From a virus: a stretch of 40,497 bases of DNA. The notes below the pieces were generated by a model, which did not search any database, had not been told where the DNA came from, and worked only from the letters and a program-made list of their open reading frames with translations. This document shows, piece by piece, positions 1 through 40,497 of the stretch (its first letter is position 1; each line of letters starts with the position of its first letter). The translations under genes were made by a program, and so were the position numbers. Location of the stretch: positions 1 to 40,497 of the IMG/VR virus record IMGVR_UViG_3300042563_001126; one strand, 5' to 3'.

Positions 1-1529
1 TCATTCATAATTACGGCTTCAGCAGCAGTTAAAGTAATTCCTACTCCGGCAGCTTTTAAATTTCCAACAAAAACATTTATTTTATCGTTCTCTTGGAATT
101 GGTCAACCGCATGTTGTCGTTGTGGTTTTGAAGTTGATCCGTCTAATCTCACGGCTTGTTTTCCAAAATGGTCGGCAATTTTATTTAATGTGTCGGTAAA
201 ATTGGTAAATATAATAACTTTTTTCCCCTGTTCTATAATATTTTCGGCTAACTCAATAGTGTCGTTTATTTTTTCTTCGGCAATCACTTGACGAACTTTC
301 ATTAACTTACTAAACTGAACCGTTAATGAACTACTCTCGTTTGGATTTTTATTATACCATTCATAATATTCCCCCATCAATCCTTCATAAAGTTTTGATT
401 TTAATTTTAGGTAAACTGGTGTTATAATTTTTTCTGGTAAGTCTAAAACTTCTGTCTTTAATCTTCTTAATACTTGTCGAGAAGTTCTATCTCTTAACTC
501 TTCTAAATTGGTTGCTCCGGCAACATTCCATATTTTTCTTTTTCCGGCAGTAAATTGGTAACCACCACAATATCGTATTGCATATGCCATCCAGTTTTGT
601 GATACGGGACTATCAATTATTGATAACAGGTTGAAATAATTCATTGGTCTATTTGTCATCGGCGTTCCTGTTAATAACCATACTCTTTTACAATTTTTCG
701 TAAACGAATTAACTAATTTGGATCGTATGCTTGTTCCGTTAGAAACATAGTGAGCCTCATCTAAAATTATGAGGTCAAAATTTCCTTGGCTTATCAATGA
801 GTTATCTTTATCCTTTATATCATAAAAGTTTTTTAGGATATCATAATTTATGATAACAAAATCGTGTTCGGTTGAAAACTTTTTTCCCTCAGCAATATAA
901 ACTGAACGATCCGTATAGTTCTCAATCTCACGTTGCCAGTTAATTTTTAAAGATGCGGGACAAACAATTAAAATCTTTTTTACGTTACACTCTAAAGCGG
1001 CGATAATGGTTGCGGTTGTTTTACCCAATCCCATATCGTCCGCAAGAATAAATCTTTTTGAACCGGCAAGTTTTTCTATTGCCTCTTTTTGGTGAGATAA
1101 TGGGGGTCTGTGATCGTATTTGGAATAATCAACCTCAACTCTTTCAACATTATGTGTTTTAATTATGGAAGATTTAGGAACCCAAAACTCTGTTAATGGA
1201 TCTTTTTCAAAGAACTTACCCCATATATGATACGACTTTTCCTTTTCTACTAATAATTTTTCAATATAAATTTTTTCAGGAGTTTCCAATAGGTATCTCT
1301 CTTCTGCAAACTTTTTTGCGAAGTATGTGTCTAAGTCAACCCATTTACGAGCAACTTTTGGAGTTGTATTATAATAGTTAACGATATAGTCTGATTGTGA
1401 CCTTGTTGGGTAAAACTTTTTTGAACTTAGTTTTTTATTTTGCAAATATAGGATGTGGTTATTTGCCCCACTATATGAGTCTAACAAATCGAGAGCTCTA
1501 TTCTCTATGATTGATTGGACATTTTCCAA
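1..1529 (-). CDS. SNF2-family DEAH helicase/ATPase, C-terminus cut off by window edge
   Basis: An open frame on the minus strand codes for at least 509 residues and runs off the left edge. It carries the superfamily 2 helicase motifs in order: a Q-motif-like segment (RPPLSHQKEAIEKL), Walker A DDMGLGKTTA around residue 165, DEAH at 257-260, LTGTPM near 289, then the second RecA-like lobe with VIIFTNFTDTLN, VRLDGS and GVGITLTAAEAV near the edge. This is the SNF2/SMARCAL1-like type found in many phages; T4 UvsW is the functional analogue, in fork remodelling and recombination. About 150 residues precede motif I. There is no ATG before motif I: the frame opens after a TAA, and the first plausible start is TTG at 1529, 24 nt downstream of a minus-strand TATTTAT motif. 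The start is therefore uncertain, and the nearby homing endonuclease may have altered the 5' end. It is divergent from the endonuclease gene. Confidence 0.9.
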   Translation of the reverse strand, partial: MENVQSIIENRALDLLDSYSGANNHILYLQNKKLSSKKFYPTRSQSDYIVNYYNTTPKVARKWVDLDTYFAKKFAEERYLLETPEKIYIEKLLVEKEKSYHIWGKFFEKDPLTEFWVPKSSIIKTHNVERVEVDYSKYDHRPPLSHQKEAIEKLAGSKRFILADDMGLGKTTATIIAALECNVKKILIVCPASLKINWQREIENYTDRSVYIAEGKKFSTEHDFVIINYDILKNFYDIKDKDNSLISQGNFDLIILDEAHYVSNGTSIRSKLVNSFTKNCKRVWLLTGTPMTNRPMNYFNLLSIIDSPVSQNWMAYAIRYCGGYQFTAGKRKIWNVAGATNLEELRDRTSRQVLRRLKTEVLDLPEKIITPVYLKLKSKLYEGLMGEYYEWYNKNPNESSSLTVQFSKLMKVRQVIAEEKINDTIELAENIIEQGKKVIIFTNFTDTLNKIADHFGKQAVRLDGSTSKPQRQHAVDQFQENDKINVFVGNLKAAGVGITLTAAEAVIMN

Positions 1530-1553
1530 ATTCTTTTTTTATAATAATAACTA

Positions 1554-1569
1554 ATAAATATATATTTAT
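1554..1569. promoter_or_regulatory. Palindromic divergent promoter candidate (TATTTAT on both strands)
   Basis: A perfect 16-bp palindrome, ATAAATATATATTTAT, lies between the divergent helicase and endonuclease genes. Each strand reads TATTTAT towards its own gene: 24 nt before the helicase TTG, and 5 nt before the endonuclease ATG. The motif matches the signal seen before many other genes in this window. The promoter role is inferred. Confidence 0.5.
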
Positions 1570-1574
1570 CAATA

Positions 1575-2537
1575 ATGAATAAGTTTGAATTATATGGATT
1601 ATTTTGTCCCGACACAGATCAATTAAAATATATTGGTATAACAAAAAATGGATTACAAAAAAGATTAAAAAACCATTTAAAAAAACCAACAAATAAATTT
1701 ATTTCAAAATGGTTCAGTTCTTTGAGTGATGAGAATAAAATCCCAATAATTAGACAAATAAAAGAATGTAATACCTACGATGATTTACTACAATCTGAAA
1801 TATATGAAATTTCAAAATATAGAAAATTAAACTTTGATTTATATAATCTTACCGACGGTGGAGATATCAATCCTATGTTGGGTAAAACACATAGTGAAGA
1901 ATCTAAAAAAAAAATATCTCTAATACATAAAGGTAAAAAATTATCAGAAGACGAAAAGTTAAAAAGAAAAGAACGCATCAAAGAATTATGGTCAGATACA
2001 GAGTGGTCAGAAAAAATTAAGAAAAAAATGAGTGATAACACCAAAGGAGAAAAAAATCCTAACTGGAGAGGTGGTTTTAGAAATTTAACTTGTTTGTGTG
2101 GTAATAAAAAAAACCATTATTCTAAAACTTGTTTGAAATGTAGGGATTGTTATGGTAAAAAAAATAATTTTTTTAATAAAAAACATAGTAAAGAAACCTT
2201 ATCAATTTTAGCGGAAAAAAGTAAAAAGTTTGGTAATGAAAATCCTAATTTTAAATATGATATTAAAAGTGATGAACTATATGATTTATATGTTGTAAAA
2301 AATAAAACCATAATTGAAATTAGTAATTTATTTAATTGTCATATAAACACAATAAATAAAAAATTGAGACAATATAAAATATATAAACCAAAATCTAATA
2401 TTTATAATTTAGTGGTTGATGAGATAAAAAATCATTTAATAAATGAATTAAATTATGTTCAGATTGGTAAAATCTATGGTTGTAGTAATAAAATCATACA
2501 TAAATTTGTAAAAAAAAATAACATATATGTCAAATAG
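1575..2537 (+). CDS. Free-standing GIY-YIG homing endonuclease with NUMOD repeats
   Basis: A 320-residue protein. The N-terminal GIY-YIG nuclease domain (roughly residues 5-95) shows LYGLFCP, then KYIGITKNGLQKRLKNH, then the NLTDGGD segment typical of these enzymes. The middle has NUMOD3-like DNA-binding repeats (NPMLGKTHSEESKKKIS, NPNWRGG, NNFFNKKHSKET, GNENPNFKYD) and a Cys cluster (CLCG..CLKCRDC) that may bind zinc. The C-terminus has two helix-turn-helix-like stretches (KTIIEISNLFNCHINTINKKL; YVQIGKIYGCSNKIIHKFV). Such enzymes cut a site in related phages that lack the gene and spread by repair. It is Lys/Asn-rich and appears more AT-rich than its neighbours, consistent with recent arrival. 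It sits between the divergent helicase and the neck gene, and its last 11 nt overlap the neck gene start. Confidence 0.93.
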   Translation: MNKFELYGLFCPDTDQLKYIGITKNGLQKRLKNHLKKPTNKFISKWFSSLSDENKIPIIRQIKECNTYDDLLQSEIYEISKYRKLNFDLYNLTDGGDINPMLGKTHSEESKKKISLIHKGKKLSEDEKLKRKERIKELWSDTEWSEKIKKKMSDNTKGEKNPNWRGGFRNLTCLCGNKKNHYSKTCLKCRDCYGKKNNFFNKKHSKETLSILAEKSKKFGNENPNFKYDIKSDELYDLYVVKNKTIIEISNLFNCHINTINKKLRQYKIYKPKSNIYNLVVDEIKNHLINELNYVQIGKIYGCSNKIIHKFVKKNNIYVK

Positions 2538-3042
2538 TAATGTGCCAATAAATAGACTTGGTAAATTTTTTTCTCAAAATGATTTTTTTTTAGAGGTTAA
2601 TCTTGGTATGGAATGGATTGTAGGTGATATGAACTTCACTTGTGTCCTTTATCGTGTTGATAGAAACAAAACACCGATAGATGATGTTTATGGTGAAGCT
2701 CTAACAGACGGGATAAATTTTTTACCTCCAGTTGAGTTTAACGCTTTAGTTGGTATTGCGGTACCTGAAAATAAAATGGTCGGATCATCCCGTATAGATC
2801 AGTTTGAACCTGGAAACATTACGATTTCAGTTTACTTAAAAACGTTGGAAGACCTCAATATTGATGTTGATTTTGGTGATTATATTGGGTATTACGACAC
2901 TGAAAACTTTGTTAGATATTATAGCGTTGTTAATGATGGTCGTGTGACTTCCGACTTAAAACATACATATAAAGGCTATAAACCATTCTATCGCACTATC
3001 ATTGCGGCACCTGTCGGACCAAATGAATTTAAAGGATTATAA
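2527..3042 (+). CDS. Putative neck (head-completion) protein, gp14-like
   Basis: A 171-residue soluble protein with no signal or membrane segment. The start ATG lies inside the last codons of the endonuclease gene (11-nt overlap). The pattern of a Tyr/Val-rich strand, a D..YGEAL segment, a hydrophobic middle, DYIGYYDTENFVRYYSV and the tail KGYKPFYRTIIAAPVGPNEF parallels T4 neck protein gp14, where a DLIYF..NSLFEI..VEPYDPFYQLG segment occupies the same place; T4 gp14 is longer (256 residues). Its position directly before the gp15-like gene and upstream of the sheath agrees with T4 order (13-14-15-18). If right, it helps close the filled head and forms part of the collar to which the tail attaches. 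The similarity is weak by eye, so the alternative is an unrelated head-tail connector. Confidence 0.5.
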   Translation: MSNSNVPINRLGKFFSQNDFFLEVNLGMEWIVGDMNFTCVLYRVDRNKTPIDDVYGEALTDGINFLPPVEFNALVGIAVPENKMVGSSRIDQFEPGNITISVYLKTLEDLNIDVDFGDYIGYYDTENFVRYYSVVNDGRVTSDLKHTYKGYKPFYRTIIAAPVGPNEFKGL

Positions 3043-3052
3043 AATATAGAAA

Positions 3053-4096
3053 ATGGCATTACCAAAAAACCATACCGTTAAACCATCGATACCATTAACG
3101 TATCCAAAAATACTTCACCAAAGAAGAGAAGAATTAGCTGAAATGATTTCTAAGGATGGAACTTACCTTCCTAAATCTTTATTACATGCTGACTTGGATC
3201 GTGGGTTTTTAGATTTTGTTCGTGATAAGTTGGGGATTACAACGGAAGGTAAAGTAGTTCCTGTTGTTGACATTTTAATAACAACCCAAAATTGGGAACA
3301 ATTTGTTAAAACTTGGGATTACCAAAATATAGATAAGAATGTTGAACCACCATTTATTACAACAATTAGAGTTCCGGAGGTTAAATACGGAAATAATCCA
3401 GCCGTAATATATAATATTCCAAATAGAAAAATGTATTATTATATGGAAGTTCCTACTTGGGATGGTAACCGACATGGTGCCGACATATATAAAATACCAC
3501 AACCAATCCCTGTTGATATAAAATATTCTGTTGTAATTGTTTGTAATAGAATGAGAGAAATAAATTCGTTTAATAAAAAAGTTATTGAAACATTTGCCTC
3601 AAAACAGGCATATCAAAATATTAAAGGACATTATATTCCTATTATTAACGATAGTATGACAGACGAATCGGCTTTAGATTTAGAAAAAAGAAAATATTAT
3701 ATTCAAAAATACGAATTTACAATGATGGGGTTCTTATTAGATGAGGACGAGTTTGAGGTATATCCAGCATTATCAAGAACCTTTCAAATGTTTGAGGTGG
3801 ACCAAACACCGGTTAAAAGACCAACAAAAAAATCTATACCTATTATACCACCAAAACTTACGTTATCTTATAATGTTGGGGTCACTTCTGAAGAACATTT
3901 TTATGAATATACTTGTAATGTCACTGCGTTTGAAACTAATAATGTTACGTCTTATCAGGTTTATATTAACGACGATTTTTATGGTAATGATGTGTTCACA
4001 ATTCAAATAAACACTGGAGATGTTCTCCGTATTGATATTATTCCTATTGATGTCAACGAACCTTCCAGTATTTTGTTTAGTGAATCACTAATTTAG
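3053..4096 (+). CDS. gp15: Tail terminator / sheath stabiliser, gp15-like, with C-terminal Ig-like extension
   Basis: A 347-residue protein. The core (about residues 60-255) matches the T4 gp15 layout: a PVVDILITTQNWEQFVKTWD segment, then IPQPIPVDIKYSVVIVCNRM, a helix with INSFNKKVIETFAS, HYIPIINDSM, LEKRKYYIQKYEFTMMGFLL and YPALSRTFQMFEV. In T4, gp15 caps the tail tube and sheath as a hexameric ring and joins the tail to the neck. The last ~80 residues look like an added beta-sandwich: NVTSYQVYIN at 297-306 is shared with the giant baseplate protein at the right end of the window. It follows the neck gene by 10 nt, so they are co-transcribed. Its stop codon overlaps the 3' end of a minus-strand gene by 4 nt. 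The next + gene is the sheath, as in T4. Confidence 0.7.
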   Translation: MALPKNHTVKPSIPLTYPKILHQRREELAEMISKDGTYLPKSLLHADLDRGFLDFVRDKLGITTEGKVVPVVDILITTQNWEQFVKTWDYQNIDKNVEPPFITTIRVPEVKYGNNPAVIYNIPNRKMYYYMEVPTWDGNRHGADIYKIPQPIPVDIKYSVVIVCNRMREINSFNKKVIETFASKQAYQNIKGHYIPIINDSMTDESALDLEKRKYYIQKYEFTMMGFLLDEDEFEVYPALSRTFQMFEVDQTPVKRPTKKSIPIIPPKLTLSYNVGVTSEEHFYEYTCNVTAFETNNVTSYQVYINDDFYGNDVFTIQINTGDVLRIDIIPIDVNEPSSILFSESLI

Positions 4097-4257
4097 TTTT
4101 CACCATAAACGTCTTTTTTTTCCTTACATTTTTCTAAAATAAGATTTTCTAAAAATCGATACATCTTTATACCACGTTTATCGCAATATTTTTTTAATAC
4201 TGAATGAACTTCAATATCAATCTTTAAGTTTTTTATCTTCTTAATGTCTTTATCCAT
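4093..4257 (-). CDS. Small ribbon-helix-helix-like protein, possible DNA-binding regulator
   Basis: A 54-residue protein on the minus strand, in a tail block otherwise entirely on the plus strand. The layout is that of a ribbon-helix-helix repressor: a basic beta-strand (KIKNLKIDI), helix A (EVHSVLKKYCDKRG), a short turn, then helix B (KMYRFLENLILEKCKEK). Proteins of this fold dimerise and read DNA with the paired strand, often controlling their own promoter. Its ATG at 4257 lies 36 nt downstream of a TATTTATA motif in its own orientation. That motif is one arm of a 14-bp inverted repeat whose other arm precedes the sheath gene. It overlaps the gp15-like gene tail-to-tail by 4 nt. The fold is judged from pattern only; autoregulation or control of late genes is inference. 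Confidence 0.6.
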   Translation of the reverse strand: MDKDIKKIKNLKIDIEVHSVLKKYCDKRGIKMYRFLENLILEKCKEKKDVYGEN

Positions 4258-4293
4258 AGGGTAGAAAAAAGGTAGAATAAAATCATACCATTA

Positions 4294-4301
4294 TATAAAT
4301 A
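4294..4301 (-). promoter_or_regulatory. TATTTATA promoter candidate for the RHH gene
   Basis: Read on the minus strand this is TATTTATA, 36 nt before the ATG at 4257. It is the same octamer found upstream of the plus-strand structural genes, here turned to face the only minus-strand gene in the tail block. Confidence 0.5.
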
Positions 4302-4337
4302 CTTTTATTTATGTAAAGTTTTTCATGTTTTAACAAG

Positions 4338-4345
4338 TATTTATA
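4338..4345 (+). promoter_or_regulatory. TATTTATA promoter candidate for the tail sheath gene
   Basis: TATTTATA in context AAGTATTTATATAA, 31 nt before the sheath ATG at 4377. The spacing suits a -10 type element with a short leader. The octamer is the reverse complement of the T4 late promoter core. Confidence 0.55.
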
Positions 4346-4376
4346 TAAAAATAAATAACTAAAAGAAATTTTAAAT

Positions 4377-7300
4377 ATGGCAACTAATAGTAAAGTTTTT
4401 GTTTCTCCGGGAGTATATACGTCCGAAGTTGACTTAAGTTTTGTGGCACAGAGTGTTGGTGTTACAACTTTGGGAATCGCTGGAGAGACAATAATAGGAC
4501 CAGCTTTCGAACCTATTTTCATTACGAATTTTACGGAATTCCAATCTGTATTTGGTGGAGTATCACCAGAAAAGTTCGTAAACACACAAATTCCAAAATA
4601 CGAAGCGGCGTATATTGCACAAGCATACTTACAACAATCAAATCAATTGTTTGTAACAAGAATCCTAGGTTTATCAGGATATGATGCTGGACCATCTTGG
4701 TCAATTACAACAATTGCAAATGTTGACCCAAACACAATTGATGTTTGGTGTTTAAGTTCGGTAACAGATTTTAGCACTTGTATAACAACTTGTGTTGACC
4801 CTAAAGAATTATCATTTGTTGTTGATTTTACTGGTTGTACTAATGATTCATCAACTATTGGGTATACAACAACATTCCCTGATACAATCGAATCTCAACT
4901 ATACACACAATATGAAGAATTTAATGGTGGAGTATCAACAATAGATGATCAAATTAAACAATTGGTCTTCAATGTCATTACAGATTCAAATCCTTATATG
5001 GCCGAAGATGAATTGATTTCATATTTTGGTTCTATCGCAACAGATGATTATAACACATTACAGGGAGCTGGATGGTCAGCAGAAACAAACGTTTACCAAG
5101 TTCCTTCAGTTTCATTTGATAACACATCATTAACGTCTTCGTTAAATGATTCTTGGTATTACTCCCAATTCGCCCACACTGGCGGAACGGCTTATTCAGG
5201 ATTCTCATTCTTTTCTTATGTGTCAGGTATTACGGCTTACTACCCTAACCCGACACCTACACCACAGGTTTCATCGTCTCCGACGCCAACACCATCATCT
5301 GTTAATCCTTGTATTACACCGTCACCATTTACATCACCAACACCAACACCAACACCGGTTAATATAGACTGTTATCAGGGAAGTATTGTTGGTAAGATTT
5401 ACTACTACACAGGTACTTCATATACAAACTATGATGATGTTGTTGTTACAACCTTAAGATCAAGAGGTATTTCAACATATGCTCCGAATCAACCAGAACC
5501 TGCATACCAAGTAACTGGTGTTACAGACGTAACTTTGAATATGTCAGGACAATACTTCGGTGTTGGTAAAAACCCTTATTTACAATTCGCAGTAAATGTG
5601 GTTGATAAAACAGGAACAAACTTCACGTTTGAAACCTCATTAAGTCAAAATGATCCAGAATATATTACTAAAGTATTTGGTATTACTAATTTCCAAAAAC
5701 CAAGAATTACGGTTCCATTATTTTGTGAGGAAGTATTCCAGTCATGGTTAAACTATTCTTGGAATAAAGGATATATTAGAGGTTTAAGTTCTCAATTAGT
5801 TGAATTAGACTCTGCGCAAAGTGGTGATATTAACTCAATAGGTTGGTATTTAGATAGATATCAAACACCAAACTCCCCATGGGTTGTATCAGAATTAAGA
5901 GGTAATAAAGTTTTTGACCTATTTAGATTCTATACCATTTCAGATGGTGATGGTGCTAACACACTACTTAAATTATCAATTATTAATCAAACATTTAATA
6001 ATGGAACATTTGATGTCTTAGTGAGGGATTACTTTGATACAGATGCTAACCCTGTTGTTATTGAGAAATTTACAAATTGTACAATGGATCCAGGACAAAA
6101 CAACTTTATTGGTGTTAAGATTGGAACATTAGATGGTGAATATACTTTAATGTCTAAATACATTATGGTTGAAATTAATGAGGATGCTCCGATAGATGCA
6201 CTTCCTTGTGGATTCAACGGATATAATTTTAGAAATTATGCTGGAGCCAAATCAGCGTTCCCAATCATTAAAGCAAAATACGATTATCCGGGAGAAGTAG
6301 TTTACGATCCACCATTTGGTTTATCATCCGGAAACAATGACGCTATTTTAAGTAGTGGTGATAATGTAAGAAGAACATACTTAGGTATTTCTAATAGTTA
6401 CGGATGGGATCCTGGTTATTACGAATATGTTGGTAAGAGAAATCCAATCAACTCTTGTGATATTGATAGTGTTCCATTTAACTATAGGTCAGCTGGTTTC
6501 CACATGGATATAAATGCAAGTGGTATCACAATCGGACCTGAGTTCTCAACAAGTGGTGATCCAAGATTTGTTTGTGGTAACGCTCAATTTATTACTGATC
6601 CGGATTCACCAACAAACCCATACTATAGGTTATTCGCTCGTAAATTCAACTTATTAGTACAAGGCGGATTTGACGGATGGGATATATATAGAGAATATAG
6701 AACAAATAGTGATCAATTTTCTTTAGGTAGACCAGGGTTCTTACGAGGAGCTTGTCCAAGTACACTTTACCCATCTGCAACAGGTTGGGGAGCATTTAAA
6801 CAAATTGCGATTGGTGACGGAACTATGGATTTTGCGAATACTGACTACTACGCATACTTGTTAGGTCAACAAACATTTGCAAACCCTGAAGCAACAAACA
6901 TAAACGTATTTGTTACACCAGGAATTGATTATGTGAATAATAGTAACTTGGTAGAAGATGCGGTTAACATGATTGAATTCAATAGAGCTGACTCTTTGTA
7001 TATTACAACAACCCCTGATTACGATTTGTTTTTACCTTCAACTACTGGTGGGGATGGATTAATCTACCCAACTGAAGCGGTAGATAATTTAGAGAACACA
7101 GGTATTGACTCTAACTACACTTGTACTTACTACCCTTGGGTGTTAACAAGAGATAGTGTGAACAACACTCAAATCTATATTCCACCAACAGCACAAGTAA
7201 CAAGAAACTTGGCGTTAACTGACAACATTGCATTCCCTTGGTTCGCAGCGGCAGGTTACACTCGTGGTATTGTTAACTGTATTAAAGCACGTAAGAAGTT

Positions 7301-7730
7301 AACACAAGAAGATAGAGACACACTTTATAATGGTAGAATTAACCCAATTGCAACCTTCTCTGATGTTGGTACCGTAATTTGGGGTAACAAAACTCTACAA
7401 GTTAGAGAGTCTGCTCTTGACAGAATTAACGTTAGAAGATTGTTATTACAAGCTCGTAAGTTAATTTCAGCGGTATCCGTGAGGTTATTGTTTGAACAAA
7501 ACGACGCACAAGTAAGACAAGACTTCTTAAATGCAGTGAATCCAATCTTAGATGCGATTAGAAGAGACAGAGGTCTTTATGACTTTAGAGTTACCGTTTC
7601 CAACGATCCTGAAGATTTAGATAGAAACCAAATGACAGGTAAGATATACATAAAACCTACTCGTTCATTAGAATTTATAGATATAACCTTCTACATTACT
7701 CCAACTGGAGCATCGTTTGAGAACATATAA
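4377..7730 (+). CDS. gp18: Tail sheath protein, gp18-like, greatly enlarged
   Basis: A 1117-residue sheath subunit; T4 gp18 has 659. The N-terminus has the family signature VSPGVYTSEVDLS followed by GIAGETIIGPAFEPIFITNF and FVTRILG. The C-terminal ~130 residues are the conserved sheath core (NPIATFSDVGTVIWGNKTL, then RESALDRINVRRLLLQARK, VRLLFEQNDAQVRQDFLN and KIYIKPTRSLEFIDITFY). This core interlocks subunits in extended and contracted states and drives the tube through the host envelope. The extra length lies between these ends and includes a Pro/Thr/Ser-rich linker (about residues 290-330, repeated TPTP) flanked by beta-rich, probably surface-exposed domains. Its own TATTTATA element lies upstream and a hairpin terminator follows, so it is probably a single-gene transcript, as suits an abundant structural protein. 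Confidence 0.95.
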   Translation: MATNSKVFVSPGVYTSEVDLSFVAQSVGVTTLGIAGETIIGPAFEPIFITNFTEFQSVFGGVSPEKFVNTQIPKYEAAYIAQAYLQQSNQLFVTRILGLSGYDAGPSWSITTIANVDPNTIDVWCLSSVTDFSTCITTCVDPKELSFVVDFTGCTNDSSTIGYTTTFPDTIESQLYTQYEEFNGGVSTIDDQIKQLVFNVITDSNPYMAEDELISYFGSIATDDYNTLQGAGWSAETNVYQVPSVSFDNTSLTSSLNDSWYYSQFAHTGGTAYSGFSFFSYVSGITAYYPNPTPTPQVSSSPTPTPSSVNPCITPSPFTSPTPTPTPVNIDCYQGSIVGKIYYYTGTSYTNYDDVVVTTLRSRGISTYAPNQPEPAYQVTGVTDVTLNMSGQYFGVGKNPYLQFAVNVVDKTGTNFTFETSLSQNDPEYITKVFGITNFQKPRITVPLFCEEVFQSWLNYSWNKGYIRGLSSQLVELDSAQSGDINSIGWYLDRYQTPNSPWVVSELRGNKVFDLFRFYTISDGDGANTLLKLSIINQTFNNGTFDVLVRDYFDTDANPVVIEKFTNCTMDPGQNNFIGVKIGTLDGEYTLMSKYIMVEINEDAPIDALPCGFNGYNFRNYAGAKSAFPIIKAKYDYPGEVVYDPPFGLSSGNNDAILSSGDNVRRTYLGISNSYGWDPGYYEYVGKRNPINSCDIDSVPFNYRSAGFHMDINASGITIGPEFSTSGDPRFVCGNAQFITDPDSPTNPYYRLFARKFNLLVQGGFDGWDIYREYRTNSDQFSLGRPGFLRGACPSTLYPSATGWGAFKQIAIGDGTMDFANTDYYAYLLGQQTFANPEATNINVFVTPGIDYVNNSNLVEDAVNMIEFNRADSLYITTTPDYDLFLPSTTGGDGLIYPTEAVDNLENTGIDSNYTCTYYPWVLTRDSVNNTQIYIPPTAQVTRNLALTDNIAFPWFAAAGYTRGIVNCIKARKKLTQEDRDTLYNGRINPIATFSDVGTVIWGNKTLQVRESALDRINVRRLLLQARKLISAVSVRLLFEQNDAQVRQDFLNAVNPILDAIRRDRGLYDFRVTVSNDPEDLDRNQMTGKIYIKPTRSLEFIDITFYITPTGASFENI

Positions 7731-7756
7731 ATCGGTTTAAACTACAAACACAAAAG

Positions 7757-7784
7757 AAAAGGGTGACGAAAGTTACCCTTTTTT
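7757..7784 (+). terminator. Rho-independent terminator after the sheath gene
   Basis: The stem GGGTGAC, loop GAAA and arm GTTACCC (one G-T pair) is extended by AAAA before and TTTTTT after. It lies 27 nt after the sheath stop codon and isolates the sheath transcript from the next gene. Confidence 0.85.
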
Positions 7785-7795
7785 GTTAAACAAGA

Positions 7796-7802
7796 TATTT
7801 AT
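7796..7802 (+). promoter_or_regulatory. TATTTAT promoter candidate for the HAD-like gene
   Basis: TATTTAT (in GATATTTATTAATATGG) lies just after the sheath terminator and only 4 nt before the ATG at 7807. If it acts like a -10 element the transcript would be leaderless or nearly so. Confidence 0.4.
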
Positions 7803-7806
7803 TAAT

Positions 7807-8637
7807 ATGGATTATAAAAATACGGTAAGAGAAATCATTAGTGAGATTATTCACGATCAGATGACCCCCACTATGAAGTATTATGCTTTTGACTGGGATG
7901 ACAATCTAATGTATATGCCAACCAAAATATATTTAAAGGACGATAAGGGAAATTCTGTTGGTATGTCTACCGAAGATTTTGCGGAACATAGGACTAAGGT
8001 CGGTAAAAAACCTTTTAAATATGAAGGACATACTATAGTTGATTTTGATGCCGATTCTTTTAAGAACTTCAGAGTTCCTGGTGATAAGTTATTTATAAAA
8101 GATTCTATGACTGCTGAGACAGGTCCTGCTTGGTCTGATTTTGTTGAGGCGGTTAATAACGGGTCAATTTTTGCAATCGTTACAGCAAGGGGACATACCC
8201 CATCGGTGATTAGAAATTCCATTTATAATTTAATAAAACAAAACAAACACGGGATATCTTCAAGTGAGTTAGTTAAAAATCTTAAAAAATATAGAGAATT
8301 ATCAGATGAGGATGATTTATCAGATGATGAACTAATAAATACTTATTTGGATATGTGTAAATATTATCCAGTAACTTTTGGTGAGGGTTCAGCTGCAAAT
8401 CCGGAAGAATTAAAAGTTAGATATATGAAAGAATTTATGACATATGTTAAACAAATGTCTCAAAAATTACAAGAGAAAGCTTTTATGAAGAATAAAATAA
8501 GTAATTATTTTAACCCTTTTATTGGTTTTTCAGATGACGACATAAGAAATGTGAATACAATGAGAAAACATTTTCCAGATAAAGATGAATTAAAGATTTA
8601 TGCTACATCTAAAAAAGGAAAAGAAGAATATGAATAA
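7807..8637 (+). CDS. HAD-superfamily phosphatase-like protein
   Basis: A 276-residue protein; ATG at 7807 is preferred over a TTG at 7783 that overlaps the terminator T-run. HAD motifs are visible: motif I FDWDDNL at 28-34 (nucleophile D29, acid/base D31), motif II VTARG with T126, and motif IV FSDDD at 241-245. K/R candidates for motif III lie between. Such enzymes hydrolyse phosphate esters through a phospho-aspartate; the substrate here cannot be told. A long insert (about residues 140-230) may be a cap. The first 18 residues (NTVREIISEIIHDQ) form a charged amphipathic helix resembling the leaders of two small proteins at 32625 and 32976, so it could be a virion or prohead cargo protein. 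It sits between sheath and tube genes with its own promoter-like motif. Another possibility is a 5' nucleotidase or polynucleotide 3'-phosphatase. Confidence 0.75.
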   Translation: MDYKNTVREIISEIIHDQMTPTMKYYAFDWDDNLMYMPTKIYLKDDKGNSVGMSTEDFAEHRTKVGKKPFKYEGHTIVDFDADSFKNFRVPGDKLFIKDSMTAETGPAWSDFVEAVNNGSIFAIVTARGHTPSVIRNSIYNLIKQNKHGISSSELVKNLKKYRELSDEDDLSDDELINTYLDMCKYYPVTFGEGSAANPEELKVRYMKEFMTYVKQMSQKLQEKAFMKNKISNYFNPFIGFSDDDIRNVNTMRKHFPDKDELKIYATSKKGKEEYE

Positions 8638-8712
8638 TAATTAATAACCAGATCTAGTAAGAAGATATTCGAAAAAAAAGTGTAAGTAAATAGAAAAAAA
8701 AATTATTACATG

Positions 8713-8720
8713 TATTTATA
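8713..8720 (+). promoter_or_regulatory. TATTTATA promoter candidate for the tail tube gene
   Basis: TATTTATA in context CATGTATTTATAATAG, 34 nt upstream of the tube ATG at 8755, within a 117-bp AT-rich non-coding gap. Confidence 0.55.
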
Positions 8721-8754
8721 ATAGAAAAATAAACAAAAAAATAAAAAACAAATA

Positions 8755-9243
8755 ATGGCTGATTTATTAATGAAAATGCCCATACCCTATGAGCCAAAAA
8801 GGGAAAACCGATGGATTTTAAGATTTCCTTCGTCACTTGGAATTAATGAGTGGTATGTTGAAACAACGGCTAGACCAAAATTAACCATTGCTTCAACTGA
8901 AATTCAATTCTTGAATACTTCAACATATGTTGCGGGAAGATTTAAATGGGAACCAATTTCTGTTAAGTTTAGAGATCCAATCGGACCTTCAGCGTCTCAA
9001 GCGGTTATGGAATGGATTCGTCTATGTGCGGAGTCTGTAACAGGTAGAATGGGATATGCTGCCGGATATAAAAAAAATGTTGATTTGGAAATGCTTGATC
9101 CAACAGGTGTTGTTGTTGAGAAATGGATTATTGAGGGAGCTTTCCTTACAGGTTATGATGGTGGGTCTTTATCTTATAGTTCTGACGCTATTGCGGGTAT
9201 CACTTCTTCTATACAAATGGATCGTTGTATATTAGTTTACTAA
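8755..9243 (+). CDS. gp19: Tail tube protein, gp19-like
   Basis: A 162-residue protein, almost exactly the length of T4 gp19 (163). It has the hallmarks of the contractile-tail tube fold: NRWILRFPSSLGINEWYV near the N-terminus, ARPKLTIASTEIQFLNTSTYV, WEPISVKFRDPIGPSASQAV, MEWIRLC, and a C-terminal strand pair ending IQMDRCILVY. Six copies per ring stack to form the inner tube through which DNA passes; the tube is surrounded by the sheath encoded at 4377. It has its own TATTTATA element and a terminator, so it is probably expressed alone at high level. The call is secure from length, motifs and position before the tape measure. Confidence 0.95.
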   Translation: MADLLMKMPIPYEPKRENRWILRFPSSLGINEWYVETTARPKLTIASTEIQFLNTSTYVAGRFKWEPISVKFRDPIGPSASQAVMEWIRLCAESVTGRMGYAAGYKKNVDLEMLDPTGVVVEKWIIEGAFLTGYDGGSLSYSSDAIAGITSSIQMDRCILVY

Positions 9244-9272
9244 ATTAATACATACCCCTTTACGATCAAATT

Positions 9273-9311
9273 AAAAATCTATACTCTTAATGTGTATGGA
9301 TTTTTCTTTTT
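9273..9311 (+). terminator. Rho-independent terminator after the tail tube gene
   Basis: AAAAATCTATAC and GTGTATGGATTTTT pair with a G-T wobble around a short loop, followed by a T-rich run. It lies 30 nt after the tube stop codon. Confidence 0.75.
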
Positions 9312-9378
9312 TACTCTATATAATTTTTAATATTTACTAAAAATAACATAATCTTATTTTTAAAATAAAAAGAACTAT

Positions 9379-10149
9379 ATGGAACAAGATGCTTACTCGG
9401 CAGGACAAGCCGAATTTAATTTACCACACGATGTAATACAATTACCTAGTCAAGGTATATTTTACAAATCAAAAAAGAAATCAATAAAAATTGGGTATTT
9501 AACCGCTACAGATGAAAATATTTTAGCCGATATTGATTCAAGAAAAAACATAAATGAGGGTATTATTTTACCTTTATTAAGGAATAAGGTCTTTGAAAAA
9601 GATTTAAGACCTGAAGAACTTTTGGATGGTGACATTGAGGCAATCTTATTATTTTTAAGAAACACTTCTTTTGGTCCTGAATATACGATTAATGTTATTG
9701 ACCCAAAGACTGATGAATCTTTTACTACAAAAATTTTATTGGACGAATTAAATTACAAGAAAACAACAGAAAAACCTTTAGAGGATGGAACATTTGAAAC
9801 GACCCTTCCTGTTAGTAAAAGAAAAGTTAGATTAAAACTTTTAACGATTAAGGACAAAATTGAAATTGACCAACAATTAAAATCTTACCCTTCAGATAGA
9901 ACCCCACCTACAATTACAACTAAATTAATGAAACATATTGTATCAATAGATGGTGATGAAGACAGGGTAAAAATCTCAATTTTTGTTGACCAAATGCCAA
10001 TATCCGATTCTAAATATATTAGACGATTTGTTTTCGATAATGAACCAAGACTTGATCTATCAAAAGAAGTTATCGCCCCGTCAGGAGAAAAAGCAGTTGT
10101 GAACATTGCTTTTGGGGTGGAATTTTTTCGGCCTTTCCTATCAATATAA
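9379..10149 (+). CDS. gp26: gp26-like baseplate/tail assembly protein, zero-frame product
   Basis: A 256-residue protein of the T4 gp26-like (T4_baseplate) type. Features are the N-terminal LPSQGIFYKSKKKSIKIGYL, LTATDENILAD, the helix NINEGIILPLLRNKVF, the motif DLRPEELLDGDIEAILLFLR, and a paired second part with RKVRLKLLTIKDKIEIDQ. These proteins assist baseplate hub and tail assembly. The gene immediately precedes the tape measure, where long-tailed phages keep a tail assembly chaperone with a frameshifted form. Near its 3' end a run of six T (10123-10128) is followed in the +1 frame by 52 further codons, so a longer fusion product is likely. The start ATG at 9379 follows AAAAAGAACTAT, with no clear Shine-Dalgarno. 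Confidence 0.8.
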   Translation: MEQDAYSAGQAEFNLPHDVIQLPSQGIFYKSKKKSIKIGYLTATDENILADIDSRKNINEGIILPLLRNKVFEKDLRPEELLDGDIEAILLFLRNTSFGPEYTINVIDPKTDESFTTKILLDELNYKKTTEKPLEDGTFETTLPVSKRKVRLKLLTIKDKIEIDQQLKSYPSDRTPPTITTKLMKHIVSIDGDEDRVKISIFVDQMPISDSKYIRRFVFDNEPRLDLSKEVIAPSGEKAVVNIAFGVEFFRPFLSI

Positions 10150-10285
10150 GACAACTATTTTGGACGAGTTCTATTATTTCTCAAAAATATTTAGAACTCA
10201 ATACTCTGAATTTTATGCCATGCCAACCTATGTTCGTAAATATTTAATTGGAAAATTTGTTGAGGAAGGACAAAACAAAAAATAA
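10127..10285 (+). CDS. Frame-shifted extension of the gp26-like gene (chaperone C-terminus, candidate programmed frameshift)
   Basis: In the +1 (equivalently -2) frame relative to the gp26-like gene, 52 codons follow the T-run at 10123-10128 and end at TAA 10283-10285. The peptide (YQYKTTILDEFYYFSKIF, then YAMPTYVRKYLIGKFVEE) looks like the short helical C-terminal piece seen before phage tape-measure genes, with the typical MP..R pattern. In its own frame there is a TGA only 24 nt upstream of the T-run and no ATG before the middle of the peptide, so independent translation from a normal start is unlikely. A ribosomal slip on GAA TTT TTT CGG would join the two. Alternatives are a TTG start at about 10106 or 10112, or a one-base homopolymer error in the assembly. 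Confidence 0.65.
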   Translation, partial: FGLSYQYKTTILDEFYYFSKIFRTQYSEFYAMPTYVRKYLIGKFVEEGQNKK

Positions 10286-10287
10286 AA

Positions 10288-10295
10288 TATTTATA
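10288..10295 (+). promoter_or_regulatory. TATTTATA promoter candidate for the tape measure gene
   Basis: TATTTATA in context AAAATATTTATATAG, 18 nt upstream of the ATG at 10314 and 2 nt after the stop of the frame-shifted extension. Confidence 0.5.
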
Positions 10296-10313
10296 TAGTA
10301 AAAGAATGTTATT

Positions 10314-12140
10314 ATGACACCTGCAGAACAAAAGGAATTTGATGAGTTATTAAAGTTAAGTAAGGAGATGAGAAAAGAAAATGAAAGTTTAAAAACTACA
10401 ATATCTGAATCCAACGATGGTACAAGTGAGGTAATTGGGGACAAAACTTTAACTTGGAATTTAGGTTTAACTAATCTTGAAAAAATTGCAACAAACGCAG
10501 CAAATGCATTATCGGAAACATATAATATTTTAGGTAAAACTAGTGGGGAGGCTTTTGGCCAGTTGGATGAATTAGGGACCAGCCTCCAACAAAATTTTGG
10601 GGCGTCAAAAGCAAGACTTGACGAATTTAGGTTTTCCATAGCGGAAACATCTCCTGAGTTAGTAAAAATGGGACTATCTGAAAAGGATGCTGTTACTAAT
10701 TTTGCTTCTATCGCAAAAAGTTTAGGTACTGCCGCAAGTATTGGTAATGAAGCGATAATTGAAATGTCCGCAGCCGCTCAACTCACAGGTCAAGATGTTG
10801 GTACATTATCGGCCAATTTTAGAGAAGTCGGAGTTTCAATTTACGACGTTGGTGACCAAATGAAGGATGTTGCTAATTACGCTAAAAGCGTTGGTCTTTC
10901 GGTTGGTGCAGTTTCAAAAGGAGTTGTTGATAACCTAGGTAAAATGAATCTATATAATTTTGAAGGAGGTATTAAAGGTTTAACGTCAATGGCGGGTCAA
11001 GCGGCTAGATTAGGCATTAGTATGGAGGCGGTATTTAGGACAACTGAAAATCTTATGGATCCCGATAAAGCAATTACTATGTCTGCCGCATTACAAAGGT
11101 TAGGTGTTACGTCAAGTGCATTATTGGACCCACTAAAGGCTATGGACTTAGCTCAAAACGATCCTGCAGCACTTCAAAATGAAATGGTAAATATTTCAAA
11201 AGAGTTTACTAAGTTTAATAAAGAAAGTGGTCAAATGGAGATAATGCCAGGTGCAAAACGTAGATTACGTGAGGTTGCCGACGCAATGGGAATGACATCT
11301 GAAGACCTTGCAAAAATGTCAATAAATGCCGCAGACTTTGATAGAAAAATGTCACAGATTGAATTTCCAGAATTAGCCAAAGATCCGCAAACAAAAGAAA
11401 TGATTGCGTCTATGGCCCAACTTAAAGATGGTAAGGCAACGATTAACGTTAAAAATGAACAAACAGGTATAGTAGAACTTAAACAAGTTGATCAACTTAC
11501 ATCAAAAGATATTGATAGTTTAAAAAATGCTCAAGACGACTCAAGTAAAAGTATTGAAGAATTAGCAATTGATCAATTAAGTGAATTAGAACAAATTAAA
11601 AACTATAACGCAGCTCTAATAGATTCTGCTAAATTTGGTAGAGCGACGGTACCCGCATTAAGTAAATTATTTTATGGTCTTAAAGGTATCGAAAAAAGTG
11701 TTGCAAGTAATACGTCTAATGCCGTTACAACAGAAGGGATTAGAGGTACTGTTGGGTCTATTGCCCAACCTGTTGAAGACGCCGCAGTTGGGTTATTAAA
11801 AGGTGATGCGGCTGCGTTAACAAAGGCAGGAACAGACTTAGTTGTAAATATTAAAAATTTAACTGAAGACGCATTAGGTGGGTTAGTAAAAGTTTCGGGT
11901 AACGTAATTGAGGATACAAAAAATATATTGATAGAAAATTATGGAAAAAACTCTGAGACTAAATCAACAAGTGATGTTAATATGAAACTTGACGTTAATG
12001 TAAATGGTGGTACCAATATGACAAAAGAAGAAATACATAACATTGTTTTAGAGATGTTTAAAGATACAAAAGTTAAATCAGAATTAATGAACGGATCAAA
12101 CTACGCGCCGGTAGCAACTGTGGGAGCAAAAAATCAATAA
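10314..12140 (+). CDS. gp29: Tail tape measure protein, gp29-like
   Basis: A 608-residue, almost wholly helical protein, close in size to the T4 tape measure gp29 (590). The first ~40 residues are a charged coiled coil (EQKEFDELLKLSKEMRKENE). The middle is rich in Ala, Gly, Ser and Met with weak hydrophobic repeats (AAQLTGQDVGTLSANFREVG; AGQAARLGISMEAVF), and the C-terminus is polar. It lies right after the tail-assembly chaperone-like gene. Tape measures fill the tube lumen, fix tail length at about 0.15 nm per residue (about 90 nm here, similar to T4), and leave ahead of the DNA on ejection. No lytic domain or strong transmembrane helix was seen. It was identified by context, length and composition rather than a sequence motif. 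Confidence 0.82.
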   Translation: MTPAEQKEFDELLKLSKEMRKENESLKTTISESNDGTSEVIGDKTLTWNLGLTNLEKIATNAANALSETYNILGKTSGEAFGQLDELGTSLQQNFGASKARLDEFRFSIAETSPELVKMGLSEKDAVTNFASIAKSLGTAASIGNEAIIEMSAAAQLTGQDVGTLSANFREVGVSIYDVGDQMKDVANYAKSVGLSVGAVSKGVVDNLGKMNLYNFEGGIKGLTSMAGQAARLGISMEAVFRTTENLMDPDKAITMSAALQRLGVTSSALLDPLKAMDLAQNDPAALQNEMVNISKEFTKFNKESGQMEIMPGAKRRLREVADAMGMTSEDLAKMSINAADFDRKMSQIEFPELAKDPQTKEMIASMAQLKDGKATINVKNEQTGIVELKQVDQLTSKDIDSLKNAQDDSSKSIEELAIDQLSELEQIKNYNAALIDSAKFGRATVPALSKLFYGLKGIEKSVASNTSNAVTTEGIRGTVGSIAQPVEDAAVGLLKGDAAALTKAGTDLVVNIKNLTEDALGGLVKVSGNVIEDTKNILIENYGKNSETKSTSDVNMKLDVNVNGGTNMTKEEIHNIVLEMFKDTKVKSELMNGSNYAPVATVGAKNQ

Positions 12141-12164
12141 CCCGATTAAAAATCAATAATATTG

Positions 12165-12172
12165 TATTTATA
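12165..12172 (+). promoter_or_regulatory. TATTTATA promoter candidate for the tube-initiator/gp53/hub operon
   Basis: TATTTATA in context ATTGTATTTATAAAAT, 10 nt before the ATG at 12183, in a 42-bp gap. It would serve three tightly linked genes up to 24562. Confidence 0.5.
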
Positions 12173-12182
12173 AAATAAACAT

Positions 12183-15100
12183 ATGTCAGATAGTTCATTA
12201 TCATTTGGTAATTCATCGGTATTTAGAAAACAACTGTTAGTTAAGAATCTAGTCCCGTATAATGTTCCGGGGGCCTATACGTCACCAGGAAATCCAATTG
12301 ACTACGAAACCGTATTAACCGTATCAAATGTTGCCGATTCACCAAATAATTTAGTATCAACAAATTTATTTGCTAATGAACTATATCCGTTAAACGAATT
12401 TGGACCAGAAGGAGGATTCTCCACCCCAATCGGGATCAATAGCGTGGCCTCAACAAACAATCCGGAAGGAACCAATCAAGGTCCTTATGCCCCACAAGAC
12501 ACACAATTAGATGTTATAAACGAATTCTTTATTGAATCTGCCTACGTTACTAATAAATTTGGACCTTCAGGTGGATATAAAGACCTTGTCATCATAACTG
12601 ATATAATAGGTAACGGAAATATTTATCAACCATATTGGGATCCAGGATATTATAGTTATTCATCATACTCAACATATAGTATTGTCTTCCAAGATGATCC
12701 AACAGGATCTAATGGGTTATTATCTTCAGATACATATTTGGCAAAAATTGGGGCATCACAATTAAAATTTGCATTCAACGAAAGAATTGCTCAAGAGATA
12801 TCACAAGCAACTATAGGGTCAATAAATTTAGATACGATAACAGACCCATTTTCAGCAAGTTTATTGGCGACGGGACAACAACCATTCTTTATTAGAAATT
12901 GGAAAATTACCGTACCTGAGAACCCAATATTGGCGGCAGTATCTTTAGCGAATAGACTTACAGGAACTTATTTTCCTGTATCGTTTATACCTGGAGATTA
13001 TTTTGATAATGACCAACCCGTTAATGCGGCTCAGACTATTGCGGCCTTAGGGGTGCCAAACGCTTTAACAGGTGGGTTATTAGCTCCGATATTAACTAAA
13101 TTTAGAAACCCTTCCGAAATATTCGTTGCTAACACAGGTAACGGACAAAGATCGGCATTATTTTCCGCTTTAGATTATAATATATATAGACCTTCATATA
13201 ATAGAGGTATTATTGGTGGTTTAATAGCTGGTGTTGAGAACTTATTAGATCAGGATAAACCACAGAGTGGTGGTTATTATGTTGGTAGTAAAGACTCTGA
13301 ACCATCACAAATTGATGGTCCGGCAAATCAAGTACCTGTTAATGCTTTTGGAGTACAACTAGAATCTATTGTTTATGGTCCACAAGAATTGGGGATATTA
13401 TATGAGGGTAATGATGAACTAATTAAGTTTGGATTAAAAGGTAAATCATATAGTGATGGTGGTGGTACCGCAGGTCAATTAGTTTGGACATCACCAAAAT
13501 ATAAGGGAAATGCTGGGTTCCACGCAACAGCTGGTGGTGGTAACGGTAGTATGGATAGTGAATTTAACATGATTACTGGGGATTACTTACAATACCAATC
13601 CACAGAAATTCCATTTAAACCTGGATCAATACTTGCCAATACTCAAGCTTTAATAAATTCTGCAGATCAGGTACAAGGTCAAGCAAGACTAAAACATGTT
13701 GGTACTGCAATCAACCAAGTTTCTAAAGTTTTTAATGATGGTTATAAAGAGATAACCAAAGGTTCTGGTGTTCTTTCATATGTAAACCAAGCAGATGGAA
13801 CCCAAGCGGGAATTGAATACTGTAGAATCTTCCAAAAGGATACTCCTTATTTAACATATGCCGACCTACAAAAAACTGACGGTATAACAAAAGATGGTAG
13901 AAGAGCTGACTATTCAATTTTAGATAACACATATAACTTAAACATTGCCCCATTAAAAAATCCTGGATCAACAAATATCGTTGATGGTAAAGTTAAAAAA
14001 TATATGTTCTCCATTGAGAACTTAGCTTGGAGAACTTCAGATAGACCTGGATTCACATATGATGAGTTACCTGTTTGTGAGAAAGGACCTAATGGTGGGC
14101 GTATAATGTGGTTTCCACCATATAATATTAAATTTTCCGATTCGACAAAACCCGATTTCAATTCAACGACATTCTTGGGGAGACCCGAACCAATTTATAC
14201 ATATAAGAATACAAGTAGAAGCGGATCATTAAGTTGGACTATCATTGTAGATAACCCTTCAGTGATGAATACAATTATTGAAAAACAAATGAAGGGGGCA
14301 ACAAAAGAGAGAGTCCAAAGTATTGTCGATTCATTTTTTGCTGGATGCACAAAATATGACTTGTATGATTTGGCAATTAAATTTAATACAATACCGGCCA
14401 AAGATTTATATACTTATCAACAAATATTAAATAACCCAAGATTAACGGTAGAAGAACAACAAATAGTTATTGAATCAATACCGCAAACCGCTGAAGGCAC
14501 AGTAGGGACATCGACAGGAAATGCCGCAGGGGTTGACCCACCTTTAAATACGGGTAATGCTGGTACGGTAACAGTTGCTGACCCAACACCACCAGATTTG
14601 AATAAATTTGAAGGTTTAGGGTTTTATTTTGATAATGACATTCCTGGTACAAATCCTAATACAACTGCGGCACAACCATTTAATGTTTATTATAATACAT
14701 ATCTTGGACAAAAAAGCGTTTACCAAACAAAAGCACCTGCAAAGGTTGATAACGCTGGAACTATATATTCCGCAAGTAGCATACCCAACTTCTTTACAGA
14801 TGTTGTTGAGAGTAATTTTACTGTGATCCAATCAGAACTATTAAAAGAAATTGATGATGTTTTAGTTAAATCTAAAGGTTCAATAACAATTGAATTGGTT
14901 GGTTCAGCATCTGCTCCGGCTACCGAATCTTACAATGTTGCATTATCTAAAAGAAGAAATGATTCAGTTCTTAAATGGTTTTTAGCTCAACCTTTAAGTG
15001 GGGGAACACAAACAATCAAAACATATGCCGATTTAGGTAAGTTTAAAATTACTTTTGATTCTAATGGAGAAGAGATTGTTATTCCAAAAAATCAAAAATT

Positions 15101-17237
15101 ACCACTAACTACAGCATCAACCGGTAATGATATTAGTGTTAATTCCACAAACAACGGAACTGTATTAAATGCGGATCTTAACTGTCGTACAACAACTAAA
15201 AGGATAAATACCGCCGGACAGATTGTGGATTCATATAATGCTCAAGTTTATAGTATACCTGCGATGGGATGTAGGAGAGTTGCTATTAAAAACATTGATG
15301 TTGTAATACCACCTGTTGATCCCATTATTCCTGTAGAAGTAGTCACAACGCCTGACCCAACTAAAGAAGTGAGTAATGTGTCAGTCCCATTAACCGCAAC
15401 TACACAAAGCATTAAACCTGAAGCTAAGTTAACGGTAGAACAAAAAATTAAAGAAGGAATCTCTAAAAAAATATTAAGAAACCTTTTCAGTGAATGTGAT
15501 TACTTTGAGGTTATTAAGGAATCTAACCCAATGGTTTATGACACAATTAAAGATAAAATTAGATTCTTTAATCCGGCATTTCACTCAATGACACCTGAAG
15601 GATTAAATGCGAGACTTACATTCTTAAATCAATGTACGAGACCGGGACAAACCATACCTGTTATAGGTCCTGATGGAAGACCAAAATACAATGATGCGTT
15701 AAACACATCATTTGGAGCACCACCAATATTGGTATTAAGATTTGGTGACTTTTACCATTGTAAAATTGTTCCAATAGACATTAGTTTCAATTATGATGGG
15801 TCACCTTTAGATTTAAACCCAGAAGGCATTGGCGTACAACCTATGATATGTAATGTAACGATGTCATTTAATATAATTGGAGGTATGGGACTTAAAGAAC
15901 CAGTTCAACAATTACAAAACGCACTTTCATTTAACTACTACGCAAATACTGAAATATATGATGAGAGAGCGGTCGCAACTGAAGATACAAGCAAGTTGGA
16001 TAAATATGTTGTTGAAAAAATAAATGGAGCTCTACCAATTGTAAGCACCTCAAATGCTGCGGTTGTTAATAGTGTGCAACCTAAAAAGGGTCAAGGAACT
16101 ATTGGATCAATAACCGATCCAACAACAATGGATTATACGACATTATTAACGTCGTTACAAGATAAGTTGGTTGAGTATTTTAACGCATATACCGACATGT
16201 TAGAAAAAATAACAACGGATTATAATTATGGTGTATTACAATTAGCGTCAAAAGATAGGTCATATACTAAGGGAGTTCTTTCTGAGTATGTTGACCCAAC
16301 TGATGTTGAAATATATGGTAAGTCAAATAAATACCTACAATACACAGAAGATTTAATCGCTAAAGTTAAGAAAGATATCGATAGTGGTGATACGCCTATT
16401 TTAGTTGGTTTGAAGAACGACCAATTAACTAATAAACAAACCAGAGAGTTAAAAGAAAAATTAACAACAAACGCAACTAATCGACAGACAGCGATATTAG
16501 ACTTAATACAAAACAACACTCAAAATTTAATAACAATACAACAAGATTTAAATTACATATTTAGACAAATGGATATGGTTGTATACCAAACTGATGGTGT
16601 GTTGTTAGATACAAATGAACCTACGGTTTATCAATTAAGTGGTGACACTTTATTTGGTCCGGTAACAACATCTGGAAGCATTAAATATGTTTATTTGGGA
16701 TCAGAACCTGGTTGTATTAAAAGAACAATTAATGACTTTAATGCTGATGTTAATTACTATATTGGGTTAGATTTGTATCAAAAAAATAGTTCAACTATCG
16801 GTAATGATGGATGTTCTTTTAATGTAAACATTATTAATTGTGAGGAAAATAGATTTTATATTGCATTCTCTCCCTTATTTACAAAAGAAGAAAATTTAAC
16901 AATTTTTATAAATGAACTAACTAGTGGGCCTGAAATTAAGTCAAACCCTGGATTGGTTGAAAGAATAAAGATAGTTTGTAACGATTTAAAAGTTAAATAT
17001 GATATCATTAATGCTTCATTAGTTAAGGAAATTGACAACTTAAAGACTGATACAACTTCTTTTGCTTATCAAAATGCGGTTAAATATAAATTACCCGAAA
17101 CAACGGTAAAAACTTGTAATTATGTTACACCACCAACAGATGATGTTAACCAAAGAACGAAAAGAATAAAAGATTTATACTCAAGTAAAAACTTGAATAA
17201 TAATGATAAGTTTAACGGAAAAGTAACCTTTAATTAA
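12183..17237 (+). CDS. Giant baseplate tube-initiator-like protein with internal OmpA-like domain
   Basis: A 1684-residue protein. Two regions look like tube-type beta-barrels of the gp48/gp54 kind: about residues 607-697 (TTFLGRPEPIYTYKNTSRS, SLSWTIIVDNPSVMNTII) and about 1179-1235 (PILVLRFGDFYHCKIVPIDI, MICNVTMSFNIIGG). Between them, about residues 877-936, is an OmpA-like segment: ITIELVGSASAP followed by YNVALSKRRNDSVLKWF, the N..LS.RR..SV pattern of peptidoglycan-binding domains. A Pro/Val-rich linker follows (about 1040-1080). In T4, gp48 and gp54 sit on the hub and start tube polymerisation; this protein lies in that place, between tape measure and gp53. I infer that it combines tube initiation with cell-wall contact. 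No homologue of this whole length is known to me. It is 1 nt from the gp53 gene and so co-transcribed. Confidence 0.65.
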   Translation: MSDSSLSFGNSSVFRKQLLVKNLVPYNVPGAYTSPGNPIDYETVLTVSNVADSPNNLVSTNLFANELYPLNEFGPEGGFSTPIGINSVASTNNPEGTNQGPYAPQDTQLDVINEFFIESAYVTNKFGPSGGYKDLVIITDIIGNGNIYQPYWDPGYYSYSSYSTYSIVFQDDPTGSNGLLSSDTYLAKIGASQLKFAFNERIAQEISQATIGSINLDTITDPFSASLLATGQQPFFIRNWKITVPENPILAAVSLANRLTGTYFPVSFIPGDYFDNDQPVNAAQTIAALGVPNALTGGLLAPILTKFRNPSEIFVANTGNGQRSALFSALDYNIYRPSYNRGIIGGLIAGVENLLDQDKPQSGGYYVGSKDSEPSQIDGPANQVPVNAFGVQLESIVYGPQELGILYEGNDELIKFGLKGKSYSDGGGTAGQLVWTSPKYKGNAGFHATAGGGNGSMDSEFNMITGDYLQYQSTEIPFKPGSILANTQALINSADQVQGQARLKHVGTAINQVSKVFNDGYKEITKGSGVLSYVNQADGTQAGIEYCRIFQKDTPYLTYADLQKTDGITKDGRRADYSILDNTYNLNIAPLKNPGSTNIVDGKVKKYMFSIENLAWRTSDRPGFTYDELPVCEKGPNGGRIMWFPPYNIKFSDSTKPDFNSTTFLGRPEPIYTYKNTSRSGSLSWTIIVDNPSVMNTIIEKQMKGATKERVQSIVDSFFAGCTKYDLYDLAIKFNTIPAKDLYTYQQILNNPRLTVEEQQIVIESIPQTAEGTVGTSTGNAAGVDPPLNTGNAGTVTVADPTPPDLNKFEGLGFYFDNDIPGTNPNTTAAQPFNVYYNTYLGQKSVYQTKAPAKVDNAGTIYSASSIPNFFTDVVESNFTVIQSELLKEIDDVLVKSKGSITIELVGSASAPATESYNVALSKRRNDSVLKWFLAQPLSGGTQTIKTYADLGKFKITFDSNGEEIVIPKNQKLPLTTASTGNDISVNSTNNGTVLNADLNCRTTTKRINTAGQIVDSYNAQVYSIPAMGCRRVAIKNIDVVIPPVDPIIPVEVVTTPDPTKEVSNVSVPLTATTQSIKPEAKLTVEQKIKEGISKKILRNLFSECDYFEVIKESNPMVYDTIKDKIRFFNPAFHSMTPEGLNARLTFLNQCTRPGQTIPVIGPDGRPKYNDALNTSFGAPPILVLRFGDFYHCKIVPIDISFNYDGSPLDLNPEGIGVQPMICNVTMSFNIIGGMGLKEPVQQLQNALSFNYYANTEIYDERAVATEDTSKLDKYVVEKINGALPIVSTSNAAVVNSVQPKKGQGTIGSITDPTTMDYTTLLTSLQDKLVEYFNAYTDMLEKITTDYNYGVLQLASKDRSYTKGVLSEYVDPTDVEIYGKSNKYLQYTEDLIAKVKKDIDSGDTPILVGLKNDQLTNKQTRELKEKLTTNATNRQTAILDLIQNNTQNLITIQQDLNYIFRQMDMVVYQTDGVLLDTNEPTVYQLSGDTLFGPVTTSGSIKYVYLGSEPGCIKRTINDFNADVNYYIGLDLYQKNSSTIGNDGCSFNVNIINCEENRFYIAFSPLFTKEENLTIFINELTSGPEIKSNPGLVERIKIVCNDLKVKYDIINASLVKEIDNLKTDTTSFAYQNAVKYKLPETTVKTCNYVTPPTDDVNQRTKRIKDLYSSKNLNNNDKFNGKVTFN

Positions 17238-17238
17238 A

Positions 17239-17562
17239 ATGGCAGAACAATATTGGAATAGATATACAGATTTTTTAATAAACGGACAAGAGACGGTTGT
17301 TCCTTATGTGAACCTACCGGCAAAGAGTTCGGACAAAAATTACATATATATTGTTGGTCAATCTAGATTAGATAAAGCATCCCAACAATTTTATGGAACA
17401 CCATACTTCGGTTGGTTAATACTAATGGCAAACCCACAATTCACCGGATATGAATTTGCCATTCCGGATGGTGCGGTATTGACAATTCCATTTCCTTTAG
17501 TAGCTTCTTTACAAGATTATAAAAATGTTATAAATAATCAGTTTTTCTATTATGGCAGATAA
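17239..17562 (+). CDS. gp53: Baseplate wedge protein gp53-like, LysM-like fold
   Basis: A 107-residue protein. It starts YWNRYTDFLING, has a central LysM-like segment (YIYIVGQSRLDKASQQFYG, then FGWLILMANPQ, then IPDGAVLTIPFP) and ends NNQFFYYGR. T4 gp53 (196 residues) is a baseplate wedge component containing a LysM-like fold that links the wedges to the central hub; related short proteins in other contractile systems are P2 gpX and LysM spike adaptors. The ATG is 1 nt after the upstream stop and the 3' end overlaps the hub gene by 11 nt, so the three genes are translated from one message. Confidence is good on motif and context. Confidence 0.78.
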   Translation: MAEQYWNRYTDFLINGQETVVPYVNLPAKSSDKNYIYIVGQSRLDKASQQFYGTPYFGWLILMANPQFTGYEFAIPDGAVLTIPFPLVASLQDYKNVINNQFFYYGR

Positions 17563-20500
17563 CGGTGAAAATATATTAGTTGAGTTTGATTACGATAACA
17601 TTACACTTATAGACCCAAATAAGCTTGTTGACGATCAAGGTAATGTAAAAGATAGGTTAGTTAAACAAGAGGATTTAGTTTATTATGTGAACCTTGAATG
17701 TAATGTCTTACCAAGAACAAAGTTAGCCGTTGGAACTGCGATGAATGATTCTCAAAGGACTATATCGGTAGGTAAAATCAATTTTTTAAATCCAGGATTT
17801 AAAACTTTTATGGATAACGCTTGGGCTGATGAGTTAACAGGAAAAAACACATTACAAGGTAAAGGTGTAAACCAACCAAGTCTAACCTCGGTTAAGAACC
17901 CAAACAAATCTGATGACTATTATATAACCCAAAATCTATCATCAAACGGGACACCTGGTGCTGTTGATAATGGGCTTTTGGGAATGAAATCGGTTAAAGT
18001 AAGTGTTGGACTTGATTTCTTACCCGTTGTTGATGTTGATTTGGAAGACGTTAAAGGTAGGGCTTTGTTTGAGGGTGGAAATAATTCTCCATATGCTGCT
18101 TTTTTCCAACTACCATATCCACAATTTACTCTAACAATTAAAGGTTACTATGGTAAGGCGGTTAAGATGCCAATAATGTTACAATCTTTTACGTCTACTT
18201 TTGATCCGGCTACACACAATTTTCAAGTTAAATTGAAATTTTATGGGTATAAATATACCCTACTATCCTATATTAATTTTGGAGCCTTAATGGCGGTACC
18301 CCACATGTATAACAATAAGGTGTCCCAAACAACAAGAACTGCAGAGCAAGGTAATGCAAATGACGCAACTACACTAGCAACACCAACCATCGTTAGTAGA
18401 GGGTATCAAAAGATGAAGGAAATTTATTCAATTTATAAATCTAAAGGATTAATAGATGATAATTTTCCCGAAATAACACTTAATCAATTAAAATATCGAT
18501 TATCAAATTTTATTAAAGATATTTTAGACAAGTTCGCAAAAGAAAATTTGGGATCATTAACTGAAATGACAAATTATACAAACGAACTTTTAGGGTTCCA
18601 ACAAAAAGTTTTTATATATACGACATCTTGGTATAACAAATATATGGACACTAAGAATCCTATCGTTTTAAAATCAACAGGTGAAAGCGTATATAATTTT
18701 AAAAAAGAACTTAACCCAGAAAAAAGAGAAGCCGCTATTGCCGAATTAGGTGGGTATCTAACAAATTATAACTTAAAATTAAGTGAGAATAAAATCTTTG
18801 GAATAAAAGGAAGTTATACCGTTGGAACAACTGTGATCCCATCAGAGATACCTAATAGTATTACCATAGATACTTTAACAAGAAAAATAGCTTCTCAATC
18901 CGATGTGGACTTTGAAAAAACTTATTTATCTCAACAAAATACCACACAAGGTACAATAGACCCAATTAAGTTTGAAACATTTAAAACTAATTTATCGACC
19001 GATATACTACTTGCGATTCAAGCAAGATTATATTATTTTGATGGACCAAATTCATTTATGTCTATAACTAGTGATATGGCAAAACAAGCCTCCACCATTA
19101 GGAATAATTGTGAAAAATTAATTACTGAAAATTTGGCAGCAAAATTTAATGACCCAAAGAACGGTCTTGGTTTTATGCCCTCAATACGAAACATACTTGC
19201 AATTTTTTATTGTCAAGGGGAGGCGTTTCTTGGTTTATTGGATGAAGTTCATAAAAAGGCTTGGGATCAAAGGGAAAACCCATATAGAAGAGCCGCAATA
19301 TTTGGAAATATAACAACAGCACCAAGCGTTGACGTAAAAACCTCAACACAAAATAATGAACCTATTTATCCGTGGCCGCAGGTAATACAGGAAACTATTG
19401 GGTCAGATAAACAAGAAAAGTTTGAAGTAATATATCCTGGGGCTCAAAATGTTGCTAGTGCGTATAGGGCTTATAATCCTGAAATTTGGCCTGAAGTTGA
19501 ATTTGTTGAACAATTTATTAAAGGATATACCGAACGATTAAATAGTGACGATAAAGGGGGTGAGAGTAACGTTATTGACACCCAACCTTCAAGAATTTCA
19601 TTAAACGCGATTGATTTTCCAGTTACAAACGAAGTATTCCAAAACAAAGAAGAATCAAAATATTATTATGAAATATATGAGAGAATTTTAGTAAACTCAT
19701 TATATAGTAGAATGAATAGGATGAGTGGATATGATCTTAGCGTCTATGAGGCGGAAGGTGATGATGAAGCCACAAACGTATTAAAAAGTTTGGGAACCGA
19801 TAACCCATTTTTATCTAAAAAATTAAAAGAATATTTAGTTGACGGGGCTAATTTTGTTCCATTCTTAAGACATATATCAAACGAAGGTCAGGGGGATAGT
19901 TGGCAATCATTTATTAGGGGGGAATTTGTAACCCCATATCTTAAAAATGAATCACAAAACCCAAATTTGTTATATAATTCGGATTTGATTCAATCACTTA
20001 AATCCCAACCTAACCTTTCATTATCAAATACTAAGAATTTAAATAACTTAGAACAGTATTTTGCAAATTCATCTTCATCAAATAAGTTTGATTTTACCGA
20101 TACATACCCACTAAGTAATTTAAAATGGGATAAAGATAATCTAGCGTATGGTAAATATTTAAATAATGTTGAAGAATCTTTTGATACAAAAATGGTTTTA
20201 TCTTATAACAACATACATAAGACATTAACCAACTTTTTAAATTCCGACACAAATAACGATAAGAGACCATTTACACATTTTAATTTTGAAAATACAATAG
20301 TTACTCCGACAACTGAAACTCTAAAGGATTTTTATGACACAAGAAAATATGAGGATCAAGTTGTTACTGAGGGTAATTTAGAGTATGTAAATTATACTAA
20401 TAATTGGTTTACACCAAATCAAACAACGTCAATGTTGAATACCCCATATTTTATAAATGCAATACAACAGGGGGTATTTAATTTTAGATATAAACAAGGG

Positions 20501-23500
20501 GACAAATATCCATATAAAACAGCTGCTTATTTATTTTTAAATAGTTTACCACTTGGTACTTTAAGAGAAAAATATAAAACGTTAAAAGACGGAGCGGTTT
20601 CCGATTTGGATTACATATTATCAACACTAAAGAAGTTTGGTGCGGTTCATAAATTACCATACTCTTGGATATTAAAATATGGGGCTATTTGGCACAGATA
20701 CAAAGTTTATAAAGAAAGTGGTGAAGACATATTAGATCCTGTATGGAAAAACTTTAATTATTTAGAAAATTGGGATCCAGTTAATTCTGCAGCAACAAAA
20801 AGTTTTAATTTACTTATTGATGGAACACAAAGAGACATTGTTTTAGAAAACACGACAGGTACTCAACCATTTACAGATATTAATACGGGATTTTATCCAC
20901 AATTAACGGACGACTTTAACGTATTTTTACAAGGGTTGAAATTGTTTAGTGGTCAAACACAAGTTACGGGTAAATGTGTAATAACGCCAATAAGTGGTGA
21001 TTGCACAACTTTTGACGTTTCGGGAACTTGTTCTATGAGCGGTACTGTTTTAACTGTTAACACAATAGATTATGATTTTATCAAACCAAATGTTCTCATA
21101 CAATTACCCTCCTTAAGTGCGACAACAAGTATATTGTCCCAAATATCTGGAGTATCAGGTGGAACGGGAACTTATATTATGCCGGTTTCTATAACTGCAA
21201 CAAACATAAATTTTGTTATAAAAAGTTATGCTAAAATAACTAATCTTACAAGTAGTGGAATCACAAGTGGGACTATTATTGTTGGACCATCAACTAATGG
21301 ACCTTTAACTTTGGGGGTTCAGGTAACTGGAACAACAAACGATAATGGAACATATTTAATTACACCAACCACCGCAATTACGTCAAACTTTATTGTTGCC
21401 AACTCACCATTAAAGGTTACTGCGATTGATAGTAATATATTATCTGCTAACACAATATTAAATGGTGCGTCTTTAAATGGTAATGTAACCATATTAAGTC
21501 AGTTGTCAGGTGTAAATGGAGGAATTGGAACTTACTCAATATCTTCAGGTCAAACCGCAACGACATCAAACTTTGTTGTTGCAAATGCTTTTCTACAAGG
21601 AATTGGATCATCACAGATACAACCACTTATTACTTCGGGTAAATTAAAACTAATTAATACGACTAACTCAACCATATTTGAAACTCCAGGTTTTGACCCC
21701 AATAATGGTCAAAGAAGTATGAGGGTCACACCATGGTCTGTTGTTGTTAGAACGACAGATGGGACTGGTTATTATACCTTACCTTCATTTGGGTCTAATA
21801 TAAATCAAACAAAAGTTGAAGCATTTAAAAATGGGACAATGAAAGTTGAATTATTAAACAACAACGCAATGTTTAATGGTTCAGTTAGATTATTCTGGAA
21901 TGCACCACAATATGGTTGGTTTGATAATGATAAGGTTGTTAAAAATAATCCCGAAACATATATGAAGGAAATTTTTAATACAGAAAAACTACAACAAAAC
22001 TTTTTAATTACTGGTAACCAAACAAAATATACGAATATTGAGGAATTATTTACGACCTTTGATATTCAGACATTAGATAGTTTTGAATCTGAATTTTTAA
22101 ATTTTAGTAGGTCAATTTATGATTATGTTGACACATTACCAACAACTACCGGTAGTCAAAGTCTACAACTTTTAAATCAGATGGCAAATCCAAATGCGAC
22201 CACAGAACTAATATCTGATAAGGGAAATAAGAATTTTCAATACTTAATGAGAGAATTACTTAAAGTTAAAACACCAACTGGAACATCGCCAGAAACAGTT
22301 TTATCTAGCGTTATAACAAGTCAAAATGATAACTTCCAACAGATATTATCAAATTTTGTTAATTATAATGTCGTATTTAAATATGGTAACCCATCTATGT
22401 TTGATAGACGATTGTTTTTAACGTTTTCAAATAAATTCCTTGAAGACCCAATTATTTATGGTCCTTATGAAAATGGAACATTACCAACACAAGGTGGATC
22501 ACTTACATTGTCAAACTCTAAACAACAAAATCCGGAAACTTGGAAAGCGTTAGAGTATTATGTTGGTAACTCAACAATACCTAAATTAATATATTCCAAT
22601 AATGGTTCATATATAACTGATTTTTTTGTTGATCTAAACGTACAGTTTAATGAAAAAAATGTAGCTGACTTTGCACCTTTAATTAAGATATATGCAAGTC
22701 AAAAGTTAGTTGATAATAATCTAAATTTAACCAAATTCTATGGGTTGATGAATGCTTATTTTGATCAATCAGATGCTTACATATTTAATGTAATTAATGT
22801 TATGATGCCTCAGGTTAGGAAAGAATTACCAACCGTTTTTATTGAAGGTGATGGATCAACAAATAGAGCCGGTCTTGAAGCTGGATTTACAGAACAAACA
22901 AGGACTGAATTGTGGGAAACGTTTAAAGCGTTAAATGATACTTGGATTTCTGGTTATGATTTTAAAAACAAAACATTATTTGAGGATGTTATGTTAGTTG
23001 ATAGGGCGAGTAGAAATGTTGGGGATAAAATACTTGTTGATATATTTGAAATACAAAATCTAATTGAGGGTGGGACATACAAAAACAACTTGTTGGATAT
23101 AGTTACAACAATTTTAGTTCAAAATAACTTCCAACACTTCATGCTACCGTCCTATGTTAATTTTTACAATGTTCAGGATGCATTAAAAAACCCAACCCCA
23201 AAACCTGATGGGTCTTTAGATTTTGCTAATACATTGTTTGGAACATTCTTAAATGTAGATTATAGAAATAGTTCGCCTAAATTTTTATGTTTCTATGCTA
23301 ACAAACCAAGTGAACATTTGGATATGAAAGATAATATTGATTATAGGTATAGGGATGACGCTTTCGACCTCAGAAGGGCAAGTGATAACCCCTTAATTGA
23401 AAATCAAATGGATAAAAAAGATTGGGCTAACTCAAATAAAGTCGTTGGTTTTAATATTGATATTACATCACAAAATCAACAAATATTTAAACAATTTAGT

Positions 23501-24562
23501 ATTAGTCAAACACCTGGTAAACCCACATCAGAATCTTTAGAGATGTTAAATCAAATGTCAAATATGAGTAGAAATACAAGATCATCAACACAAAGTGTTT
23601 CTCTATATAATTTATATAAAAATAGAAGTTATGAATGTTCCGTTGATATGATGGGGTGTGCGTTAATACAACCTATGATGTATTTTAACGTTAGAAATAT
23701 ACCAATGTTTAGTGGGCCATATATGATTAGAAGTGTGACTCATAATATTACGGAAAGTGGGTTTGAAACAACCTTTGATGGGTCAAGACAACCATTCTAT
23801 AGTTTACCAAGAATTGATAATTTCTTACAAACATTGAACGTAAAGTTATTATCAACAATTGAGGCTAAAATTAAAGAGAAAGAACAGAAAAATTTAAATA
23901 GTTCGGATAATATTTTGAACCAACAAGAAAATGTGTTAGCAAATATTAAATCTGACGAACAATTAACTAAAAACCAAGATTGTGCATTGTCAGCAAACCC
24001 AAGATATTACCAATATACGGTAATTGATGTGCCAGCTCAAACATCTAAAACAAGTAGAGAATTATATAATGGTATTAATGCGTATTTATCATCTATTGGT
24101 CTTGTTGACGACAAATTAGTTCTACAGTCATTAATCATGTTTACCTTTATTTATGTTGATTCTGGAAATTCCACAGGTATATCGGCATATGAAAATAATT
24201 ATAGTACAATTGATTTAACCCAAACATATGGGGATGCGTTTACAAGTTATATTGATAAAAAATACTATTGTGTTTCTAGAGGAACTAATAGAAATCTTCC
24301 TATTGCAAAGTTTACATCATTCGATACTTTTATTCAGTTTGTTTTTGAAAGAACAAAAGGATTGGTGGATACGTTTACGTCAACTGTTGGAAATAGTGGA
24401 ACCGCTCAAAGTTCAATAGATACATTAGCTGAAATTTATGTAACTTACTACCCAATAAAACAAAATCAAGATGTTTGGTCTAAGATGTCCGAACAAAATG
24501 TGGACTTGGTTAAACAGGAATTTAAAGAGGCTTTTAATTTATTTGATTCGTTGAAAGGTTAA
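17552..24562 (+). CDS. Giant baseplate hub protein with adhesin-like repeats and possible lytic C-terminus
   Basis: A 2336-residue protein, the longest complete one here. The N-terminal part (about 140-240) has SVKVSVGLDFLPVVDVDLED and LPYPQFTLTIKGYYGKAVKM, a beta-barrel of the gp27/gpD hub type. Around residues 2027-2095, SYECSVDMMGCALIQPMMYF, then MFSGPYMIRSVTHNITESGF, resembles the second hub barrel. About residues 1164-1345 hold three beta-rich repeats (SGVSGGTGTYIM, TGTTNDNGTYLI, SGVNGGIGTYSI, each before a NF.V strand), a type common in phage adhesins. The last ~200 residues (from about 2135) look like a separate helical domain, possibly a glucosaminidase-like cell-wall enzyme, but no catalytic residue can be assigned. 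It overlaps gp53 by 11 nt and lies where T4 keeps hub and spike functions. Role: centre of the baseplate, joined to the spike and tube. Confidence 0.65.
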   Translation: MADNGENILVEFDYDNITLIDPNKLVDDQGNVKDRLVKQEDLVYYVNLECNVLPRTKLAVGTAMNDSQRTISVGKINFLNPGFKTFMDNAWADELTGKNTLQGKGVNQPSLTSVKNPNKSDDYYITQNLSSNGTPGAVDNGLLGMKSVKVSVGLDFLPVVDVDLEDVKGRALFEGGNNSPYAAFFQLPYPQFTLTIKGYYGKAVKMPIMLQSFTSTFDPATHNFQVKLKFYGYKYTLLSYINFGALMAVPHMYNNKVSQTTRTAEQGNANDATTLATPTIVSRGYQKMKEIYSIYKSKGLIDDNFPEITLNQLKYRLSNFIKDILDKFAKENLGSLTEMTNYTNELLGFQQKVFIYTTSWYNKYMDTKNPIVLKSTGESVYNFKKELNPEKREAAIAELGGYLTNYNLKLSENKIFGIKGSYTVGTTVIPSEIPNSITIDTLTRKIASQSDVDFEKTYLSQQNTTQGTIDPIKFETFKTNLSTDILLAIQARLYYFDGPNSFMSITSDMAKQASTIRNNCEKLITENLAAKFNDPKNGLGFMPSIRNILAIFYCQGEAFLGLLDEVHKKAWDQRENPYRRAAIFGNITTAPSVDVKTSTQNNEPIYPWPQVIQETIGSDKQEKFEVIYPGAQNVASAYRAYNPEIWPEVEFVEQFIKGYTERLNSDDKGGESNVIDTQPSRISLNAIDFPVTNEVFQNKEESKYYYEIYERILVNSLYSRMNRMSGYDLSVYEAEGDDEATNVLKSLGTDNPFLSKKLKEYLVDGANFVPFLRHISNEGQGDSWQSFIRGEFVTPYLKNESQNPNLLYNSDLIQSLKSQPNLSLSNTKNLNNLEQYFANSSSSNKFDFTDTYPLSNLKWDKDNLAYGKYLNNVEESFDTKMVLSYNNIHKTLTNFLNSDTNNDKRPFTHFNFENTIVTPTTETLKDFYDTRKYEDQVVTEGNLEYVNYTNNWFTPNQTTSMLNTPYFINAIQQGVFNFRYKQGDKYPYKTAAYLFLNSLPLGTLREKYKTLKDGAVSDLDYILSTLKKFGAVHKLPYSWILKYGAIWHRYKVYKESGEDILDPVWKNFNYLENWDPVNSAATKSFNLLIDGTQRDIVLENTTGTQPFTDINTGFYPQLTDDFNVFLQGLKLFSGQTQVTGKCVITPISGDCTTFDVSGTCSMSGTVLTVNTIDYDFIKPNVLIQLPSLSATTSILSQISGVSGGTGTYIMPVSITATNINFVIKSYAKITNLTSSGITSGTIIVGPSTNGPLTLGVQVTGTTNDNGTYLITPTTAITSNFIVANSPLKVTAIDSNILSANTILNGASLNGNVTILSQLSGVNGGIGTYSISSGQTATTSNFVVANAFLQGIGSSQIQPLITSGKLKLINTTNSTIFETPGFDPNNGQRSMRVTPWSVVVRTTDGTGYYTLPSFGSNINQTKVEAFKNGTMKVELLNNNAMFNGSVRLFWNAPQYGWFDNDKVVKNNPETYMKEIFNTEKLQQNFLITGNQTKYTNIEELFTTFDIQTLDSFESEFLNFSRSIYDYVDTLPTTTGSQSLQLLNQMANPNATTELISDKGNKNFQYLMRELLKVKTPTGTSPETVLSSVITSQNDNFQQILSNFVNYNVVFKYGNPSMFDRRLFLTFSNKFLEDPIIYGPYENGTLPTQGGSLTLSNSKQQNPETWKALEYYVGNSTIPKLIYSNNGSYITDFFVDLNVQFNEKNVADFAPLIKIYASQKLVDNNLNLTKFYGLMNAYFDQSDAYIFNVINVMMPQVRKELPTVFIEGDGSTNRAGLEAGFTEQTRTELWETFKALNDTWISGYDFKNKTLFEDVMLVDRASRNVGDKILVDIFEIQNLIEGGTYKNNLLDIVTTILVQNNFQHFMLPSYVNFYNVQDALKNPTPKPDGSLDFANTLFGTFLNVDYRNSSPKFLCFYANKPSEHLDMKDNIDYRYRDDAFDLRRASDNPLIENQMDKKDWANSNKVVGFNIDITSQNQQIFKQFSISQTPGKPTSESLEMLNQMSNMSRNTRSSTQSVSLYNLYKNRSYECSVDMMGCALIQPMMYFNVRNIPMFSGPYMIRSVTHNITESGFETTFDGSRQPFYSLPRIDNFLQTLNVKLLSTIEAKIKEKEQKNLNSSDNILNQQENVLANIKSDEQLTKNQDCALSANPRYYQYTVIDVPAQTSKTSRELYNGINAYLSSIGLVDDKLVLQSLIMFTFIYVDSGNSTGISAYENNYSTIDLTQTYGDAFTSYIDKKYYCVSRGTNRNLPIAKFTSFDTFIQFVFERTKGLVDTFTSTVGNSGTAQSSIDTLAEIYVTYYPIKQNQDVWSKMSEQNVDLVKQEFKEAFNLFDSLKG
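21041..21600 (+). repeat. Three divergent protein-level repeats within the hub gene
   Basis: Three units of roughly 55-65 residues, each with a G.GTY turn followed by a polar strand and NF.V: near residues 1205-1220, 1255-1281 and 1325-1341. The first and third also share ILSQ.SGV.GG.GTY. The DNA is diverged, so this is an old domain duplication, not a recent tandem repeat. Confidence 0.7.
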
Positions 24563-24580
24563 ACTTTCAACATAACGAGA

Positions 24581-24588
24581 TATTTATA
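24581..24588 (+). promoter_or_regulatory. TATTTATA promoter candidate for the two small genes after the hub
   Basis: TATTTATA in context CGAGATATTTATAATAAA, 12 nt before the ATG at 24601, in the 38-bp gap after the hub gene. Confidence 0.5.
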
Positions 24589-24600
24589 ATAAAAAATAAT

Positions 24601-24825
24601 ATGAACACTAAATTAATATTAGACAACTATCTTGGTAAAAACACAAGAGTGTCTGAAAAAGACATGGGAAATGGAACAAAAGAAGTTTGTGACCTAGATA
24701 CTGGCGATTGCTATACCCTAAGAATGAAAGATGGTCTTATTGAAAGGGTTGACAATACAAAGAGAGCATTTAAAAAAATACAAGTAGAGACCACACATGG
24801 TATAAAAACATTATTAAACGGATAA
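24601..24825 (+). CDS. Small hypothetical protein
   Basis: A 74-residue protein that I do not recognise. It is mixed charged, with no signal peptide or membrane segment; the middle (EVCDLDTGDCYTLRMKDG) has two Cys nine residues apart and looks like a beta-hairpin. The pattern resembles a short beta-sheet protein rather than a DNA-binding one. It is the first gene after a TATTTATA element, and the next gene begins 1 nt after its stop codon, so the two form an operon. The position after the late tail block suggests a minor virion or assembly role, but this is only context. The ATG is well placed and the frame ends cleanly before the next start. Confidence 0.7.
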   Translation: MNTKLILDNYLGKNTRVSEKDMGNGTKEVCDLDTGDCYTLRMKDGLIERVDNTKRAFKKIQVETTHGIKTLLNG

Positions 24826-24826
24826 G

Positions 24827-25495
24827 ATGGGAATTGATGACAAAATAATAAGAGAGATAACGAGATATAACTCTATTAACAAATATATAATGGAACAAGA
24901 CGCTCCACCACCTATTGATCCAGCGGCGGGAGCACCACCTGTAGATCCAGCGGCGGGAGCACCACCTGTAGATCCTGCGGCACCGGCCCCACCACCACCA
25001 CCTGCAGATGGAGCGGCACCGGCCCCTATAGATATTAGTAACGATCCAGATGTTGAGGAAATTGGAGGTGAAGGTGAGGGAGAATCCGAAGAAATTGATA
25101 TTACCGACCTAATTGATAGTCAAAAAACGATGGCTGACAAACAAGAAGAATATTTTACTAATCTTTTTGACCAGATTAAATCTATGGAACAAAAACTTGG
25201 TGAGATGGATAGTCTTGTTACTAAGATTGATGGTTTGGATGCTAAACTTGAAAAATATAGACCTAAAACAGCTCAAGAAAAACTAGAATTAAGGAGTTTG
25301 GATTCAGGTCCTTACAAACAAAGTTTATCCGACTTCTTTGTTGATAAAAAAGATGAAATGGAGGCATCGGGTAAAAACGAATATGTTTTAACTCAAGATG
25401 ATGTTGAGAATTTTAGTCCTAGTGACATTGAAAAATCCTTTAATCAACCAATGGAGGATGAAGATGATGAACTATTAAACAGATATAATTCATAA
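24827..25495 (+). CDS. Pro/Ala-repeat, acidic, coiled-coil protein; unknown function
   Basis: A 222-residue protein. Residues 1-24 (MGIDDKIIREITRYNSINKY) form a charged amphipathic helix. Residues 26-68 are Pro/Ala-rich with a nine-residue unit (DPAAGAPPV) repeated exactly, then an acidic stretch (about 72-95) full of Glu and Gly. A coiled coil follows (about 98-150: DQIKSMEQKLGEMDSLVTKI), and then an acidic C-terminal tail ending EDEDDELLNRYNS. The repeat DNA is GC-rich and stands out from the AT-rich surroundings. Low complexity, acidity and a coiled coil suit a scaffold or prohead-core type protein, and the N-terminal helix recalls the leaders of the HAD-like and 32625/32976 proteins. None of this proves a role. 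It is co-transcribed with the gene before it and closed by a strong terminator. Confidence 0.65.
   Translation: MGIDDKIIREITRYNSINKYIMEQDAPPPIDPAAGAPPVDPAAGAPPVDPAAPAPPPPPADGAAPAPIDISNDPDVEEIGGEGEGESEEIDITDLIDSQKTMADKQEEYFTNLFDQIKSMEQKLGEMDSLVTKIDGLDAKLEKYRPKTAQEKLELRSLDSGPYKQSLSDFFVDKKDEMEASGKNEYVLTQDDVENFSPSDIEKSFNQPMEDEDDELLNRYNS
24917..24970 (+). repeat. 27-bp perfect tandem repeat, two full copies, in the Pro/Ala gene
   Basis: The unit beginning GATCCAGCGGCGGGAGCACC occurs at 24917-24943 and again, identical, at 24944-24970; a diverged third copy follows. It encodes DPAAGAPPV. Exact identity at DNA level points to recent duplication by slippage, so copy number may vary between relatives. 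Confidence 0.9.
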
Positions 25496-25500
25496 CATAT

Positions 25501-25529
25501 AAGGTCGAAATTTTCGACCTTTTTTTTTT
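25501..25529 (+). terminator. Strong rho-independent terminator before gp32
   Basis: AAGGTCGAAA and TTTCGACCTT form a near-perfect palindrome followed by a long T-run, 6 nt after the stop of the Pro/Ala gene. It separates the late block from the replication block. Confidence 0.9.
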
Positions 25530-25548
25530 ATTTAAACGGCGACAAACA

Positions 25549-25581
25549 TTTGACTAAACACTTTCTTACACTTATATTTTA
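25549..25581 (+). promoter_or_regulatory. Candidate early/middle promoter for gp32
   Basis: TTTG at 25549-25552 and TATATTTTA at 25573-25581 are separated by 20 nt, close to the Bacteroidota housekeeping pattern TTTG - about 20 nt - TAnnTTTG. The ATG of gp32 is 27 nt further. The same TATATTTTA precedes uvsX at 26543. Confidence 0.4.
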
Positions 25582-25608
25582 CAAATAAACTTTTAATTAA
25601 ATTACAAC

Positions 25609-26490
25609 ATGGCGACAAACAATGTTTTAGATGCAGTTTTGGCTCAGTATGAGAGCTCAAAACAAGGTGGTTCTTCTGGCACCTCAAAATTCACACAAGA
25701 AGAAAGAATGAAAAAATATTTCGCAGCCCTTTTAAAGGACAACGAGAAACAAGGTCAAAAGACAATTCGTATTTTACCTACAACTGATGGATCATCACCC
25801 TTCAAAGAAGTTTGGTTCCACGAAATAAGTGTTGATGGTAAATGGCAAAAATTTTATGATCCAGGAAAAAATGATAACGAACGTTCACCTTTAAACGAGG
25901 TTTATGAGGAACTTATGTCAACAGGTCGTGAATCAGACAAACAATTGGCAACACAATATAAAGCTCGTAAGTTTTATATCGTTAAAGTAATTGATCGTGA
26001 TAACGAATCCGACGGAGTTAAATTTTGGAGATTTAAACACAATTACAAACAAGAAGGAATTCTTGACAAAATTATTCCAATTTGGAAAGCAAAAGGAGAC
26101 GTTACCGATCCAGATAATGGGAGAGACTTAATACTTGAATTAACTAAAGCAAAAACTCCAAAAGGGGCAACTTACACAGTAATTCAAACGGTTATGTATG
26201 ACGATCCGGCACCAACACACGGAAATAAAGAAACTATGGATTCTTGGGTAAATGATTCATTAACTTGGGAGGATGTTTATTCTAAAAAACCGGTTGAGTA
26301 TTTAGAGGCGATCGCAAGAGGAGAAACACCACGATGGAGTTCTGAAAAGGGAGGATTTGTTTATTCAAATGACTCTGAGGAAGAAACATCAATGGGTGGA
26401 TCAAAATCTATGGCATCTACAACAAAAACAGTTAACAAAACTGTAGACCCACAAGTTAGTTCTGATGTGGATGAAGATCTACCATTCTAA
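25609..26490 (+). CDS. gp32: Single-stranded DNA-binding protein, gp32-like
   Basis: A 293-residue protein, near T4 gp32 in length (301). The core has FTQEERMKKYFAALLKDNEK, TIRILPTTDGSSPFKEVWFH, KWQKFYDPGKND, YKARKFYIVKVIDRD and GVKFWRFKHNYK, the aromatic/basic pattern of the gp32 OB fold. It coats and protects single strands at replication forks and recruits UvsX, helicase and polymerase. Two oddities are visible. There is no cysteine at all, so the Zn finger of T4 gp32 is absent. And the C-terminus is DVDEDLPF, which matches the acidic, Phe-ending tip of bacterial SSB (DDDIPF) rather than the T4 tail. It sits alone between two terminators, with a promoter-like element unlike those of the late genes, and directly before uvsX. 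Confidence 0.9.
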   Translation: MATNNVLDAVLAQYESSKQGGSSGTSKFTQEERMKKYFAALLKDNEKQGQKTIRILPTTDGSSPFKEVWFHEISVDGKWQKFYDPGKNDNERSPLNEVYEELMSTGRESDKQLATQYKARKFYIVKVIDRDNESDGVKFWRFKHNYKQEGILDKIIPIWKAKGDVTDPDNGRDLILELTKAKTPKGATYTVIQTVMYDDPAPTHGNKETMDSWVNDSLTWEDVYSKKPVEYLEAIARGETPRWSSEKGGFVYSNDSEEETSMGGSKSMASTTKTVNKTVDPQVSSDVDEDLPF

Positions 26491-26507
26491 TTTTAATTAA
26501 AAAAAGA

Positions 26508-26538
26508 TAACGGGAGCAGTTTATTGTTCCCGTTTTTT
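26508..26538 (+). terminator. Rho-independent terminator after gp32
   Basis: AACGGGA and TTCCCGTT pair around a loop of about 11 nt and are followed by a run of seven T, starting 18 nt after the gp32 stop codon. Confidence 0.82.
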
Positions 26539-26542
26539 TATG

Positions 26543-26551
26543 TATATTTTA
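26543..26551 (+). promoter_or_regulatory. TATATTTTA promoter candidate for uvsX
   Basis: TATATTTTA, identical to the nonamer before gp32, 20 nt upstream of the uvsX ATG at 26572 and just after the gp32 terminator. No good TTTG lies at the expected upstream distance, so the call is weak. Confidence 0.35.
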
Positions 26552-26571
26552 TAAAACAATTATTAATTATT

Positions 26572-27555
26572 ATGGCATTGAAAAAGAAAGAATTTAGTTT
26601 AGATACAATAAAAAGTAAGTTTTCCACCAAAACAAAATATAAACCTGAAAGTTTTTATAATCTTGGTGAAGCCTTTTTAACGTCATCTGGATTGCCTGGA
26701 CCTATAATGGGGGGTATAAATATGTTTTTAGGGCATTCAAATACTTCAAAAACAACGGCAATGATATTGGCGGCGGCGGACGCACAAAAGAAAGGTCATT
26801 TACCTGTTCTTATTATTACTGAGAAAAAATGGTCTTGGGAACATGCGATTGAATTAGGTTTACAGGCGGAGAAAAACGAACTTGGTGAGTATGATGGTAT
26901 GTTTATTTTTAATGATTCATTTGATGTGATTGAACAAGCAACTGAGTTTATTAATGAAATACTTGATTCTCAAGAAAAAGGTGATATACCTTATAACTTA
27001 TTGTTTTTATGGGATAGTATTGGTAGTGTTCCTTGTCAGATGACTTTTGATGGAAAAGGTGGTGGTATGCACAATGCTAAGGTACTTGCTGATAAGATAG
27101 GGATGGGAATTCATTCAAGGATCTCAAAATCTAAAAAAGAAGAATATCCATATTATAATACTCTTGTAATTTTAAATCAACCTTGGGTATTACTTCCTGA
27201 TAACCCATTTGGACAACCAGAAATAAAGGCTAAGGGTGGTGAAGCAATATGGTTAGCATCATCATTAGTATTTTTATTTGGTAATCAGAAAAAAGCGGGT
27301 ATTAGTCACATTGATGCCACTAAGAACGGTAGAAAAGTGTCGTTTGCAATTAGAACAAAGATTTCTATATTAAAGAATCATGTTAATGGTCTTGGATATA
27401 AAGATGGAAAGATCATTGCGGTACCACAAGGTTATATTGCGGACACAAAAGAATCTTTGGATAACTACAAGAAAGAATATTCAGATTATTGGGAAACAAA
27501 ATTAGGGTATTCAGATTATTCTTTGGCCGAATCTGATGATGACATTGACGAATAA
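26572..27555 (+). CDS. uvsX: UvsX-like RecA-family recombinase
   Basis: A 327-residue protein; ATG at 26572 is chosen because an upstream in-frame TTG lies inside the gp32 terminator. The RecA core is present: Walker A GHSNTSKTT at 54-62 (Ser in place of the second Gly, as phage UvsX proteins tolerate), Walker B LLFLWDSIGS around 143-152, a glycine-rich loop FDGKGGGMHNAKVLAD of the L1 region, LVILNQPW, and KAKGGEAIWLASSLVFLF. The acidic C-terminus ends ESDDDIDE. It forms filaments on gp32-coated DNA, pairs homologous strands and primes recombination-dependent replication. T4 UvsX has 391 residues, so this one is compact. No UvsY-like mediator gene was recognised nearby. The next gene starts 14 nt downstream, forming an operon with the flap nuclease. 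Confidence 0.93.
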   Translation: MALKKKEFSLDTIKSKFSTKTKYKPESFYNLGEAFLTSSGLPGPIMGGINMFLGHSNTSKTTAMILAAADAQKKGHLPVLIITEKKWSWEHAIELGLQAEKNELGEYDGMFIFNDSFDVIEQATEFINEILDSQEKGDIPYNLLFLWDSIGSVPCQMTFDGKGGGMHNAKVLADKIGMGIHSRISKSKKEEYPYYNTLVILNQPWVLLPDNPFGQPEIKAKGGEAIWLASSLVFLFGNQKKAGISHIDATKNGRKVSFAIRTKISILKNHVNGLGYKDGKIIAVPQGYIADTKESLDNYKKEYSDYWETKLGYSDYSLAESDDDIDE

Positions 27556-27569
27556 TATAAAAAATACAA

Positions 27570-28589
27570 ATGATTAAAACTCTTGTTATTGATGGTAACA
27601 ATCTACTTAAGATTGGAATTTGTGGGGTCAAAGATTTTTATAATAACGGAGAACATGTTGGTGGAATTTGGCATTTCTTAAACACAACCAGAAGATTTTT
27701 GGATGAAGTAAATTACAATAAAGTTGTGGTTTGTTGGGATAGTGAAAGTAACTCAACACAACGAAGATTATTTTACCCCAATTATAAACTTAACCGAAGA
27801 CAAGCAAATACCGAAGAACAAGTAAATTCATTCTCATATCAAAAGACAAGAGTAAAACAATATCTTGAAGAGATGTTTATAAGACATATTGAAATTGATG
27901 ATTGTGAGGCCGACGACATTATTGCACACTATTGTAAAATATCTAAAGACGAACACAAAACTATATTCTCAAGTGATAGAGACCTTACACAACTTATCTC
28001 TGAAGATGTGAGTATCTATTCGCCAAGTACTAAAAAACATTATAAGAATGGAGATATGATTAAAATGTTTGATGTTGAGATACCCCATTATAACGTTAAA
28101 ACTTGGAAAATATTATCTGGTGATAAGTCAGACAACATTAATGGGATTTATTATTTGGGAGAAAAAACATTAGTTAAATTATTTCCTGAGTTACTTGACA
28201 AAGAGGTAAATATAACTGATATTTTAACAAAAGGGGAACTACTTTTAAAAGAAGATAAAGACAATCCCGCTTTAAAAAACCTATTAAGTGGTAGAACAAA
28301 AGATGGTATTTTTGGTGATGAGTATTACGAGATAAATAAAAAACTTGTGGACTTATCGGAACCACTAATAAGTGAAGAAGGGAAAGAATTAGTTGAATCT
28401 TATTATTCCGAGTCGATGGATCCCGACGGAAGAGGACATAAGAATTTAATTAGAATGATGATGGAAGATGGACTCTTCAAATACCTACCTAAGAGAGATG
28501 ACGCATGGGTTGGTTTTTTGACACCTTTTCTAAAATTAACAAGAAAAGAAAAAACAAATTTTAAAAACAAAAGTAAAACAAAAAAATGA
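27570..28589 (+). CDS. 5'-3' exonuclease / flap endonuclease (T4 RNase H-like)
   Basis: A 339-residue protein of the FEN family, the size of T4 RNase H (305). Metal-binding acidic motifs are visible in order: DGNN at 8-11; VVCWDSESNSTQRRLFYPNY with the arch basic residues; EADD at 113-116; SSDRD at 134-138; and SGDKSDNINGI at 183-193, which begins the helix-hairpin-helix. It removes RNA primers and 5' flaps from lagging-strand fragments. The C-terminus is very basic (KTNFKNKSKTKK). It lies 14 nt after uvsX and its stop overlaps the next ATG by 4 nt (ATGA), so translation is coupled. In T4 the rnh gene is likewise close to 33, 59 and 32. Confidence 0.93.
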   Translation: MIKTLVIDGNNLLKIGICGVKDFYNNGEHVGGIWHFLNTTRRFLDEVNYNKVVVCWDSESNSTQRRLFYPNYKLNRRQANTEEQVNSFSYQKTRVKQYLEEMFIRHIEIDDCEADDIIAHYCKISKDEHKTIFSSDRDLTQLISEDVSIYSPSTKKHYKNGDMIKMFDVEIPHYNVKTWKILSGDKSDNINGIYYLGEKTLVKLFPELLDKEVNITDILTKGELLLKEDKDNPALKNLLSGRTKDGIFGDEYYEINKKLVDLSEPLISEEGKELVESYYSESMDPDGRGHKNLIRMMMEDGLFKYLPKRDDAWVGFLTPFLKLTRKEKTNFKNKSKTKK

Positions 28590-29035
28590 AAGAACAAGAA
28601 ATAACAAAATTAGAGTTTTTGTTAATGTGTAATGATAATATCGTTGTCCAACGATTCTTTAATGTTAGGAATTTCAACCGAAATGCCCACAAATCTGAGG
28701 AGTTTTACGACTATATAAGGGTGTTTTGCGCAGAACTTCAACATAATCTAAAGATGAGAACCGTTAGTTATATGTTAGATAATCAATATGAAATTACGGA
28801 AAATCCTGAAGTATTAAACACGTCAATTACGGATGGTGATGAGGTTTTTAATTTACTAATTAAATTGGGAGACCTGACAATTTGTCATAGAGCGTTTAAC
28901 GCTAAAGCATACCCTCCAAAGGTGAGATATACCGTTGACCTACGACCCAAGTTGAAAAACATACTCTCAACACTTACTGACATTTTTTCAGGTAAAGATT
29001 TTAATTTTTTATATCCAGAATTTATTAAAAACTAA
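28586..29035 (+). CDS. Unrecognised protein in the replication operon
   Basis: A 149-residue protein with no motif that I can name. It is mostly helical and charged at the N-terminus (EITKLEFLLMCNDNIVVQRF, NVRNFNRNAHKSEEFYDYIR), with LRPKLKNILSTLTDIF and DFNFLYPEF at the C-terminus; no membrane segment. Its ATG overlaps the stop of the flap nuclease gene (ATGA), so the two are translationally coupled. In T4 the genes beside rnh are dsbA, 33 (late transcription co-activator) and 59 (helicase loader). By position this could be a diverged gp33 or gp59 analogue, and a late co-activator is otherwise expected in a phage with a TATA-like late promoter. This is inference only. The gene after it, gp41-like helicase, has its own TATTTAT motif. 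Confidence 0.6.
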   Translation: MKEQEITKLEFLLMCNDNIVVQRFFNVRNFNRNAHKSEEFYDYIRVFCAELQHNLKMRTVSYMLDNQYEITENPEVLNTSITDGDEVFNLLIKLGDLTICHRAFNAKAYPPKVRYTVDLRPKLKNILSTLTDIFSGKDFNFLYPEFIKN

Positions 29036-29038
29036 TAG

Positions 29039-29045
29039 TATTTAT
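29039..29045 (+). promoter_or_regulatory. TATTTAT promoter candidate for the gp41-like helicase
   Basis: TATTTATC in context AATAGTATTTATCTTT, 25 nt before the ATG at 29071 and 3 nt after the preceding stop. The leader also contains GAAAGGA, the only convincing Shine-Dalgarno-like sequence noticed in the window. Confidence 0.45.
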
Positions 29046-29070
29046 CTTTACAAACGAAAGGAAAAAAAAC

Positions 29071-30465
29071 ATGGCGACGGGCAAAAATTTTGAATATTTA
29101 GGTAACACATTTCAGTTACAACTACTAAATCAAATTATATTAGATAAGGATTTTTCACACTCAATAATCGATGTAATAGAGAACAACTATTTTGAAAACA
29201 AATACTTCAAAATAATAATACAGATGGTTAGAGAGTATTATGTTAAGTTTGATCACACACCATCTTTTGAGACACTTGAACAGGTTACAAAATCAGAACT
29301 ACAACAAGAAATTGCGTCAAAAATTGTTCTTGACACTATTAAGAAGATTAAAGACGCACCTATCGATGGTGTAGGTTTTGTCCAAGAAAAGGCGTTAAAG
29401 TTTTGTAAACAACAGGAACTTCAAAAGGTGATGGGTAAGGCTCAAAAGATTATTGACGGAGGTGAGTTTGAAAATTATGACACTCTTGAAGAATTGGTTA
29501 GAGAGGCATTACAAGTGGGAGCAAAAGACACATCAATGATGAATGTATTTTCAAATCTTGAACAAGTTCTTGATGATGATTATAGACACCCAATTCCAAT
29601 GGGAATACCAGGTATTGATAGACTATTGAAAGGTGGTTTAGCAAGAGGTGAAATTGGAGTTATTTTAGCACCAACAGGTGTGGGTAAGTCTACGATTTTA
29701 ACTAAGATTGCCAACCACGCATTTAACTTAGGTAATAACGTTCTCCAAGTGTTTTTTGAGGATAATCCAAAAATAATACAGAGAAAACACTACACTTTGT
29801 GGACAAAAATCCACCCTGATGATTTGTCAGAGAGAAAAGAAGAGGTAATGACTAAAGTTAGAGAGATTGAAGATAGTATGCCAAACAAACTAATTATGAA
29901 AAAATTGCCATCGGACACAGTAACGATGTTACAATTAAAAAATCAAATTAGAAAGATGGTTGCTGATGGGATTAAGATTGATATGGTTGTGTTGGATTAC
30001 ATTGATTGTGTTGTTCCGGATAAGAATTTGGGTGACGAATGGAAAAGTGAAGGATCGGTTATGAGGGGATTTGAGGCGATGTGTCACGAACTTAATTTGG
30101 TAGGATGGACAGCAACTCAAGGTAATAGAGCGTCTATTTCATCAGAGGTCGTAACTACAGATCAAATGGGGGGATCCATCAAAAAAGCACAAGTTGGACA
30201 CGTAATTATTTCAGTGGCCAAGACCCTACAACAAAAGGAGCTGAAGTTGGCGACAATAGCTATAACAAAATCAAGAATCGGTGACGATGGGGTTGTGTTT
30301 GAAAATTGTAAGTTTGATAACGCAATGATAGATATTGACACTGAAAGTTCAATGACGTTCTTAGGTATTGAAGAACAAAAGGAAGAAAGACAAAGACAGA
30401 GAGTTAAGGAAGTCTTTGAAAAAAGGAGACAGAGGGAAACCGAAAAGACCTCAACTAATAATTAA
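29071..30465 (+). CDS. gp41: Replicative DNA helicase, DnaB/gp41-like
   Basis: A 464-residue protein, near T4 gp41 (475). The N-terminal helical domain (about 1-160) resembles the DnaB collar. The RecA-type motor follows: GIPGIDRLLKGGLARGEIGV, Walker A APTGVGKST at 200-208, a conserved Glu in VFFEDNPKIIQRK, Walker B IDMVVLDYID with D309, and a late motif with TQGNR and the linker DQMGGSIKKAQVGH. It forms a hexameric ring that unwinds DNA 5' to 3' ahead of the fork and recruits primase. No primase gene was seen in the window. The C-terminus is strongly basic/acidic mixed (EERQRQRVKEVFEKRRQRE), a likely extended helix. It is the only gene here with a clear SD-like leader. The ribonucleotide reductase gene follows after 21 nt. 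Confidence 0.93.
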   Translation: MATGKNFEYLGNTFQLQLLNQIILDKDFSHSIIDVIENNYFENKYFKIIIQMVREYYVKFDHTPSFETLEQVTKSELQQEIASKIVLDTIKKIKDAPIDGVGFVQEKALKFCKQQELQKVMGKAQKIIDGGEFENYDTLEELVREALQVGAKDTSMMNVFSNLEQVLDDDYRHPIPMGIPGIDRLLKGGLARGEIGVILAPTGVGKSTILTKIANHAFNLGNNVLQVFFEDNPKIIQRKHYTLWTKIHPDDLSERKEEVMTKVREIEDSMPNKLIMKKLPSDTVTMLQLKNQIRKMVADGIKIDMVVLDYIDCVVPDKNLGDEWKSEGSVMRGFEAMCHELNLVGWTATQGNRASISSEVVTTDQMGGSIKKAQVGHVIISVAKTLQQKELKLATIAITKSRIGDDGVVFENCKFDNAMIDIDTESSMTFLGIEEQKEERQRQRVKEVFEKRRQRETEKTSTNN

Positions 30466-30486
30466 ATTTTAAAAATTAAACAAAAA

Positions 30487-32346
30487 ATGGACGTTTCACA
30501 AAGAATACTGAGTGACATTACAGTGTATATGAAATACGCTAAATTTGTTCCCGAACTTAATAGACGGGAAACATGGGAAGAATTAGTTACACGAAATAAG
30601 GATATGCATATTAAGAAATACCCACATATTAAAAACGATATTGAGGAAGTATACAAAATGGTGTATGATAAGAAAATTCTTCCATCAATGAGATCCTTAC
30701 AATTTGGGGGTAAGTCGATTGAGATTTCACCAAATAGAATTTATAATTGTGCTTACACGCCAATTGACCACGTAGATTCTTTTTCTGAAACAATGTTCCT
30801 ATTATTAGGTGGAACAGGTGTTGGATTCTCAGTTCAAAAACATCACGTTGAAAAACTACCTGAAATTAAAAGGCCAAACCCAACAAGAACAAGACGTTAC
30901 CTAATTGGGGACTCTATTGAAGGATGGGCAGACTCAATTAAAGTGTTAATGGAATCTTATTTGGGATATAAATCATCAACTCCCATATTTGACTTTTCAG
31001 ATATTAGACAAAAAGGTGCGATGCTTGTAACATCTGGTGGTAAGGCTCCAGGACCTCAACCACTAAAAGATTGTATTCACAACATTACAAAAGTTTTGGA
31101 TTCTAAAAAAGATGGTGAAAGGTTAACACCAATAGAAACTCACGATATTATATGTCATATTGCTGATGCGGTATTAGCGGGCGGAATTCGTAGAGCGGCA
31201 CTCATTAGCTTATTTAGTGCAGATGATGAAGAAATGATTTCTTGTAAATCAGGAAATTGGTGGGAACAAAATCCACAAAGAGGTAGAGCAAATAACTCAG
31301 TAGTACTTCTTCGTCACAAAATAACTAAAGAATTCTTTATGGGTCTTTGGAAACGTATTGAGTTGTCAGGAGCGGGAGAACCGGGAATTTATTTATCAAA
31401 CGATAAAGATTATGGAACTAATCCGTGTTGTGAAATTGCGCTACGACCAAATCAATTTTGTAATTTATGTGAAGTAAATGCGTCAGATATTGAATCACAA
31501 GAAGATCTTAATGAGAGAGTTAAGGGGGCGGCATTTATCGGAACATTACAAGCGGGATATACCGACTTCCATTACTTAAGAGATGTATGGAAAAGAACAA
31601 CCGAGAAAGATGCTCTTATTGGTATCGGAATGACAGGCATTGGGTCTGGAGTTGTTTTAGGGTATGATATGAAAGAGGCCGCTAAGGTAGTGAACGAAGA
31701 AAACGAGAGAGTTGCCGAATTAATTGGTATTAATAAATCCGCAAGATCAACCACCGTTAAACCATCAGGAACCTCATCTTTGGTGTTAGGAACATCTTCT
31801 GGTATTCACGCTTGGCATAATGATTACTACATCAGAAGAATCCGTGTTGGAAAAAACGAGTCTATATACCCTTACTTGTTAAATAACCACCCCGAATTGG
31901 TTGAAGATGAATTTTTTAGACCTCACGATACTGCCGTTATTGGTATACCACAAAAAGCACCAAAAGGGGCTATAATAAGACATGAATCCGTATTCCAAAT
32001 GTTAGAACGTGTTAAGAAGGTAGCTCAAGAATGGGTTAGACCAGGACATAGAACGGGACAAAATACTCATAATGTATCGGCAACAGTTTCAATTAAAGAA
32101 GATGAATGGGATTTAGTTGGTGAATGGATGTGGGATAATCGAAAAGCATATAATGGATTGTCCGTATTACCTTATAATGGGGGAACTTATACTCAAGCAC
32201 CTTTTGAGGATTGTACGGAAGAGGATTTTGAAAGATTGGTTAAAACATTAAAAAATGTTGACCTTACAAAAATAACAGAACTTCAAGATAATACCGATTT
32301 GCGTGGAGAGATTGCTTGTGGGGCTAATGGGTGTGAAATTGCTTAA
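30487..32346 (+). CDS. nrdJ: Class II (adenosylcobalamin-dependent) ribonucleotide reductase, monomeric RTPR-like
   Basis: A 619-residue enzyme that makes deoxynucleotides for phage DNA synthesis. Catalytic residues can be matched to the Lactobacillus RTPR scheme: C88 in YNCAYTP; N312-x-C314-x-E316 in NPCCE, the radical Cys and general base; C325 eleven residues after C314, the spacing of C408 and C419 in RTPR; and a C-terminal pair CGANGC (C611, C616) that relays electrons from thioredoxin. Conserved GGTGVGFSVQKH and VKPSGTSSLVLGTSSGIHA segments support the call. No partner beta subunit or glycyl-radical motif is present, so it is class II. It is shorter than RTPR (739), with less insertion. 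T4 itself uses class I and III. Activity would need host B12. It lies in the replication operon after gp41, and 2 nt before the DUF5522 gene. Confidence 0.93.
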   Translation: MDVSQRILSDITVYMKYAKFVPELNRRETWEELVTRNKDMHIKKYPHIKNDIEEVYKMVYDKKILPSMRSLQFGGKSIEISPNRIYNCAYTPIDHVDSFSETMFLLLGGTGVGFSVQKHHVEKLPEIKRPNPTRTRRYLIGDSIEGWADSIKVLMESYLGYKSSTPIFDFSDIRQKGAMLVTSGGKAPGPQPLKDCIHNITKVLDSKKDGERLTPIETHDIICHIADAVLAGGIRRAALISLFSADDEEMISCKSGNWWEQNPQRGRANNSVVLLRHKITKEFFMGLWKRIELSGAGEPGIYLSNDKDYGTNPCCEIALRPNQFCNLCEVNASDIESQEDLNERVKGAAFIGTLQAGYTDFHYLRDVWKRTTEKDALIGIGMTGIGSGVVLGYDMKEAAKVVNEENERVAELIGINKSARSTTVKPSGTSSLVLGTSSGIHAWHNDYYIRRIRVGKNESIYPYLLNNHPELVEDEFFRPHDTAVIGIPQKAPKGAIIRHESVFQMLERVKKVAQEWVRPGHRTGQNTHNVSATVSIKEDEWDLVGEWMWDNRKAYNGLSVLPYNGGTYTQAPFEDCTEEDFERLVKTLKNVDLTKITELQDNTDLRGEIACGANGCEIA

Positions 32347-32348
32347 TA

Positions 32349-32579
32349 ATGAAAGTAAATTCATCAAACGATTGGATACAACAGTTATATGTTCAGGAGA
32401 TAACAAAAAAGAAGTCTCCTGAACCTGACTTTTATAAAGATGATAATGGTAGATTTGTTATGACAGAATCATACCATATAAAAAGAGGAAGTTGTTGCGG
32501 ATCAAAATGCAAACATTGCCCTTACGAACCTATTTATCAAAAAGGAAGTAAAAATATACAAGAATCACTAAGAAATTAG
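32349..32579 (+). CDS. DUF5522-like cysteine-rich small protein
   Basis: A 76-residue protein. The segment DFYKDDNGRFVMTESYHIKR followed by GSCCGSKCKHCPYEP matches the small family known to me as DUF5522 (pattern NG..V.T..YH..RG.CCG..C.HCPY), which I associate mostly with cellular Bacteroidota. Four Cys (CC, C, C) plus His suggest a metal or Fe-S site; the function is not known. The ATG lies 2 nt after the reductase stop, so the two are translated together, which could mean a redox or metal role linked to the reductase (inference). It ends in a terminator whose stem overlaps the stop codon. It was probably acquired from a host and hints at host taxonomy. Confidence 0.8.
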   Translation: MKVNSSNDWIQQLYVQEITKKKSPEPDFYKDDNGRFVMTESYHIKRGSCCGSKCKHCPYEPIYQKGSKNIQESLRN

Positions 32580-32592
32580 TGATTTTTTTTTT
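32563..32592 (+). terminator. Rho-independent terminator after the reductase/DUF5522 pair
   Basis: AATCACTAA, loop GAAA, TTAGTGATT, then a run of T. The 3' arm begins inside the last sense codon and includes the TAG stop of the DUF5522 gene. Confidence 0.9.
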
Positions 32593-32600
32593 TAATGGTA

Positions 32601-32608
32601 TATTTATA
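32601..32608 (+). promoter_or_regulatory. TATTTATA promoter candidate for the two leader-sharing genes
   Basis: TATTTATA in context ATGGTATATTTATATG, directly after the preceding terminator and 16 nt before the ATG at 32625. Confidence 0.55.
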
Positions 32609-32624
32609 TGTAAATTAAAAAATT

Positions 32625-32969
32625 ATGAGAAGAACAATAAGATTAACAGAAAGAGATTTATCAAGATTAGTTAGACGAGCAATCCATGAAATGGATGACC
32701 AATCTGAAATAGGAGGTAACTCCTCAACTAAAAGTGCAATGGACACTGTTAGTGAATTTTTAGAATCAAACGGTGGTGGTTTGGGATCTAGAAATAACGA
32801 CGATATTGAAAAAGATCTTCAGGCTTTAGAATATGCTATTCGAATAGAAAGAAATCAATTAGGTGTTAGCAATCAATCTGCAGGATACAAAAATAGAAGT
32901 AATAATGAAGACGGTGGAATGGGAGATGAACAATTATCCGAAAGATATAATAAAAGAAGAAGAAATTAA
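32625..32969 (+). CDS. Small protein with RLTERDLSRLVRR leader; unknown function
   Basis: A 114-residue, highly charged protein. Residues 5-17 are RLTERDLSRLVRR, followed by AIHEMDDQ; this leader is nearly identical to that of the next gene, while the rest of the two proteins is unrelated. The body is polar and Ser/Gly/Asn-rich, with a helix around IEKDLQALEYAIRIERNQLG and a basic end (NKRRRN). Leaders of this type recur at the N-terminus of otherwise unrelated small phage proteins in gut and marine Bacteroidota phages, in my recollection. By analogy with the short capsid-targeting sequences of T4 internal proteins, it may direct cargo into the prohead. That is inference. It has a TATTTATA element, and the next gene starts 6 nt after its stop. 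Confidence 0.7.
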   Translation: MRRTIRLTERDLSRLVRRAIHEMDDQSEIGGNSSTKSAMDTVSEFLESNGGGLGSRNNDDIEKDLQALEYAIRIERNQLGVSNQSAGYKNRSNNEDGGMGDEQLSERYNKRRRN

Positions 32970-32975
32970 AAAATT

Positions 32976-33524
32976 ATGGGAAAAATTGTAAGATTAACAG
33001 AAAGAGATTTATCTAGACTTGTTAGACGGGTTATTAAAGAAGAAGAAGAACAAGATGAAATTGCTGGTAATGTTGAGTCAATTCTTAACAAACCTAAAGT
33101 TGAAATGAAAATTGAAGATATCTATTCTAATCTAAGTGATGACGAAAAAAGAAAACTTGAATCGTCTTTAAATGATTTGGGTATCAACGCATATACTTCA
33201 CCAAAAGAAGCTCATGCCGCAGTTCAAAATGTAGCTGATAATATTGGTGGTGAAATGAGTGAAGGTGATGAGAATATGGATCCAAAAGAAAAAGTTGCCA
33301 ATATTCTACACGGAATAGGAGAAGCAAATATTGCGGCTTGGGGTGGAGTTCCGGCAGCAATAGTAATTGGCGGTCTTTTAGCTGGAACTGTTGGAGCACC
33401 TATGATTGCGGGATTTGCAATTAGTTGGGGGGTTACCGCTTTATTAATGGGATTAGCAAAACTATTGGCTAAAGATAAATCTAACACTAATGAAAGTTAT
33501 TATAGACGAAATAGAAGATACTAA
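32976..33524 (+). CDS. RLTERDLSRLVRR-leader protein with C-terminal membrane segments
   Basis: A 182-residue protein. Residues 6-18 repeat the leader RLTERDLSRLVRR, followed by an acidic stretch (VIKEEEEQDEI). Residues about 40-95 are a soluble helical domain (SNLSDDEKRKLESSLNDLG; KEAHAAVQNVADNIGG). Residues about 112-165 hold two hydrophobic Gly/Ala-rich helices (WGGVPAAIVIGGLLAGTVGA; AGFAISWGVTALLMGLAKLL) that look membrane-spanning, then a basic tail (YYRRNRRY). If packaged in the head through the leader, it could be ejected and insert into the host membrane; otherwise it could be a membrane protein made late in infection. Both are inference. It is co-transcribed with the upstream leader gene and ends at a strong terminator. 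It is too small and wrongly arranged for a classical holin, though that cannot be excluded. Confidence 0.7.
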   Translation: MGKIVRLTERDLSRLVRRVIKEEEEQDEIAGNVESILNKPKVEMKIEDIYSNLSDDEKRKLESSLNDLGINAYTSPKEAHAAVQNVADNIGGEMSEGDENMDPKEKVANILHGIGEANIAAWGGVPAAIVIGGLLAGTVGAPMIAGFAISWGVTALLMGLAKLLAKDKSNTNESYYRRNRRY

Positions 33525-33543
33525 AAAAAAGAAAAATATTATT

Positions 33544-33572
33544 AACCCTCCCCACAAAGGAGGGTTTTTTTA
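33544..33572 (+). terminator. Rho-independent terminator after the leader-gene pair
   Basis: AACCCTCC and GGAGGGTT enclose a 7-nt loop and are followed by a T-run, about 20 nt after the stop at 33524. Confidence 0.9.
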
Positions 33573-33607
33573 TTTCTATAATTTTTACTTAAAAAAATAC
33601 AACACTA

Positions 33608-33615
33608 TATTTATA
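33608..33615 (+). promoter_or_regulatory. TATTTATA promoter candidate for the baseplate wedge genes
   Basis: TATTTATA in context CTATATTTATAGGATATGG, only 4 nt before the gp25 ATG at 33620. There is no later in-frame ATG that would preserve the gp25 fold, so the transcript would have almost no leader. Confidence 0.45.
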
Positions 33616-33619
33616 GGAT

Positions 33620-34081
33620 ATGGCAAATAATGGTATTACATATGGTATAAATTTTCCTTTTGTTGATTCATTTGATGGTAGGTATTTAGATGTTAATAAC
33701 ACAACTGAAGCTGAGATACGAAGTAACTTGGTTCATTTATTATTAACAAGAAAAGGATCAAGATATTTTTTACCTGATTTTGGTAGTAGATTATATGAAT
33801 ATATTTTTGAACCATTAGACGGGCCAACATTTTCTGATATAGAATCTGAAATTAGAGACTCTATTGGTAAATATATGCCAAATCTACAAGTAACCACAAT
33901 AACGGTAGAACCTGGATCTGCGGGTTTGGAAGATAAAGGTAATACTGTAAATAAATACGGAGAAAGGGAATTTAGGGTGACTAACATTAGTCAATTAGAG
34001 CACACCGCAAAAATAAAAATAGATTATAAAATTACAGATTCGGCATTTGAATCAAGTGATTTCATAATAATCAATATTTAA
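33620..34081 (+). CDS. gp25: Baseplate wedge protein gp25-like
   Basis: A 153-residue protein, close to T4 gp25 (132). The conserved gp25/lysozyme-like core is present: an early AEIRSNLVHLLLTRKGSRYF helix, then LPDFGSRLYEYIFEP (the sheath-initiating G..L..Y.FEP motif), DIESEIRDSIGKYMP, and a C-terminal strand region with VTNISQLEHTAKIKIDYKI. In contractile systems this protein starts sheath polymerisation at the baseplate, its core bundle pairing with the gp6 and gp7-type wedge proteins. Its direct position before gp6 (6 nt) is as expected for baseplate operons. It is preceded by TATTTATA and a terminator, so this begins a new transcription unit. Confidence 0.93.
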   Translation: MANNGITYGINFPFVDSFDGRYLDVNNTTEAEIRSNLVHLLLTRKGSRYFLPDFGSRLYEYIFEPLDGPTFSDIESEIRDSIGKYMPNLQVTTITVEPGSAGLEDKGNTVNKYGEREFRVTNISQLEHTAKIKIDYKITDSAFESSDFIIINI

Positions 34082-34087
34082 TATTAT

Positions 34088-35929
34088 ATGGCAGAAAAAC
34101 AAATATCTTATACCGTAAGGGATTTTCAAGGTGTAAGGACGGAGTTAATTAATTTTACAAAAACTTATTACCCCGATTTAGTTCAAAACTTTAACGATGC
34201 GGGTATATTCTCGGTTATGTTGGATATGAACGCCGCTGTTACAGATAATCTAAACTTTCAAATAGATAGAAGTATACAAGAAACTGTATTACAATACGCT
34301 CAACAAAAATCTTCGGTTTATAATATAGCAAGAACGTATGGTTTAAAAGTTCCAGGACAAAGACCATCTGTTGCTTTAATTGATTTCTCAATTACGGTTC
34401 CGGCCTTTGGTGATAGAGAAGATTTAAGATATTGTGGGGTTTTAAGAAGGGGGTCACAAGTTAGTGGTGCTGGACAACCATTTGAAACGGTTTACGACAT
34501 TGATTTTGCATCACCAATAAATGGTGATGGGGCACCAAATAGGGTTAAGGTTCCAAATTTTGATTCTAGTGGTAAATTAATTAACTATACAATAACAAAA
34601 AGAGAAGTTGTTGTTAATGGTATCACAAAGGTATATAAGAGAGTAATTACACCTAATGATAATAGACCTTATATGGAATTGTTCTTACCTGAAAAAAATG
34701 TTTTAGGAATAACAAGTGTATTGTTAAAAAGTGGGACACAATACTCAACAATTCCACAACCGCAAGATTTTATTACGGTAGGTCCTGATAGATGGTTTGA
34801 GGTAGACGCCTTAGTTCAGGATAGGGTATTCATTGAAGACCCGACTAAAGTTTCGGATCAACCTGGTATTAAAGTTGGTAGATATATCTCAACATCGCAA
34901 AAATTTATTAGTGAGTATACCCCTGAAGGATTCTGTAAAATGACTTATGGTGGTGGTAATATTTCTGCTGAAGCTCAACTTAGAGAGTTTGCTCGTGACG
35001 GAAAAGGATTTGATTTAAGTAGATATACAAATAACTTAGCTTTAGGGGCTGCTTTACCCGTAAATACAACATTATTTGTTCAATATAGAATTGGTGGTGG
35101 TTTGGGAAGTAATTTAGGTATAAATACAATAAACCAAATTGGTACCGTGTCATTTGCAATAAATGGACCATCTGATTCTGTAAATAGAAGTGTTATTAAT
35201 AGTTTAAGTTGTAATAATGTGACTGCGGCAATTGGGGGAGCTAACCCACCAACAACAGAAGATGTTAGAAACTTGGTTTCATTTAACTTTGCCGCACAAC
35301 ACAGAGCTGTTACGGTAAATGATTATAATTCAATTATTAGAACAATGCCATCTCAGTTCGGAGCACCAGCAAAGGTTGCCATCACTGAAGAAAATAATAA
35401 GATAACGATTAAAATGTTGTCTTACGATTTAAATGGTAGTTTATCAAATGTTGTTTCTAACACACTAAAACAAAATGTTGCGAACTATCTGTCAAACTAT
35501 AGAATGATAAACGATTATATATCGATACAAGCGGCCGAAACAATCGACTTAGTGGTTGATGTTGATGTTGTTTTGGATAATAGTCAAAATCAAGGATCTA
35601 TTGTTGCAAAAGTTATTGATATTGTAACAACCTTTTTTAATCCTTTTGTTAGGCAATTGGGTGAAAATGTTAATATATCAGAACTAAAAAGGTTAGTCCA
35701 ATCGGAAAATGGTATTGTAAGTGTATCTGATGTTAGATTCTTTAACCAAGTTGGAGGACAATATTCGTCAAGTCAAACATCAATGCCTTACTCTGATCCT
35801 GTAACAAAACAGATTCAACCAACTGCTGATACAATCTTTGCAACACCAACACAAATATACCAAATTAGATATCCAAATAAGGACATTAACATAAGAGTTC
35901 TTAACCTAAAAACGGTAAACTTCTCTTAG
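34088..35929 (+). CDS. gp6: Baseplate wedge protein gp6-like (baseplate J family)
   Basis: A 613-residue protein, near T4 gp6 (660). The N-terminus has YTVRDFQGVRTELINFTKTY, YPDLVQNFNDAGIFSVMLD and INFQ-type NLNFQIDRSIQETVL, the typical start of the family. The middle is beta-rich (GRYISTSQKFISEYTPEGF, KMTYGGGNISAEAQL). The C-terminal half has EDVRNLVSFNFAAQHRAVTV, NDYNSIIRTMPSQFG and VSDVRFFNQVGG, matching the baseplate J-like domain. Two copies with one gp7 and gp25 form each wedge, and the gp6 ring changes shape to trigger sheath contraction. It follows gp25 by 6 nt. A TATTTAT element separates it from the next gene. Confidence 0.92.
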   Translation: MAEKQISYTVRDFQGVRTELINFTKTYYPDLVQNFNDAGIFSVMLDMNAAVTDNLNFQIDRSIQETVLQYAQQKSSVYNIARTYGLKVPGQRPSVALIDFSITVPAFGDREDLRYCGVLRRGSQVSGAGQPFETVYDIDFASPINGDGAPNRVKVPNFDSSGKLINYTITKREVVVNGITKVYKRVITPNDNRPYMELFLPEKNVLGITSVLLKSGTQYSTIPQPQDFITVGPDRWFEVDALVQDRVFIEDPTKVSDQPGIKVGRYISTSQKFISEYTPEGFCKMTYGGGNISAEAQLREFARDGKGFDLSRYTNNLALGAALPVNTTLFVQYRIGGGLGSNLGINTINQIGTVSFAINGPSDSVNRSVINSLSCNNVTAAIGGANPPTTEDVRNLVSFNFAAQHRAVTVNDYNSIIRTMPSQFGAPAKVAITEENNKITIKMLSYDLNGSLSNVVSNTLKQNVANYLSNYRMINDYISIQAAETIDLVVDVDVVLDNSQNQGSIVAKVIDIVTTFFNPFVRQLGENVNISELKRLVQSENGIVSVSDVRFFNQVGGQYSSSQTSMPYSDPVTKQIQPTADTIFATPTQIYQIRYPNKDINIRVLNLKTVNFS

Positions 35930-35930
35930 C

Positions 35931-35967
35931 GATTTATTTTTCTGAAAAGAAGATTATTTTTCTAAAA
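35931..35967 (+). repeat. Short imperfect direct repeat in the gap after gp6
   Basis: GATTTATTTTTCTGAAAA at 35931-35948 and GATTATTTTTCTAAAA at 35952-35967 differ at two positions. It lies between the gp6 stop and the TATTTAT element. It is perhaps a regulator site or a relic of slippage; no clear hairpin is formed. Confidence 0.6.
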
Positions 35968-35979
35968 TAGGAAATAAAC

Positions 35980-35986
35980 TATTTAT
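35980..35986 (+). promoter_or_regulatory. TATTTAT promoter candidate for the giant gp7-position gene
   Basis: TATTTATG in context AAACTATTTATGAAAA, 17 nt before the ATG at 36004. Confidence 0.4.
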
Positions 35987-36003
35987 GAAAAAACGAGCAT
36001 TTA

Positions 36004-39000
36004 ATGTCTAAATCATATAGAATAAGAACCCAAGTGGGGGTTGACAAATATATTAACCTTAACTTAGAACAAGATTGGGAACAATTAGAGATACTTTCTT
36101 TAAAGATTCTTGGTAATGACGTATATACTCGTTTTTGTGCTGATTATGGGGTTGTTGTTGGTAGGGTTTTTGTTAATGGTGGTTACGGATTACCAAATGC
36201 TAAGGTATCTGTGTTTATTCCATTGGATGATGCCGATTCGTTAAACCCATTTATTGCCGAACTTTATCCGTTTAAAACAATCGGAGATACAACTGAGGAG
36301 GGGTATAGATATAATCTATTGCCAAAATTACCATCATATAGGGGACATCAATCAACTGGATCATTTCCAAATAAGGGGGATGTATTAATGGATTCTTCAT
36401 ATATTGAAGTTTTTGATAAATATTATCGTTTTACTGTTAAGACAAATGAAAGTGGTGACTTTATGATAATGGGTGTTCCAGTTGGAAACCAAACAATCGT
36501 AATGGACATTGACCTATCGGACATGGGGTGTTTTTCACTTTCACCACAAGATTTAATACAACAAGGTTTAGCGACAGAATCGCAAGTTGATGGTGCAACA
36601 TTTAAAACCTCAACAAATCTTAGGGAATTACCACAAATTAAAAACTTGGTATTTGATGTGGATGTTCGTCCATTCTGGGGTGAAGCCGATCTTTGTCAGG
36701 TGGGTATTACCCGTGTTGATTTTGATTTAACAAAACAGGCAAATATTAACATACAACCCACATCTATATTTATGGGGTCAATCATCTCAACAACCGATGA
36801 TGATGCTCTTAAAGTAAGTTGTAAACCAAAAAACAATACAGGTAACTTATGTGAATTAGTTGCTGGTCCTGGTGAGGTGTTGGCAATTAGACAAACCATA
36901 AATTCTGACTCATTGGGATTACCAATACTTGAACAATACTCATTTGAGGGAGGATCAAAAATTATTGATGCCGATGGAACATTTGTTGCGAATGTCCCAA
37001 TGAATCTGGATTATATCTATACTAACGAATTTGGGGAACAAGCATTCTCAACTGACCCTAAAAAAGGAATACCAACAAAAGGAAAATATAGGTTTAAATT
37101 CAAATGGCAAAATGAACAGGGACTACAAGGTAGTTTTTTAAGGGCTAACTTTTTAGTTCCTAACATTAAGGAACACGGTTGGGTTTCTTCAAATACTGAC
37201 CCATTAAATCAATCAACAACAACATATAGTTATCCAACATTACCTGTTGGGACAACAAGTGGTAATACAATAGTGTTTGGATCAACTATAGGGTTAGTAC
37301 CACTAACAACTAATAACGTTGCCAGTTATCAGATATATATAAATGGTCAAATTTATTTGGGGACCATAGAGTCAATTACGGTACCGGCTGGACAAACATT
37401 CCAAATAGTTGCAACACCTATTGACCCATTACAACCTCAAACTTTAACATTTACACAATATCCACAAGCCTTATTCAGTCTTTTAAGGTCTTACGCTTTT
37501 AGTTTAGATTGGGATGACTATTATGACCCACAAGAAGCTATAAATTGTGAAGACACGTTTTATGAATTTAAATATAATAAAGTTTATACAACCGCAATGT
37601 TCCTTGACCGATATAAAAATGGTATTGGTAGGGCAAGACACTTAGGAATTAAGGAAATTGATAATAGAACGTGTAAATCAAATGTTAACACGTTCCCTGT
37701 TAATGACATAATTAGAAATTTTGATTTTATATTCTTCGTATTCAACATATTAATTAATATACTAACTTTTCCAATATTAACGCTTTTATTTGTCGCGCAT
37801 TTAATTGCATTTATGTGGCCTATATTAAAATACCTTCTTATTGTGTTAGGTATTTTTTTAACTTATGATGCTGTTGTGTCGGGACTTGAGGCAATCCAAA
37901 CAGGACTTGCGGCGATAAATGATGCGTTAGGGGTACTTAGTGTTGGACTTGGGGTTGTCGTTAATGCGGGTTTGTTAGCCGAAACAATAAGGAATTTATT
38001 ATGGGGAATTGCTCAGATTGCCATTGCGGCGTTTAAAATAGCATTAGCCGCGGCATTTACCGCATTTGCAGTACTTGCTGCGATTAAAGTTAAAGGATTC
38101 CCAAGAATTGGTCTACCGATGATTTCATATCCTGATTGTACAAGTTGTGATTGTGATTGTGGAAATGCCGAATTAGATGATGATTTTGATACAAATAGTG
38201 TGCAACAATCTATAGATGCCGCCGCACAATCAACCTCTAGTGGGGCGTATAATTTAACTTTGGTACCAGCAAATAGTGTGATCGCACCTGTCAACTCTGC
38301 TGGTTCGTATAATATAGATCACCCAAATTTAATTTGGACTACAGTTAATGGTGATCCTGACGATGATCCATTTGATTGTGGTCCTGGTTTTAATGGAAAT
38401 TTTAAATCATTTGCAACAATAATTGGAGATCAGGACTTAGCTGTTGAAATTGCCGTAAGAGCTACTTTAGATTTTAAACGAGTAATATCGGGATATGATG
38501 TTTTAAGTTCTACAGACCCTAATAGATACACAAATGATGAGTCGTTATTATTACATGCACCTCAACCATTCTTATGGGCGGCTGATAAAGAATTAGGTGA
38601 TAATACCCCTGATAGACGATTTTTTGCGTATCCACTTACAGATACATTCCCTCAGAAATTAAATGAGTTTAATTTAAGAAATAAATATTTTACAGGTGTT
38701 AATAGAATACAGACAACTGTTAACCCACAGATTCCTGGATCTCAACCATTTTTAGATCAAGTTGTTGTTATCTTAATGAAACAAGGAACCACATCACAAT
38801 TAGGTATTGGAGGACTATGTAGTTTCCAAGACCCTAATTATACTGACGTTGGGTCATCTAATAGGTTAATTAACTTAACTGGTGCAACACTTAATCAATT
38901 TGGAACCAACTCAATCACAGGGACAACAGTAACAGGTAGTTCAATACCGATTGTTATACAATATGCGAACCCAGCAGATCCAAACGGAAATAGTAATTTT

Positions 39001-40497
39001 CCTGGAGGTGCAACTGTTATGATTAACCAACCACCATCAAGTCAGTTACCAGTACCTGGTAACCCTAATGTTGAACAATCTTATTTGAAATACGCAACAG
39101 ACGTAGAATATTTTCAACTCATAACTGGTATGACTGTAAGTCAATTTTCGGGATCATCAGTGACAACTCCAGGATATTATGAAAGTTCATATCTATTCCA
39201 TGACGTACAAGTTGCGGTACCCGATTGTGATGTTTTGTTACCCATACCCATTAATAATTCTTACATATATACGGTTCCTGATGTTATAAAAACAATGTCT
39301 AATCATGATACATATGAGGTTTGTATATTTGTTAGAGGTGTTGACCCAAATACGGTACCACAAACAATAAAATATGATTTAGCAAGAATTTTTGGACAAA
39401 CATCGGCATTTGGTTCTGCATTGAACATATCAGTTACAGGTCAGTATTATATGAACCAACCTATTAAAGGGACATCCGCAGGTAAAGCAACGCTAAGTCA
39501 TAATACAGGTACAAATACAAGTGCTAACTTATATTTCCCATCATTTACATTTACTCCTGACGGTAATGCATATTCGGGATTTACATCAAACTTACCATAT
39601 TTTTATTTAGCGACAGACGATAATACCCCAGGTTCAAATACAGCACCATATACACCAATATTAGGGTGGGAGACAATATCTCAAATAACACAAGGGGGCA
39701 ATCTTTACCAATTACTTGGTGGATCTAATTTTACATTACCTAGACAACAAACTGATTACATTGGTGGTGGTACTTTTGCTGCTTGGGACTTAAACATACC
39801 ATTTAATATGACCTTACATACTAATGATAATGGTAGTTCACCTAGTTGTGATCAAGATTGTCAGATAGGTCAATATTACAATTATCTTAGTGGATGGTTT
39901 AATGGAGGAAATGTTCATGGTAATTTAAGTGCTGCGTATTCACCGGCTTACTATAGATATGGTTTACCCGCAATAAACTTCAATAACCCAGTTAATATGG
40001 TTATGAGAAGTGATAGGTTACCAACATCAACAGCTGTTGAAGATGGAACCCAAACCCAAACAGGTTATGCTCTTCACCAAAATAATAACTTTGCGGTTTA
40101 TGCTGCTAGTGGTGCGTTAGACTCACCAACAATAAGTGCAGGTGGTGATTTACCAAGTGGTGAAAGTTCGGATCAAGACCCAATCACATCAGGACTTACA
40201 AGTACTTTATCTTGTGAAGGAATGGTTCCATTAGAGTGTTATACCGGATCAGGTTCAAATGTTGGTGTTGTTCCTAGTGGTCAATGCTCTATACCTGCAA
40301 ATAGAATGATAAATGGTTGTTATTGTTTGTTAAATAAAACATACTTAGCCCAATTTGATGACGACGCAAGATTGTTCTTAGAATGGAAAGTTAGATTCAC
40401 TATGAACTTTGCTGCTTGTAGAGGGGTATTCGCCCAAGTTTTTCAAAATAACTGGGTAAATGGTGTATTATATATGTTTAATTTTAACAAACAAACA
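36004..40497 (+). CDS. Giant baseplate protein in gp7 position, with hydrophobic polytopic segment; C-terminus cut off
   Basis: An open frame of 1498 codons from ATG 36004 that runs off the right edge. By position after gp6 it corresponds to T4 wedge protein gp7 (1032 residues), but it is longer and unusual. Residues about 48-75 (VVGRVFVNGGYGLPNAKVSV) look like a carboxypeptidase-regulatory-type beta-sandwich. Residues about 438-490 hold an Ig-like module (NVASYQIYIN) shared with the gp15-like protein. Residues about 573-697 are strongly hydrophobic (FFVFNILINILTFPILTLLF; FMWPILKYLLIVLGIFLTYD, then Ala-rich helices), enough for several membrane spans. A Cys cluster C712, C715, C717, C719 follows. 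The rest is beta-rich, Asn/Thr/Gly/Pro-rich, as in receptor-facing phage proteins. It may link wedge structure with envelope penetration; this is inference. Confidence 0.75.
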   Translation, partial: MSKSYRIRTQVGVDKYINLNLEQDWEQLEILSLKILGNDVYTRFCADYGVVVGRVFVNGGYGLPNAKVSVFIPLDDADSLNPFIAELYPFKTIGDTTEEGYRYNLLPKLPSYRGHQSTGSFPNKGDVLMDSSYIEVFDKYYRFTVKTNESGDFMIMGVPVGNQTIVMDIDLSDMGCFSLSPQDLIQQGLATESQVDGATFKTSTNLRELPQIKNLVFDVDVRPFWGEADLCQVGITRVDFDLTKQANINIQPTSIFMGSIISTTDDDALKVSCKPKNNTGNLCELVAGPGEVLAIRQTINSDSLGLPILEQYSFEGGSKIIDADGTFVANVPMNLDYIYTNEFGEQAFSTDPKKGIPTKGKYRFKFKWQNEQGLQGSFLRANFLVPNIKEHGWVSSNTDPLNQSTTTYSYPTLPVGTTSGNTIVFGSTIGLVPLTTNNVASYQIYINGQIYLGTIESITVPAGQTFQIVATPIDPLQPQTLTFTQYPQALFSLLRSYAFSLDWDDYYDPQEAINCEDTFYEFKYNKVYTTAMFLDRYKNGIGRARHLGIKEIDNRTCKSNVNTFPVNDIIRNFDFIFFVFNILINILTFPILTLLFVAHLIAFMWPILKYLLIVLGIFLTYDAVVSGLEAIQTGLAAINDALGVLSVGLGVVVNAGLLAETIRNLLWGIAQIAIAAFKIALAAAFTAFAVLAAIKVKGFPRIGLPMISYPDCTSCDCDCGNAELDDDFDTNSVQQSIDAAAQSTSSGAYNLTLVPANSVIAPVNSAGSYNIDHPNLIWTTVNGDPDDDPFDCGPGFNGNFKSFATIIGDQDLAVEIAVRATLDFKRVISGYDVLSSTDPNRYTNDESLLLHAPQPFLWAADKELGDNTPDRRFFAYPLTDTFPQKLNEFNLRNKYFTGVNRIQTTVNPQIPGSQPFLDQVVVILMKQGTTSQLGIGGLCSFQDPNYTDVGSSNRLINLTGATLNQFGTNSITGTTVTGSSIPIVIQYANPADPNGNSNFPGGATVMINQPPSSQLPVPGNPNVEQSYLKYATDVEYFQLITGMTVSQFSGSSVTTPGYYESSYLFHDVQVAVPDCDVLLPIPINNSYIYTVPDVIKTMSNHDTYEVCIFVRGVDPNTVPQTIKYDLARIFGQTSAFGSALNISVTGQYYMNQPIKGTSAGKATLSHNTGTNTSANLYFPSFTFTPDGNAYSGFTSNLPYFYLATDDNTPGSNTAPYTPILGWETISQITQGGNLYQLLGGSNFTLPRQQTDYIGGGTFAAWDLNIPFNMTLHTNDNGSSPSCDQDCQIGQYYNYLSGWFNGGNVHGNLSAAYSPAYYRYGLPAINFNNPVNMVMRSDRLPTSTAVEDGTQTQTGYALHQNNNFAVYAASGALDSPTISAGGDLPSGESSDQDPITSGLTSTLSCEGMVPLECYTGSGSNVGVVPSGQCSIPANRMINGCYCLLNKTYLAQFDDDARLFLEWKVRFTMNFAACRGVFAQVFQNNWVNGVLYMFNFNKQT

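Follow-up and report, generated by a model that had tools for sequence, protein, structure and literature searches.

Introduction

The closest described systems are phages that load proteins into their heads by means of N-terminal sequences. In phage T4, the prohead protease gp21 cleaves after L/I-X-E and is blocked by Asp in the place of the Glu (PMC9026906). The first ten residues of the T4 internal protein IPIII are enough for packaging; residues 4 and 7 serve targeting and residues 8 and 10 processing, and Asp at position 10 keeps targeting and blocks processing (PMC9026906). The internal proteins of T-even phages are described as highly diverse defence proteins in which the targeting sequence alone is retained (PMC3012670). 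Related arrangements are found in other phages. SPN3US gp53 and gp54 have diverged bodies behind an N-terminus of 15 identical residues (PMC5694885), and the first 30 residues of P1 DarB suffice for entry of a reporter into the capsid (PMC9024508). Proteins that phages inject have been a long-standing blind spot, as they are small, evolve fast and are without recognisable domains.

Here we investigate a leader shared by two adjacent genes in a 40.5-kb virus fragment from IMG/VR (G000; hereafter the window, meaning the whole stretch of DNA that was analysed). The window combines T4-type tail genes with replication genes, and its tail genes include a large sheath-like gene and the gp25 and gp6 baseplate proteins (profile matches). 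Its closest near-complete relative, G015, is 94% identical in RNase H, 89% in NrdJ and 62% in gp6.

Results

Two adjacent genes with one leader

ORF1 and ORF2 are located between a DUF5522 gene and gp25. The features of the pair are as follows (here and below, a slash marks the predicted cut or its equivalent position):

32599..32608, + strand: promoter-like motif TATATTTATA upstream of ORF1, also found at virion structural genes of the clade
32625..32969, + strand: ORF1, 114 aa; leader, then a small soluble cargo
32625..32690, + strand: ORF1 leader MRRTIRLTERDLSRLVRRAIHE; predicted cut after E22 (IHE/M)
32976..33524, + strand: ORF2, 182 aa; leader, then a cargo whose C-terminal half is hydrophobic and conserved
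32976..33041, + strand: ORF2 leader MGKIVRLTERDLSRLVRRVIKE; predicted cut after E22 (IKE/E)

The two N-termini are near-identical over 22 residues and diverge completely thereafter. Both contain RLTERDLSRLVRR, at residues 6-18 of each protein; the initial annotation had recognised this identical 13-residue block and placed it correctly in ORF2, but had numbered it 5-17 in ORF1. Its observation that the DNA matches as well holds, with AGATTAACAGAAAGAGATTT at the starts of both genes, and so does its statement that the downstream parts are unrelated, as a search with ORF2 reaches ORF1 only across ORF2 residues 2-44. The identical DNA stretch is TAAGATTAACAGAAAGAGATTTATC, and AAATTAAAAAATTATG is likewise common to both starts. 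Within the 40.5-kb window, the full leader occurs in ORF1 and ORF2 only. A chance origin of the identity was rejected, given 13 identical residues in two short proteins and the presence of the leader in hundreds of further contigs.

The neighbouring DUF5522 protein (PF17653, 65 bits; window positions 32349-32579) is small and Cys-rich, and adjoins gp25 in relatives too. On the same side of the pair, the RNR-like protein (30487-32346) is 89% identical to its counterpart in G015, compared to only 50-60% for the neighbouring tail genes, and identity is 94-96% in the UvsX-like and RNase H-like genes. High identity in these genes next to diverged tail genes suggests that the replication block recently recombined.

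Spread of the leader across phages and cargo families

IMG/VR was queried with ORF1 and ORF2, and then in a second search with 13 leaders. The first search recovered relatives and four contigs (L013-L016) in which other, unrelated ORFs begin with this leader; the second returned at least 600 stretches, at least 444 of them confirmed. The leader consensus has 22 residues, MKKIIRLTESDLTRIVKRVIxE, beginning with Met in 192 of 218 proteins. The fetched loci hold 241 distinct leader proteins in about 185 cargo families, including 151 singletons, as defined by blastp at E<=1e-4 and 40% coverage, a criterion under which distant homologs may count as separate families. In an alignment of 125 representative leader proteins, conservation is restricted to columns 1-22. 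Six near-complete relatives (242-326 kb) have 5-14 leader copies each, both dispersed and in tandem runs of small genes.

These distributions bear on the simplest account of the pair, a tandem duplication followed by divergence of the cargo, in which the leader would have no general role. ORF1 and ORF2 are indeed neighbours with common start-site DNA. Such an event does not explain a leader confirmed in hundreds of IMG/VR stretches, on 185 cargo families and in several dispersed copies per genome, and in relatives the homologs of ORF1 and ORF2 separate from each other. As a complete explanation, tandem duplication is refuted, and we give it almost no chance. The initial annotation had called for a search of relatives and had contrasted its reading with a leader confined to this one tandem pair. 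Run here, the search found the leader to be widespread, and the confinement was rejected on the number of confirmed stretches, copies per genome and cargo families given above.

The home of the leader is a clade of large T4-like phages that are uncultured and abundant. Across the window and its relatives, a T4-type sheath, gp25 and gp6 baseplate proteins, a gp23-type capsid and an S77 protease are all present, and the capsid protein of the relatives matches gp23 proteins from cultured T4-like phages. Judging by the closest cultured relatives, their hosts may be Bacteroidota.

A search of bacterial and archaeal genomes (85,000 species) found two confirmed leader loci only. A MAG labelled Alphaproteobacteria (UBA3650; L236:443-1578) has a leader gene next to an S77-type protease, so such contigs look viral rather than bacterial. 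Eight of 151 Bacteroidaceae genomes have leader-like N-termini (RLTESQLxxLIKESVKKVLRE) on small genes (L229, L233, L235, L238-L245), some of which form divergent pairs or lie near transposase-like genes. Cultured phages were covered by tblastn with 20-25-residue leaders against 50,697 phage records, where neither the long leader nor class C had a match and an extended form of the leader had a single weak one; with queries this short, the test has little power. On viral contigs, a gapped DNA pattern, probably too strict, found no match. The leader strings were not found in the literature searched, nor was a virion proteome of any leader-bearing phage.

A conserved peptide rather than a conserved DNA element

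ORF1 and ORF2 share 25 nt of DNA within the leader and 16 nt round the start codon. This raises the alternative of a short DNA repeat at gene starts, with a role in recombination or regulation (cassette swapping or translation) and a peptide devoid of function. One relative (L006:3529-4074) is without ORF1, and the ORF1 start is joined exactly to the ORF2 cargo inside the leader. This precise fusion speaks for the alternative, in that the repeat can serve as a crossover site; L006 would be a recombinant that arose naturally through the leader, although the join may also be an artefact of assembly. It is the residues, however, and not the DNA, that are conserved. The mean amino-acid identity of 217 full leaders is 0.68, and among leader pairs 43% of the identical L/R/T/I/V/S/K residues are encoded by different codons. 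In the 39 nt encoding the 13 residues common to ORF1 and ORF2, the DNA differs at four sites and all four differences are synonymous. Conservation also stops at an amino-acid pattern. Since synonymous codons vary, we reject a DNA repeat or regulatory element as the main reason for the conservation, and consider a leader without peptide function very unlikely.

The leader ends at a putative protease site

A search profile that omitted columns 20-22 recovered 218 proteins, of which 98% have I, V or L at column 20 and 96% have Glu at column 22, with no Asp there and no preference at column 21; conservation is lost by column 24. Holding out columns 18-22 in the six whole genomes gave [IVL] in 53/53 and Glu in 51/53. 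The CTS of T4 IPIII, read off the T4 record, is MKTYQEFIAE. When the two are anchored on the Glu, T4 Y4, F7, I8 and E10 correspond to four strongly conserved leader residues, V16, V19, I20 and E22, so that the hydrophobic spacing at -6, -3 and -2 from Glu 0 matches the targeting and processing residues mapped in T4. The P1' residue after the leader Glu is Q, N, E or S, compared to the usual Ala of T4.

The Glu could also matter structurally, as the entire conserved unit could be a helix. A rival reading makes the leader a helix that docks onto a target other than the prohead core, such as host RNA polymerase, a membrane, a chaperone or the channel of the tail or baseplate, with the Glu as a feature of the helix instead of a cut site. 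In the structural model of ORF2, itself a poor model, the helix appears to start at an LTE capping motif; two window proteins with short leaders sit amid tail genes, and some wall-enzyme cargo could act in tail penetration. Arguing against another target, position 22 is Glu and never Asp or Gln, two residues past [IVL], in several unrelated leader classes. Moreover, the site matches a protease encoded in the same genomes, whose other substrates have like sites. We judge docking elsewhere unlikely.

The protease belongs to the S77 (gp21) family. Of 31 leader-bearing records, 19 encode a member, among them all 17 in which the major capsid gene is present; 14 control genomes have none. Head genes in G015 follow the order terminase, portal, protease, scaffold, capsid, with the S77 protease at 154799-155509. 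As the window is a 40-kb fragment without the head cluster, we infer its own S77 protease from G015. In the capsid protein, L[IL]NE/[AS] stands immediately ahead of the conserved body in 16/16 genomes, where T4 gp23, with a propeptide of 65 residues (PMC5694885), has the equivalent FLTE/A. [IML]xE/[SNA] is present in most of 14 S77 protease N-termini, and the scaffold protein contains LVKESLxE/Q in 7 of 12 cases, near the leader's own LVKxxIxEQ. The [IVL]xE-type site thus recurs in the expected substrates of a prohead protease. The resemblance of the leader's second half to a piece of scaffold suggests a way in which leader proteins may co-assemble with the core. A head-cluster protein that adjoins the terminase in G011 (147553-148467; L130) contains a leader-like segment in its interior, KLTESQINILHSRLISE/A.

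The same resemblance could be read differently. The leader might target the prohead while its proteins are assembly (core) proteins that are consumed or expelled, not ejected effectors. T4 gp22, gp67 and gp68 have like sites and are mostly degraded, and IPIII aids T4 head assembly (PMC9026906); the scaffold's LVKESLxEQ, in common with the leader, would fit such a role. Counter to this, leader cargo shows extreme diversity and turnover and includes enzyme domains, and the different proteins are too many for core structure alone. This reading, too, we consider improbable.

Upstream motif

Of 59 leader genes, 36 (61%) have TATTTAT at a distance of 7-45 nt upstream, and so do 53 of 93 virion genes (57%), including all six scaffold genes and all six protease genes. 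The motif precedes only 5/27 replication genes (19%) and 14.7% of the remaining ORFs, and its background frequency in random stretches is 1.5%. The similar frequencies suggest that leader genes group with virion genes. In leader classes C and D the motif is upstream of just 8-12%.

Looser and alternative leaders

Two further proteins of the window begin with looser versions:

7807..7845, + strand: short leader MDYKNTVREIISE of a HAD-like protein (ORF 7807-8637); predicted cut after E13; T4-register match VREIISE
24827..24895, + strand: leader-like N-terminus, ...INKYIME/Q, of a Pro/Ala-rich protein (ORF 24827-25495)

In HAD-like orthologs, [ILVF]xE stands directly ahead of the HAD body in 5/6 and the remaining N-terminus is variable. 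The Pro/Ala orthologs have an IN.YI.EQ-type sequence in 6/6 (one INTYVLNEQ, one ITNYITEQ), followed by Pro/Ala-rich sequence. The proposal that these two proteins carry looser leaders is therefore borne out, in that [ILVF]xE or IN.Y[IV].EQ is kept in orthologs despite N-terminal drift.

Of 1709 non-leader ORFs, 245 have the register h..hh.E starting in residues 1-15, compared to 76 and 98 in two downstream intervals; its Asp version was flat (81/80/69). The raw density of [ILV]xE over all ORFs has a modest N-terminal excess, 0.033 versus about 0.019 per position, and the full register is the more telling indicator.

Other classes occur on unrelated cargo: MRELIRHILKE (short), MNLQENIxRIKxMMGxxxE and MKIIITESQYxxLxE. 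The first forms tandem runs of up to nine genes. In the MNLQENIxRIKxMMG class, [ILV]xE lies within nine residues past the anchor in 11/13 and further on in 1-3/13; the corresponding figures for the MKIIITESQY class are 34/52 and 4-12/52. Classes B-D were selected by regular expressions, and as that of class B includes the Glu, its N-terminal bias is the sole independent evidence for that class. Members of one cargo family (..YMFFSNLEQM..) bear the long leader in G011 and L016; those in G015, G012, G021 and G025 bear a short one, and both leaders terminate in [IL]xE.

In G015 (L115 and other loci; 243190-249855 and 255468-258772), these three classes recur on unrelated ORFs, several of them as extended tandem arrays of small genes that overlap. 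A cultured relative, Flavobacterium phage immuto (MW353175; L223-L225), has a different modular N-terminus, MENFDLKKFLVE/NKLT-type; four or more unrelated ORFs start with it (1803, 103806, 117631, 118632), and one of them is annotated as a cobalamin adenosyltransferase.

Cargo

Pfam domains are few among the 125 representative leader proteins. Those of cell-wall type comprise peptidoglycan-binding domains (4), an L,D-transpeptidase (L024:8266-9351), VanY and a Tae4-like amidase; GNAT acetyltransferases are also present. In L094:10001-10558, the long leader is fused to a protein of the S-AdoMet lyase family, with a score above the curated cut-off. S-AdoMet lyases are early anti-restriction enzymes of T3-type phages. 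We regard this protein as a candidate pre-packaged anti-restriction enzyme, and entry functions are plausible for both it and the cell-wall enzymes.

A relative has a homolog of ORF1 (L061:10977-11279, corresponding to G021 234152-234457) that is one of several consecutive leader genes. The ORF2 family has eight members, all of which retain the leader, and the conserved hydrophobic C-terminal half of the ORF2 cargo suggests that it is likely membrane-active. The AlphaFold model of ORF2 was too poor (pLDDT 40) for use in a fold search.

Discussion

We conclude that the leader is probably a propeptide for capsid targeting. By its means, diverse cargo would be loaded into the head and delivered to the host, and the prohead protease would remove it. 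Specifically, a leader gene would be expressed late, together with the head genes. Its amphipathic N-terminal helix (LTExDLxRIVKRVI) would dock onto the prohead scaffold core, and the cargo behind it would be enclosed as the shell forms. The S77 (gp21-type) prohead protease would then cleave after the terminal [IVL]-x-E, freeing the cargo within the head. Finally, the cargo may be ejected along with the DNA and act in the host ahead of phage gene expression. The analogy with T4 capsid targeting drawn in the initial annotation is supported by the [IVL]xE end, the gp21-type protease, the matching sites in capsid, protease and scaffold, and the upstream motif of head genes. Counted against the propeptide are its lack of homology to the T4 CTS beyond the register, its length of 22 residues, a P1' other than the usual Ala of T4, a Glu that could matter structurally, the scarcity of the upstream motif in leader classes C and D, and leader-like N-termini on a few Bacteroidaceae chromosome genes.

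More tentatively, we suggest an extension that falls somewhat short of probable. Jumbo T4-like phages may possess a set of interchangeable head-loading tags (long, short and at least two more classes) by which tens of proteins, around a tenth of the proteome, are delivered, and cargo may be swapped by leader-mediated recombination, as in L006. If so, this would be the largest arsenal of injected proteins inferred from sequence alone.

On the main reading, the leader would be a practical tag for listing proteins that these phages may inject into bacteria. If it is equivalent to the T4 tags, a question for proteomics can be approached by searching sequences: candidates for injected effectors already number in the hundreds, and for each the exact mature N-terminus is predicted. 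Phages of flavobacteria or other Bacteroidota would also gain a packaging tag that is short and can be tested, and protein loading into heads would seem to go far beyond the few examples from T4.

Comparison with known systems

Looking across known systems, the T4 CTS of IPI, IPII, IPIII and Alt, processed by gp21, are similar in several respects. Like the leader, they are N-terminal, stand on otherwise unrelated small proteins, have an [LI]xE end and place hydrophobic residues at -6, -3 and -2 from the Glu; the leader genomes in turn have a gp21-type S77 protease, T4-type head genes and a virion-type upstream motif. The two have no alignable sequence, and as the register alone is in common, we say that the leader works like the T4 CTS family and not that it is a member. 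The leader has 22 residues compared to 10-19 in T4, and each genome carries 5-14 copies of one leader plus other classes, compared to about four in T4. It also differs in P1' (Q/N/E/S), in having cargo families that are almost entirely undescribed and in that its cleavage is predicted. The P1 DarB signal is likewise an N-terminal packaging signal, but belongs to one protein family and is not a tag reused across cargoes. The giant phages phiKZ and SPN3US resemble the present clade in having many inner-head proteins with N-terminal propeptides and a gp21 relative that cleaves after x-x-E (PMC5694885). They are a separate phage lineage, however, and their propeptides are mostly longer than 100 residues, whereas here one short tag extends across about 185 families in T4-like phages.
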